The notes below the pieces were generated by a model. That model saw only the letters and a list, made by a program, of their open reading frames with translations, was not told the DNA's origin and did not search any database. Below, piece by piece: positions 1 to 64,000 of a stretch of 64,000 bases of DNA. The DNA is from Bolinopsis microptera (Eukaryota > Ctenophora > Tentaculata > Lobata > Bolinopsidae), in the NCBI RefSeq assembly GCF_026151205.1, contig NC_087075.1:8421303-8485302 (forward strand), read 5' to 3'. A program made the position numbers and the translations under genes. Each line of letters opens with the position of its first letter. The stretch's first letter is position 1.

Positions 1-283
1 GGAGATGGATATGTGGTGGACATTAACTTAACTTTAATCTTGATAAATTCAAAGGAAACAGAATCACAAAAGCATGATCTCAATTTTGTTTTACTAATTT
101 ATGTATGAACTTTCATCGCTGAATTCTAGTGTTGATGAAGTCAATGCCTAACCTCGTTCAAGTACTGTCTTTCTGATGATTTGAGTTCATTCAGTTGTTC
201 AAATAACAACTTATTCTCCAATAAGACATCAGTGATATCTTCTTCTGATTTTGACATCACTTTTCACCCCACATACCTATACT
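1..283. other. No gene seen
   Basis: AT-rich sequence with no convincing ORF, RNA gene or repeat. It lies just beyond the short tandem repeat that appears to end the LINE fragment to its right. Confidence 0.4.
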
Positions 284-315
284 AGGATACAAGGATACAA
301 GGATACAAGGATACA
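284..315 (-). repeat. 8-bp tandem repeat, probable LINE 3' tail
   Basis: Four exact copies of AGGATACA read on the plus strand (TGTATCCT on the minus strand). They lie about 140 bp downstream, on the minus strand, of the stop codon of the LINE fragment at 453-935. CR1/L2-type LINEs commonly end in short tandem repeats instead of poly(A), so this is inferred to be the element's 3' terminus. Confidence 0.55.
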
Positions 316-452
316 AAAGTGATAATTATTTTATTGAATTCACAATAGTTATAATTCTGAAATAATTTAAGGTTACACAATTCTAGTTATTTACAGATGT
401 GTAGAGGTGTAGGGATAAAATAGAAATGTTTTATAATACTATTTTTGAGGTC

Positions 453-935
453 CTATAGCATTATGCATTGGCCAGTATTTGAGTGGAAATCTGGGCTCTT
501 ATAGTAGGCTGTAAAATTTTCGTTCACAGAGAGAATTGAATGGATTGCTCTTGCTGTGGCAGTAAATTTTGTAGGGTCTAGTGTTTTATCGGATAGCAAA
601 CCGGCTAGGTCAGTAATATTTTTGGGATGGAAGTTAAATTTTTCTCTAACTGAGGAGTAGAGTAAACAGTCAGTTAGAACATGAATTTCGTCCTCAATAG
701 GCTTAAGCCCCTTGCTGAAAAAGCAAAAAGTGCACCATCGATGTTCTCTTGGTACTAGGGGGGTTTCGTAACGGCCCCTCTCAATGTAAAGATTGTGGCA
801 ACTAATACGAAACCTATGCGAATGTTTAATAATTGATTTAAACCTATTAGTAATTTCATAACTACAAATGAATACATTAATTGATGATGATACAGGAGGT
901 ACACATTTTAGTATGGTAATATGTTTGCAGTACAT
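453..935 (-). pseudogene. LINE retrotransposon C-terminal fragment (zinc knuckle)
   Basis: This is the last ~150 codons of a non-LTR retrotransposon polyprotein. The diagnostic part is a C-terminal knuckle: a GRY tripeptide, then an R-x-W-C-x-x-C pair, then a conserved IEDE-x-H segment followed by L-x-x-C-x-x-Y. That arrangement is typical of CR1-like and related LINE proteins. Reverse transcriptase and endonuclease are absent, so this is a 5'-truncated dead copy, truncation being usual for LINEs. The stop lies ~140 bp before a short tandem repeat that looks like the element's tail. The exact clade is not certain. Confidence 0.7.
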
Positions 936-1694
936 TAAAATGTAAATGCAGATGCACAGTAAGATTATCCTAAAAATATTCCTGATCGTTTGGCAGGGTC
1001 ACTAGCCCTCTCCATTTAACACTCTATCACGGTTTTTTGATCATTTGCCAGAGTCAACTGAGAACATAACACAACTGTGTAACTTCACATAAATCCAATT
1101 GATCCTATCTCCCTGGACTTGGTGACACTGTAATTTGAACATTGCAGAAAGAAATGGTACAAAAATTCATACCAGTAGTGCTATATAAGTAGTTAATAAA
1201 CGTTTTTTAGCAACATAATAATAATAATAATAAATTAATGATATTTTTATACAGCACCAAAAGGTTAAATAATTTTAATTTAACCCTTATAATGCTCAGC
1301 TGTAAATGATATCTAATTGACAGTGGAGGTTGTGCATCTTGCCTTGGACGGGGGTGAAACATGAGGATTAAACCTTAGAAATTCATAATGCTTCTCCTAT
1401 CCTTATTGTTAACATAAATGGTTCCCTCAATTCTTCCTTTAACACTTCATTCGAAACATTCCAAAAATAATAATTGTTGACAATAATTTTAGAAATCACA
1501 TCTTTCCTATATCCTTCTAATCTAACTTTAAAGCTTAGAACCGTCACAGAGCTCTTGATGTGGAAGTTTGTTTCAATACAATATCAAGTATGGTCTAAAA
1601 ACGCCCAAAATAGATCTGAGATATTTTCAGTCTGTAGTACAATAATGATAGCAATAGTTTAAATTATGTTATGTGCCGCTGCAATTAGATTAAA
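936..1694. other. AT-rich spacer between LINE remnants
   Basis: No supported gene. It contains a short (TAA)n run near 1217-1235. Part may be the untranslated 3' end of the LINE remnant whose coding ends at 1695, but I cannot see a boundary. Confidence 0.35.
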
Positions 1695-2359
1695 TTACTG
1701 TAACTTAAAATTGTTTGGAGTCCAAGTCTCTTTTAAGTCAGCAGCCTGTGATTGTATTAATAGTGCTTTCGTTCTCAATTTTATCAAGTTAATGGAAGTT
1801 TCTAGACAATTGCTTGAAGTTAAAATTTTTTTATGAACAGTGTTCCAAAGCTTTGCTGCATTAAACAAAAAGGTATTTGATTTATTTAGAAGAATAACTG
1901 TTAGACACGTTGCACGGTTTGAAATGTTGATAGCCTCATAAAGGGAGTATGGGCAGTGGTACTTGATAATCTTAGAGAATTCTAAAATGCAGTGATATTT
2001 GTACAAGTTTTGAGCCGTAAGAATTTTTAACCTAAGAATATTGTGATCAAGGGTGTCAAAGGCTTTGCTCAAGTCAATGAATATGCCTAGGACATGTTTA
2101 TTGCTAGCCAGGGACTTTGTAACAGAGTCTATAGATTTGTGTAGAGCATGGGCGGTAGAATGGCCTTTTCTAAATCCAAACTGCGAGTCTGTTAGTACAC
2201 CTTTAGATGTGAAGAAATTATAGAGCCGTTTGTAAATGACCTTCTCGAAAAATTTTCCAAATAAAGGTAATATTGATACAGGCCGATAATTTTCAATACA
2301 TTCCTTATTGTCTTTCTTGTAAATAGGAATAACTTTACCAGTTTTATTTGATGAAAATC
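1695..2359 (-). pseudogene. Decayed LINE 'A': reverse transcriptase part with internal deletion
   Basis: Minus-strand reading is open from about 2380 down to 1695. It shows the RT start (KVIPIYKKD, then NYRPVSILP), the FGFRKGHST block, and the catalytic motif A block FIDLSKAFDTLDHN. Directly after motif A the frame jumps to the protein's far C-terminus (FNAAKLWN-type segment), so several hundred codons including the catalytic DD box are missing. Its upstream part lies at 6047-6290; the two are separated by another LINE inserted between 2370 and 6036. The family is CR1/Jockey-like in appearance. The element cannot be active. Confidence 0.8.
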
Positions 2360-2370
2360 TTTTAAAAATA
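2360..2370. repeat. Target-site duplication, left copy
   Basis: TTTTAAAAATA is identical to 6036-6046. In the older LINE both copies fall at the same codon position (minus-strand reading of Ile-Phe-Lys), so they mark the target site duplicated on insertion of the 3.7-kb LINE between them. Confidence 0.75.
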
Positions 2371-5300
2371 ACTGGCTACAATGAGCATTTTAATAACAAT
2401 AAATAGTAGAGATCAAAAACTTTAATTTCCAATAGAGAAATTTATAGAAACACACCTAACAAATTTTACCCTGCTAACAGCTATTAAAAAACATTAATAG
2501 TTTCGTATAAAAATTATGATCTAAACAATTACTACCCTTCAAAAATTAATAAAAAATGTTTATGTAACAAAATATTTGACTTTACCAGTCTCTTGACGTT
2601 TCAAAATGAAACTGAGGTTGAAGATGCAGTTACAAAAGGCCACTGGTTCTTAATGGTTACTGAAACAAACTTTATCCAAAATAAAAGTTTTAAAGCAGTC
2701 CATATCTGCTTTCCTGTGAACTGAACAGCTCAAATAGAAAAACTCCTTCCCTTGTTATCAATATAACAATATTTAGTTTAAAGGTGATTGTTTTCAAATA
2801 AACATAGTCCAATAACACTATACTACACTTCAATATGCTTGGTATTTAATCCTTTATCATAATAGTAGCAAAATTAGCAAAATTAGATGCTATAATAAAG
2901 CCTTATCTTTTCGAAAGATTTATCTTCCGCTTAAGATTTAACCCCTCGCTTTCTACAATTTTAACACACACACTTATAAATATATCGTCCCTTGAGCAGT
3001 TTAGTATGATGGAGCCCTGCTCAGTTGCTAGATCGACTATGGGCCTACCACTGTTGCACAGGGTGATGATTCGTTCCGCTTGACATTGTAGATTTGTGTC
3101 CACACGCTCACAACTTGATAGTAGGTGCAGTGCTGTTTGCTCATCCGAGCCACAGATGCACAGCGGAGAGGCCGCTGCTCTGTCAACTCTGAAGAGAAAC
3201 GAGTTCAGTAGATTGTTCTTGTACATGAGACTCATAGCCAATACTTCCACTTCGCGGCTCACTCCAAAGGGGATGGGAAGGGGGTTGCAGGAGACTCTTG
3301 GAATATCAGACCATCCTTCCATAAGTAGTAGGTTTTGTAGACTTTCTTGCCAAAGTAGCTCTGTGAACTGCTGTATCATTCCCTTGGTGTACTTGTAAGT
3401 CTTTGGGGATAGTAGCAGAATGTGGTCCAGGTTTCTGTGGCTGATTTCACCGAGGTCACAGGCCTGAACTTCTGTGTTAAAATGTTCTGCTTTCCATTGT
3501 AGGAACTTCTGCACCTCTCGGAGATGACAGAGCACTGTTGGGTTCTTTTCATTTAGCTGAGTTTTCACAAAGTCATAGTGAATGTCATTTGAGTCATGGA
3601 GAACCTTGAGGTAGTGTTTGATCGAGATTATTCTTCCCAAAGTTTGGAGTGGTGGCACACCCAGAATGACTTCAAGTATTGCCCCATGGACGTTGAAAAC
3701 AGCTCCAACTGCAGCTTTAGACACTCTGTACCATAGTTTGTTTATGTCTGACATATTTGAATTGTTCATCCATATGGTAGAACCATAAAACAAGGTCGAG
3801 AACAGAATTGTTTTGGTCACTCTCACTATAACTGCTTGGTTCATGCCCCAGTTTCTGTTTGCATAACGGCTCATACAAACCCAGCGATATACTAGATTGT
3901 TGTGTACATGCTTGCTATGCTGTTTGAAGGTTAACTTACTGTCCAAAATGACACCAAGAACCCTTGTCTGATCCGTTAACTGAATTGTTTTCCCTCCAAG
4001 GTTGAATGAAGTCGGGACTCCAGCATGATCATAGCAGTTGAAGCATATAATTTCAGTCTTATTTTTGTTGCAGTTAATAACCATGCGCCAACAAGAGGTC
4101 CAATATTCAATGCTGTCCATAGCCAGGTTGAGATAGAAAAGGCACTCTTCCAAGTCTCTACCAACCACTTTCACCGTACCATCATCAGCGAATTTTAACA
4201 CATTTATTTGTTGGTACACTGAACAGACTGCCTCAATATCCATAATGAAGAATTTGAACAAAATAGGAGACAGCACAGATCCTTGTGGTAACCCAAGCAG
4301 TCCCTAACAGGGCCAAGGAATCCATTTATTAATAGGCACACTGTGCGACCAAATAGAAAACTGTCTATAGTTTTTAGGTAACAGCCATGAACACCAGCTC
4401 TCCAGAGCTTAACAACTAGTCCTTTTTTCCACACTGAATCAGATGCCTTTTCGAAGTCGATAAACAAGCAAAGTACCGTAAGCTTCTTTATAATATCACC
4501 TTTAATACCAACAGTCAGTCGATTGAGGTATCTAATAGTATTCTTGCCTTTTGAGAATCCTTCCTGATTTACATCTGTAAGTCCCACTTTCATAAGATAT
4601 ATATCAAGTCGTCGTGCCAGGGTTCGTTCAAACAGTTTCCCTACATATGAAGATATTGAAATGGGCCTGTATGCACCTGCTTGGGAGTATGATGACTTTC
4701 CGTCTTTTTTGAGATCTTAGAATCGTTCCACAGCCAGAGCCCATTTCGCAGGCAGAGTGTAAAAAGCTTGCTTAGTGCATGAATTGCAATCGGACCTAGT
4801 TTCTTTAGCATAGACTGATGCACTTCGTGGTTATCAAGACTGGCGGCTGTTGATTGAATGCCTTTCAGAGTAGCAGAGACCTCCCATGGTGTAACAGGGC
4901 AATAAAGGGTGGAGCTGTTGGTAAACCTATCTGCCATTGCCTCAGTTGCACTGGGTTGAAAGTTTCTGTATTTTATGTCATCATACAGTTTGTTTATATC
5001 CTGAAAGAAAGCATTATCGAATTTATCGATATTATTTTCGATGTGTTTAGCCTGGAAAAATGTTTCAAACATTTCTTTTTCAATGTCAGCATTTCCTGTA
5101 AGAATAGTTCCATCCTCCGATATAAGAGCTTCAACCATCTGATCTGATGGGGGTTTGAAAAGCTTATTAAACTCCTTCCAGAACTTTTTTGCCTGAGAAG
5201 TGTTAAGGTCATTTGTCTTTCGAAGAATAAACTGCTGACATGCCTGCTTTCTTGCTTCCTCAAATTCTTTCTTGGAAGCCTGCAGAGCTTCAAAGGCTGA

Positions 5301-6035
5301 GTCAGTATTTCTGGATAGATATGATTTGAGATCCAATCTGAGTCTTTCAGAGAGTAGTGATAGCTTGGGGGTCCAGTACGGTTTGCTGTGTTTGGAGACA
5401 CATTTCATTTGGCAGTTTTCTTTTGTGGAAACATCAATAGCTGTGTTAATGGCCTCCAGCAGTTCCTTGATAGTCCCATCAGTAGCTAAGCTGTCAATTT
5501 TTTCAATTGCCAGGTCAAGCTCTATGTCTCTAGTCCAGTTGAACCAGTCCATTGATTTAAGGTTATACTTCTTAACATTCTCTGACCTGATTGCGACAGG
5601 TTGTACTTGGATATTGATTGAGATTGGGACATGACCTCTCAGGGGAGCCCCACTGTACAAATTAGCAAAATGATCTGCAATTGGATGATCTAGATATTTA
5701 TCAAGTTGAGTGGATGTGATAAAAAAGTCGATATGACTGCTACCATTCCTTGCCAAAAATGCACTTGAGGAAGATGCATGCACACAGAACTTAGACCAGT
5801 CTAGATGTTCTTCAATATATTTTCCGTACTTATTTACCACAGTATCATTCCAAATATAATGGCGAGCATTAAAATCCCCCATAGCAATCACACCTGCACA
5901 TTTGTAAAACCTACTCAGTTCATTTGCCTTATCAAGCATTACCAGCATCTCTTTGACACCTGATAGATAGTCTAGTTTCAGGTAAAGGTTCCCAATTATG
6001 TATCTCTTGCCGTTCCAAGATAATATTCCCCAATA
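2371..6035 (-). mobile_element. LINE 'B', 5'-truncated, inserted into LINE 'A'
   Basis: About 3.67 kb of non-LTR retrotransposon on the minus strand, bounded by an 11-bp duplication of its target. It begins inside the apurinic-endonuclease-like domain, so its 5' end is lost, as expected for incomplete target-primed reverse transcription. It ends with ~530 bp of AT-rich non-coding sequence (2371-2902), inferred to be the 3' UTR. No clear poly(A) tail is visible at the junction. The protein resembles the Jockey/I/CR1 group; clade is unresolved by eye. Confidence 0.75.
2903..6035 (-). pseudogene. LINE 'B' endonuclease-reverse transcriptase, frameshifted
   Basis: Read from high to low coordinates. 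The endonuclease part shows GDFNARH and the later SHIDFF block (about 5700-5900). A linker leads to RT: an RPISI block near 4660, the motif A block FIDFEKASDSV (near 4450), motif B PQGSVLSPILF (near 4280), and motif C FADDGTV, the catalytic Asp pair (near 4180). An LGVILDSKLTF-x-x-H block follows, and the C-terminus carries a C-x-C...H...C cluster near 3150. At least two frameshifts break the frame: one in a run of six A (plus strand: T) near 4710, and one near 4305-4320. A single protein therefore cannot be made. No ORF1 is seen. Confidence 0.85.
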
Positions 6036-6046
6036 TTTTAAAAATA
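6036..6046. repeat. Target-site duplication, right copy
   Basis: TTTTAAAAATA, exact match to 2360-2370, lying where the older LINE's reading frame is interrupted. Confidence 0.75.
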
Positions 6047-6290
6047 CTTGGGAATGTTCCACTTTGTATACATATGTTGTAAAGCCTAGCCAAGGTACCA
6101 GCAATGAGCTTTGCCGATTTTTTTACAACGATTATAGGTATGTCACTTGCCTTGCCATTTTGAAAATCTCTGATGACCTCGATAATCTCATCTTCATTAG
6201 TTTCTTCTAGGTATATGGAGTCAGACACTGAATTAGACATGAATTGAGCAAATGATTCTACTGGTTCCAGAGAAATACAAACAAAACTGG
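6047..6290 (-). pseudogene. LINE 'A' fragment: linker just upstream of RT
   Basis: On the minus strand this reads the conserved pre-RT linker of CR1-like LINEs: an acidic E-x-x-E-I-x-x-V-I segment, NGKASDIP, a K-x-x-A-K-x-I-A-G-T-L segment, then SGTFPSIFK. Its last codons meet the duplicated target site, and the reading resumes in the same frame at 2359. It is cut off near 6290, inferred to be the 5' truncation point. Confidence 0.75.
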
Positions 6291-6330
6291 GCCGCGACGC
6301 ACATCAAATATTGTTTTTCGTAACCATAAC

Positions 6331-6423
6331 TTCACATAGCCATGTGTCTACGCGTACTGCGTGACGCGCTTGTTTCACAAGTAGAATACTGCAAGTGAGA
6401 GGGATCTGGTTAGAGCAAACCAT
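6331..6423. repeat. Dispersed repeat, copy 1
   Basis: The segment running from CTTCACATAGCCATGTG to GGTTAGAGCAAAC recurs at 13934-14026 with a few differences and an indel, and related pieces occur at 14350-14400 and, inverted and rearranged, at 12245-12340. It contains a GC-rich core (ACGCGTACTGCGTGACGCG). It looks like a short non-autonomous transposon or SINE-like piece; no ends are defined here. Confidence 0.6.
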
Positions 6424-6890
6424 AACCATTAAATTGGCAATGCACCACTGGTGACTGGTGTGTTCACATAGCCATGCAAGCATTTGTTTGTTGTTTAGTT
6501 GTGTTGAAAGGGAACATTACTTGATTAATTCATCCATTCGGATTTTAATAACGATGAGCTATGATATACCGTTCATCTTAGATTATTGGATCAATCTTAT
6601 TATATGATTAGATTTTATAAACGAACTTGGCACACAAAAGATTATAGTGCGGAGGTTGGCTGGCTCTTCTATAATGAATACGACACTTCAATTTACAGAA
6701 TGCTTGCTAGAGATAAGACAAAATATTATCAGACTATACATTGTACATGCAGCATGAGTAACTGGTGGATAAGCCTTCGGTAAAAACGGATCCGGAAAAG
6801 TCAATGCGGCACTCGGGTCCTTGGTATTGTCGTCGGTATATTGTCCATTATCTACGTTTAGTTCTGCTTTCGTAGTTTAAACAATAGTGA
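6424..6890. other. No gene seen
   Basis: AT-rich spacer before the Penelope-like element. A short open frame at 6586-6783 (+) has no recognisable motif and I do not support it as a gene. Part could be 5' sequence of the Penelope-like element. Confidence 0.35.
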
Positions 6891-7310
6891 GTTCTTGAGA
6901 GAAATCTTGTTGTTAACCTGACAGACATTGATATTCCGGATTATAGCATTGCGGTCCTTTCGTATGGTCCTGGATGGATACCCTGCCCGGATTTTGATGA
7001 GATGCAGTTCAAAGTAGATGGGTACAATGCTGCCAACAAACAAGCATGGAAAGCTGTTTTTAAGAACTCAGCACGGGATAACGAAGTTCCTATGGAGCTA
7101 CTGAAGAAACCAGTAACAGCTCCTTGTACTTCTTTTGAAGACCCAGCCATCAAGTCTGCAAAAGACAACATTGTCAATTTTGTAGACAACTTCAAGCCCA
7201 GAAAACTTGAATCTAATATGAACCGCTATGAGAGTGAAGGGTATATGGTCATTGTAAAGTTTGCTTTGCCCAAATTTGACTGCCAAAATTGGTACAATTT
7301 GACCGGTTGA
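6891..7310 (+). pseudogene. Penelope-like element, N-terminal coding part
   Basis: Open for ~140 codons after a stop at 6888. The stretch VVNLTDIDIPDYSIAVLSYG followed by GWIPCPDFDE matches the conserved N-terminal region of Penelope-like proteins, where a 'VxNLS...LL..GL.F.P.P' pattern is usual (recalled, not searched). It ends at a TGA (7308-7310) inside GGTTGAGC, which looks like the first half-motif of the spaced array. The protein is thus cut off by the array. Confidence 0.6.
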
Positions 7311-9329
7311 GCTATTTAGTGAGCTAGCATGCCACCTGGTGTTCACCCTTTGTTAATATTTCACCCAGATGGAAACAAATGTTCACTGGACACTTTAACA
7401 TGTAATCTATATGGGTTACTCAGCCAATGTGGAGCATATCAGTGCTTCAAAGTGACATTTTAAAACTTTTTGCAATCTCGTTGGTAACTGAATCTGGCAG
7501 TCAAAACAGGTTGAGACTCTCAAAAAAAGGTCCCATCTACACAGAAAGCCCCGGTTGAGACAACTTTTAATGCTCAGCCTGTGTGGAGCAGTAGCTTGAA
7601 AGTTAGGCAATTTTCAAGACCAAAAATCATACGCTAAACAGTCAAGTTTTTGGTTGAACCTCTATGAACTTTTTAGCTGAAACTCCTCTCAAGAGTTTTT
7701 GACTATTTGCGATAACACACCATGTCTCAACCGACGTGGAGCGAGGTTTTGGCAATGTAGAAATTTGTAAATTTTTAATTTATTAGCTTTTCATAATGCT
7801 TTTGTTTAGATCTGTAAGATTTTTTTAGCTTGGTAACTCTTACTAACTCTATTTTGAGTACTGAAACGGATATTTATATTCAGTACACTTTTCTCAACCC
7901 TGTGGAGCCCAAAATGGTTAAAAATTTGCCAACTTTTAAATTCTTTCTGGGTTGAGATAAAGTGACTTCTGTGATTTACATCTTGACTCCTGTATCTATA
8001 TTTTCACCGTTGATGGAGACTCTTTAGTCGAGAACAGCCTATCTCAACCATGTGGAGCAAAAAGAGGTCTTCCTTTTGATCAATCGAGACAACTTTTAAG
8101 TGCTTCATGGGATATTATTTTTATTCATTCTAGAGAAAATATGTTATAATATTGGTGGTCAATAAACTTACTTCACGGGAACTATTCAGTGCTCAACCTG
8201 TGTGGAGCAGAGATGATTTCTGTTGTATTAGATTTTCGAAGCTCACTACTTCATTCTACAGCCGCATGCAAGAGAGATCTTCATTAAATGTTAGGCAGTT
8301 GGGGAATCCCGTACATGACATGTCATTTCTAGCTCTGCTCCACTCTGGCTGAACAGTTCTGGAACATCAATCATGGCCCAATCATGGTAAGAAAAGTATT
8401 TAAAGTATATCAGTAAACTTTAAATTGCATTACGTACAAATTGGCTACAGATCGACCATCATGGAGACTCTTTTTACCGTAGAAAAGCCTGTTGCTCCTC
8501 ACGGTTGAGCATATTGTCTTTTTCTATGGTGGCATATTTCTCTTTAAAGGACACAGTACTACATACATCAACAGCTTCTTAAGTATTGATAATATCATTC
8601 CTCCTTTATCCTAATGTAACAACACTGATCCTTACAAATAGTTGTGTTATCAATCTATCATTCCATTCTGCTCCTCTCTGGTTGAGCCTATTAAATACAA
8701 TTTTTCAATCTGTTCTGCTAATAATTTATTGTAAAAGCTAAAATACTCATTCTAATTTCTCATCCAAGTCATATCAGCCGATGAGGAGTCATGTTATGCA
8801 GTAAAAGTCCTCTGCTCCACATGGTTGAGCATTACTAGGTTTATCAGCAGTTCCAAAGAATAGAGTCAGGGGGTCTGAACATAATCACAAGAAAAAATGA
8901 TATTTTTATGGCCTGATTAGATATATTTATCGTTTTTAATCACACTCACTTTCAAAACTCAGTTTCTTCCCAATCAGTATTCCCAACTAAGGTATAATAG
9001 TTTCGTGCTCCGCATCGGTTGAGCAAGGTGTACCATTATTGATAATGTTATCTGGTGCGTATTCCTTTAAACTAAGATTTTGTGAAAAGACGGAGATTCT
9101 ACTGTAATGTTTACCCCTGGTTGAGACGAAAAATATGAGGATATTTCGACTGCTCCACACTGGCTGAGGTCCATTTTATGATTTGGCAGTGAAAATATTT
9201 TGCAATTAACGTCCAGGATCTATTTGTTAAATGGCGATCAAAATAGTCAAAAAGCATAGATTTTATTGGGGTGCTCCACACTTTTTTGCTCCACATCGAA
9301 AACCAGGTCACAACTTTTGCTCCACATGA
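7305..9329. repeat. Spaced-motif array 1 (19-bp motif, ~150-bp spacing, orientation switch)
   Basis: A motif of the form TGCTCAACCnTGTGGAGCA recurs with non-repetitive spacers. In the left half it reads CTCAACC...GTGGAGC on the plus strand, at about 7419, 7573, 7726, 7893, 8043 and 8192 (steps 154, 153, 167, 150, 149). In the right half it reads TGCTCCAC...GGTTGAG, at about 8335, 8493, 8669, 8813, 9006 and 9151, with half-motifs at 9272, 9288 and 9318. The motif is an imperfect palindrome (TGCTC...GAGCA). Spacers show little mutual similarity except a shared GAGACAACTTTTAA near 7557 and 8085. No ORF is supported inside. It may be a non-autonomous transposon with protein-binding sites, or a decayed tandem array. 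Confidence 0.7.
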
Positions 9330-9401
9330 GATAGAAACTTCATTCCAAAGAATTCAGAAAATTCGGAATCTTCAGATGAAAATGATATCAGAAAGGATTA
9401 A

Positions 9402-11540
9402 ATTGCTCTTTATCAACCTGCTCAAAAATTTAAATCAAAAAGTAAGCAAAATGGGCAAAGCAAAATTGACAATGACCATATGTGGTTGAAGAAGGCTGTC
9501 AAGGATGGCTTAATAGCCATAACATCGGCTGATAAGGGCGGTGCGATAATCATTGTCACCCCTCAGATAATCAAGGATATCACTTCTGCCAAAGTTGAGG
9601 ACCCTTTGAGATACAGACCTTTGCAAACTGATCCTACTGGATCTTTGAGAGGGAGGTTGTTAGAGCTGTGGTCATCTGGTTTGGAGCGGAAGTATGTAAG
9701 TGGTGAACAGTCTAAGTGTGTGGTTGGTTTGATTCAGAAGTCTGATCAGGACACTCTTTCACAGAGCACTTCAGATCTAGTCAAGCCCGATATTCCGTAT
9801 GGTTACCCATTACTGAAAATTCACAAGCTGACTGAGACTGAAATTAGAGAGAAAAAGATTCCACCCAGTCGATTCGTGACTGATCTCTCTAGAGGAGTAA
9901 CTGCAAGATCAGATAAGTTTGTTGTTTGGAAGTGGTTGGGACCTCTTGCCAGGGATTACTGTATAGATCTTGTTAAAGATTCAACTGCAGCTCTCATAAA
10001 ACTCGAGGAATTGGCAGCTTCCGGACAAGTAGTCGATACTTGGATCAGCTTCAGTATTGATATTGTTTCTCTATACGATTCTCTGCAACATAGCTTGGTG
10101 ATGTCAGCCTTAGATGATGCTATGGAGTCGTGTAGACCAGATTGGTCTGAGGAGTTCAGGACTTGGCTGAAGGGACTGATACAGCTTAGTTTTGATTCGG
10201 CAGTCTTGAAGAATGCAGACAACTGGTATGAGGTTGTTAACGGTGTACCCACTGGAGGTATCAATTCAGTGGATTGCGGTAACATTGCTTTGTTCTTTGT
10301 CCTAAAGAGTCTAGTTTACGACCCGGTTGTTAGACCAGAGGAGCTCAAGAACCTTGATCGGTTTGTGGATGATATTTCGGGCCAAGGTATGTGGAGAGGT
10401 TCTATGATTGGTTTTGAAGAATGGGTAGGGTCATTACGCAGTAAGATGGTTGATAACTATGGCTTAGATATTACATACGAAGTGAAACCAATCACGGAGT
10501 TCACTCAGTTCCTGGACATTCAGTACAAGTTTGTTGGAGGGAGACTCACAACAGATCTGTTTAGGAAACCTACTGACGCCAACAGGTATCTTGAATTCTC
10601 AAGTTTCCATCCACGACATACCTTCCGGAGTATAGTCTTCTCACAGGCACTTCGATACAGAAGGATAATCAATGATGACGTCTTGCTGGATGAGAGATTG
10701 GCAGAGCTTCAGTTGTTTTTTGAGCGGTCTTCATATCCTACTGATATGGTGAGAGAGGTCATCAGTGATGTCAGATCGATACCAAGAACTTTACAGTACA
10801 AGGCAAAGGATCAGGGTCCCCCTTCTTTCACACCATGGATTGTTACATTCGGTGCGGGCTATGAGGAAACCAAGGAAAAGGCTAAAGAGGCCAGTAACAT
10901 CATCTCAAATAGCCGTACATGGAGCAGTGAGAACCCTGAGAGGATCCCTAAACTCCAAGTGGTGACCAGGCGAGCCCCTAACTTAAAGGACACTTTATTC
11001 AAGAGAAAGAAGCTTGCCTTAGGTTCAGAGTCAAGAACAACTGACCCATGCACCAAACCTGGTGAGAAGAAGAAAGGCAGACCCTGCCAAACTTGTCACC
11101 TTGTTAGTGGCAATTCCATGGTCTCCAATAATGGACACTCAGTCAGAACTCAAGGTGGTAACTGTAAGACACGCAACATTGTGTACGGCGCGACGTGCAA
11201 ACTTTGTACTGTTAATAACGTATACGTGGGAAAAACAGTCACCAGCCTCAGCCAACGTGTGAATGGTCATCGCAGTAAATATTATGAGATTTTAGAGGCG
11301 AGTAGTAAGGGGAATGTTGAGAGCCACAGAGATTTTGATGACGAGAATGTTTTAGGGGCACATCTTTTTTCAGTTCATAATTTGAGGGAGAGATCTGATT
11401 TCAATGAAAGTTTCCATTTTGATATTTTGTGTTCTACATCCCCAGATAATATTAGAAAGTCAGAACAGTTTTATATTAACAAATTGAAGACACTTTATCC
11501 GTTTGGCCTGAACAATGTGAATTCCGTTTCTGGAAGCTAA
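9402..11540 (+). CDS. Penelope-like reverse transcriptase with C-terminal GIY-YIG endonuclease
   Basis: A ~686-codon frame from ATG 9480, open from 9402 just after an in-frame TAA at 9399. Counting from that Met, ADKGGA at residues 17-22 is a Penelope hallmark. RT motif A (SIDIVSLYDS) is near residue 190, a GVPTGG block near 255, the catalytic FVDD near 294, and a KPTD...YL...S.HP block from about 362, with all key Asp residues present. The C-terminal ~110 residues hold a C-x-x-C pair and the GIY-YIG endonuclease (NIVYGATC...YVGKT...R..GH..K, residues 565-605). The enzyme would nick target DNA and reverse-transcribe. The C-terminal half appears intact; the N-terminal part is separated by the array, so the element is probably inactive unless the array is spliced out. 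Confidence 0.88.
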   Translation: MALYQPAQKFKSKSKQNGQSKIDNDHMWLKKAVKDGLIAITSADKGGAIIIVTPQIIKDITSAKVEDPLRYRPLQTDPTGSLRGRLLELWSSGLERKYVSGEQSKCVVGLIQKSDQDTLSQSTSDLVKPDIPYGYPLLKIHKLTETEIREKKIPPSRFVTDLSRGVTARSDKFVVWKWLGPLARDYCIDLVKDSTAALIKLEELAASGQVVDTWISFSIDIVSLYDSLQHSLVMSALDDAMESCRPDWSEEFRTWLKGLIQLSFDSAVLKNADNWYEVVNGVPTGGINSVDCGNIALFFVLKSLVYDPVVRPEELKNLDRFVDDISGQGMWRGSMIGFEEWVGSLRSKMVDNYGLDITYEVKPITEFTQFLDIQYKFVGGRLTTDLFRKPTDANRYLEFSSFHPRHTFRSIVFSQALRYRRIINDDVLLDERLAELQLFFERSSYPTDMVREVISDVRSIPRTLQYKAKDQGPPSFTPWIVTFGAGYEETKEKAKEASNIISNSRTWSSENPERIPKLQVVTRRAPNLKDTLFKRKKLALGSESRTTDPCTKPGEKKKGRPCQTCHLVSGNSMVSNNGHSVRTQGGNCKTRNIVYGATCKLCTVNNVYVGKTVTSLSQRVNGHRSKYYEILEASSKGNVESHRDFDDENVLGAHLFSVHNLRERSDFNESFHFDILCSTSPDNIRKSEQFYINKLKTLYPFGLNNVNSVSGS

Positions 11541-12240
11541 TTTTTCATGGTGTCCCGAATTTTATTTTTAAATCGTCCATTTTTTGTTTATATATGCAGT
11601 CTATCAATTTTTGAATTGCGTCTTTTTGATTTAATGAACTACTGCAGACTCCACATTATTATAGTATATGCCATTAATTTTGTTCCGTTTTTAAACTATT
11701 CCATTTTGACGAGATGCTAAATTAATTAATTAATTTTTTGAGACTTTACTACATTTTTGATGAGAATTTTTGACATTTTTAAACTAACCATTGATATTCT
11801 CAGATTATGTGACTGATTAAATGCTGAAGATAAAAGAAATATATTCATTTTGCTAAGATTATGTTTGCGTTTCATTGCTCAACAGCTGTTCGAAGGATCA
11901 AATTTAAGAGTTCTAAATATACAGCTTTAAACCGATTAAGTATGAATGAATGAAATACCTGACAATCCGCACTCTGATAATCCAAAAGCATGAGTAACTC
12001 GTAGTGATGTATGACTTCTAGAAACTTTAAATTAAATTTGGCGCTCACAGGTCGTCATGAATATGTGATCGCCGCACAAGGTTCTGTAAATGCGCAGGGC
12101 ACCTTCAAGCTTAAATTATTCACCTTACTGAGGCAGTCAACCAACGCGCGGCTTTATTTTTATGATATGATATGTTTGATTGTTATTAATAAATACCAAA
12201 ATTTAAATTTGTTTTCCTTTTAAAAAAATTTGTTTTCCTG
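11541..12240. other. 3' flank of the Penelope-like element, no gene
   Basis: AT-rich, probably beginning with the element's 3' UTR. A 70-codon open frame at 12011-12223 (+) has no recognisable motif and is not supported. Confidence 0.4.
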
Positions 12241-12299
12241 TGTATACGCGTACTGCGTTAACGAGTGATACTTTGCTCTATTCAGAGCCCTTGCGCTTG

Positions 12300-12339
12300 C
12301 AGTAGCGCGCGCCCGCCTCACGGCGGGCGCGCGCTACTG
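12300..12339. repeat. Perfect GC-rich hairpin, 18-bp stem
   Basis: CAGTAGCGCGCGCCCGCC, a TCAC loop, then its exact reverse complement. It lies in an otherwise AT-rich repeat neighbourhood and contains the GTAGCGCGCGC core shared with dispersed repeats at 13980-14000 and 14355-14370, so it is probably the centre or a rearranged end of that element family. Confidence 0.9.
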
Positions 12340-12340
12340 A

Positions 12341-12358
12341 ATTCTTACTAGTAAGAAT
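12341..12358. repeat. Perfect 18-bp palindrome
   Basis: ATTCTTACTAGTAAGAAT, self-complementary, adjoining the GC-rich hairpin. Possibly part of the same mobile element; function unknown. Confidence 0.85.
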
Positions 12359-12547
12359 GTGGTCAATGTTTGCTTACAGTGTATACACATTTACTGGGCG
12401 ACGACCTGTCCACTGTCATTCCGCGCCGAATCTGGAATTTTATTTTATGTTTATAAACATTATAGCTTGGGGTTTCCAGTATTAGTAAAATGTAAAATAC
12501 AAGTGAAATAAACGGTGACCAATATTTAATTGACGACGCGATGTCCA

Positions 12548-13600
12548 TAGTAGAGGCTCTTACGGGCATTGTCTGTTCAATACGCTATGGACCCCAGATA
12601 CACCTTACTAGACGTATTTTTGACCGTAAAATCGATTAAAAGTGGTTTTAAGATGATTGGACTGATTTTTGGGGGTAAAATTGCAAAAAACCGATTTTTG
12701 GGCCAAAAATAGGCCAAAAAACCGTGTTTTTTGATATTTTGTTGATACATGTTACGTATCCTTCGGCGGCGCGCGCTTCGCGCGCGAAAAGTGGCATGCA
12801 ACGTATGTCAAATATTTTGAACAACTTAATTTTGTTGGCATGTCGGCAAAACTTGCATGGAGATAGCTAAAACACAGCCGCACAAGATGGTTTAAAAATT
12901 TGAAAAATCCCTCTATTTTTTTGGGGGTAAAAATCCAAAAAAGTGGTAAAAATTTTGACTTTTTTGCTTGAAGTTTAACGGGTGATACTCGTAAAATATC
13001 TGTTCCATATATTGGAACAGGACCGTCGACGAGTCCAACTCGGCGCGCGTCCTGGTAGGTTGTAAACCTACAACTTGAAGTTTGAATAATTTTTTGCAGT
13101 TGTATTAAATCAACCCAAAAATAGTCACATCGTGTTTGCCTAAATTTTTCCTTTCCGAGAAGTACCCACTTCATATACTTTATCGAAGTTTGAATATTGT
13201 CACTCCGCAAGCGTTTTCGCCAAATTTTCGACGCGCACTACGCGCAAAAGCATTTAGTTGTTATCAATTTGCATCCGCGCGTTCATCATAAATTTCAAAC
13301 AGCTATAACTCAGCGAGATTATGTCTGTTCTAGCTCATATTTTCACACCAAATAGAAAACAATGTAATCTTATTGCTGACAAAATATGAATATAATTACT
13401 TTATTTGCCCTTAGAGTAATAGGCTGTCAAAGTTTAAAACGCGCATTGGTATAGCACGTGACTAATAAGGCCAAATTTATACTTCTTAACATATTATCGA
13501 TTCTTAGACATCATACTATTGTGTCCAATTAGCGGTTAGGTCTCTAAACACTAAACTCGTAGCAGAAAACACGTCTTTTTGCCCGTAAGAGCCTCTACTA
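12548..13600. mobile_element. Non-autonomous DNA transposon with 21-bp inverted ends (TA target)
   Basis: TAGTAGAGGCTCTTACGGGCA at 12548-12568 is repeated exactly inverted at 13580-13600. If the outer TA on each side is the duplicated target, the terminal repeat is GTAGAGGCTCTTACGGGCA and the element is a ~1.05-kb Tc1/mariner-like or other TA-targeting MITE. Frames inside (12577-12801 and 12752-13210, minus) show no transposase motif. It holds a GC-rich hairpin near 12765-12785. Confidence 0.75.
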
Positions 13601-13667
13601 CCATGTCATGAATTCATCGCAGCTCGGCGAGGCACAGTATATAGCGCTTGACCATATAGCGCTTGAA

Positions 13668-13926
13668 GAAAGCGGCGCGCGCTACTTCGAAGAAATTTAG
13701 ACGAGTAACATCCGTCAAAGTAGCGCATTTCGCCGATCTAGCGAGTGTCGTTGCGTGAAGCATAATTGAGTGTAAGGCGCGGCACAGTAACGCATCGCGC
13801 TACAAACCAATATATAATATACAATAAACAATAAACTATGACACGTTGTCCATTGTTTATGGACTAGCTCAGGCAACATTTCGAAAAGAAAGCGGCGCGC
13901 TACTTAGAAGAAATTTAGACGAGTAA
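13668..13926 (+). repeat. Direct repeat pair, ~40 bp
   Basis: GAAAGCGGCGCGC...TACTT...GAAGAAATTTAGACGAGTAA occurs at 13668-13708 and 13888-13926, differing by a short GC indel and single bases. It looks like partial copies of one element. Confidence 0.7.
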
Positions 13927-13973
13927 GACTAACATCTTCACATAGCCATGTGCCTACGCGTACTGCGTGACGC

Positions 13974-14706
13974 GCTTGTTGCGGTCGCGCGCTACTGCAA
14001 GCGAGAGGGCTCTGGTTAGAGCAAACTAACATCCATCAATATGAAATATAGTCGATATTATCATTTGATTTATATAATTACAGAACTTACCACACTAAAA
14101 ATTAAAATTAAAAACCATGATCGAAAACACGAACGTTCATCTGTTCATTGTTTTTGGGACATCAGATGCTTTTATACACTTATATTACAGGGTGAGTTGA
14201 AAATAGTGTGTAGAATGTAAATGGCTCTAATTTTTTGACAAATGAAATTTCCACTTAATTTTTGCATATTTAAGTAATGAAAATATATAAATATTATAAT
14301 AATACAATAAAAATACTTAATAATTAATAATTTGCACTGGATCGAACTTGCTTGTTGCGGTCGCGCGCTACTGCAAGCGAGAGGGCTCTGGTTAGAGCAA
14401 ACTAACATCCATCAATATGAAATATAGTCGATATTATCATTTGATTTATATAATTACAGAACTTACCACACTAAAAATTAAAATTAAAAACCATGATCGA
14501 AAACACGAACGTTCATCTGTTCATTGTTTTTGGGACATCAGATGCTTTTATACACTTACAGGGTGAGTTGAAAATAGTGTGTAGAATGTAAATGGCTCTA
14601 ATTTTTTGACAAATGAAATTTCCACTTAATTTTTGCATATTTAAGTAATGAAAATATATAAATATTATAATAATACAATAAAAATACTTAATAATTAATA
14701 ATTTGC
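13974..14706 (+). repeat. Tandem duplication of a ~376-bp segment
   Basis: Copy 1 (13974-14349) and copy 2 (14350-14706) begin with GCTTGTTGCGGTCGCGCGC and run almost identically to AATAATTTGC. They differ by a 5-bp indel beside the mariner-like end (14183 area) and in the last bases. The very high similarity implies a recent duplication. Confidence 0.9.
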
Positions 14707-14787
14707 TCAACCCATCGTCCTTTATTAGCTAGGACATGTTGATAACGTGTAAGACAATTGTCTATAGCCGACTTGACTGTATTAAGA

Positions 14788-14801
14788 GGACAGGGGGGGG
14801 G
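14788..14801 (+). repeat. Poly(G) run
   Basis: A run of about a dozen G. Such runs are prone to length error, so the exact length is uncertain. Confidence 0.6.
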
Positions 14802-15320
14802 GGGTCTTCATGGAAATGTTCTCAAAATCGACTTTTTAGTTGTTTCTGATAGATGGGAGTAATATCTATCAGATACTTTTGATCCCGTGGAAAAATATCG
14901 TTCCTAGCCGAAATTAATGCCGGTCAAAGGTCAGCGCGTGTGTGGTAATTGTATTGCGCAAACGATTTTTGATCGCGTGCCCTGAAAATCGAGTCTAAAA
15001 ATCTATCTTCCCCTAAATTTTTTGAGCGATCAACCTGAAACTTTTAGGATATGTTCTACTTCAAGGGATCATTTAGAAGAGATGAGCCAGACAGGATTTT
15101 GAGATAGGCTTTTAAACATTTTTAATTCGATTTTTAAAATCTTGGACCTCGTTTTTTATTGTATCACGTGGTGACCCCCACGGTCGCTTCACTATTCGAC
15201 GCTACAGGGGGAGCCGCGCACTCCGTGCGCGGCGGGTCATACAACGTATGACAAGTTTTTAATGGTTTTTCGAGGTCCACGATTTTCAAAATCGAATAAA
15301 AACTGTCCACAACTGGAGGC

Positions 15321-15677
15321 ATGTCCAAAGAATGTAAGCGATTTGTAAATAGAGTAGCAGACCTCATCGCCAGGAAAAGGAAAGAGAGGTATTGCGATGT
15401 GGTAAGACATGTGAGGACAAGAATAAGATTCGCAATGCTAAGAACCACACTCATTGCTCTACGAGGGTACAGAGGGAAAAAAATGGGCAGCAAATATGAG
15501 AAACGGATGATGATTAATCACTCTACACTCGACTGTCACGTGACTTTTTTAACCCGTTCTCTAGCTGGCCCTGAACGACTATTCGAAACCTTAACCCTCT
15601 TATCTGATCACAACCCTAACCCTAACCCAATCCTTAACAAACTCATAGCTGAAACCCTAACTCTAACGAGAAATTAG
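15321..15677 (+). CDS. ORF inside an inverted-repeat element, function unknown
   Basis: A 118-codon frame. The first ~55 residues are very basic (SKECKRFVNRVADLIARKRK, then VRHVRTRIRFAMLRTTLIAL and RGYRGKK) and look like genuine protein, resembling basic helical C-terminal tails I associate with multicopy repeat-encoded proteins of invertebrates; that is recollection only. The last third is frame-through of a degenerate CCCTAA-type sequence (NPNPNP) and probably not real coding. It is likely a transposon-derived remnant. Confidence 0.3.
   Translation: MSKECKRFVNRVADLIARKRKERYCDVVRHVRTRIRFAMLRTTLIALRGYRGKKMGSKYEKRMMINHSTLDCHVTFLTRSLAGPERLFETLTLLSDHNPNPNPILNKLIAETLTLTRN
15612..15630 (-). repeat. 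Short telomere-like CCCTAA repeat
   Basis: AACCCTAACCCTAACCCA, with looser copies around 15590-15665. TTAGGG is the usual animal telomere repeat. This is a tiny interstitial patch within mobile DNA, not a chromosome end. Confidence 0.5.
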
Positions 15678-16180
15678 ACTAACTTCCTTATACGGTCATA
15701 TCACGTGATCGAGACAGTTTTTCGCCAATATCTCGTCAGGGGAGCATTTTAACCCTATGTCATGGGGGCTTATTCGGAATCAGCGTCCGAAAATACCTCG
15801 ATGGAAGTTGGTTTCAACTGTCGGGGGCCCTTTTAGAACAATCTCAAAGATCGACTGTAGAGTGATTTAGCACGCTCGATGAGAAACCACTATCAGAAGT
15901 CTCTTATAACCTCATCCTTGCCCCTATGATGGAGTAGATGTGTATATATTTGATTTTTGATATTTCATATTATATAATATTGGTAGCAGTGGACAATTTC
16001 CGTTACCTCTGTATTGTGCTCTGCCAATTGCAACACTTGAATTACTTTATTGTATATATATACTGTTTCAAATGCATCTGCAAATGATCCCTAGAACATA
16101 TCCTGAAAGTTCCAGGGTGATTGCTCAAAAAATGTAGGAGAAGATAGATTTTTAGACTCGATTTTCAGGGCACGCGATTT

Positions 16181-16719
16181 AAGAACCCCATTAGGACGAA
16201 TTTACGAATTTTTGAAAAACTGCCAAAAATCAACCAAATTATGAGTTAGAATCAAATGAGAGGTAAGAATGAAATCTTAAAATTTATTCCGCTTTTATTT
16301 TTATTCCCACTCGACTCTCGATTCCTTGCTAGCAGTCCGGTTAATTTAGTACCTTTAGTGGGTCTCATTTAATCATTAGCTCTAATTAAAGAACCTCTCA
16401 CCCTCTCAGAAAACTGGAACATCTAAATGACTCCGCAACCCAGGAATCAACTACTCAGTTATTATCGCTCAATAATCGGTTTGGTATCGACGTTACATAC
16501 TTTATTATTTTTTTTTTAAAAGCTGATTTTAGAAACCAGGGAATTAAAGTTACCCTCCTAAGGCTAACATTAAATCGCTGATTTTATTTATATATATCAC
16601 TTTTTTTTTGTTCTTTCTTTTCCTTCAAAACATTCCAGTATATTGTGCAGAAAGTTGGAGATGAAGCCGTAGTACGTACCTGTAGCATTGCACTGGATCG
16701 AACTTGCAGAGTGTGGTTT
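16181..16719. other. No gene seen
   Basis: AT-rich with a poly(T) tract near 16506-16518. No ORF or RNA gene supported. The phrase GCACTGGATCGAACTTG near 16690 recurs at 14335-14350, showing shared repeat content. Confidence 0.35.
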
Positions 16720-16775
16720 CCTCCAGTCTGCGCCGCGCGCTTATATAAACATACGCGGCGCAGATCGACTGGAGG
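16720..16775. repeat. GC-rich hairpin
   Basis: CCTCCAGTCTGCGCCGCG pairs with the inverted CGCGGCGCA...ACTGGAGG across a short AT loop, with a small bulge. It belongs with the other GC hairpins scattered through mobile DNA in this stretch. Confidence 0.75.
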
Positions 16776-17161
16776 AGATTGCACTGTGTAGGCTCCGGTG
16801 TAATGTGATATGTATGTAAGACGGCTTTACAAATTTTGGAAGCATGTAGGGATATATATCTGATACCAATCGTATATACTAAAAATACTCTAGGCCTAGC
16901 ACAATTGTAACTGCAGTTTTACAGAACTCTAAATGCTTAATGAACACTCTTGCAGGTACCACCCGTATTCACACTCAGACCTGAGTTTAGTCATTTTCCG
17001 ATACGAGATTGGGGACGGGTTCTATAAACAAACAAACAAACAAACAAGAATGAAATTTGTAACGTTTATGAACTGATAGCAATTCACCTTTCAAAATTCG
17101 CTCCTTCATAAAAAAATTATCGAATTTTACATTCTACACACTATTTTCAACTCACCCTGTA

Positions 17162-18867
17162 TATATATATTAGCATTTGTTCATGTTTATGAATTGCTAT
17201 CCTAACCCATGGTTTAATGGTTAGCGCAGATTCTTTAACACCTATAATTTTAAGGAATAACGTGTGCGGGTGCACGTGAATATGGAACACCTGACCTGCC
17301 ACGTGACAGCATATATATAATAAAGTGACGCTAAATCTTTTCAGTCAAGAAAATAACATGGTATATTTATGGAGGTACGTTGTGAAATGCACCTGTTCGC
17401 ACATTAAGGGCCATTGTGGTTACAAGTCTGATTTCATGTTCACAGCTGTAAAACATTTCCATTATATTCGTTTGTCATAAAATAACTTATTCATCTTAGA
17501 TTCATAATATTTTTGTACTGCAATATCCTATATAAATCCGACTATGCAGAATATTTCCCTCTTGTTCTACTTTTAGTAAAAACCTTGATCACATTGAGTA
17601 TTTGGTTTTTACTTCTAGTAGCACTTCATTGAGACAGTTCAGTTTAAGATAACACCAGTGATCATATAACTTAATTGGTCTTTTTACTCTTCTCACATTT
17701 TGCACTGTCCTTTAAATAAGTCACTTAAGATCAAAGATATCCCTGTTGCAAGTTAAGCATTTTTTACATGGCTTCATGATTGATGATTCAGTCAGATGTA
17801 CAAGGTTACAAATTTACGTAGATCAACAGGGTCAAACTTGTATTATCTTATTATTACCAGGTCATGAGGTCAAGTTGCAGATCTACACCCGATACCATCA
17901 ACCATATTACATATATTCATGTCTCGCATCAGAGATCGTTAACGAGTGATACTCGTAAAATATTTGATTCGACTCGACGAGAGTCTTGGCAGATTATAAG
18001 CCTACAACAGGGATCGCATCTCCTTTTACACTATTTAGTGTTTTTCCTTGAATATAAGTCGGAACTCTAGGTCGTGCAGTCATATTAATTATTATACATG
18101 AGAGCTATAAGTGGTAAGGTAAGTTAACTAGGCACCAGGCCCTTGCTATTAGAAATATGGATAACAATAGTAGGCCCCATCCCCCAGGTGTAGTTGACCT
18201 TTGTAACGCTTGGCCTGGTGACTCCACGTAGCATTTAACTTATAACTGGAGTAAACGATTTTAATTAATATTACCCGTCCAAAAGAAATTTCAGAGATCT
18301 TTGTAACGCCAGTATACTGTATAGTCACATACACTATTAGTTCATGATCATCTGCAGAGTGCTTTGTGACGATCTCACAACAAAATTTGTCTCGATTTTA
18401 TTAACAATCATTATTATGCATTAACAATTAACACTCTATTAGCTTATTAGCACTCGATCATTTCAATTAGCCGCTCTGGATGAGTCCCGCTAGATTCATT
18501 GATCAGTCTTTTATTAACTAAACTGGAGTAAATCAGACCTAAATCTATTAATAAATGTTTCATTATTTGCGAGCAGGTGCACATTTCAATCTACAAAGTC
18601 TTGAGTCTAGACGCTGTTTTTCATCTAACTTCGTCTTATCTGCTTCAATCATAATGCATAAACATGTGATCCAACTATAAATGTTTCGATTCAAAATTTG
18701 TTAGTCACAATGAATCGTTTAGAATACCAAATACGGTCTTAATTAATTGTGCATACGTTTTGGTTCTATTCTTCGTTTTTTCTGAGTCATTGTTCACAAT
18801 TATTGATCGCAACAATTTACTACTGTTCGCCTCCTTTACCGTTCTGAATTAATTCTAAACAGCAACA
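17162..18867. other. Upstream region of the GPCR gene, no gene seen
   Basis: Mostly unique AT-rich sequence. It contains a CACGTGAC box at about 17298 near a TA-rich run, and ACGAGTGATACTCGT followed by AAAATAT near 17941, which resembles 12976-13000. An (AAAC)n run lies just before it at 17026-17047. The promoter of the GPCR should lie at its right end, but no clear TATA box was picked out. Confidence 0.35.
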
Positions 18868-19893
18868 ATGGAAGAAGAAGAAGAAGAAGAAGACATAACT
18901 CCAGGACACAGCAGAACAGCAGATCAAGTGATAGGAAGTCTCACAGCTGTTTGCATGATAACAGGACTTATCGGCAACGTCACCGCCTTCCTTTACTTCT
19001 GGGGCCGAAAGAGAGGCTCACTACACAACATGCTGTACATGACCATCACAGCAGTGGACATCAGTACTTCCCTGTCTGCTATCAGTATTGTAGTGGTACT
19101 GTTCAACAACAGGGCCCCCTTCCTCCTGGGTAACAGCTTGTTCTGCACTCAGTGGTATGTTATCATCGCGTTCACCGTCAGAATGTCCATCTTCCTCGTC
19201 GTACTGATTAGTGTAACCAGGACCATCAACATAGTCTTCCCTTTCCACAGAGTCAGCTACCACAGGCTGATATACGCTATGCTCCTGTACGGGGCGTGGA
19301 TCCTGACATTTGATGGGGTGGTGTTTGGGATGAAGATCATGTATCCTCGATACGAAGCCCACTACGCATACTGTGCCCCCTTCCCACCTGATATAACCAA
19401 CCTGACTACCATGCAGATAGTGTGGTGGATTGTACTCGAGGCAGAGTTCATGCTGCCTTCCTTCGTGGTCTTCATCAGTTTCACTGCAAGTATAGTGTCC
19501 CTGCAGAAGAGAGCTCTCCTCAAGAACTGGAGGGACGTGAAATCCAGACGTGTTTCAGTGACCATCACACTGTTCACGGCGGTATTCTTGGTCTGTAACA
19601 CTCCCTTCTTCCTGTACCAGATGAACGTCATCATCTACCGAACCAGTTACCATGCGTACGGTCTGGACTTCAACAAGGCTGGACCTGTTTACTGGTATGG
19701 GTCTTTAGTCTCCCAACCTCTGACTACCTTTCTAAACGCGGCTCTCAACCCTTGTCTCTACTTCCTGAGGATGAGACCCATGAAGCTGTGGATCTGTAAT
19801 GTTGTTGAAGATAGGGCTTGTCGTTTCTGCAACGTCGCTAGAAGGGCATCAAGAGGTCTTATTCCACAACTTTCGACAAGCGAAGAGAAATGA
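18868..19893 (+). CDS. Rhodopsin-type (class A) G protein-coupled receptor, orphan, intronless
   Basis: A 341-residue seven-helix plasma-membrane receptor in one exon. The N-terminus is a run of Glu from GAA repeats. Landmarks: GN at residues 36-37 in TM1, D64 in TM2, C93 at the top of TM3 with a partner Cys in loop 2 (C169), Trp 144 in TM4, Pro 197 in TM5, C-x-x-P (243-246) in TM6 and NPCLY (294-298) in TM7. The DRY motif is replaced by T-R-T (117-119), keeping the central Arg, followed by INIVFPF. The C-tail is short and basic with several Cys. The ligand cannot be told; peptide or orphan chemosensory receptors are possible. The ATG has a favourable context (CAACAATGG). The gene is more GC-rich than its surroundings. 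Confidence 0.88.
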   Translation: MEEEEEEEDITPGHSRTADQVIGSLTAVCMITGLIGNVTAFLYFWGRKRGSLHNMLYMTITAVDISTSLSAISIVVVLFNNRAPFLLGNSLFCTQWYVIIAFTVRMSIFLVVLISVTRTINIVFPFHRVSYHRLIYAMLLYGAWILTFDGVVFGMKIMYPRYEAHYAYCAPFPPDITNLTTMQIVWWIVLEAEFMLPSFVVFISFTASIVSLQKRALLKNWRDVKSRRVSVTITLFTAVFLVCNTPFFLYQMNVIIYRTSYHAYGLDFNKAGPVYWYGSLVSQPLTTFLNAALNPCLYFLRMRPMKLWICNVVEDRACRFCNVARRASRGLIPQLSTSEEK

Positions 19894-20479
19894 ACAGAGT
19901 CACCCTGCAAGAAAGGTATTAGAGAAAGCAAAATCAGTGCTGACAAAAAAGTAAAAAGTTAGGCATTAACTGTCGTGCTGCTTCAGTACAAAATTTAAAA
20001 TGTCTCGTCGCCGGGTCTGTATCATATATCTAGAACAAATATTTACGGGTATGATCCGTAAATACAATTTTTATCATGTTGGCGTTCCTTTAACAATAAC
20101 AGTAGGTGTAGCAAGTACGTTTTTCAGGATAAAGTGATGCAGCGATGTAATTTGTAAACTATGTACAATGATTCATTGATTTAAATTTAATAACATTCCA
20201 TCGCAAGTTTTGCAAAAAATAATTTGACCAAGATTTTCGTAGTTAATCACAGATGGACTGATGTGAATTGTGAAACATAACTTTCAAAATATTTTTAATT
20301 GAAATTTGATATAATTATTACTATTAGAGATTACATTTCAAGACTGATCATAGCATTTTAATTTCTTAGTTTATAATCAGTGGTTAAATGTATAAATAGT
20401 CGATCAAACTTAGTTAGTAGATACACTTTTTAGATCGGCTAAATAATAACTTATGACTTTGCTTTGTACTGGCGCAAAG
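19894..20479. other. 3' flank of GPCR gene, no gene seen
   Basis: AT-rich, presumably including the receptor's 3' UTR. No clear AATAAA signal close to the stop was noted. Confidence 0.35.
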
Positions 20480-20510
20480 ATTCCTACTACTAAGCAGTAG
20501 TAGTAGGAAT
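20480..20510. repeat. Hairpin at the left edge of the satellite
   Basis: ATTCCTACTACT, short spacer, then AGTAGTAGTAGGAAT: a 12-bp stem immediately before the first satellite-like sequence. It may be a transposon end or an incidental foldback. Confidence 0.6.
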
Positions 20511-23500
20511 GTCGCCAACATGTCAGCAACATCCAACATTGGGAAAGTTGGCCACATGTTGGTTAAATAGATACCATATGACAAGATTGAGGTGTTGGAA
20601 GTTTGATATCGGTCGGAGGAAGCCCACAACAGAAAGCTTAACAAAACGAAAAGTTGTATTTTCAAAAGTCTGTCCCATTTTCAAATATGAAATTTTCTGG
20701 ACACAAATTTGACAGATTGGATGAAATTTTTGCCCAGAAACCAATTAGTCAGGTAATTGATGATGGTATGAAACCAAATTGAGGTACTGGGAGTCAAAAT
20801 CTCGAATAAAAAGGAAAAATCATATTGTCCCAATCTCTGTCCCATTTTCAGTTTTTGAAGACGAAAGTTCAAAGACAGAAATTTCACAGTTTTGACCGAA
20901 TTCTTCACCAGAAACCAATTAGTCAGTTAACTATAGATGCCATACGACACGATTGAGGTGCTGAAAGTTTGATATCGGTCGGAGGAAGCCCACAACAGAA
21001 AGCTTAACAAAACGAAAAGTTGTATTTTCAAAAGTCTGTCCGATTTTCAAATATGAAATTTTCTGAACACAAATTTGACAGATTGGATGAAATTTTTGCC
21101 CAGAAACCAATTAGTCAGTTAATTGATGATGGTATGAAACCAAATTAAGGTACTGGGAGTCAAAATCTCGAATAAAATGGAAAAATCATATTGTCCCAAT
21201 CTCTGTCCCATTTTCTCATTTTCAGTTTTTGAAGACGAAAGTTCAAAGACAGAAATTTCACAGTTTTGACCGAATTCTTCACCAGAAACCAATTAGTCAG
21301 TTAACTATAGATGCCATACGACACGATTGAGGTGCTGAAAGTTTGATATCGGTCGGAGGAAGCCCACAACAAAAAGCTTAACAAAACGAAAAGTTGTATT
21401 TTCAAAAGTCTGTCCGATTTTCAAATATGAAATTTTCTGAACACAAATTTGACAGATTGGATGAAATTTTTGCCCAGAAACCAATTAGTCAGTTAATTGA
21501 TGATGGTATGAAACCAAATCGAGGTACTGGGAGTCAAAATCTCGAATAAAATGGAAAAATCATACTCACCAATCTCAGTCCCATTTTCAGTTTTTGAAGA
21601 CGAAATTTCAAAGACAGAAATTTCACAGTTTTGACCGAATTCTTCACCAGAAACCAATTAGTCAGTTAACTATAGATGCCATACGACACGATTGAGGTGC
21701 TGAAAGTTTGATATCGGTCGGAGGAAGCCCACAACAAAAAGCTTAACAAAACGAAAAGTTGTATTTTCAAAAGTCTGTCCGATTTTCAAATATGAAATTT
21801 TCTGAACACAAATTTGACAGATTGGATGAAATTTTTGCCCAGAAACCAATTAGTCAGTTAATTGATGATGGTATAAAACCAAATTGAGGTACTGGGAGTC
21901 AAAATCTCGAATAAAATGGAAAAATCATATTGTCCCAATCTCTGTCCCATTTTCAGTTTTTGAAGACGAAAGTTCAAAGACAGAAATTTCACAGTTTTGA
22001 CCGAATTCTTCACCAGAAACCAATTAGTCAGTTAACTATAGATGCCATACGACACGATTGAGGTGCTGAAAGTTTGATATCGGTCGGAGGAAGCCCACAA
22101 CAGAAAGCTTAACAAAACGAAAAGTTGTATTTTCAAAAGTCTGTCCCATTTTCAAATATGAAATTTTCTGAACACAAATTTGACAGATTGGATGAAATTT
22201 TTGCCCAGAAACCAATTAGTCAGTTAATTGATGATGGTATGAAACCAAATTGAGGTACTGGGAGTCAAAATCTCGAATAAAATGGAAAAATCATATTGTC
22301 CCAATTTCTGTCCCATTTTCAGTTTTTGAAGACGAAATTTCAAAGACAGAAATTTCACAGTTTTGACCGAATTCTTCACCAGAAACCAATTAGTCAGTTA
22401 ACTATAGATGCCATACGACACGATTGAGGTGCTGAAAGTTTGATATCGGTCGGAGGAAGCCCACAACAGAAAGCTTAACAAAACGAAAAGTTGTATTTTC
22501 AAAAGTCTGTCCGATTTTCAAATATGAAATTTTCTGAACACAAATTTGACAGATTGGATGAAATTTTTGCCCAGAAACCAATTAATAGTCAGTTAATTGA
22601 TGATGGTATAAAACCAAATTGAGGTACTGGGAGTCAAAATCTCGAATAAAATGGAAAAATCATATTGTCCCAATTTCTGTCCCATTTTCAGTTTTTGAAG
22701 ACGAAATTTCAAAGACAGAAATTTCACAGTTTTGACCGAATTCTTCACCAGAAACCAATTAGTCAGTTAACTATAGATGCCATACGACACGATTGAGGTG
22801 CTGAAAGTTTGATATCGGTCGGAGGAAGCCCACAACAGAAAGCTTAACAAAACGAAAAGTTGTATTTTCAAAAGTCTGTCCGATTTTCAAATATGAAATT
22901 TTCTGAACACAAATTTGACAGATTGGATGAAATTTTTGCCCAGAAACCAATTAGTCAGTTAATTGATGATGGTATGAAACCAAATTAAGGTACTGGGAGT
23001 CAAAATCTCGAATAAAATGGAAAAATCATATTGTCCCAATCTCTGTCCCATTTTCTCATTTTCAGTTTTTGAAGACGAAAGTTCAAAGACAGAAATTTCA
23101 CAGTTTTGACCGAATTCTTCACCAGAAACCAATTAGTCAGTTAACTATAGATGCCATACGACACGATTGAGGTGCTGAAAGTTTGATATCGGTCGGAGGA
23201 AGCCCACAACAAAAAGCTTAACAAAACGAAAAGTTGTATTTTCAAAAGTCTGTCCGATTTTCAAATATGAAATTTTCTGAACACAAATTTGACAGATTGG
23301 ATGAAATTTTTGCCCAGAAACCAATTAGTCAGTTAATTGATGATGGTATAAAACCAAATTGAGGTACTGGGAGTCAAAATCTCGAATAAAATGGAAAAAT
23401 CATATTGTCCCAATCTCTGTCCCATTTTCAGTTTTTGAAGACGAAAGTTCAAAGACAGAAATTTCACAGTTTTGACCGAATTCTTCACCAGAAACCAATT

Positions 23501-24468
23501 AGTCAGTTAACTATAGATGCCATACGACACGATTGAGGTGCTGAAAGTTTGATATCGGTCGGAGGAAGCCCACAACAGAAAGCTTAACAAAACGAAAAGT
23601 TGTATTTTCAAAAGTCTGTCCCATTTTCAAATATGAAATTTTCTGAACACAAATTTGACAGATTGGATGAAATTTTTGCCCAGAAACCAATTAGTCAGTT
23701 AATTGATGATGGTATGAAACCAAATTGAGGTACTGGGAGTCAAAATCTCGAATAAAATGGAAAAATCATATTGTCCCAATTTCTGTCCCATTTTCAGTTT
23801 TTGAAGACGAAATTTCAAAGACAGAAATTTCACAGTTTTGACCGAATTCTTCACCAGAAACCAATTAGTCAGTTAACTATAGATGCCATACGACACGATT
23901 GAGGTGCTGAAAGTTTGATATCGGTCGGAGGAAGCCCACAACAGAAAGCTTAACAAAACGAAAAGTTGTATTTTCAAAAGTCTGTCCCATTTTCAAATAT
24001 GAAATTTTCTGAACACAAATTTGACAGATTGGATGAAATTTTTGCCCAGAAACCAATTAGTCAGTTAATTGATGATGGTATAAAACCAAATTGAGGTACT
24101 GGGAGTCAAAATCTCGAATAAAATGGAAAAATCATATTGTCCCAATCTCTGTCCCATTTTCAGTTTTTGAAGACAGAAATTTCAAAGACAGAAATTTCAC
24201 AGTTTTGACCGAATTCTTCACCAGAAACCAATTAGTCAGTTAACTATAGATGCCATACGACACGATTGAGGTGCTGAAAGTTTGATATCGGTCGGAGGAA
24301 GCCCACAACAGAAAGCTTAACAAAACGAAAAGTTGTATTTTCAAAAGTCTGTCCGATTTTCAAATATGAAATTTTCTGAACACAAATTTGACAGATTGGA
24401 TGAAATTTTTGCCCAGAAACCAATTAGTCAGTAAATTGATGATGGTATGAAACCAAATTGAGGTACGT
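20500..24468 (+). repeat. Satellite array, 11 units of ~366 bp (dimeric)
   Basis: The phrase GATATCGGTCGGAGG recurs at about 20605, 20971, 21345, 21710, 22076, 22442, 22811, 23185, 23551, 23917 and 24283. Steps are 366, 374, 365, 366, 366, 369, 374, 366, 366, 366. Each unit is two related ~183-bp halves sharing CCAGAAACCAATTAGTCAGT, one with GATATCGGTCGG and one with GGGAGTCAAAATCTCG, so an older monomer was doubled and then amplified. Two units carry the same 8-bp insertion (CTCATTTT phase). The first unit is the most diverged. No protein or ribozyme core recognised. Confidence 0.95.
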
Positions 24469-24920
24469 TGGAGATTACCAAATTGTACTATTGGCAGTAA
24501 TTTTCTAATTTTCCTGAACCGAAATTTTAGTCTCTCTTAAAAAGTACTCTACCATTCCTTGTTTATAGAACTTGTAAAAAATTCAAATTCTTTGGAATAA
24601 TGTTAATGATATCAGTATATTATGTACAATGTACATGAATAATAAGAACATAAAATATAAATAAAAACAATCGCAAGACGCAACTGAAGTCTTGCGTTTC
24701 AAGTCACAATCCATAAAATCTCTCAGTCTTGTTTTAATCTTCATTTTTACAGGAATAGTCCATTAATAAACATTAACAAGCACGCTAAAAGAAAGAATTT
24801 AAAATTTGTCTAAAGAATTTTCGAACTAAAACCGAAATATTAGCCCATCAATTATTTGTCATTATATTTCGACCACAATCCACATAATTCACTTTTTACA
24901 TTTTAACATTTGCTACCAAG
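24469..24920. other. No gene seen
   Basis: AT-rich. Contains a short inverted pair (CGCAAGACGCAACTGAAGTC then TTGCG) near 24671-24700. It presumably contains the 3' UTR of the minus-strand gene that ends at 24921. Confidence 0.4.
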
Positions 24921-27900
24921 CTAAACCAGCAGGTGCTCAATCATGTCTTTAGGGAACCTTAAATACCGACAATTTTTCATCACAATTCTCAAATCTTGAA
25001 CTCCAGTTGTCGGCATGGTAGACTTTGCTCTCAAGTCTCGTCGAAGCCAACTTTTCTGTTTTTCCTTCACAGCCGCGCGATTTGAACTCCGTGGCAGCTT
25101 GAGGAGTGCACCGTGCCCTAGGCCTAATCTGAGATAAATCTTCATCATGTCGTCCAGCTCATCAGATAGATCTTCTATCTTCACAGGGTCTGGCGAGTTT
25201 TCTGAGTTTAATAAAGCTGTTGAGGAACTCAGCTGATTAGTGTTTCGGTTATCGGGTGAAAGTGATTGAACTGAGGTTCGCCAGTCAGACAGAAGAGAGT
25301 GTCGTCTCAGGTCTTGTTCTGAAGATGGATATAATTATAAACTAGATTGTTCAATAAAAGTAACATCGATTTTAATATGGCAAAACCGTGACGATCAAAG
25401 GAGCAACATTAACATAATCAATTAAATTGATAGATAAGAGGCAATTAATATTTTATCAGGAACTAACTGTTTAGAAGCGAAGTATTACTAGAACTAGAAA
25501 TTTTGTTGATGTCAGGCAGTGATGGAACAGAGCTTCTTCTCGACTCATAACCAAACAAATTCTTCTTGGCTGTTTTTAATGGTTTTACTGGTTTCACGTC
25601 ATCGCGCAGTTCCCTCTGCCTATCCGCCTGTGAATTAAGACTTTAACTTCCGATCATGAATTGAACAGTTCAGTGAAACATGATGTTAGCAAATAAATCA
25701 TATCTGAATACGATACTAATACTTCGAGTGCGGTTTGATTCTTCAACGGCATGTCTATGGTTGGTACTCTGTTTAGATGTGCACGAAAACGACCAAGGCG
25801 TGCACATTTTTACCCTACCACAAACTCGACCGTCCAAAATAACGGGATCGCAATATTTGCAAAATATTACCGCACCTATATATTGCATCTATAATTCTCA
25901 ACCCGTAAACGAGCAATTTTCATCATGTAGAGCCCAACTTCAAAGGTACCCGAAATCAGGCAGATCTTTTGATAAGACACTTTCAACTCATTAGTCATTT
26001 GGGGCAATGGCTAAAACTGCTGATTATTTATTTTGTCGTTTGCAATTTTACTTCTCTCCCAATAATATATATTATTATATATTATACATTATAACTATCT
26101 ATACTAATAATAACAAAATGTCCGTCTGTGCGTGCGTCAGCGTGCGCGTGTAATTTCCGAGCTGCTTAATCAAGAAAACAGTAAGAGTTATTGGACTGGT
26201 TTTTTCGGTATAGTTTACAGTTACACAAAACTCTGACGAATCCAATAAGCAAAGCTTTTCTAAATCGGCCGGTGGTAAGTGGTTTAATTGATAGTTTTGT
26301 ACCCCAAATGTGGTACTAAAGTATCTTACTTTTATTCATTACTATTATATACGTGTACTTGGGTGCTCAGAATTAAATTGACTATTATATATATAATGCG
26401 GCCGACTATAATAATGCGGCCGGTCTCGACTGGCCGGCGAGTTCATGATTTTGCACCGTTTATACTTTTGCAATTCAACTGCGATACGGATAATGAAGTC
26501 CCGGCCGAAGGCACGAGTTACACTAGTAAGATTAATACTAATAGCTTGGTGTAATTCCAATAGGGACCGACACCACTATAAGTATAATCGAATAAAAAGT
26601 AGACTATACCATTGTTATTTATTGGCCCACACATTTAACTGTCTCATTTGAGGGTGTAAAACGAAAACACCTCAGATTATCACAGGACACACGATGAGGG
26701 TGGTCACGACCATCGCACATAAGCTTTATTTTTTCCCTTTGCCGGCCTCAGATAAGTGCTTATTCCAATAAATAACAATGTCAAAGTCTGCTTCCCGAGA
26801 AGTTCCCGTTGTCTCATAATGGAGAGCCTCGTGGAGTTACCAAGCTGTTAATCTTATTAGCAGAGAGGTAAGACCATACATTGCGTAGGATTCTGATCAA
26901 TTGATATCGGGGTTCTTAACACCCGGTTCCGGTCCGGAAAAATCCGGCAAACCGAAAAATGGATTGATATTCAGCCGTTTCCGGTCCGGCAGCAAAAACC
27001 CCAGACCGGTCGGTTCCTAGTCCAAATTATAACCGACCAGTCGTCAGGTACAGACTTCGATTATCACAGCTTACATTACTAGCAAGTGTTACGTCATATT
27101 TCACACTAGTGCAGTGTGTTAAGCAGTTAACTGTCAAAAATGTCATGAGAACTTGCTTTTATTACTAATATAATAATCATTTCTCTAATTTTACTTCTCG
27201 ATCATGTCTGGTTGGCTACTGAAGACTACGACAGAAATAGAAAATGAAGCTAAAGCCGTTATGCTTGACGACGATGCAGAGGAGGAGACTTTAAAAAGTT
27301 ACGAGCTCATTCGTGACTCTACGTATGAAGAAGCGCTTTCGGCGTATGAAAATCTTGATTATCGGAGCGCTTACTTTTGCTTTACTCAGTATCTTCACTT
27401 GGCTTCGCAACTTTCGAAGATGTTACGAACTGAAAGTGAAGGTAACTTTTTTGTGTTTTGGATACCCGTCAGATTTTATAAATGGTAGCAAACTTATTAG
27501 AGTTATTTGATCATGTTGTTGTTTAGTTCTAAAACATTTGAAAAGATTTTGATTTTAATATTTCCATTCCATTTTAAGTCAGCAAACAAGAATAACGCCA
27601 GTCATTGAATTGTTCAGAACCCTCCCCCTTAGCTTACCCTGGTTTAGTCCATACCATCAAATATTTGACAAATAAATCACATCTACCACAGAAGGAGACA
27701 ACGAACAATTCGCAGAGTTCATGGCTGATGAACTGAAGCAGGAACTTGATAACGACTTCAAAGCTTTGAAAGAGATTGCAACAGAAGATATCCCGCAACC
27801 ATCATCGTCACAAAAAGTAATACCCTCGACATCAAAAGTACAGAATATCCGCAACAGAGGCCGTCATTCGAGCAAAATAATTCAAAAAACAAACTTAGAA

Positions 27901-30900
27901 GATAGTTTAAAATCCGAAGATAGTTTAGAACACGACGATAGTTTAAAATCCGACGATAGTTTCGGATACACGGACACCTACACCACCAAAAACAGATCTA
28001 GAAGTCAATCAGCTCCAGTTCCAACACACAATGCAATCTTAGATAACCTAACAGCGGATGAACTCAAGATCAAACTGAAAGAATTTAATCTCAGGGACAT
28101 TAGTAACCCGCTGTGTGATATAGTCCAAAAAGCTGTATCATTGTACAAGGGAGATTGTTCAAAGCGCCCTTCTTATAATAATATAGCTGATGCACATAAC
28201 CAGAAGCTCGGAACTATCGAGACAGTGGAAATTGTTGTCAACCCACAGGTAAGCCGGATATACGAATTAAAGAAGATTGAATATCAGAGCAGTGGTGTAA
28301 AGTTTGAGGAAGTTTTCGCTTACCATGGAACACAGCTTAAAAATGTGGAAAGCATCAAGAAGACAAATTTAGATCCTGAACGCACAGGGGCTGCTCACGG
28401 GATCTACACGGACGAGGCTGCTACTTTTCAGAATACCCAGAAGTTAGCCATTCATACGCGCAGAAGTGTATGTTTATCTTCAAATTACTCTTGGTTGAAG
28501 GGAAATACCACAAAGTTATGGCGGGTACTGGTGGCTATTGTCAACAATTAGTTTTAACAGATAAGTCTCATTTTAAACCAGAATATGTTCTATACTTTTA
28601 GCAGATATTTAGTTGCGATAAAATAAGAAGATCTGGCAAGACGAATCCACGATTAAAATGTACAATATTGATTTAATGACTGTTTGTTCTCGGAATTTTT
28701 TAATTAGTCAATTCTTAACCCGCGTTTCGTAATACGATATAGAATTAAAAAATTAGTGTCATTGGCCTGCGTTTAATTTCTATGTGCCAGCAAATAAACT
28801 TTGATATTTTCTTAAAGAAATCAAATTGGGTAATTGAAGCTTTTTATCTCCGACGAAGATTGTACTGACAGTACAAACACTTAGTGATGACTCGGGAGGA
28901 AACTTTCTCGAAAGTACGTTTGATAGTCACTATTTTGAGTGGCTTTGGTTTTGTCATGTTTCTAAGTTACACTTACAGTGATTTGGTCCAGCCCAAAAAT
29001 ACCACATTCGGATCTAATGGAACTAATAAGAACAGTTCCAAATCTCCCCCACGCGATCCTGCATTCAATCTTGATCCTAACCCCAACAAACGGGTCATCA
29101 TTTTATTAACAGCATTTCGCAGTGGATCAACATTTCTTGGAAACCTCTTCGACAGTAACCCGACTATGCAGTACATGTTTGAACCGTTTCACGATCGACA
29201 TATCATCAACCTTCAAAACAAAAAGGACATTATTGGAGCTAGACCTGACCACACCGAATCTGACCTAAGGATGTTGTATCTTCAGCAGATCCTACACAAC
29301 TGCACAGCTTTTGTAACACCAATCGTAGCTGAGAAATATGGCTGGTGCGGCTCACCATCAGAGAATCTAAAACGGTTCAACACGACTGAATGTACCGGAA
29401 CAGCTTGGGCACCGAGGAACTCTCAACAAGAAATATGCCGGTACCGGCACACAACCGTCATAAAGGTGATCAGGCTGAGTGACTTGTCAGACTTGCTCAA
29501 AATTTCGAAGATACAGTCCGCGAACATTCAGATTATACAGCTTTTAAGACACCCAGTTGCTTGCATAATGAGTCGACGAACAGGGGGCAAGTTCTTTTCA
29601 TGGAATCTGCGAACTGCTATTGAAAATGATAATGATAATGTTTCAGAAAGAAGAGTTAAAGTGGCCTGGGAGGTTTTTAATTACTGCCGAGACCACTTGA
29701 AAGCTATCGAGTTTATCAAGGCCCATCCGTGGTTCAAAGATAGATACCTAAGAATAACTCACTTGGAGATGTCGTTGAAGCCTCTCGAAACCGCTGAAAA
29801 GATTTACTCGTTCATCAACGAGACACTAACGGATGAACTAAAGGAGTACGTAATTAATATAACCGGGGCTCAATCAGAAGGATACCTAAACCGTGAAAAA
29901 GCAGCCCTTAACGTTTACAGAAATTCAACTGATTTAGCTTCAAAGTGGATGAAGCTGATATCTGCTACTGTAAAGTTTATGGATGTATACTCGATTGAGG
30001 CGCAATGTAAGTTACTGTTCGAACCCATGTATGACGTTTTTTCTGTAGACAGCATTTCTAAGAGGAGGCAGTCGCAGATAAATGACTTGGTAAATAACTA
30101 CTATGAGTATGATAACATCTATTCGGACCAATTTGAAGAATACGCTGATCAATAGTTTCTGTGAATCTGTACGCAACCACTGCGTAGTAAATGTTTCATG
30201 ACTAGCAGGAACCATTTCATTCAATAGAGACTACAATATTAGTTTGATATTTCATACGTTTAGAGATCCCTCCACTATGATTCTAGTTTAAATTTGTACA
30301 CTAATTAATGCTAATTGTCTTGATAGTGATACGTGTCAGACCAATCAGTCCACACTGATCAGATTACTTACAAAATCTGAAACTGAACAGACTCCGGAGA
30401 TTACTAATTTCTAACTCGTGCTGCGTTACGATCATGTGATCATTCAACCCTGTTAACAGCTGCAGAAGCTAATCAACTCGTGCCCCTCGTGGGTACAATG
30501 ATCTGTTAATGAGGACCGCACCCCTTCTGCGTGCGATCAAGTGATAGAGTGACAGGGTGCACGCAAACCATTAAAAGGGTTCAGGTGCCCAATCAGCACA
30601 TGACACCTGCAATTAATTCAAATTGCTCATAATTACACGACTCATGCACATGTGAGGTTCACTGAATCACTGAGGTTATTATAATTAAGCAAATGAGGTG
30701 GTTATCCAAGCTAAGGGTAACACAACATCTGTGCGACAGCGACATCTGTCCGACAGCACTATTTTCGTGTGTTTGAAGTGATATCTCAAATTTGGCACAT
30801 AGAAATTTATCCAAACTTGCACAAATTATTTGTCTTAAACTTAAAGCTATCTTACTATCTAGAAAGTTTCAAGAAAATCGTATCGTTGGATCTCCAGATA

Positions 30901-33900
30901 TATGCTTTGGAACCACTGAAAACCACCGAATTGGATATATTTTTTGTGTTTAAGGTAATATCTTAAATTTGGCACATAGAAACTCGCTCAAACTTACACA
31001 GATTATTCGTCCTATAACCACCATACTTTATGGAAAGTTTCGACATAAACTATTGTCCAAATAACCTATTTTCTGAGTCGGACAGATGTCGCTGTCGGAC
31101 AGATGTTGGCCAATCCAAGCTAAGCAAAACATGATCTTCACTTTAGGACTGAGCTCAAGACGATATTGTTCAAAATGAGCCATTTATTGAACAGCATGTA
31201 AAAATACTGCTGCCACGCTCTTCTTTTTCTTTTCACTGACTCCGGAGGTCACACCTTACCTGACGTTCTCAAACTGTTCTCTTGAGTTATTACCACTGAT
31301 CATTAATTGGTCGCCTTCTTTTTGGGACAACCTGTACATTCACCATTGAGAAATCAAACTGCACTACACCCGAAGTTTTAATCTCAGGATGCGATCCTAG
31401 ATAAATTATTTAGATTCGAGACATACCTTAAGATACAAAAAGGTGTTATCTTCCTTGAGATCTTGGTTTGAAGATTTCGGGGTCGTCTTCTCAGCAGCAT
31501 TATCTGCTTCCTTGTTAAAATATCTGCTTAGATTATAAACTAATTTCATCTTGTCCTCGTATCGAAAGCGATCGTTCTTCTGTAGAGTTTTCAGCATGAC
31601 CTGCATTAAGAGTCTGTTTAATTCCTAAATTATAATACTCATCAGTCTGATCCAGCCACTCAGAGCTAATCGATTATTAAATTCATTTGAATCCATCGAT
31701 TGTATTCGGCACAATGAGTTTTGAATATCTTAAACTCTTCACACTGGAAACTGAGAGGACTAGAATTCATGCATTAATGGACAACCTATTCAGCTATTCA
31801 GTATTGCGTTTTGTCATGAAGTCTCAAGTAATGTTCGAAAGTTTTACCTGAGTCAACATCTTGAGTTTTTCGATATCATAACGATTGGTCAGCTTATCCA
31901 CGACTTTCTTCAACTCCTCTTCACTTGCAGTACCTTTAGCAGAAGTAGCTGAAGCACGAGCATTGATTTTCTTCTCTTCGGGAACTGAAAGAGGTTATGT
32001 AGTAGGAATTTTTGATCATCCTCATAAAGAATTATATATTTATTTGAAGAATCGGCAATTAGATTGATCTGGCCCCTGGTTAGTCTGGTTTCGTAAATTA
32101 TCTTTCAAGTCGTTTAAATGAATCGTAAAAGACAATTTAACTTCGAACCTTTTCCTACATTATCAACAGTAGAGCTGCTAATTGTATTTTTTGGATTGTC
32201 ACTTGCTTGTTTTTCATCCACTACCGAAGATAAACTTTCTTTAGTAATAATGCTTGAGGAACACTGAACTAAGTCTTCAGAACCCAGCGACATTTCAGAC
32301 GGATGAAAGGCATTCGTTTCCATACGCAAATAGCGAGGCCCTACAGACAGGTTTGACTCGTTCGAAGTAGCATCTGTTAGACTGATGGAGAAAACTGGAA
32401 TTTCAAAGTTTGCCTCGGAATAAATACTTGGATAAGAAGATCCATTATTATGTAGTCGGTAATACCTCACAGCATTGATTAGACGGCTGTAGAACTCTAG
32501 AGCGGGGGACTCTAGAGCGGACATGGTAGGAAGTAGGACCCTAGAGCGGAGTCAAATCGCCAGGGTAGGACTCTAGAGCCGAACTCCCTAACCGGACCCA
32601 TACTATTACTATGAGGACTCTAGAGCGGTATCCACATGCAGGTTTTAGAGCGGTTAGAAATTTGAGAGTAAAGTTAGTTTTGAAGATTGAGTTATGTTTT
32701 TTAATCAATGATTAATAATAGTCTTTGCTTTGTTGATGGCGCGTTTGAAAGAGGAGGTCTTAGGGAGGTTGAGAAGTGCGGCTTCTGATGCACCTTGCTT
32801 GACGGAGTTTAGGATCTGGGCAGGAGGGTTGTTGGAGAATATCCGAAGATCCTTGGCATTTAAATGGTCTTCACTTCGCAGTCTAAAAAGTTCGCAGGGT
32901 GGATGTGATGTTTAGGGGTATCAAAACGGAATCTCCAAGGGTGTAGAGGCGACCAGGACACTTTTGCTTCCATTGGACGCATCGCCAACATTGACGGCCG
33001 TCTTGGGTAGGTTTCCGTCCTTTCCGTAGCGGAATCCTTGCAGAACAAAGTTAATGCTGCCAGCTGTTCGTCCCCGGATGAAGATGGGCTTCTCAGGAGG
33101 AGTTGAGGAATGACTGTTACTCTGCATATTGTAGATGGTTGTAAAGAGGAGTAGGAACCGAATGTGATATACTAAAACTAAATTCTCCGTGACATTTATA
33201 CTGCACTATTGAAATCACTAACAAAGTAACAAGAACCGCTATGCGATGGGATCTGATCTGGATTCGATCGTACCCTGTCACCAGACTGAACATGAGATCA
33301 CTGGGAGACTTTGGGACCGGAAACTGATCCGGCCCCCAAAGAGGGGTCAGATCACGTCACCAATTAGTGACGTATAATTAGTGATGTGATCCATGCATTG
33401 AATTTAATTGACATAGAAATGGGCTAGATCTGGGGTAGAGTTCACATGTCAATTCTGTAAATCATAGCTGTACATTAAGAAGTAGACATGATCTGACTGC
33501 TCGACTCGTAGATCACATAAGGGACGGGAGCTCTTGCTAAAGGGGGGGGTTCTCGTATCAAGGATGTGAGACGTACTTGTCAAAGGCATGCAAGGGGAGT
33601 GAGCCGATCTAGTGTTCTAGGTATAAATATTGGGCGATAGAAGGTAGTATATGCCTACCTTCTCCAAGTAAACCAGACGCTACCTAATATGGAATCCCTT
33701 GGAAAAGTCGTCCAACGAGCCAGAGCTTCTGCCTCCGGATCTGCCCAACATACCGAGCTGCACATCTACGAGAAGAGACGAACAATTTATCCTCTTTGAT
33801 GGGAAGACTGACCGAGATAATATGAGAATCATAGCCTTCGCCACCACAGAGGTTTCAAAACCCGGGTGAATCGCCCAAAGCCCTCTGTTCAAGAATACTT

Positions 33901-35550
33901 TCGTGCTATCAAGGAGCAACAGGTTGTTACAGATTATCATCTGGATCGGCTTGCTGTTGGAAAGACTCCTTCCAAAAAGAAGAGGATTTCCAGCAGCATT
34001 CTGTACGACATTTGTTCCTTCTACACGACATACCCAACAAAGATTGAGTACTTGTTCGCTGTTGCGAAATACATACTTTGGTAATAATATTGAGTATTTT
34101 GTTTTATTCTGAAGTATTATATTATTAATCGATTTAACATTTTATAACCAGCCAATACATTGTCTCAATTTGTAGCTTCTATGTACAGAGTTGTCATATG
34201 AACTCTACCCCAGATCTAACCCATTTCTAGGTCAATTATATTCAATCCATGGATCTCATCACTAATTATACGCCACAAGCTTCAAGCTTGCATGTTAATT
34301 ACTTGATGACGTATATGGTGGATCATATCACTCCGGCCCCAAAGTCTGGCAGCCCATGAGATACCCTTAGTAGGTGCTAAAGTGTCACGCGATGAGATCC
34401 TCATTCCTAAATGATCTGCTTGAGTGCACGTACTTGGACGGTATTTCGCTTACGACCAAGTCCGCTCTACAGTCCGCTCTCAAATTTCTAACCGCTCGAA
34501 AATTTGCATGTGGGTACCGCTCTAGAGTCCTCATAGTATGGCCATGGGTCCTGTACATGTAAGGGAGTACCGCTCTAGAGTCCTACCCTGGCGGTTTGAC
34601 TCCGCTCTAGGGTCATAATTCCTACCAAGTCCGCTCTAGAGTCCCCCGCTCTAGAGTCCTACTCCCCGACTGGTCGATTAGACCAGTCGAACAACTCAGA
34701 AATTAGCTGTTCTTTCTAGTTAGCTAATATAATAATATATCGACTGTTCATAGCTATTTTCACGTGACGATAGTATGTCACTGTCATTTGTCAAGTCTGA
34801 TAGGTTTATGACGTTTATGACGCAACAGTAACAGTAACGCCTCGGCAAGTATTATGGATATTTAAAGGAATCATGTTCTTGACAGTTTTACGTCAAAACA
34901 TATAAGCAAATATCAAATGTTACCTCGGATTAACATCAGAAAGACTTTCAGCGTCAGTGCTTTGGAAGGTAAGATCAGTCAGCTGATTAAGCAGACCATT
35001 TACATATCTCTCTTGGGAAAACTGAATCATCCTACCCTTCAACTCCGCTTGATCCAATGCGATCGAATGTAAGCTTTTCTGTAAAGGAAGTGTATCAATA
35101 AACCTAAAAAATACACTTCTAGTTCTAAGTTATAACGAATGGGGATCGAGGCGGGGTAGGAACCGGTTACCGGAGTCCGGAAGGTTGTCAAATGGCAGCT
35201 GGGACCGCAATTGTTTGGTGTGAAACGTTGTTAGGCGAGACATGTTCATTCATGTGAACATAAATTTAGAGAATGTAGTATAGTTTTGGGTGCAACACAT
35301 ATTTTTTGAAAGCCTGAACTGTTACTACAAATTATACTACTGTTATGTACAAATGAAATCTCAAAAAAATCGATGTGTCATGTGCCTAGGCCCTAGATAT
35401 TAAGGCATAAATATCAATTACCCTTTTCTCTCTGTCCAAGAAATCTAAACGAATTTTGCTTTCTTGGGCTAAATTGGCATTTTTGTGGCACATTGTTCGG
35501 AACCGATGAGAATGCTCTTTTTCAAGATGGTTTATCACTCGGTCTTCCAT
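24921..35550 (-). CDS. Seven-exon gene, ~496 aa, function unknown
   Basis: Exons in transcript order: 35550-35422, 35078-34924, 32486-32149, 31984-31848, 31600-31427, 25627-25468, 25318-24921. All donors are GT and acceptors AG. Lengths 129, 155, 338, 137, 174, 160 and 398 sum to 1491 nt, an exact multiple of three, and every junction phase matches (0, 2, 1, 0, 0, 1). An in-frame TAA lies 24 nt before the ATG. The protein is polar, with helical segments in exons 1-2 (EDRVINHLEKEHSHRFR...), a Ser-rich exon 3, Lys/Glu-rich exons 4-5, and a C-terminus with Arg/Leu-rich segments. I recognise no domain and see no signal peptide or membrane segment; a cytoplasmic scaffold or coiled-coil role is only a guess. 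Two opposite-strand genes sit in the 5.8-kb intron 5. Extra exons could be missed there. Confidence 0.72.
25628..27203. other. Part of intron 5 upstream of the PARP-like gene; repeat pieces
   Basis: No supported gene. It holds the phrase CTATACTAATAATAACAAAA with GTCCGTCTGTGCGTGCGT near 26098-26150, a style common in invertebrate dispersed repeats. CATTGTTATTTATTGG at 26610-26625 is inverted at 26764-26779. A CCGG-rich patch (TTCCGGTCCGG) occurs twice between 26920 and 27010. The PARP-like gene's promoter should be near its right end. Confidence 0.4.
27204..28551 (+). CDS. PARP-like ADP-ribosyltransferase fold protein, truncated, two exons
   Basis: Exons 27204-27441 and 27692-28551 join in phase 1 across a GTAACT...CCACAG intron to give 365 aa. 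Residues 1-~105 are acidic and helical; the YENLDYRSAYFCFTQYLHLA part faintly recalls USP8/STAMBP dimerisation helices. A spacer repeats S/D-D-S-L. Residues ~195-235 form a small helical domain (LTADELKIKLKEFNL). The end matches the start of a PARP catalytic domain: AYHGT (290-293), the His of the triad, then HGIYTDEA (Tyr 318). The third catalytic residue and the last strands are missing: the protein stops at LWRVLVAIVNN, where PARPs read FL-x-RVLVG. It may be inactive, a binding module, or have a missed 3' exon. It lies inside intron 5 of the minus-strand gene. Confidence 0.65.
28884..30155 (+). CDS. Carbohydrate sulfotransferase, CHST1/3-like, Golgi type II membrane protein
   Basis: A 423-residue, single-exon enzyme expected to move sulfate from PAPS to sugars of proteoglycans or glycoproteins in the Golgi lumen. 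A short basic cytoplasmic N-terminus is followed by one membrane anchor (residues ~12-32), then a Ser/Asn-rich stem with N-glycosylation sites. The PAPS-binding 5'-PSB is RSGSTF (79-84) and the 3'-PB is LRHPVACIMSR (221-231, in place of the usual RDPRA). The motif FEPFHD at ~99 is typical of the family. Length is normal. The acceptor sugar cannot be told. It lies ~330 bp after the PARP-like gene, same strand, within intron 5 of the opposite-strand gene. Confidence 0.88.
   Translation: MMTREETFSKVRLIVTILSGFGFVMFLSYTYSDLVQPKNTTFGSNGTNKNSSKSPPRDPAFNLDPNPNKRVIILLTAFRSGSTFLGNLFDSNPTMQYMFEPFHDRHIINLQNKKDIIGARPDHTESDLRMLYLQQILHNCTAFVTPIVAEKYGWCGSPSENLKRFNTTECTGTAWAPRNSQQEICRYRHTTVIKVIRLSDLSDLLKISKIQSANIQIIQLLRHPVACIMSRRTGGKFFSWNLRTAIENDNDNVSERRVKVAWEVFNYCRDHLKAIEFIKAHPWFKDRYLRITHLEMSLKPLETAEKIYSFINETLTDELKEYVINITGAQSEGYLNREKAALNVYRNSTDLASKWMKLISATVKFMDVYSIEAQCKLLFEPMYDVFSVDSISKRRQSQINDLVNNYYEYDNIYSDQFEEYADQ
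30156..31426. repeat. Remainder of intron 5 with a decayed tandem repeat
   Basis: The phrase AATTTGGCACATAGAAA recurs at about 30788 and 30966 within two ~180-bp diverged units (30770-30950, 30951-31075). They are bracketed by GCGACATCTGTCCGAC near 30740 and its inverse GTCGGACAGATGTCGC near 31078. This looks like a small element with inverted ends. No gene on either strand. Confidence 0.5.
32705..33127 (-). pseudogene. FLYWCH zinc-finger remnant of a MULE
   Basis: From ATG 33127 the frame reads PIFIRGRTAGSINFVLQGFRY. After a frameshift near 33000 it reads WRCVQWKQKCPGRLY, then after another shift HHIHP: together the C...C...H-x-H of a FLYWCH finger. The last part reads an Ala/Lys-rich helix ending KRAINKAKTIINH and a stop at 32705. 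At least two frameshifts make it a pseudogene. FLYWCH fingers accompany MULE transposases, which agrees with the long inverted ends; the transposase itself is missing. Confidence 0.65.
33680..33940 (-). other. Open frame inside the MULE, not supported as a gene
   Basis: An 86-codon frame without recognisable motif. The overlapping plus-strand sequence (33866-34112) is also open and equally featureless. Possibly leftover transposon coding sequence. Confidence 0.2.
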
Positions 35551-36120
35551 GTCTGGATGGGTTTGTATACATTAAAGGCAAAGTAAAAGCTGAGTAACCC
35601 TACGCAATACCAAAGCCAAAATCTAAATGGATACTGTCATGTTAAGAAGAGCAGTCTGAAGCATTTAACAGAAGTCGAATGGTTTTAAGAGTACAAATGC
35701 GTGCTTGAATGAAATGTCGTAAAAGTGTAGCCAAGTATAAACCAAACGGAAATATCTGCGTTTACGATTGATTTAGCGATACCATTACCAGTATAAGGCC
35801 AGGATCGACTCGAAGAGCTACACGATGGACGTCTAGCTGGCTCCTTCATCAACCACGCGTCTCTAGCTGTGCGTGATCTGACATGACTTTGCCACCAAAT
35901 TAAAACGAATGCGCGCGTCGCGCGCGGGCTAAAACTTTTCCGGAGATTAACAGTATATACTTTTAATAACCACGGATGCAATTCAAGTAGACCCTTTTTA
36001 GACCTTTGAGACGTATTGCCACTGCGCGTTACTTAACCGTTTGATCGACGCGGGAGGCCTGCATGTCTTGGACCGTTGCCAATATAATAATTAACCACAA
36101 CTCTCTTCTCCTCTATACAG
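35551..36120. other. Upstream region of the seven-exon gene
   Basis: No gene supported. It would hold the minus-strand promoter. A GC-rich alternating run (GCGCGCGTCGCGCGCG) lies at 35911-35926. Confidence 0.35.
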
Positions 36121-36206
36121 GTGCAGCGATCCGTCAAGGACAGTGACACTAGTTCCGGATTTAAGACCTTCTCCAATGACGTGGTTTATTTCCGGTCCAA
36201 TTTAAG
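36121..36206 (+). other. Possible isolated exon
   Basis: A pyrimidine-rich tract ending TATACAG precedes GTGCAGCGATCC..., which stays open for 86 nt (VQRSVKDSDTSSGFKTF...) and ends at a consensus-like donor GTACGTT. No partner exon was found, so this is only a candidate. Confidence 0.2.
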
Positions 36207-36450
36207 TACGTTCAGCAGCATTGACAAACACCAACCGTTTACCAATAGATGGTGCCTTGTGGCTGGAGCATGACTGACGTCTCACGGGCTGCAAATGGAG
36301 CAATGTAGTGTATATATTACTTAAAACTGATAAGTGGAAACCATATTACACAGGTTTTTGAACAATTTTCAGCACTTACGATATGGACACGTTCATTTGA
36401 GTTTGAGGATATTGGTAAATATAAGTGACCCTATTAAAAGGCACAGTGTA

Positions 36451-38380
36451 GTTGACTTTGTCACACTATGAAATTACTTAAACCCTTGATGGTTAGGATA
36501 ATCGTCTCATCCTCTAGGCTAACTTTGTCACATAACGATATCTTAATCAGGTGATAAGATATCGCTTAAATACGGCCGGCACGGAAATGGTTACATTGTC
36601 ACACTATAAACATGTGACGGAGTAAATATGGACCCCTTGCTGCCGTTTTTGACCAAATTTTTGAGTGTCCAGTTGATTGGATGGGTACATATGACCATTA
36701 CCTACATATTTGACGACTTTTTTAGTTAGATGGTGCATTCAGGTTTACTCTGTCACACATTAAAGAAAATATGTGATGAATGTTTAGGGCACCCTGCTAA
36801 GTAATGATGGGTAGTGTAAGTTTATTTGATGGCCTGGAAGTGCTGGGAATTGTTATTATATTATATAGTCGTAAGGAATTAAAACACAGAAGGCACAACC
36901 AAGCTTACTTTGTCACAATATAATCTTGATGATATCTGAACATGTGTGAAATTGAACAAATAATGATACCAGCTCAAACCCCTTATATTATACGTACTAT
37001 GGATCAAACAACACTGCTAGTACCATGCACCAGTCACATAAATCATTATCAGGTGGTAATATGTTAACAGTGTCACAATTAAACTACCGCTACATGGTCA
37101 AAAATAGGGTAATTTCGTCACACAAAATTATTATAACTCTGTTATAGCTCCTTGCTGGCAAAATAACTAGTTTATCGACATTTTTTTGATGATAAAGTAA
37201 CATAGTAATAGAGGTATATTTCTTCAAAATAGGGGCAAGACATGTTTACTTTGTCACATCAGTTATTATAAGAGTTAGGTAATCGTCATCAGATTAAAAG
37301 ATATTTTTCGTAGTTTGGATCGATTAATACTTTAATATACCTGTAATAAATCCTATGCCAATTTTAACACACTATCTTGATACTGTTGGGGCAGGGAAAG
37401 TTAATTTTGTCACATTTCCAATGTCTTTGACAAATGAATCTAAATTTTTAAAATTGAGCTCTTATGTTCTGGACAATATTCTTCCAATCGTTTCTGAAAG
37501 AATGTTGAATTCTAATAGAGTTATAGATCTTCAAAATAGGGGAAAGACAAGTTTACTTTGTCACATCAGTTATTATAAGAGTTAGGTAATCGTCGACATC
37601 ACATTAACATATATTTTTTTGTAGTTTGGATTGATTTATATAGGTAATAAAGCAGCCTATGCTAATTTTTACACACTATCTTGAAATTGTTGGGGCATGA
37701 AAAGTTAATTTTGTCACATTTTTAGTGACTTTGACAAATTTAACCTAAAATTGTTAAACTTAAGCTCTGATGTTCTGGACAATATTCTAATAGAGGTATA
37801 GAATATAGATCTTCAAAATAGGGGCAAGACATGTTTACTTTGTCACATCAGTTATTATAAGAGTTATTATAAGAGACTATTTCATTCTATAATCATTGTT
37901 TTTAATCTATTTACGATTTCGTATACTTTTTTGTGACAATGTAAACGTCAACTGATCTTAACTTGCATCAACTACATTGTCATCATATAAAATTTTCCCG
38001 CCTTTCAAACCAAAATCAGATATAAATAATTCGCCCAAAATTTTAAATTTCATATATTGTGACAGAATTAACCTCATTTCCCAATAACCGAGTGCCTGTA
38101 TTAGCTAACTATTCAGAACAACATATTTTAGGGCTATGATTGGTAGAGCAACCATCAAATAATTAGTTGAAAGGGTTTTTAGGACACCTCACAGTAGAAT
38201 AGAGGTATGGTATCATGAGTGTGACAAAGTTACCCAAATATTGCCATGTAACCGTTCGATCCGTGCCCATTAACCAATGTTGTATCATAATTGTTAGATT
38301 GACCTAATTTACTATATTTCAGACCAAGGAATGATAATTAGGTAACTGCAGTTAACTAAGTCACACAAAATGTGACATTT
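36451..38380. repeat. Spaced-motif array 2 (~16-bp motif, ~150-bp spacing, orientation switch)
   Basis: GTTTACTTTGTCACA and close variants occur forward at about 36451, 36518, 36589, 36742, 36902, 37063, 37107, 37243, 37399, 37551, 37703 and 37832, most steps being 130-160. It then appears inverted (TGTGACAAAGTTAAC-like) at about 37932, 38058 and 38220, and a last forward/inverted pair sits near 38350-38380. Between 37225 and 37870 longer spacers repeat with ~305-bp period (two motifs per unit); elsewhere spacers are unrelated. No ORF is supported inside. The geometry parallels the array at 7.3-9.3 kb although the motif differs. Confidence 0.75.
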
Positions 38381-38523
38381 GAAACATTATAGTGCCTAAC
38401 AACAATAGATTTTCTTTCTGAGCGGTGCATATGGGAGTATGGGTTACGTGGCTAATGTTCAGAACTTCTGAACGTGCTAGGTTAATAGAAGTCAAAATTA
38501 AGCCACTATGGGGGGAATGCAAC

Positions 38524-38588
38524 GTCAATTAATGTCAATTAATGTCAATTAATGTCAATTAATGTCAATTAATGTCAATTAATGTCAA
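38524..38588 (+). repeat. 10-bp minisatellite (GTCAATTAAT)n
   Basis: Six exact copies and a partial. The same 10-mer recurs at 39192-39231, and its inverse appears near 38610. Confidence 0.95.
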
Positions 38589-39191
38589 TGTCAGTTTTGC
38601 AAAATTTTGGAATACTGACATTAATTGACACGATATTTTTCGACCAGAGATTATGTAGTTCTACCATATTTTTAGCACTTTAGAACGTTTATATCATCAA
38701 TTTATTCACTACTATCACATATGGAAATGTGAAATGTGAAAAAAATTCAGATCATTAAACAATAAAACTAAAATAATACGGTTTCCCGAAATTTAATTTT
38801 CTTAAATGGGCCTGGCCATCCAAGGGCGTGGTTCTCAACATCATCAGAACTTAAAACCCACATTAAACGAAATGCCTTCATGACATTTATATTTGAATAA
38901 CGAATCTTAAACAGCTAACATTACTCCTTCATACTAAAAAAGCCGATTCTAGATATTTTACCTGTATAAGAAACCAATAAAATATGGGCGTGGCCGGTGG
39001 GGACCGAAGATGGAAGACTTGGAAGCTGAAATTTTTTTTGGTGGTCTTTAAACCTAAGGATCAACAGATAAGAACATACTCATAATTATTCAAGGACATT
39101 TTGTTTTTTTGAACCGGTCTAACTTACATAGACGTGAATATCTTGAATATTTATCGAATAATGATAATCTCAAATTTCAAGACATATTAAT
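38589..39191. other. Sequence between two (GTCAATTAAT)n runs
   Basis: About 600 bp, AT-rich, no ORF supported. Flanking by the same minisatellite could mean insertion of a ~600-bp unit into one array. Confidence 0.4.
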
Positions 39192-39231
39192 GTCAATTAA
39201 TGTCAATTAATGTCAATTAATGTCAATTAAT
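39192..39231 (+). repeat. 10-bp minisatellite, second run, followed by poly(G)
   Basis: Four exact copies of GTCAATTAAT, then a run of about nine G. Confidence 0.95.
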
Positions 39232-39300
39232 GGGGGGGGTGTCATGTCCGTCTATGTCCGCCTATGTCCTGTCCTTTTTGGATTCTATGAGACAACGGAC

Positions 39301-39475
39301 GTGTTTTTTGGGACATTGGCGGACACGGACGGACATTGGCGGACTCGGACGGACATTGGCGGACTCGGACGGACATTGGCGGACTCGTACGGACATTGGC
39401 GGACCCGGACGGACATTGGCGGACTTGGATGGACATTGGTGGACATTAGCGGACATTGGTGGACATTAGCGGACA
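39301..39475 (+). repeat. 20-bp minisatellite
   Basis: About eight copies of GGACATTGGCGGACTCGGAC with variation at the 15th-17th bases and shortened copies at the right end. Open frames here on both strands are artefacts of the repeat. Confidence 0.95.
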
Positions 39476-39479
39476 AACA

Positions 39480-42400
39480 TTTTGAGGACTGAAGAGTACT
39501 GAAGAGTACTGAGGAGGATGGCTGAGAAGGATGGCTGAGGAGGATGGCTGAGGAGGATGACTGAGGAGGATGACTGAGGAGGATGACTGAGAGGGAGGAG
39601 AAGGATCATGAAGACCCAGGAGGAGGAGGAAGAGGAGGAAAAGGACTGAGGAGGAGGAGGAGAAGGACTGAGGAGGAGAAGGAGGACCCAGGAGGAGTCG
39701 AGGAGGACCCAGGAGGAGGAGGACCCAGGAGGAGGACCCAGGAAAAGGCCCCAGGAGGAGGAGGACTGGGGAGGAGGAGAACTGTTAAGGACTGATGAGG
39801 AGGACTGAGGACGAAGAGGAAGAGTAGGAGGAGGACTGAGGAGGGGAGGAGGAAGAGGACTGGGGAGGGTCAGGAAGACCCAGGAGGACCCAGGAGGAGG
39901 AGGAGGAGGACCCAGGAGGAGGAGGAGGACTGAGGAGGACTGAGGAGGAGGACTGACGATGACTGAGAAGGAGGAGGACTGAGGAGTACTGAGGAGGATG
40001 GCTGAGGAGGATGGCTGGGGAGGATGGCTGAGGAGGATGACTGAGGAGGATGACTGAGAGGGAGGAGGAGGAGGACTCAGGAGGAGGACTCAGAAGGAAG
40101 AGGAGGAGGACTCAGGAGGAGGACTCAGGAGGAGGACTCAGGAGGAGGACTTAGGAGAAATGAGAAGAAGGACTGAGCAGAACTGAGGAGGAGGAGGACT
40201 GAATAGGAGGAGGAGAAGGAGGGGGACTGGGAGAGGACTGGGGAGGAGGAGGACTGATGAGAAGGATGAGGAGGAGGACCCAGGAGGAGGAGGACTGAGG
40301 ACCGAGGTGGAAGAGGAGGAGGATGAAGAGGAGGAGGAGGACCCAGGAGGAGGAGGACTGAGGAGGAGGACTGAGGAGGATGGCTGAGGAGGATGACTGA
40401 GAGGGAAGAGGAGGAGGAGGAGGAGGAGGACTGAGGAGGACTGAGAAGGAGGAGGAGGAGGACTGAATAGGAGGAGGAGGAGGGGGACTGGGGGAGGACT
40501 GAGGAGGAGGATGGAGGACTGAGGAGAAGGATGAGGAGGAGGACTGAGGACTGAGGAGGAAGAGGAGGAGGATGAAGAGGAGGAGGAGGACCCAGGAGGA
40601 GGACCCAGGAGGAGGACTCAGGAGGAGGAGGAGGACCAGGGAGGAGGAAGACTGTTGAGGACTAATGAGGAGGACTGAGGACGAGGAGGAGGAGTAGGAG
40701 GAGGACTGAGGAGGGGAGGAGGAAGAGGACTGAGGAAGATCAGGAAGACCCAGGGGGAGGAGGAGGAAGAGTAGGAGGAGGAAGCATCTAAATGTTATTT
40801 CCATTTTTGTCCGTTTTTGTCCATTTTTGTCCGTTTTTGTCCGCTCTATTTTTTGTCTGTTTTGAAAATATAGGGTACCGAACGGACAAAAAACATGATC
40901 CCCTATAACAGCAAAAATTGAACATTTTATTTAGCAATTTAGGTGTCCATAAATGTCCGCCTATGTCCGCCTATGTCCACCTATGTATGAGGAGGAGAAG
41001 GACTGAGGAGGAGGAGGAGGACCCAGGAGGAGTCGAGGAGGACCCAGGAGGAGGAGGACCCAGGAGGAGGACCCAGGAAAAGGCCCCAGGAGGAGGAGGA
41101 CTGGGGAGGAGGAGAACTGTTGAGGACTGATGAGGAAGACTGAGGACGAGGAGGAAGAGTAGGAGGAGAACTGTTGAGGACTGATGAGGAAGACTGAGGA
41201 CGAGGAGGAAGAGTAGGAGGAGGACTGAGGAGGGGAGGAGGAAGAGGACTGGGGAGGATCAGGAAGACCCAGGAGGACCCAGGAGGAGGAGGAGGAGGAC
41301 CCAGGAGGAGGAGGAGGAGGACCCAGGAGGAGGAGGAGGACTGAGGAGGAGGACTGACGATGACTGAGAAGGAGGAGGACTGAGGACTGAGGAGGAAGAG
41401 GAGGAGGATGAAGAGGAGGAGGAGGACCCAGGAGGAGGACCCAGGAGGAGGAGGAGGACTGGGGAGGAGGAAGACTGTTGAGGACTGATGAGGAGGACTG
41501 AGGACGAGGAGGAGGAGTAGGAGGAGGACTGAGGAGGGGAGGAGGAAGAGGACTGAGGAAGATCAGGAAGACCCAGGGGGAGGAGGAGGAAGAGTAGGAG
41601 GAGGAAGCATCTAAATGTTATTTCCATTTTTGTCCGTTTTTGTCCATTTTTGTCCGCTCTATTTTTTGTCTGTTTTGAAAATATAGGGTACCGAACGGAC
41701 AAAAAACATGATCCCCTATAACAGCAAAAATTGAACATTTTATTTAGCAATTTAGGTGTCCATAAATGTCCGCCTATGTCCGCCTATGTCCACCTATGTA
41801 TGAGGAGGAGAAGGACTGAGGAGGAGGAGGAGGACCCAGGAGGAGTCGAGGAGGACCCAGGAGGAGGAGGACCCAGGAGGAGGACCCAGGAAAAGGCCCC
41901 AGGAGGAGGAGGACTGGGGAGGAGGAGAACTGTTGAGGACTGATGAGGAAGACTGAGGACGAGGAGGAAGAGTAGGAGGAGAACTGTTGAGGACTGATGA
42001 GGAAGACTGAGGACGAGGAGGAAGAGTAGGAGGAGGACTGAGGAGGGGAGGAGGAAGAGGACTGGGGAGGATCAGGAAGACCCAGGAGGACCCAGGAGGA
42101 GGAGGAGGAGGACCCAGGAGGAGGAGGAGGAGGACTGAGGAGGAGGACTGACGATGACTGAGAAGGAGGAGGACTGAGGAGTACTGAGGAGGATGGCTGA
42201 GGAGGATGGCTGGGGAGGATGGCTGAGGAGGATGACTGAGGAGGATGACTGAGAGGGAGGAGGAGGAGGACTCAGGAGGAGGACTCAGAAGGAAGAGGAG
42301 GAGGACTCAGGAGGAGGACTCAGGAGGAGGACTCAGGAGGAGGACTTAGGAGAAATGAGAAGAAGGACTGAGCAGAACTGAGGAGGAGGAGGAGGAGGAC

Positions 42401-42655
42401 TGAATAGGAGGAGGAGAAGGAGGGGGACTGGGAGAGGACTGGGGAGGAGGAGGACTGATGAGAAGGATGAGGAGGAGGACCCAGGAGGAGGAGGACTGAG
42501 GACCGAGGTGGAAGAGGAGGAGGATGAAGAGGAGGAGGAGGACCCAGGAGGAGGAGGACTGAGGAGGAGGACTGAGGAGGATGGCTGAGGAGGATGACTG
42601 AGAGGGAAGAGGAGGAGGAGGAGGAGGAGGACTGAGGAGGACTGAGAATTAGGCA
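39480..42655 (+). repeat. ~3.2-kb purine-rich GGA tract with long internal duplications
   Basis: The plus strand is almost wholly A and G, built of GGA/GAGGACTGA units, with two pyrimidine-containing islands (about 40797-40990 and 41610-41800). The islands are near-identical copies 813 bp apart, and the tract from ~39955 recurs from ~42150. The islands carry TTTTTGTCCG repeats and TGTCCGCCTA repeats. Long open frames on both strands (Ser/Pro-rich or Glu/Gly-rich) are read-through of low complexity and not genes. Assembly in such DNA is error-prone. Confidence 0.9.
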
Positions 42656-42707
42656 AGAACTAACCTTTATTGAAGAAGTAGGAACGAATTGGGGTTTTGA
42701 GGTAAGG
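42656..42707. other. Junction between purine tract and exon-like fragment
   Basis: Unique sequence with no gene. Confidence 0.3.
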
Positions 42708-42770
42708 CGATTTTTGTGGCACTTGCGGAACCGATGAGAATGCGAGAGGATCACTCGGTTCCTGACTGGA
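42708..42770 (-). pseudogene. Degenerate copy of exon 1 of the seven-exon gene
   Basis: The minus strand reads ACCGAGTGAT..., GCATTCTCATCGGTTCCG and TGCCACAAAAAT, each matching exon 1 at 35540-35470 in order, with a deletion between the first two blocks and changes beyond. In protein terms HSHRFR and CHKN are kept. Similarity may continue towards 42840 (AATACCAAAGCC also occurs at 35611). A start codon and donor are not evident, so it is probably a decayed duplication placed 7 kb upstream of the gene. Confidence 0.65.
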
Positions 42771-42984
42771 AGGGTTGAGATAAGAGGCAGAAGTAGAAAG
42801 CTGGAGTACCCAGGACGAATACCAAAGCCGAAATAAGGACTGCTGTTGAGGAGTGAAGATTAGAGAATCGATAGGAGAGTACAAAGGTGCTGATAGAATG
42901 CGTGAGGAGGGTACAAGAGGAAAACTGCTTTACGATGATCTAGCGAACCATGCCGATAAGGCAGGACGGAAGAGTACAGGAGGA

Positions 42985-43240
42985 GCGAGCGGCATCCATT
43001 CTACCAATTTTTGTCGTGATTTGTCGCATGATTTGTCCCGAATTAAAAAATCGGGTCCGACGGACAAAAAAACAGATATACTTATAACACAAAAATTCAA
43101 GTATTTTAGCACTTTGAGGTATGCCACTCCTACTTAATGTCCGCCTCATGTCCGCCTTGCCATATTATTAACCCAATCCCCTATGTCCCCTATTCGGCCA
43201 GCGTCCGTCAAGTCGCCTATGTCCGTATTGTACGCCTTCT
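42985..43240. repeat. Decayed copy of the purine-tract island
   Basis: ATTTGTCGCATGATTTGTCC, CGACGGACAAAAAAACA and TGTCCGCCTCATGTCCGCC resemble the islands at 40797-40990 and 41610-41800 but without the GGA tract. Confidence 0.55.
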
Positions 43241-43950
43241 CCGCTGTTTTTTGGTCAATAAATTTAAGTGACTTTAGCAGGACTTGACACACGCCCACCG
43301 TTAGCAATAATGTCCTATTAATGCAATGATATTTGACTAAAATGACATTTTGAGTGTATATATACTAAACACAGTAATGAGTTGCAAACCACATGCACTA
43401 TCGTAAAAACCATATTTTTGTTTACCAATATCCTCAAACTCAAATGAACGTGTCCATATATAATAGCAAAACCCTCTGTATTGCTTTCTGACCAGTGCAA
43501 CTCGGATTGATTGTCATTGACATAACATGATTTTATTTATCGAAATGCTATTCTTCACTACATAATTCATATCAACTTTTTCCTGAAAACTTATCAGAAT
43601 TGAGCAAAAGGAAACAGCGATATTTTTGTATTACTAAACTAGAAATTAAAACATACAATATTTCAATATGTTCAATATTATCTCATCAAAAGTGCAAAAC
43701 TGTCGTTATATCTTGACTTAAAAGGCCCGCCATCTCGGAAGAGTCTTAAACAGTAACGTCTGCTCGATAAAAGCTAAATGGTCAGACATATTTATGAAAC
43801 TGACTTCTCGTCACATCCAAACAAGGAGATGAGAATATCGTAGCAAGTCTGCAACAAGTCGTATCCCATCATCTTCTCTGGCAGGTCTTAATGCTTCTTT
43901 CGGCTCCTAGAAAGTAATTCTTAAATTAGTATTGAGTATTTGACTTCGAT
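43241..43950. other. No gene seen
   Basis: AT-rich with no supported ORF. It would contain the 3' end of the gene whose coding stops at 43951. Confidence 0.35.
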
Positions 43951-44650
43951 TTAGGGGAAGATGTAGCAAAGCTCTTTGGAACTAAATTTTCTAACATATT
44001 CATTCCAAAACCCTTCCAACAGGCCTTGCAGTGGGGAGGAAATTGGCATATATCCAATTATATAATATTTCTCATATATTGCTTGCACAACAACAACGCT
44101 TGCTAATAGAGTAATAAAATTAGTTCCGTGTACAAAGTAGAGCGTAGCCCAATCAGCCTCAGGAGCCAACTTCTGCCAGCGAATGGGGGATAGTAATTCT
44201 AAATATCCTATATCACATTTATGCAAACTCGATGTAATATGAAGTGTACACCATACATAATACGTGTTATGAGAGAACGCTACAAGACTTGTGGCAGTGG
44301 ACCAATACAGTAGAACGATGGCCTCCGCCCAACTTGAGGAGTGAGTAATAACATAGCCTACAGCCGATTCTTTGGAAATTATATTACTTCTGTGAACGTT
44401 TTTATTCCGCGGAGAGGAACAGAACTCGATCTCTATTCTGTAGAAATACGGGCTTTTGTTCTCGCACACTATGACACCATATTTTCCATATAACCATCTT
44501 GTATTAAACTTCGCTGTCAAATGTAAAGGATCTGCACAGTGCACAAGGACCAATTCCTGTGCGGGTACTCCCGTACATAACAAAAGGTACATTGGTACAT
44601 ATTGTTCTACATAAATAATGGACCTTTCCGGAGATACTATAACTACCTGT
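43951..44650 (-). CDS. Unrecognised protein with two hydrophobic segments, possibly the last exon of a gene
   Basis: An ORF of 213 codons from ATG 44592 to a TAA at 43951, too long to be likely by chance in such AT-rich DNA. The frame stays open upstream to a possible acceptor (GATCGACTGACAG, about 44650), after an in-frame TGA, so it may be a terminal exon starting there. The N-terminal half is mixed (VPAQELVLVHCADPLHLTA..., CSSPRNKN). The C-terminal half has two hydrophobic stretches (AEAIVLLYWSTATSLVAF; FITLLASVVVVQAIY) that could be membrane helices. Several Cys occur. I recognise no family. It could also be a decayed gene. Confidence 0.4.
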
Positions 44651-46767
44651 CAGTCGATCAGTTAAATAAAGTAGAAGAGCGAAACGATTTTATGGTCAAA
44701 TTGTGCCATATTTCCCATACAACATAATATTTAATGGTGGCATTTCTAATAGAACTCACATCATTCATTAAAAGCGATAAGGGTGTATGTGATTGTGACC
44801 ATTTCCTTTTTGCTCGGAGGACAAAATTACTCACATGATAAACTGCAGCTGGTTTTTATTTTTCATTTAATGTTTTCCCACATGCATTAGGAAAGAAAGA
44901 TAAAAGCTAGGTAACCACGTAATACCACAAAATAACAGGATACACCATTGACAAAATCCAAAAGTTGATTTTTTTGCTATGACACTACTCTAGGGAATAC
45001 AGTGATGTGAATCGCTTTTAAAAACGCTCTCTCTAACACGTTTTTCTAAACACAAAGGTGGTTCGATCAAGATTTATCTTCTTATACGGACGTATTTAAT
45101 TTTAAGGATTGCTGTATTTTACCGAGAAACTTAATAAATTTAACTTTGTTCGTGACTTTAGCAGCGGCGGGTGCGTTATCATCATTTGTACCTAGTACAT
45201 ATCATTATATCATAATCACATTAATCCAAAGTCTAAACGCACATTGGCCCCAGATGCTGCTGCTGCTGGTATGATTTATGTTATATTTCCTCGAATTGCA
45301 GCACAGTCATGTAACAAATGTGAGAATTATTCAATCGCCTCTTCAGGAGCAGTCATATACATGACCAAGTGACCAACATAGGTCACAGCAGACTCGTCAC
45401 AGTGAGAAATACACGTACGTGTTCAACAATCCCCTGTAAGTGTAGGCATCACGTTACTCCGACGAATAGTAGTTTTTTTACACACTATATTTAAACCCCG
45501 GCGGTTTCAAATTGGATTTTAGAGCCTTGGTAAGGGCTATGGTAACTGATTGCGACGGAAATAGGGTCTCGTTTATCTGTAAGAGTAATTTCAGTCACTA
45601 AATGATGGGAGAGGTGGCGGATTATAAATCACATAACGACTTTTAACTCATTATCCAAGGCAACGGTTAGAACTTTTGATTTTAAGCGGCCGATCATAAA
45701 TATGCAAAGAATTCTGTTAACATGACGACATAGTGTTTACAAACAAATCCACCCTGTTCACGTGACATATTAGAATTAGTGTTAAAGTGGTTTCCCTAGC
45801 AACGACAGGCTCACGAGGGAATTTTAATGCAATCCTGATTCGTGATTATGTCATCAATATATTCTCTGGCCATGTCCCAGATCAAAAGGTAGGCAGCCAA
45901 TCAGAAGTCAGAAGGAGAAATAATAGCCACTGAGAATAGGTGACTACATCACGGGGCCTAGGGAAAGAGCGGTTTGATTCGATTGGATTGTCTACATGTG
46001 AGATTCTGGAAACTTTTCGCGGGAATGATGCCAGCTTCCCGCGTAAATGGCAGACCAACTCTACGCCATAATACAACGGTCGCATGCTTCGTCTATTTTC
46101 ATCGGCTGTAGCCAGATATTCTCACGGTGCTTCGATGAGGTTGATTTGAAACATATCCGCAAATCATTGCTTAAAGACTTATACTAGAGAAAGTAGAAAT
46201 CTGGCTATATGTACTAAATATGTTACAGTTTCAATACGTAATACCGTATTCTAGCCGCTCAGTACCACGAAAAAAGTGCTAATTTTTAAGCACATGTGTT
46301 GTGTACCCTCCGTGTAGGAAAAACCACGTCAGGGTCACGTTTGAACAATTTAAACGCACAATGAATGGTCCCAAACTTTATTCGATTAGAACGTCTTGTC
46401 TAAATTTTCTTTCAATTGATTTCTAACATCATCCTTATTTCAGCACCCTTGCCTGAAAACAACTGGAATTACCGGACCAAGAAGAAACTGAGAAGCTATT
46501 AAATTACCATGTCGAATAGCCGTGAAAAGACGTGTTTGGTTGTGACTTAAACTTTGGTGCTAGCTGGTTTATAAATTACACTTCCGAGGAGGTACATAGG
46601 TTCAATCTAACTTTATTATATCCACTAAACCATTGTATACCATCTGTCTCCCAGCTGACGACCAATCAAAGCACTTTAGCTTCAGACCCGGTCCAATGAG
46701 GGGGCGAGAAAATTGTCACAGCTGTTGTCGAGGCAGCGATGGAGGGTGTGGTGGCGTTTCAGACGGT
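44651..46767. other. No gene seen; CACGTGAC box
   Basis: No supported ORF. It contains CACGTGAC at 45759-45766 and two CCAAT boxes near 46660-46700. A trinucleotide CTG run is present near 45258. Confidence 0.3.
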
Positions 46768-47140
46768 TTTATTACGCTTGACTGGGATGAAATCCAAACG
46801 CTTGATTAACTTTCCGTTTGGATGAATTCTGGGACAGCCATTTATCACGTATGTGCTTATACCTATGGAAATTCTCGAAAAATCAGGTTTTTTTAATTTA
46901 GGAAGAAAGTCGGATGACTGAATATGTTCAGGAATTTCAGGATCTAAGAATTTAGTAATTAGTTCAGACTGAGATGAAATCCAAACTCTAAAATTTAACT
47001 TACAATTTGAATGAAGTCACGGCTTGTGATCTATCAAGACATCAAGTATGTGCTTTTAGAAAATCCCGTAGGTATTTGAGAAATCACGTATTTATTGATG
47101 GTTAGACGACTTTGTTGGGGAATGCAAGGAATTTAGAATT
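46768..47140 (+). repeat. Diverged tandem duplication, ~200-bp unit
   Basis: GATGAAATCCAAAC, AAGTATGTGCTTnTA-like and GAGAAATCACG-like phrases recur in order in 46785-46890 and 46975-47090. Old duplication with no ORF. Confidence 0.5.
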
Positions 47141-47962
47141 TAGTATGCACCGGGTGGCATGCAAACATTATAATAGAATTGTAAACAAAGTTTACTGTCC
47201 CTAAAGATCGCGTGATCGCCCTGAGAAGACTTCTTTTGTTCATTTCTTTGTAATACCACTACATTTGAGCTGGGCCAATTAGCTGAGTAACAATGCCATG
47301 AATTTATAGAGAACTGTTAGAGAATTATTAAGAACAGTAACATAGTTATTGAGAAGAGCTTGGTATTTTCCGAAGAATTCGCTGCAGCATACCTACCATA
47401 CCACAGACAATAACATCTGTGAGTAGAACGCCTTCCGGAGAAGTTTGAAATGCAACCACGTTGTTCGCCAGAACTGGTATATAATAAATCACGTGCCAGG
47501 GTGGGGTTGTAGATTCAGCATTACTTCATATTAGTGGGGAGGGTGGAACTACTCGTGTACAAATTCCAAGATTCTGCCGTCCTAGCGGCTACAAAAATGA
47601 GTTTCAAGACTTAACCATCATAATATGGTCATGACTAACGCTAGAAATAAAAGCCACCATCGTGAAACAGTTGGCTATCCATGATGCCACATAAGCTGGA
47701 ATAAAGTTTAAACTCTAAAGATAACCGAATAGAGCATAAAACCACTGCCCACAGAAGGATAAAGTGGTAGCCATCCGCCGGAATGAATATCACACGAGAG
47801 TCTCAGAGTTAAAGTTGCGTCATCGGTGTATCAGTATTATAACTACTTTCGTTTACACAGGTACGGGTTACGCTGCTTGTTGGTTTAGCGCAGGTAGTGG
47901 ACATACAAAGGAATCCTCTCCATAAACAATGGAACCGGCAGTGCCGATTGGAACACTGAGAC

Positions 47963-47970
47963 CACGTGAC
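47963..47970 (+). promoter_or_regulatory. CACGTGAC box with inverted CCAAT
   Basis: CACGTGAC lies 17 bp after GATTGGA (inverted CCAAT). Could bind bHLH-Zip factors (USF/MITF/TFE type). No transcript is assigned. Confidence 0.35.
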
Positions 47971-48099
47971 TTTACCCACTTGTTTTTGTTGGTGGGTGGT
48001 TATTGTTGCCTACTGAGTGCACACGTGAGCAAGCAACATAACCAGACATTACAGGAAACCCTGTAACCGCGGGAAAGAGCAGCCAAGCAAACTGCTGGG

Positions 48100-48206
48100 T
48101 CACGTGACGTGATGAGGAGACATTATTGGCTGAAACTCTGGTCACGTGAGGCGTATCCCAGCGCCGATAGGAGGTGAGTTGGCGGGAAGACGCTAACTAT
48201 AAATAG
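48100..48206 (+). promoter_or_regulatory. Promoter-like module
   Basis: GTCACGTGAC (48099-48108), ATTGGCT (48124-48130, inverted CCAAT), GTCACGTGA (48142 area) and TATAAATA (48198-48205) occur in order over ~105 bp. This looks like a TATA promoter, but no ORF of note follows, so a non-coding RNA, a distant first exon or a transposon promoter are possible. Confidence 0.4.
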
Positions 48207-48639
48207 ATGTGATGGCCAGACTTCAAAGGATTTGCAGTTTGGGAATGCAGCAGCTAATACACCGTAAAGTTGAAAACACCAAAATTTACCGGACATTCCA
48301 ATAACCGGGCATGATTTTCTACCCCTAACTACTGGTTTTATAAGTAGACTATTTATCTAATATTGTACCTCGGTTAACCAGGCTTTTTGATCTACTGTGC
48401 AATTTGCCTTCCCCAAGACATTTGGCAACCTTACTGTAGATGTTTTTCCAGAAGATGGTTCCAAAGAGAATTATCATAAAATTTGTGCTATAATATCATG
48501 ACGATAATATTTACATTATTGTTTATAAACAATTCGTCACGATGAGATAAAATAACGCCTCGAATGTGACAACACAAAGCGATATTTTAATATTGCTATT
48601 TTAAATCTAAGAGTTGACTTATACAAAATTTCGCTGTCC

Positions 48640-49070
48640 CCCTGCTCAAATGTTTGAATAATATATCTTGAATTTAATGGTTTAAATGTAAAACCTTTGT
48701 TTTAATAAGCAGCTCATAAGTCCTAACCAAAACTATTTAGTTATTGGATAATAGTTTTAATTGTTTCATGAGGCTGTACATACAGCTTGGTCCACAATTT
48801 AATAACTCAAAACTCAACTTATCCAAGCACACACGTACATCTTGATCAAATAGTGGACAAAGGAATGTTTGAATATTATGCATTCACTTTAAAATTTTAG
48901 AATATAACATTTGACACTGTCCATGAGTCCTGACCAAAGCTATTAAATTATTCTTAATCAAAGTATTCAATGAGGGTGTAAGCAGTTTGATCTTAAATTT
49001 AACAATAAACAGTCAACTACCCAAAACATACACATGCTCCCGTCACATAAAGCGTTTAAACATGTTATCC
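48640..49070 (+). repeat. Diverged tandem duplication, ~245-bp unit
   Basis: ATGTTTGAATA, CATnAGTCCTnACCAAA and TTnATTnATAAnCAAAACTCAACT-like phrases recur in order in both halves. AT-rich, no ORF. Confidence 0.45.
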
Positions 49071-50189
49071 CTAGCGTAGGGACAAAATTCAGAATTCTGT
49101 ATCTGTGGTAATTACATGTATAATGTAGATACTGAAAACAAACCCTTGTTCAGATTTCAGAACAAAACTTTTTTACCAACCTTGGCCTCCCATGCTATTT
49201 AAGAACCTACAGTACCTAAGTACTGCAGATGCAGACACGACAATAGCTTAACCATGGCAGAAAATATTTTTTCTCAGGCATTAACCATTTACTTCCTGAG
49301 CTCCCATGTCCAAATTTACTCATAAAACACATTTAAAGGTCCAGGAAATCAATCTCACTATTTTCAAACGGGCCGCAGGACTTAAACCGCTCCTCTTTAA
49401 GTTTGTTTTCCCATATTCCGCTCAAGGAACCATCTAAAGTGTCTATCTCTATCAAAGAGAACCTTACTCACGTGACACATTAAATGCCGCTGCAAGATAA
49501 ACTCTGCACTCTGCAGGCAGTTGAACATGGTATAGGTTTAACTCTAGATTCTAGAAGTGCAATATTTAATCGAAATATAGTAACCAGCAGTTAGACTTAC
49601 TTGATTGCACCTTTAAATATATAAACCGGCAACTCACCCCAATGTAGTGAGTAGTCATTTATCAACTATAACCATTCACAGGTGCGGATAAAATCATTGC
49701 TATTAAAACGGTAAATTTTCGTAGCAACCGATGCTAGATAGTTATATTTCGGCAAGGTTTAATTTTATCGCCTCGACCTCAATGTCTCGGGGCCATGTCT
49801 CATAGTGGCAAATTTATTGTTATCATGGGATCCAGAACAATGTGATATCGGTCAGGTACGGTCAAATAAATTTCATGTTGTTCAATGATCATTACTATTA
49901 TATTTATAGTAATAATTTTTATAATAATAAATGTTGGTTGTAAACTGGACGGTTGAAATCTTTTGTTAAGGTATTAGATCGTCGAATAGGCCGGAGAGTT
50001 TAGATTGTCCCAATATACTACCGTATATTAACGGGGCCATACTACATGTGATACCTCAACAGTCAACAGTAGGAAAAATAGTGATACAATATTACTGTTA
50101 CCATCACTAAAACCTTTCCCAATCTTTACAAATTATCATAGTGGGCAATGCCAGCTGGCAGTGAGACAAGACCCCTAATTTCGCTGATC
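49071..50189. other. No gene seen
   Basis: AT-rich unique sequence with a CACGTGAC box at 49469-49476. Nothing else supported. Confidence 0.3.
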
Positions 50190-50225
50190 CACGTGACGGA
50201 GCCCAATAAACGTGAGTATAAACCT
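50190..50225 (+). promoter_or_regulatory. Promoter-like module
   Basis: CACGTGAC (50190-50197), CCAATA (50203 area) and TATAAACC (50217-50224). The open frame on the opposite strand (50175-50501) overlaps these boxes and has no motif, so it is not supported. Confidence 0.3.
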
Positions 50226-52380
50226 ATATCCCCCTAGAGAGTAGATATAGCTCATTACAACACCCCATCTCATTAAAACTAGAGTCGTGTATCTAATGGG
50301 GTTCACGGAGGCCACCTCACGTCCGCTATAATGTGTGTCTGTCATGAGACACGTGCGGAATGCCGGGAATTTCTCCGTTTCAGAGAGAGGAACTGAGAGG
50401 TGAACTAAGTTCCAATCCAATATACTGTGTTTAATGAGAGGGAGACAGGAAAGCAGCGTAATGGCAGTTTCTTTGCAGATCTCTTGCTTGACAGTTCCCA
50501 TCCTAAAGTTGTAATTGCATGAGCTGTCTAGGTTACATGAAACGAACCAAGTTTATTGGACTAGTTTCGCTATATTTGAGTCGCAATGGAGAGTGATTTG
50601 GCTGTCAAATTGCTAAATGCCTACTCAAATATCAACCAGTCAAATCTCTACAATCAAAAAACTTTCGTGTCCCTCCTAAAGCACATCTAACCTTGGTGAA
50701 TGACAATGTGGTGATATTACCGAGCCGGCAATATGTTTTTGGTGGTATTCACTATTCCTGCATTTCAGTTCAGTTACCAGACGCAGCAAGACAGTAAGCC
50801 GCTTTATTGGCATCCTAATTTCTCTACATACCCGTACTGGTGGCTTGTCTGCACGGCTAATTGACAACTAGCAGCGCTGCAACTGTTTCCTATATGGTAG
50901 GAACAGGGGAGAGGGGGGGTCTGAGCTGTATTTTGCCGCTATAAACTGGTATAGTTGCAGGAATGATTGGGAGATATATGTTGGTGAGCCCCCCTCAATT
51001 TCTAAACGTGCTGGTTGAATTGCTTAAGTATCACGTGGTGCTCGTGCAGTCATTTGTACAACTATTTAGCATCGATTTCTTGGAATTACGGTATCTATGA
51101 TTTTGGGTCGGTATCTTGATTTGGTCAATTACAATAATTTCGGGGAAAGGATAGCAGGTAAAGCAGGTAAAGCAATTTAACAATTTCAATAAATTGGGAG
51201 TCAAAATGAGGCCTTTCATCTAAAGATCTGAATACTACTGCTGGCACTAAAAGTTATAACTCTAACATCGTTTTGATTTTTATGATCCCTAGACATCTAA
51301 TTGCTAGCTAATGGGTTTCATTTGACTAAAAGGTCGTGTTGTTGAATTGCCATGTTCATTGAACGCGTTAATTCATAAAGACAACCCCGACATATTTAAA
51401 TTATATGGTTTATGCGAGTGAAGATCCTAATGGAAGCTTTTAAATTTGCAGCTTGATCGGATATTATATTTGACAGTGAAATTTTGGCATGAGGCCAAAT
51501 CTCACAAACCAAGTACCTGTCATTCCCATTACATATCATTACATAAAACCTCCCACCAGGTCAATCTTTAAATCTTTCTACGACAAGGGCCTGAGATATC
51601 AAAGGGGGGTGGGATATTAAACCGCCCTACGACACAACCTGCAATCATAATGATAACTCTCATTAAAGTGTTTTAGCGGATGATAATATCTACAGCTTGC
51701 CGGGTAGGGATTATATTTGTAGAGTGGTTCTGCCCAACCTGGCCACTCTTAAAGACCGACTAAAAGGGTGGCTCTGTTATTTGGGGTTTGTGAGGTCCAT
51801 TATCAAGTACTTATTTCAAAAGGTCTATTAAGAGATTATGTGCTAAAGTTATTCAACTGCATATATTATTTGAGCACCAATTTGGCCACCCATTTAAACT
51901 GCAGACTGAAGCATTAAATTAACCAGTTAATAGTTCAGATTTGACGTCAGTCCAACTTTTTGAACCTGCAAAATGCAGAATATTGTAGATTTTTCTAGTT
52001 ATTACCATACCACGCGAAATTGCTTGCAACTTTTTTAAATGAGAAAAATATATCAATTATGCTCGAAAAACGCTCCATGTGACCACTACTACAAAAATAA
52101 GTACAGAACATACACACCGATGTTGATTATCTTTAAATCGTTAATTGCACTTTCGATTGAGAACAATCACCATTGTCTCCAATCTCCACCAGTACACTAG
52201 AATCACCACACAACTCGTCTCATCGCCGCATGATAACATAATTTTTTTAAACCGCCGAATTATTCCGTTTGCAACAAGCGTGACTGTAGCTGTAACGTGC
52301 GAAGTAGTGTATTATAGTACATCTTATTGTAAACATTTACAGATTCAGCATGGCAGGCGAGAAGGGCGTATCCCAAAATC
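50226..52380. other. No gene seen
   Basis: AT-rich unique sequence; short open frames lack any recognisable motif. Confidence 0.3.
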
Positions 52381-52623
52381 GAGCACTCAAGCATTAAATA
52401 TTCCTCGGTGCATGGTTGTTGGATGATGGCCATGAGATTGACTAGAGTTCTTTGGGCGGTGGAGATGCTTATTGTTGTCGCTCTTGGCCCTCATAATATG
52501 CATTATGTCGGACAAGCATTAAATACATTTGACCCAGTGCATGGTTGTTGGATGACGGCCATGTCATGGGATTGACTTTAGTTCATACGGCGGTGGAGAT
52601 GTTTATTGTTGTCGCTCTAAGCC
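52381..52623 (+). repeat. Tandem duplication, ~127-bp unit
   Basis: GTGCATGGTTGTTGGATGA, GGCGGTGGAGATG and TTATTGTTGTCGCTCT recur in order in 52381-52490 and 52505-52623. The second unit has a small insertion. No ORF. Confidence 0.8.
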
Positions 52624-53198
52624 TGGAAATGCTCGGCATTCTTTGTATTATTCCCACGTCATAGTATTATAATATCATGATCATAGACATGTTGATTGTT
52701 GGGAGATACTCAGTATTTCTAGCCCAAAGGAGCCGGAATATTATAAATGTGGAAAATGTAGGGAGGAAGAAAGGTTGATATCTTCCTCTTAAAACGTAAT
52801 CACTTCGGATGTAATTGAATATTATACAATAGATAAGGCTTTAATGACAGGTAAAATGGTATTAGAAGTTTGTGATAAGGAATTCTGAGAAATTGTAATC
52901 TTCGTATTACCAGTTTGACCGGTTTTTTTTTATAAAGATAAGATAACCGTGTCTAAGTTTTGTAATTTTTATGAAGGACATTACAAAAACTATACATTTG
53001 CTGTTGAGCATCTTTTAAGAAAATGGTATGAAATGTAGACTGTAGGTAAAATAAATACTCGGCCTCTTTACCAAATATTCTAGATTCACGGAAAAACCGA
53101 TAAATTCCTCTTAGCATGAACTAGACCACATCTCTTTAAAAACCCTCACTCAAATACTGCAACCTGACCAATACTCCACAACCTCCACATTCCACAAC

Positions 53199-53435
53199 CA
53201 CGTGACACACGCCCACCAATCAGCTCACCTCAAATACCTCTTATACCCCCAGAGACCAGACACTCAGTCGACATGGGAGGTCGAGTTTATAAACACCAGC
53301 CCATGTTATGACTCCATCCCTACTCAAACAATCCTTCTGTGCGTTCTATTGGGAGTATTGGCAATTCATTACTATTACAGGTATTATTCAAACCTACCTG
53401 GGATGTTTGTAAACAATCTTGAGTACCCGACCTGA
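53199..53435 (+). promoter_or_regulatory. Promoter-like module with a possible short hydrophobic frame
   Basis: CACGTGAC (53199-53206), CCAATCA (53216-53222) and TTATACC (53241 area) are followed by a frame (to 53435) with a hydrophobic stretch (TILLCVLLGVLAI) then YYYRYYSNLPG. Such a string recalls a membrane anchor like that of P450s, but no start codon is well placed and nothing follows, so no protein is claimed. Confidence 0.3.
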
Positions 53436-53929
53436 TTTTGAGGGGTCTTGTTACTGTGACGACCTGATAGATACGGACGGAATGGCATGTTGGTATTTTG
53501 CCTATACAGATGGAATGGCATGATGACCGTGATGGCGTGGGAAGATTAAAATGATCTAGTCGTTACTCTGCAAGGAAGCGAGAACGTTTATCACAATTTT
53601 CAAATTATGTTCCAAATTAACACCTTTTCCAAAGATTCAAATCACTTTGCAGATCACCAGGTAATTCTACTCAACGAATGACACATGGCACAGGTTAGTC
53701 AACCACAGATTTAAATTTTCAACACTTCTTCCATTCTACTCATCCCCCAGTCATGTTAGAGAGTTAGACCAATCACAAACCCACCTCCACCTCCCAAATG
53801 AGGTAGGTAATCATGCCATCTCCGAGTAATGAAACAACCACGAGGAGATCCGCACGGGCAATTATAACACCAGCTCCGACAGCGCGGGGAACCTATATTT
53901 TGTCATGACGTTATTGAGATCTGAATGTT

Positions 53930-53941
53930 GGTCACGTGACC
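53930..53941. promoter_or_regulatory. Palindromic GGTCACGTGACC
   Basis: A 12-bp perfect palindrome containing the GTCACGTGAC sequence known as a CLEAR/TFEB-type site in vertebrates. Context is non-coding. Confidence 0.45.
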
Positions 53942-54001
53942 AGTGTTTCTCATCACCACACTGAGGGACGAGTGTGTATGGTGAGAGAGGGTTGCTGCTC
54001 C

Positions 54002-54026
54002 ACTCTCTCTCTCTCTCTCTCTCTCT
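54002..54026 (+). repeat. (CT)n microsatellite
   Basis: About 12 copies of CT. TA-rich microsatellites follow at about 54118-54138 and 54262-54290. Confidence 0.9.
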
Positions 54027-54290
54027 AGAGCACCCCTTTGTATACACATATACCTAGGGACGCTCCTACACGTATATAATGAACAATCATCATGAAGGTC
54101 AAAGTTTCCCTGATTGACGTATATATATATATATATTTCATGGCTGGACTTCTACACAATAAAAGAAAGCGGTTGTGATTAGATCTTCGAAAGTCTTTGC
54201 ATCGTTTATTTACATCAATTCTCAAATTATTTGTTATATAGTAGTGTTGAAAGTATTAAAACTATATATATATATATAATATATATATTA

Positions 54291-57200
54291 TAATTCCCAT
54301 TGTGTAGGGTAGTGACGCAAGCAAATTACCTTCGTAACGACCGTATACACCGGTTCGATGTACGTGGTTTACAATAGCGTATGGGAGAATTGCTATTACA
54401 ATAACAGACTGTCTTAACCATCATTAGCCGGGTAGATTCCAGGAAAAGAGCTCGCCCTGTTCTTCCTGCTGTGGAGCAGGTATAATATTGTGATTATTAC
54501 TCAGCATTCCAATAAATTTAGGGAGGCGACGACTAGGGTTACGTGGTTCAGAGAAATCATTCACTCCGGAACATTTCAACAGTTAGTGTTACTTCAAAAA
54601 GCAATCTCTCGAGAGGTATTAGATTTTTAAACGTTACGAGAGCGCGGAAAGACCACGCCCGCCTCTGAAAAATATAAAATTTTACTCAAAGTCAGATTGT
54701 TACATGATGAACGTTTGAGAGCATGTGATGGTCGGCCAGGCCAAGGAAGCCGTAATATCTTTACCATGACATCAACAACACAACACACCAGAAGTTACAC
54801 TTCTCTCTACTTCTCTATAATCTGTAGTGTTAGAAAATAGGGGCCTGTTGTCATCTGATGCTCATCTGAACTGAAATCATGATGAAATTTACACCAATTT
54901 ACGTCGGTACGTGGCCTGAAATGCGATTAAATTTCATCTCCATTCCCGAGGAGCGAGGTGTGTGTGTTACCCTGTGTTTTCCGGGTGATGATCTTATTTT
55001 TCCCCTAATTTCATTTCATGAGGTCATGACGTCACTATGCTGTAACACAGACCAAACTAACCCTTAAGCTATTATTCCTACCAAGCTGTTGATTGATGAC
55101 TGATGAGGTCTCTCCTTGCAGGACCTGACATATTGACCCAACAACTTGGCAACATTCCAGAAATCATGCCAGACATATCCGGACCGTGCAACATAATGTC
55201 TGGGATGTGCAGCGCTGTATGTGATTGTGATTGCTACATTTTATCTATCAGATCTGAGCTGTTGACACGATTTAGACGTGGAACATAGATTAGAGTAACA
55301 ATTCTTATCGTGTGATAATCGTGTGATAAGGTTGGCTGGCGGACTGTCGCCTGATCCCGAATCAACACATGAAATAAAAACCGGGTGATCTCGATACTAT
55401 CGGCGTAAACAAAGGCGATATCCAGATAACCCCTAATTAGATTAGAGTTTCACTCCAGCTCACACGTGTTAATAGGGCAGTATTGAGGTTGGATTCCTGG
55501 GTTTCAGGGTTTGTATGAGGTTTCCTGGACTGGCAAGGCTTTCGATTTGCTACAGATATTACACGGTTTTGCGTTTCCTGTTGACATATCTTAACGGCCC
55601 ATGGGAATGGTTAATTCAATTTTCAATGGGATAAGATAAAATTGATAATCATAATCTTGTCTTAATGGTATCCATCCAAATATATTACAGAAGGTTCTCA
55701 ACAAAATGAGAAATGAAGTTACCTCTAGAGTCGAGGGAATGGTCAGTTAGTTAGAGGGAAAACTTTCCGCAAGAATGGTTTCACGTGCACATGCTCCAGG
55801 TTACCTCTTCCTGATGCAACTCCTGAAATAATAATTTTTAGTTATATCTTCGATATTTGAAGGTGTAAATCTGGGATTAAAAATGTGCCAATTTAATGAT
55901 ATCTTTGGTAATGGTCTGTTATATTTATTCCTAGCATGTTGTAACTCATTTCTGATCTAGTATCAACATATTACATTTTTTTAGTTTTAGCAACCTCTGA
56001 AAAAGACAAAATGTCAATAAGGATGAGAAAAGATGTAATGGATTCAGAATTAGGTCATCTATTTATGTGACGTCAATGAAGTGCAATGAATGTAAATGAC
56101 ATTGATGTTATGCAATGTTATGGCAATGTAATGAAGCTTATTTAATATTTAAATGCTACACCGGTAACCCTTTAACTGATGTATAAGTTAAGATTACCAA
56201 GGCCATGAAAGTTTATGTGAATGTAAAGGTGTGAAAGCCAGCAATTAAAACATCAATGGCCATTGGCCAAAAAATAAATGGCCAAATCAATTATTTACGA
56301 ACAAATCCCTTGCCCCCAATTAAAAACCATGGAGTGTGTTGATTGTTGATGATAATTAACCTTAATTAAAAAGCCTCGTAAAACACGTAAAATAAATATA
56401 AATAAATAACAAATAAATAATTGATAAAGAGAGTGAGAGAGGGGCGGCCCAAGATTAAGATATTGGATCTCACAGGCCATGATTTGCAATATCTTAAACT
56501 TGACTCATTATTACTTAACTACTTTATTTACTGTGGTGCTACTGTGGTGGGGAGTGTATGGATCTTAAAATAAAGTATTACATGGTCTGTTAGTTTTCAC
56601 TAAGTGTGAAATTCTAGCACCGTTAACCGTATGACCCTAGTCTTCCATGGGGCCGGGGCCATTGTCTAGAAAATAACAAAGGTTAGTAATTAAGGCCGGG
56701 AGCTAATTTTTAATATTAACTTTTTATCAGCAGTTGTAGAAAGATAGTTTAAGGAACGAAAGGAAATGGTAGACCATCATTAGCTTTAATTTTATATGGT
56801 AAATTTAAGTTTGTGTATTTAATTGGACAATAACCTGAGAACAATCACTGATATTATCATCGATGGTCTTCAAAGGACTTTTATGGTCGATCTGGCGCCA
56901 ACACGGCGGATACAATTAGTGTTTCTACAGTGCAGTTGTTAAGATATTCTTCTTTAAACTTCCCAAAAGTTCAATATTGAACAAATTCTGGGTCACATTG
57001 TACAAGCTAAAATGATCAAATCCGACCATAAATATAATATCTAGCTTAGACCCCTCTCTTGCAACTGTAAACATTTTGCCGGTTCTACCTCACTCTGAAT
57101 ATTATTATTCATAAACTTGTCTCCTGCCTATAGATCGGAAGAGTTATATCATAATACAATTATAAAATGCTCATAGCAATGGTTTGTCATATGCTCACAT

Positions 57201-57583
57201 TTTACACACACAAGCTGGTAACTACTAACAGCTAAGTACAAATCTAAAAGCTCATGTGGCTATACGATTACTGAGTACATAACGGTTGTTGATTACACTG
57301 GCAGTCTCAAGCTCTGGCCAGAGTCCAGTAATCCCAGCAATGTCTGGCATGTGTCCAACTCTGCACGTGTTTGGGTCCAGCCATGATGTATTAGATAGTG
57401 GTTGCCGGTTGCACGTGCCGGGCAGGGACCCGAATGGCAGATGATTGCTGAGTAATACGCACTGATTATCGAATGAGGTAATCGAGCATCATGCACTGTA
57501 CAATCTACATTTCTAGATCACATCAACCGTCAATTCGTCCGATTCTGAGCATTCTTTCACTGCTAAATTTGTAGCTTAAGTAT
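54291..57583. other. No gene seen
   Basis: AT-rich unique sequence. Short frames at 54879-55067 and 55103-55288 (+) have no motif and no splicing support. Confidence 0.3.
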
Positions 57584-57663
57584 TCAGAGCCAAGTAACAG
57601 TGGCTATGGAATGCTTGACTCAGAGCCAAGTAGCTTAACAACTGCTCTGGAATGCTTGGCTCG
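57584..57663 (+). repeat. Short direct duplication
   Basis: CAGAGCCAAGTA...GGAATGCTTG occurs at 57584 and again at 57621 with a few changes. Confidence 0.7.
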
Positions 57664-58039
57664 TGCCCCCTGACACAGACGCCTATAAAATTTATCAAAT
57701 GCTAAGTGAAATCATTAATTGTATTACGTAGAACATAGACTGAGATAATTCTTATCAAAAGCCTTTAAAAATCGCAACCTACAGTGAAACTTCAACCTCA
57801 AATAGCCTTTAAGAATGATTACTTCCGGTAGAACTTGAACTTCAAACTCCGACCAGTTTTTACATATCGAAACACTTCCGAGAATAACTTTTTCAGATAA
57901 AATATACTAAATGTATCCATATTGTCGCCAAAAATAAAATAACCGCACCGGTCTGATTGTAATCTGGTCTAGGCTAGCTCGTTTGGAGGTCGGTATTGAA
58001 CGGTATAATAATGAACTCTACATATTATGAGTATTAAAA

Positions 58040-58378
58040 GCGTCTACCATCCACGACATTCCAAAATTTGAAGGAGTGGCACTTAATCATAACCTCTCAC
58101 GATCACTCTCGATCTACAGACTTAAACGTTACGATAGGTAAACTGTTTGGAAGATGTTTCTCAACCTTCCCATATGTTCTGATAGGTCAGCTCAAAATAA
58201 ACTCTGATGTCGGAGCTGATCAGAACCTATGGGAAAGTTGCGCAACATCTTCCAAACAGTTTAACTATCTTGCAGTTTATATCTCACTATTCACTATCTA
58301 AATTGAGATTGATGGTACTAGAGCAGAGGTTATGATTAATTGCCACTCCTTCAAATATAGGATCGTCATAGATGGTAG
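58040..58378. repeat. ~340-bp foldback (MITE or long hairpin)
   Basis: The left arm (about 58040-58200) and right arm (about 58215-58378) are inverted copies: CTACCATC, TTTGAAGGAGTGGCA, ATCATAACCTCT, AACTGTTTGGAAGATGTT and TAGGTT/CAGCTC blocks pair in order around a short AT-rich centre near 58195. Arms pair over most of their length with mismatches. A MITE is most likely. Open frames here are incidental. Confidence 0.8.
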
Positions 58379-58795
58379 GATTGCTCCACTTCTCTCCGCC
58401 CACACAGAGGGTGCTGCAACTGCAAGATTCTCTGGCATTTTGCCCTACCTTGATTTTAAAAGTTTGCAGAAGCCTGCTGCAACTGGCTCCTCAGGTTGAA
58501 CTCTGCAGACTGCAATCATGTATTAGATTTGACATAAACGCCAACATCAAAAACGTCAAATTTAGCGACTTTTAAATCAAAGTTTGGCGGCAGAACCCTT
58601 CGCAGGTAAGTTACTAAATTAGGCTGTCAACCGGCTTGATATTGTACATTTACCAAAATGTTTGATTAAAAATCAACTCTTGGTTCCATGATTAAGACTC
58701 GATCGAATGTACAGGAACAGTGTTCTCTGTACTATTTAGAGTAAAACTTTCTTCACTAAAAAATCCAATCTCACAATTTATGTTATTACTTTTGT

Positions 58796-58990
58796 TTGAG
58801 TAGCTCGCCACTTTCCGTGAATAATGGTAGAAGTTAGTGCCTTTTGGCAACCGTTTATGATCTCTCAGCTAGTTTGGGGGCAACTTTTCCGGTCTAGACT
58901 CAAATTCACGATTTACGTTATTACTTTTGCCCTTTGAGTGCCAGTTTCAATATGGAATAATGGACGTCGAGAAAATGAGCCAAGATGTGA
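58796..58990 (+). repeat. Dispersed repeat, copy 1
   Basis: Begins TTTGAGTAGCTCGCCA, then AATGGTAGAAGTTnGTGCC and CCGGTCTAGACTCAAAT; the same order recurs at 60475-60690 with small differences. Confidence 0.85.
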
Positions 58991-60474
58991 CACAAATGTC
59001 AAAACATCGTAAACGTCAAATACAGCAATTTCTTTTTGATTAAATTTTGGCAGCCGAGTTTCGACAAAACCAGCCGCGAATAAGTTGCTGAATTAGACTA
59101 GATCAGCTTGACAGTTTACATTTACCAAAATCATCTCTTCTACTCCCAATCTTTATAAATGTGTTTAACTTGGCTCCCATAACGACTCGAGCAATATTCA
59201 ATTTTTCTTTGGCCCACAAAAAAGCCAGAAATTTTACATATTAACCGAAGAATTGTGGCTGACCTTCGAACATATCAAAGGAAATACTTTAAATATTTGT
59301 TAAGTGGGTATGATGAAGTCAGAGGAGGTACCAATGGACTCAGCCCTTTATTTTAAAGTAAATACTTATGACTTCGTGGGCAGTCTGACCGTCATACCAC
59401 CGTCACCCAGAATTAGTCGGTTAAATTTAACATTTTAACCGAAATAAAGGCCTTCATTGTTCACATTGTTCTTCTTCTTGGACGGCCGTGATGTAAGTTG
59501 CAGTTTAGAGTCTCAGACAAGTGGTTACAAAATTAGTTAATCGCTACACCTCCCCAAAGAGGATATAATAGCAAAAATCTTTTAGTTTCTGAGAACCAAT
59601 AATTAGATTGGTAGCTATTTTACCTCTTAAATAATACAGAACCAAATACCAATAGTCCGTACTGATCTCATAGGATTCTCAATATTACAGTTTGGAGAAA
59701 CAACAGATCTGTATTTCCTTACCATACTTCCGGAGAGGACAACATTACAACATACGATTGATAAATTCTCCGGTTAACATCATTTCAGGTGGCCCGGACA
59801 GCTCTTCTGACCCCTTCAGGGTTGTTAGGATGAGTGGACTGTAGTGAGTGCTCTACGTCATGAGTAGTACTGAGCCCAGCCCCCAGCACTTCGAATTATT
59901 CAGAATCTCGACCATTATGTTGCATATTCAGTATGCTAAACACTAATATTCCTAATCATTATCCAGAAGTATCTCGTACACAAGCTCACTTATTCAGAAA
60001 ACAGCTCTCGTAGATCCACATGACACGCTGGTAGACGACAGACTTGTGGACCTACATCACACACTGTTATGGTGTTTAGGGGGTCCAGTGTTTACTGTTT
60101 TCTGGGGAACTACACATGGTGTGCAGGACTAGGGATAGCAGCCGCAAGAATGGGGAGGCAATGCTCAATGATCTGTCAACATGTGACAAACTATACAGGA
60201 TACCCCAAATACGAAGATGACGCCACCGCTGATGACATTGTGAGCAGTTACTCAAAACAGACAGCTGAGCCAAAATTCGCGGGAAAGTTTAGTAGGAGAG
60301 GGGAGGGGCATAACATGATGCAGAATTATGCAGAATTATGCCGGGTGTACCCTTATAAATGGGTTTTAAAATTAAAAGTTTCATATTTTATTGGTTAAGT
60401 GTCTCTGATTACGCGGCCAAAGTCCCATGGTATATGTATACCACCACAATGTTTGGGTTGTGGTCCTAAACCTT
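58991..60474. other. No gene supported
   Basis: An open frame at 60069-60398 (+, 109 codons) has an ordinary composition (AARMGRQCSMICQHV...) but I recognise no family and see no splice partner, so it stays unassigned. Confidence 0.3.
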
Positions 60475-60690
60475 AGTTTGAGTAGCTCGCCAGTTTCCGT
60501 AAAGAATGGTAGAAGTTGGTGCCTTTTGGCGACCGTTTATGTTCCCTCAGCTATTTGGGGGCAATTTTCTCCGGTCTAGACTCAAATTTTCAGGAGTTAT
60601 GTACTTTTAGTTTTGGATTTTGGGAATTGGGTGCCAATCTCTATATATGGGATAATGCGTCGAAGAAATGAGCTAACAGATTTAAGCGAA
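60475..60690 (+). repeat. Dispersed repeat, copy 2
   Basis: Second copy of the 58796-58990 sequence, 1.68 kb downstream in the same orientation. Confidence 0.85.
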
Positions 60691-63600
60691 CAGAAAATAC
60701 AAAATCTCCTTCTTTTAGGCACTGTTAAGATCCACAGTGAATCATGACATATAACCTTGCTTCAACGTACACTTTACGTAAATTATGTGCGGGAAATATG
60801 AAATATTTATGCGTATATTCCCAAATAAGGAAGCAAGAGTCCGTGCATTCCAAGGGATAAATTCTAGTTGTTGACAAGTCATGCTGCATTTGCAGGATGC
60901 AAAGAATCGAGTGCTCAAGTATAAGTGTATGTTCTGGTGTTCTTTAGTTATACTGGACATGTAATACACACTTGCAACACTAAATGTAACTCATAGTTAC
61001 TGAGTACACATTCTTAAATGCGACATGTCCATGGATTTTAGAGAGATGAGGCCTGCCATGGAGATATGGCAGCAACACTGCACATAGCATGACGTCAGGT
61101 TCTGCTGAACTGTCTAGAGCTAGACCAATTACGAACTTAAGAGATAATTTGAGCTTTTGGTAGCGTGAAGCCCCTCCCTCCTCGTGTTGGTTTGCTTTAA
61201 CACCTAAAATGTCTTCTTGTCATCGGGAGAGAAATAAATTAAACACCGAGATTCTCAGAACATTTAGAAATTCTCTTATTCTAAGATCAAAGAAAGATGA
61301 GTTTGTCTCCAATCAATCGCCGTGGTAAACAAGGTTTCCGTAAGTTTCAAAATAAAGATGATGCGATGATTCTCCCTGTTCCCTCAGGCTACCCAAATGA
61401 GATTGATGATGATCGCATCTCTGATGTTATCCTATTGTGATCTGCCATAAGTCGGAAATTTGATTTCTGTAATGCTGGCAGAGTTCCAAATTGAACTGAT
61501 ATGATGACTCAACCCAAGTTTAACAACATACCTCAAGTCTCAACTTCTGAACTCTGGCTGATACCCTATAAATGCTGGCAGACATGGCTTTATGTAATCT
61601 TATTATCATGAAATCAATATCATTAAATTTAATACTTTTAAGCCAAATTACGTTTCCCAGATACATCAACAACGGAATTCGGAAAAAATGTAAATATTTT
61701 TCCTCTGCACTGGTACCTCTTCTACCGGTCGACTAACGTCAACTTCTCTCTTTTTCTTACAGCCCGACCTTGACAACGCTAGTTTAACCTGGGTAAATAG
61801 TTACGGGATCCGAGCCAAAGTAATCTCACTTGTCATGCATTATCTGCCGATCAATCATTGTCATAGTGGTCACGTTATTGCGGATAAGTTAAAATTGAAA
61901 CTCTCAGTGCGTACGATGACATCAGTCTTACATGCTATAAAGTGTTCAGGCGATAAGGTTTGAAAATTCTTAAATATTCGGGGGGAAAGCTAAAATTTGT
62001 GGACTATCATGTGCCCTGGAGATAAAATTAAAACGGTGCCAAATAAAATGCTATTGTTAAAATTTTCCTAATTTTATCAGGAAAGAGTCTGAAATCTGTC
62101 CTGGAGAATCAAAACCAAAACTTGGTCTACTGATGAATGCCCATCTTCGGAGTTTAATACTTTAATACACATAAGTCTTAACGGAAATGATTGGTTTTAC
62201 ACTTGAACTGTGTTTTAGTCCAAATCTTATCTTACATTTTAAAATTTAAAACCATATAAATCATAACTCGAAAACCGATCACTGCACCTTAATAGAACAC
62301 GATCTTCTTACGAGGAATTAATTCTTCAACTGATGTCCTTTATGGTTACCTTTTTACCTCAATTCACCACGTCTGGACGTCCGGGTCGACCGGTCAACAA
62401 GCATCAAAACCATACCGCATATTTCACATATTTCACATAGTTAGCAAGTCTATAAAACCTGAATACCACGATGACATAACATCTATTTCTAACCGCCCCT
62501 CCCCCACTTTCCACCTACGATATTCGGCAGGTTATATATACTCCCAGGGGGTCTTGGCAAACTATCAAGTTCCCCACATTACTTACAATCATCTCTCCGT
62601 CACATGACATCTCACAGCATATTATAAGTGATCTCTTACGTAACGGCCTTGAGACGTATGACTGACGAGAATAGTGATGTCGGTGTTGTCATGGTGATCA
62701 AATATTAGGTCAAATTCTTTTAACAACAAGTTATTTGTCTTGTTCGATCACCATGCCAAATAGTTTGGCAGTTGAGAATGTTCTATTGACTTATTAAAAA
62801 TTACCAGTAACATTGAATGGGAGACTCGCTTTGTGAGTGTATCCAACGTGAAAAAGTGTCATTGTACTCTCAGAGCAGCTATTGTGTGGATAATAAGCAT
62901 CAATGGTTGATTTCTCACGGGCTGTTTAACGATGATATGTATTCGAAACTGGTGATTGCGTGCATGCGATGAAGTCAGTGTAAAAATACAAACTGGACAT
63001 CTTCCAGGATGGAGCCAGGCCTGCTTGTCATTGGAGCTGACCACGTGATAGAGCTATGTTATTTTGTGCATTGTCATAACTACTAACGATAAACTGTAAC
63101 CGACCGAGACCGACCTGGATCATTACGAATATCCTTATCAAATTATTCAGATAGCTACTCATGCGCCCTCCTGACAGGCGTGAATTTTTCCCAATTTTCC
63201 CAGAAGAAACTTTTAACCAATAACATGACTTCCTCGAACCCCTAAATGGTATAAAGTTGAACTAAACCCAATATAAATATATTTATTTGGCTTATGGAAC
63301 CACCTGGAGTACAGAACCACACCACTTTATTATATGATATTCATACATTGGCACACTGCCGAACTAATTTCAGCCCTTCAACTCTTTACTTCGATATATA
63401 TAAATTAAGAGCTTTCTAGGTTATACCACGGTGGTTACTAGGCTAGGTCAATTTATAGTTATAAAGCACATCTTTGGTCAAGCTCATCTAACCAACAGGT
63501 GAGATCACATGCGATGATCTCGACGGTCACAGAGCTTTTTTTCTTGATCACGTGACATGTTTTAGCCAATGAGTGCGGGTTGTCACCCATTGCAGCAGGT

Positions 63601-64000
63601 GCAAGCTCTGAAGTATAATAGTAGAGATGGCTCCAAGCCAACAATCAAGAACTTGCACCAGTAATCATTTTCATGGTTAATAACAGTCGGCTGCATCGGA
63701 ATATTTTGACGAAGAATTTCACCATATTACGCCGGCAATAACAAGAATTCTTAGACATTTTTCGATAAAATTAGCCTGCTTTTCCGTTCGTCTGGTTAAT
63801 AACGAGCTAAATATGTAAAAATTTCATAACCGTTTCTTGTATCAGGTATTTAGGCATATTATCATATTATGATTATGCTACTTCTAGACACAGCGCAGTA
63901 AAGAATGGCTAAATATATCCATTTCCAGGTGGGCGGTATAAATCAAACTGATTGTAGGGAGAAAACAACTGTTCTTCCCAGAAAGAGAGTTCATAATTCA
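60691..64000. other. No gene supported; regulatory-like boxes at the right end
   Basis: A strong pyrimidine tract ending TTACAG at about 61762 is followed by ~30 nt and a GTAAAT donor, which could be a micro-exon but is isolated. Near the end, CACGTGAC (63549-63556), GCCAATGA (63564 area) and TATAATA (63613 area) form another promoter-like cluster, and CACGTGAT occurs at 63042. Confidence 0.3.

Follow-up and report, generated by a model that had tools for sequence, protein, structure and literature searches.

A spaced-motif array in the Bolinopsis microptera genome is the body of a recently active TIR DNA transposon

A transposon at the locus

The window analysed here is a stretch of 64,000 nucleotides of the Bolinopsis microptera genome (contig NC_087075.1, positions 8,421,303 to 8,485,302 of the forward strand). 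It contains two arrays of short, spaced motifs, one at 7.3-9.3 kb and one at 36451-38380. The second stretch is the body of one DNA transposon with terminal inverted repeats (TIRs), family F2, which occupies window positions 36385-43455 (Table 1). A preliminary description of this DNA had raised the question of whether a transposon carries the motif near its ends. One does: the array is itself the transposon, whose right end at 43455 had been overlooked.

The window copy is 7071 bp long including its insert, and uninterrupted copies of the same subfamily measure about 2.18 kb. The insert contains 10-bp GTCAATTAAT repeats and GAG-rich repeats, and CACTAT is found at both of its borders (38504-38509 and 43396-43401; junctions placed by eye). 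In other F2 copies, about 24 bp separate the equivalent of position 38509 from the right TIR, without an insert. Two copies, the one in the window and L011 (~314-3970), have satellite-rich inserts near opposite ends, each beginning with a G run.

Table 1. Coordinates of the two transposons in the window and of their motif arrays
Feature	Position in window	Strand	Evidence
F2 left target-site duplication ATAT	36381..36384	.	ATAT on both sides
F2 left TIR GGACACGTTCATTTGAGTTTGAGGATATTGGTAAA, 35 bp	36385..36419	+	Copy comparison and genome TIR matches
F2 forward motif array, 12 main sites of GTTTACTTTGTCACA type, starting at 36451, 36518, 36589, 36743, 36903, 37063, 37108, 37244, 37400, 37551, 37704 and 37833	36451..37847	+	Motif search and weight matrix
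Recent ~305-bp two-motif tandem unit inside the F2 array	37206..37876	+	Repeat and spacer comparison
Three inverted F2 motif sites, starting at 37932, 38058 and 38220	37932..38234	-	Motif search and weight matrix
Satellite-rich insertion in the window F2 copy, 4886 bp	38510..43395	.	Tandem repeats; junctions by eye
F2 right TIR, 0 mismatches	43421..43455	-	TIR pairing
F2 right target-site duplication ATAT	43456..43459	.	Flank reading
F1 target-site duplication ATAT	7243-7246 and 9478-9481	.	Flank reading
F1 TIR transposon GGTCATTG...CAATGACC, 2231 bp	7247..9477	+	TIRs, target-site duplication, empty sites
F1 forward motif sites, six, CTCARCC..TGTGGAGCA type	7428..8209	+	Motif scan
F1 inverted motif sites, nine, with one weak forward match at 8782 among them	8336..9326	-	Motif scan

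F2 is present in hundreds of dispersed copies, many of them near-identical. With a 5-kb query around the array (best 40 of 2892 candidates scored), at least 33 other places match nearly all of 36381-38509 (~2.13 kb) at 95-100% identity. All ten copies L001-L010 start with the left TIR and end with its inverse. Genome-wide, the F2 TIR has 491 forward and 499 reverse matches at up to three mismatches (990 in total; control 0), and therefore roughly 500 copies, whole or truncated, are present. Identity of the window copy to L001 and to L002 is 99.76% in each case, a sign of recent movement; F2 is a recently active DNA transposon. Motif and TIR occur together: of the 100 exact motif matches listed, which are all from C1, 90 have an exact TIR within 3 kb (random mean 1.3), and at least two of the other ten, both in L016, sit in a copy with a recognisable left TIR.

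Target-site duplications (TSDs) were assessed in L001-L060 and the window, which hold 34 F2 TIR pairs and 15 single ends; end-to-end reading thus covers 34 of the ~500 copies, with 15 further ends read on one side, which may be parts of longer elements. The 4-bp flanks are identical in 32 of the 34 pairs (22 ATAT, five TTAT, two ATAA, and one each of AAAT, ACAT and TTAA), the exceptions being L015, a head-to-tail composite, and L055. Shuffled flanks also match often (mean 15.8 pairs, maximum 22) because ATAT dominates; among pairs other than ATAT/ATAT, the flanks match in 10 of 12. The fifth base out is the same in none of the 32 pairs with identical 4-bp flanks.

Head-to-tail F2 composites with several left ends and a single right end were seen in L015 (489, 2878, 5269) and L012 (253, 3097), with left ends spaced ~2.39 kb or 2.84 kb apart. 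The sequences in L040 and L045 are related to F2 more distantly (about 73-77% over 138-337 bp), and their TIR is reduced to its first 15-17 bases.

The TIRs and TSDs also bear on a rolling-circle origin, in which the locus would be a Helentron/DINE-like element and the ~150-bp repeats would be internal to it. Internal tandem repeats are possible in such elements, but Helitrons and Helentrons have no TIR-plus-TSD structure. Both families in the window have TIRs and 4-bp TSDs, and F1 has empty sites with the TSD (see below). The rolling-circle explanation is refuted because TIR and TSD are present, and we assign it next to no probability.

Motif sites, spacing and orientation

The preliminary description had reported about a dozen forward motifs followed by three inverted ones. 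This is what we find: 12 strong forward sites of a 15-bp motif and then three inverted sites, each with 0-4 mismatches; a further forward site, at 38351, is weaker. When the stretch is scored with a position-weight matrix derived from that same stretch, 21 sites are detected in 36385-38509, of which 15 reach at least 19 bits, far above the mean of 0.4 (maximum 2) in 30 first-order Markov shuffles. Four of the six matches below 19 bits are inverted among forward sites (36597, 36613, 36911 and 37730), and two of these four overlap a forward site. The motif lies outside the TIR and is no part of the TIR sequence, and its sites span the whole body rather than just the regions near the ends. At up to one mismatch it occurs 2040 times in the genome, compared with 128 for the reversed control. 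Comparison with Rfam gave 0 matches.

The six weak matches were excluded from both spacing tests. Steps between strong sites are 67, 71, 154, 160, 160, 45, 136, 156, 151, 153, 129, 99, 126 and 162 bp, and the coefficient of variation of 0.30 for all 15 was matched by none of 5000 random placements. When each unit is represented by a single site (12 in all, without 36451, 36518 and 37108), it falls to 0.14, matched by none of 20000 placements. The period of 130-160 bp described previously holds mainly from 36589 on, where steps are mostly 126-162 bp; steps of 67-71 bp separate the first three forward sites, and 37108 is an extra site in the spacing. The reported orientation switch is likewise partly upheld. 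It is single among the 15 strong sites (runs probability 0.005), but the strand order over all 21 matches shows no significant ordering (runs probability 0.33). The array is thus lopsided, with 12 forward and three inverted sites, and its weak matches break the order.

A second family with the same layout

The array at 7.3-9.3 kb belongs to F1, a separate transposon family with the same layout as F2. Its TIRs are 26 bp long with two differences. Fifteen places in the genome represent empty sites, in which host sequence without F1 has its two sides joined by a 5-nt overlap consisting of ATAT plus a chance g. The 4-bp flanks are identical in all five copies read at both ends (ATAT, TTAT, ATTT, ATAA and ATGT). 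A census of F1 TIRs gave 35 matches (control 1), comprising 17 pairs and one single end; 12 pairs are about 2.2 kb long, three include long LINE-like inserts and two are of 412 bp. The retroelement around F1 is PLE-like by reading, and window 9402-11540 has no match in Pfam.

The 9-base core of the F1 motif has 16 matches (shuffle mean 2.4, maximum 5). Its strands are ordered (runs probability 0.01), with the switch near the middle of the element. In a spacing test with one site per unit, for which four motif matches were dropped, sites are 135-193 bp apart, with a coefficient of variation of 0.10 that none of 20000 random placements equalled. No similarity was found among 45 pairs of F1 spacers (z -2.4 to 2.5), and F2 gave no alignment with motif-masked F1 at E<=0.05, in agreement with the previous statement that the motifs of the two arrays have no sequence in common.

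A spacing of ~150 bp is about one nucleosome length, and a role in host chromatin is the main rival to recognition by a transposase for this reason. F2 would still be a non-autonomous TIR transposon, but its motif would bind a host protein (a silencer, chromatin or replication factor) or set nucleosome positions, with one site per nucleosome, and would help persistence instead of transposase recognition. Such a role would fit the spacing of F1 and F2, which have different motifs and are both near one nucleosome length, the regularity of F1, and the distribution of sites throughout the body. It leaves the inward orientation and the strand switch, significant in F1 and among the strong F2 sites, as features that a host factor would not need, and the difference between the F2 motif and that of F1 and F3 (a third family, below) is explained more easily by different transposases. 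We regard a host role as unlikely.

Turnover of units and spacers

The ~305-bp two-motif repeat noted at first inspection is real, with copies at 37206, 37513 and 37795 (steps 307 and 282). TRF reported no ~150- or ~305-bp array in 36385-38509. We compared 28 pairs among eight F2 spacers, leaving out the first two and those after 1449. Two pairs, which form the two halves of the ~305-bp unit, are clear duplicates (860/1167 at 84% and 1016/1320 at 72%), two are weakly raised (679/1016, z 4.5, and 679/1320, z 3.5), and the remaining 24 resemble shuffled sequence. Elsewhere in the genome, F2 copies differ in the number of ~303-bp units, and the count of unit-type motifs ranges from 2 to 14 among 34 copies. 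These results bear out the proposal that the array grows by tandem duplication while older spacers diverge.

The accompanying proposal, that spacers diverge while motifs persist, applies inside the element and between subfamilies, but not among recent copies. In one comparison between subfamilies, with L019, motif columns are 97.5% identical and spacers 94.7%. Among 11 recent copies, variable columns number 15 of 225 in motifs and 129 of 1885 in spacers, that is, variation is equal. The pattern fits constraint solely on lineages still transposing, although the difference is modest.

Equal variation among recent F2 copies would also fit a motif with no present function. Under this alternative, old satellites of ~150-bp monomers were captured by transposons, and the motif is simply the slowest-decaying part, like the conserved box in satellite monomers. 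Tandem growth of the 303-bp unit is real, and a 62-bp duplication, 98% alike, is present in an F3 array (L061). However, homogeneous tandem monomers are not what we see, with only two of 28 F2 spacer pairs clearly duplicated; spacers are at shuffle level in all 45 F1 pairs and in 24 of the 28 F2 pairs while the motif stays strong. A strand switch inside the element is not expected of a captured satellite either, and F1 and F3 have the motif in common and nothing else detectable. We consider this origin quite improbable.

Search for a transposase

No transposase was recognised among the open reading frames (ORFs) of the copies read, which were judged by eye except for 12 proteins of the copies and the window that were compared with Pfam. 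F2 seems to be non-autonomous, without a transposase gene of its own. The preliminary description had envisaged a full-length autonomous transposon with the motif: a transposon does carry it, but none of the copies read is autonomous. The Pfam comparison also identified a sulfotransferase gene above the cut-off and a rhodopsin-type receptor match below it.

Long F2 TIR pairs were considered as candidates for the autonomous partner. Most were rejected as nested insertions with LINE- or PLE-like ORFs (L021/L022, L024-L027, L029, L030, L046 and others, by eye), and Pfam gave reverse-transcriptase matches for two L021 ORFs and a GIY-YIG match for L025. L028 carries a ~2.4-kb insert of unassigned kind between F2 ends. 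An exonuclease-like 5.8-kb piece in L023 and L032 was also rejected as partner, as it is bounded by ~720-bp inverted ends of its own and is found in L033 and L034 in the absence of an F2 TIR. This repeat (L023 2121-7918, L032, L033 and L034; diverged in L035) is inserted at different places in two F2 copies, and its ORFs are DEDDh exonuclease-like (by reading; no Pfam match) and CxxC-rich. Searches by exclusion patterns for an autonomous F2 yielded nothing but ordinary copies, truncated or diverged ones, and 15-bp look-alikes that lack a second end within 4.5 kb.

For F1, an extra piece at one position of two copies was examined as a candidate transposase and proved to be two different LINE-like inserts; a 6.9-kb insert in a third copy is LINE-like too. 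That the two former inserts (L048 and L049) occupy the same F1 position, ~1473, hints at site preference. Other neighbours of F2 include a foldback-like insert of palindromic CAGCGCT-type repeats in one copy (L037, ~2803-4440), flanked by CATTTTTC on both sides (by eye), and, adjoining a truncated copy (L036, 1-1723), a NERD-domain ORF and a P-loop helicase-like ORF.

Proposed mechanism and relation to known elements

On balance, the F2 array is probably the body of a non-autonomous, TIR-bounded DNA transposon, in which the motif is a putative site bound by a trans-acting protein, which would most likely be the transposase DNA-binding domain of an autonomous relative. F2 inserts by a cut-and-paste type reaction that generates the 4-bp AT-rich TSD. 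With about one site per 150 bp, and most of the sites directed inward from the two ends, the element may have better odds of capturing and pairing both ends. The array would grow and shrink by tandem duplication of the two-motif ~303-bp unit, which would account for the observed pattern: recent units still match, whereas old spacers have lost all similarity and the motif and approximate phase persist. Against this reading stand the failure to find an autonomous element or transposase in the copies read, the position of the motif outside the TIR, the equal variation of motif and spacer among recent F2 copies, the lopsidedness of F2 (12/3), the disorder of its weak matches, the two inverted sites among the forward ones of F3 and the weak regularity of F3 when all 16 sites are counted.

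Accounts of non-autonomous transposons usually invoke nothing but the ends, and the arrays raise the prospect that mobilisation or chromatin depends on how many internal sites there are and how they are spaced. In families whose spacers are unrelated, a motif is kept at ~150-bp intervals, mostly inward, across ~2 kb. The genome offers roughly 500 copies with natural differences in unit number, in which array length could be set against copy success.

Both families have two features of non-autonomous cut-and-paste elements: TIRs, of 35 bp in F2 and 26 bp (two differences) in F1, and a TSD of fixed length, 4 bp (32 of 34 F2 pairs; five of five F1 copies read, of 17 pairs). The subterminal repeats of CACTA/EnSpm elements, units of 10-20 bp, lie close together over several hundred bp, and the termini are CACTA, whereas F1 and F2 have mostly ~150-bp spacing over ~2 kb and GGACAC/GGTCAT termini (GGACACG in F2, GGTCATTG in F1). 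The target of piggyBac and Kolobok is TTAA, a sequence found in just one of the 32 F2 TSDs.

Galileo (P superfamily, Drosophila) and Foldback-like elements are comparable in layout. The THAP domain of the Galileo transposase binds several sites at the element ends, some of them in tandem repeats of the TIRs (PMC3688188). Galileo is the nearest tested precedent for the proposed mechanism. A difference is that the Galileo/Foldback sites are within long, internally repetitive TIRs, whereas the TIRs of F1 and F2 are short (26 and 35 bp), sites fill the body, spacers bear no relation to one another and TSDs are of 4 bp.

The TSDs of F1 and F2 recall Sola2, for which the accessible part of the source gives AT-rich 4-bp duplications such as ATAT, AAAT and ATTT (PMC3627910). 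The likeness rests on the TSD, and that part of the source mentions no phased arrays for Sola (PMC3627910). Searches by TIR pairs and exclusion patterns identified no autonomous, transposase-bearing partner with F1 or F2 ends. We therefore do not file F1 and F2 as Sola, and membership is unproven.

Tetris, with internal tandem repeats of ~220 bp (PMC4079207), and the pearl family (PMC5139131) resemble F1 and F2 in that they seem to be non-autonomous and vary in the number of their internal tandem repeats. As described there, whole repeat units are alike in Tetris and pearl, whereas in F1 and F2 mostly just a 15-18-bp motif is conserved and its strand switches.

A third array family

An exact search of the genome with the F1 motif gave 94 matches (control 0), of which five are outside F1 copies (by eye). 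The motif variant from those five has 27 matches (control 0), and 23 of them form six clusters. A 141-bp step is found in all six and a 245-bp step in four, as expected for copies of one family, F3. One cluster, covered by L061 (C8, 3017 bp), has 16 motif sites (shuffle mean 0.24, maximum 2) with the orientation ++++++-++-+-----, in which two inverted sites lie among forward ones (runs probability 0.11). Of 5000 random placements, 161 are as regular as all 16 sites. For the main 11 sites, with five dropped, this is the case for three of 20000, and for the main 11 plus one site with four mismatches, for none of 20000. Spacing and orientation are therefore looser in F3 than in F1.

Motif-masked F1 and F3 (L061) showed no similarity at E<=0.05. 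L061 was found through the motif, so the presence of the motif follows from the search, which does not apply to the array or to the unrelated spacers. At 855, TTAT is followed by GGTCATGTTAGAG, a possible left end with a weak resemblance to the F1 terminus (5 of 18 mismatches). F3 is presumably a TIR transposon too. Judged by its sequence, F3 is a third array family with a motif in common with F1.

The preliminary description had suggested a class of elements, not an accident, and this is supported because both arrays in the window are TIR transposons with 4-bp AT-rich TSDs and F3 adds a third array family. More speculatively, the families could belong to a group of DNA transposons of their own, each whole element being an array of protein sites that face inward and are phased at nucleosome scale. 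Three or more families of one genome, with unrelated spacers, would keep little beyond the motif, the ~150-bp phase and the orientation, and the spacing itself would be selected, perhaps for loading transposase onto chromatinised DNA. We hold this wider proposal to be possible and rather doubtful. We found no description of such phased arrays in the literature searched, a search whose scope lay outside subscription journals and Repbase, where these families may be catalogued.

A strict chain scan for more arrays recovered some F2 and F1 copies and missed the F2 array of the window (0 in three shuffled controls). Its other matches were the palindromic foldback-like insert in L037 and a repeat in L045. 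Among the matches listed in an 8-mer scan of the window, most belong to a satellite at 20567-24466, which has no strand switch. This satellite is a tandem array of 366-bp units, 97% alike, with a 192+174 substructure.
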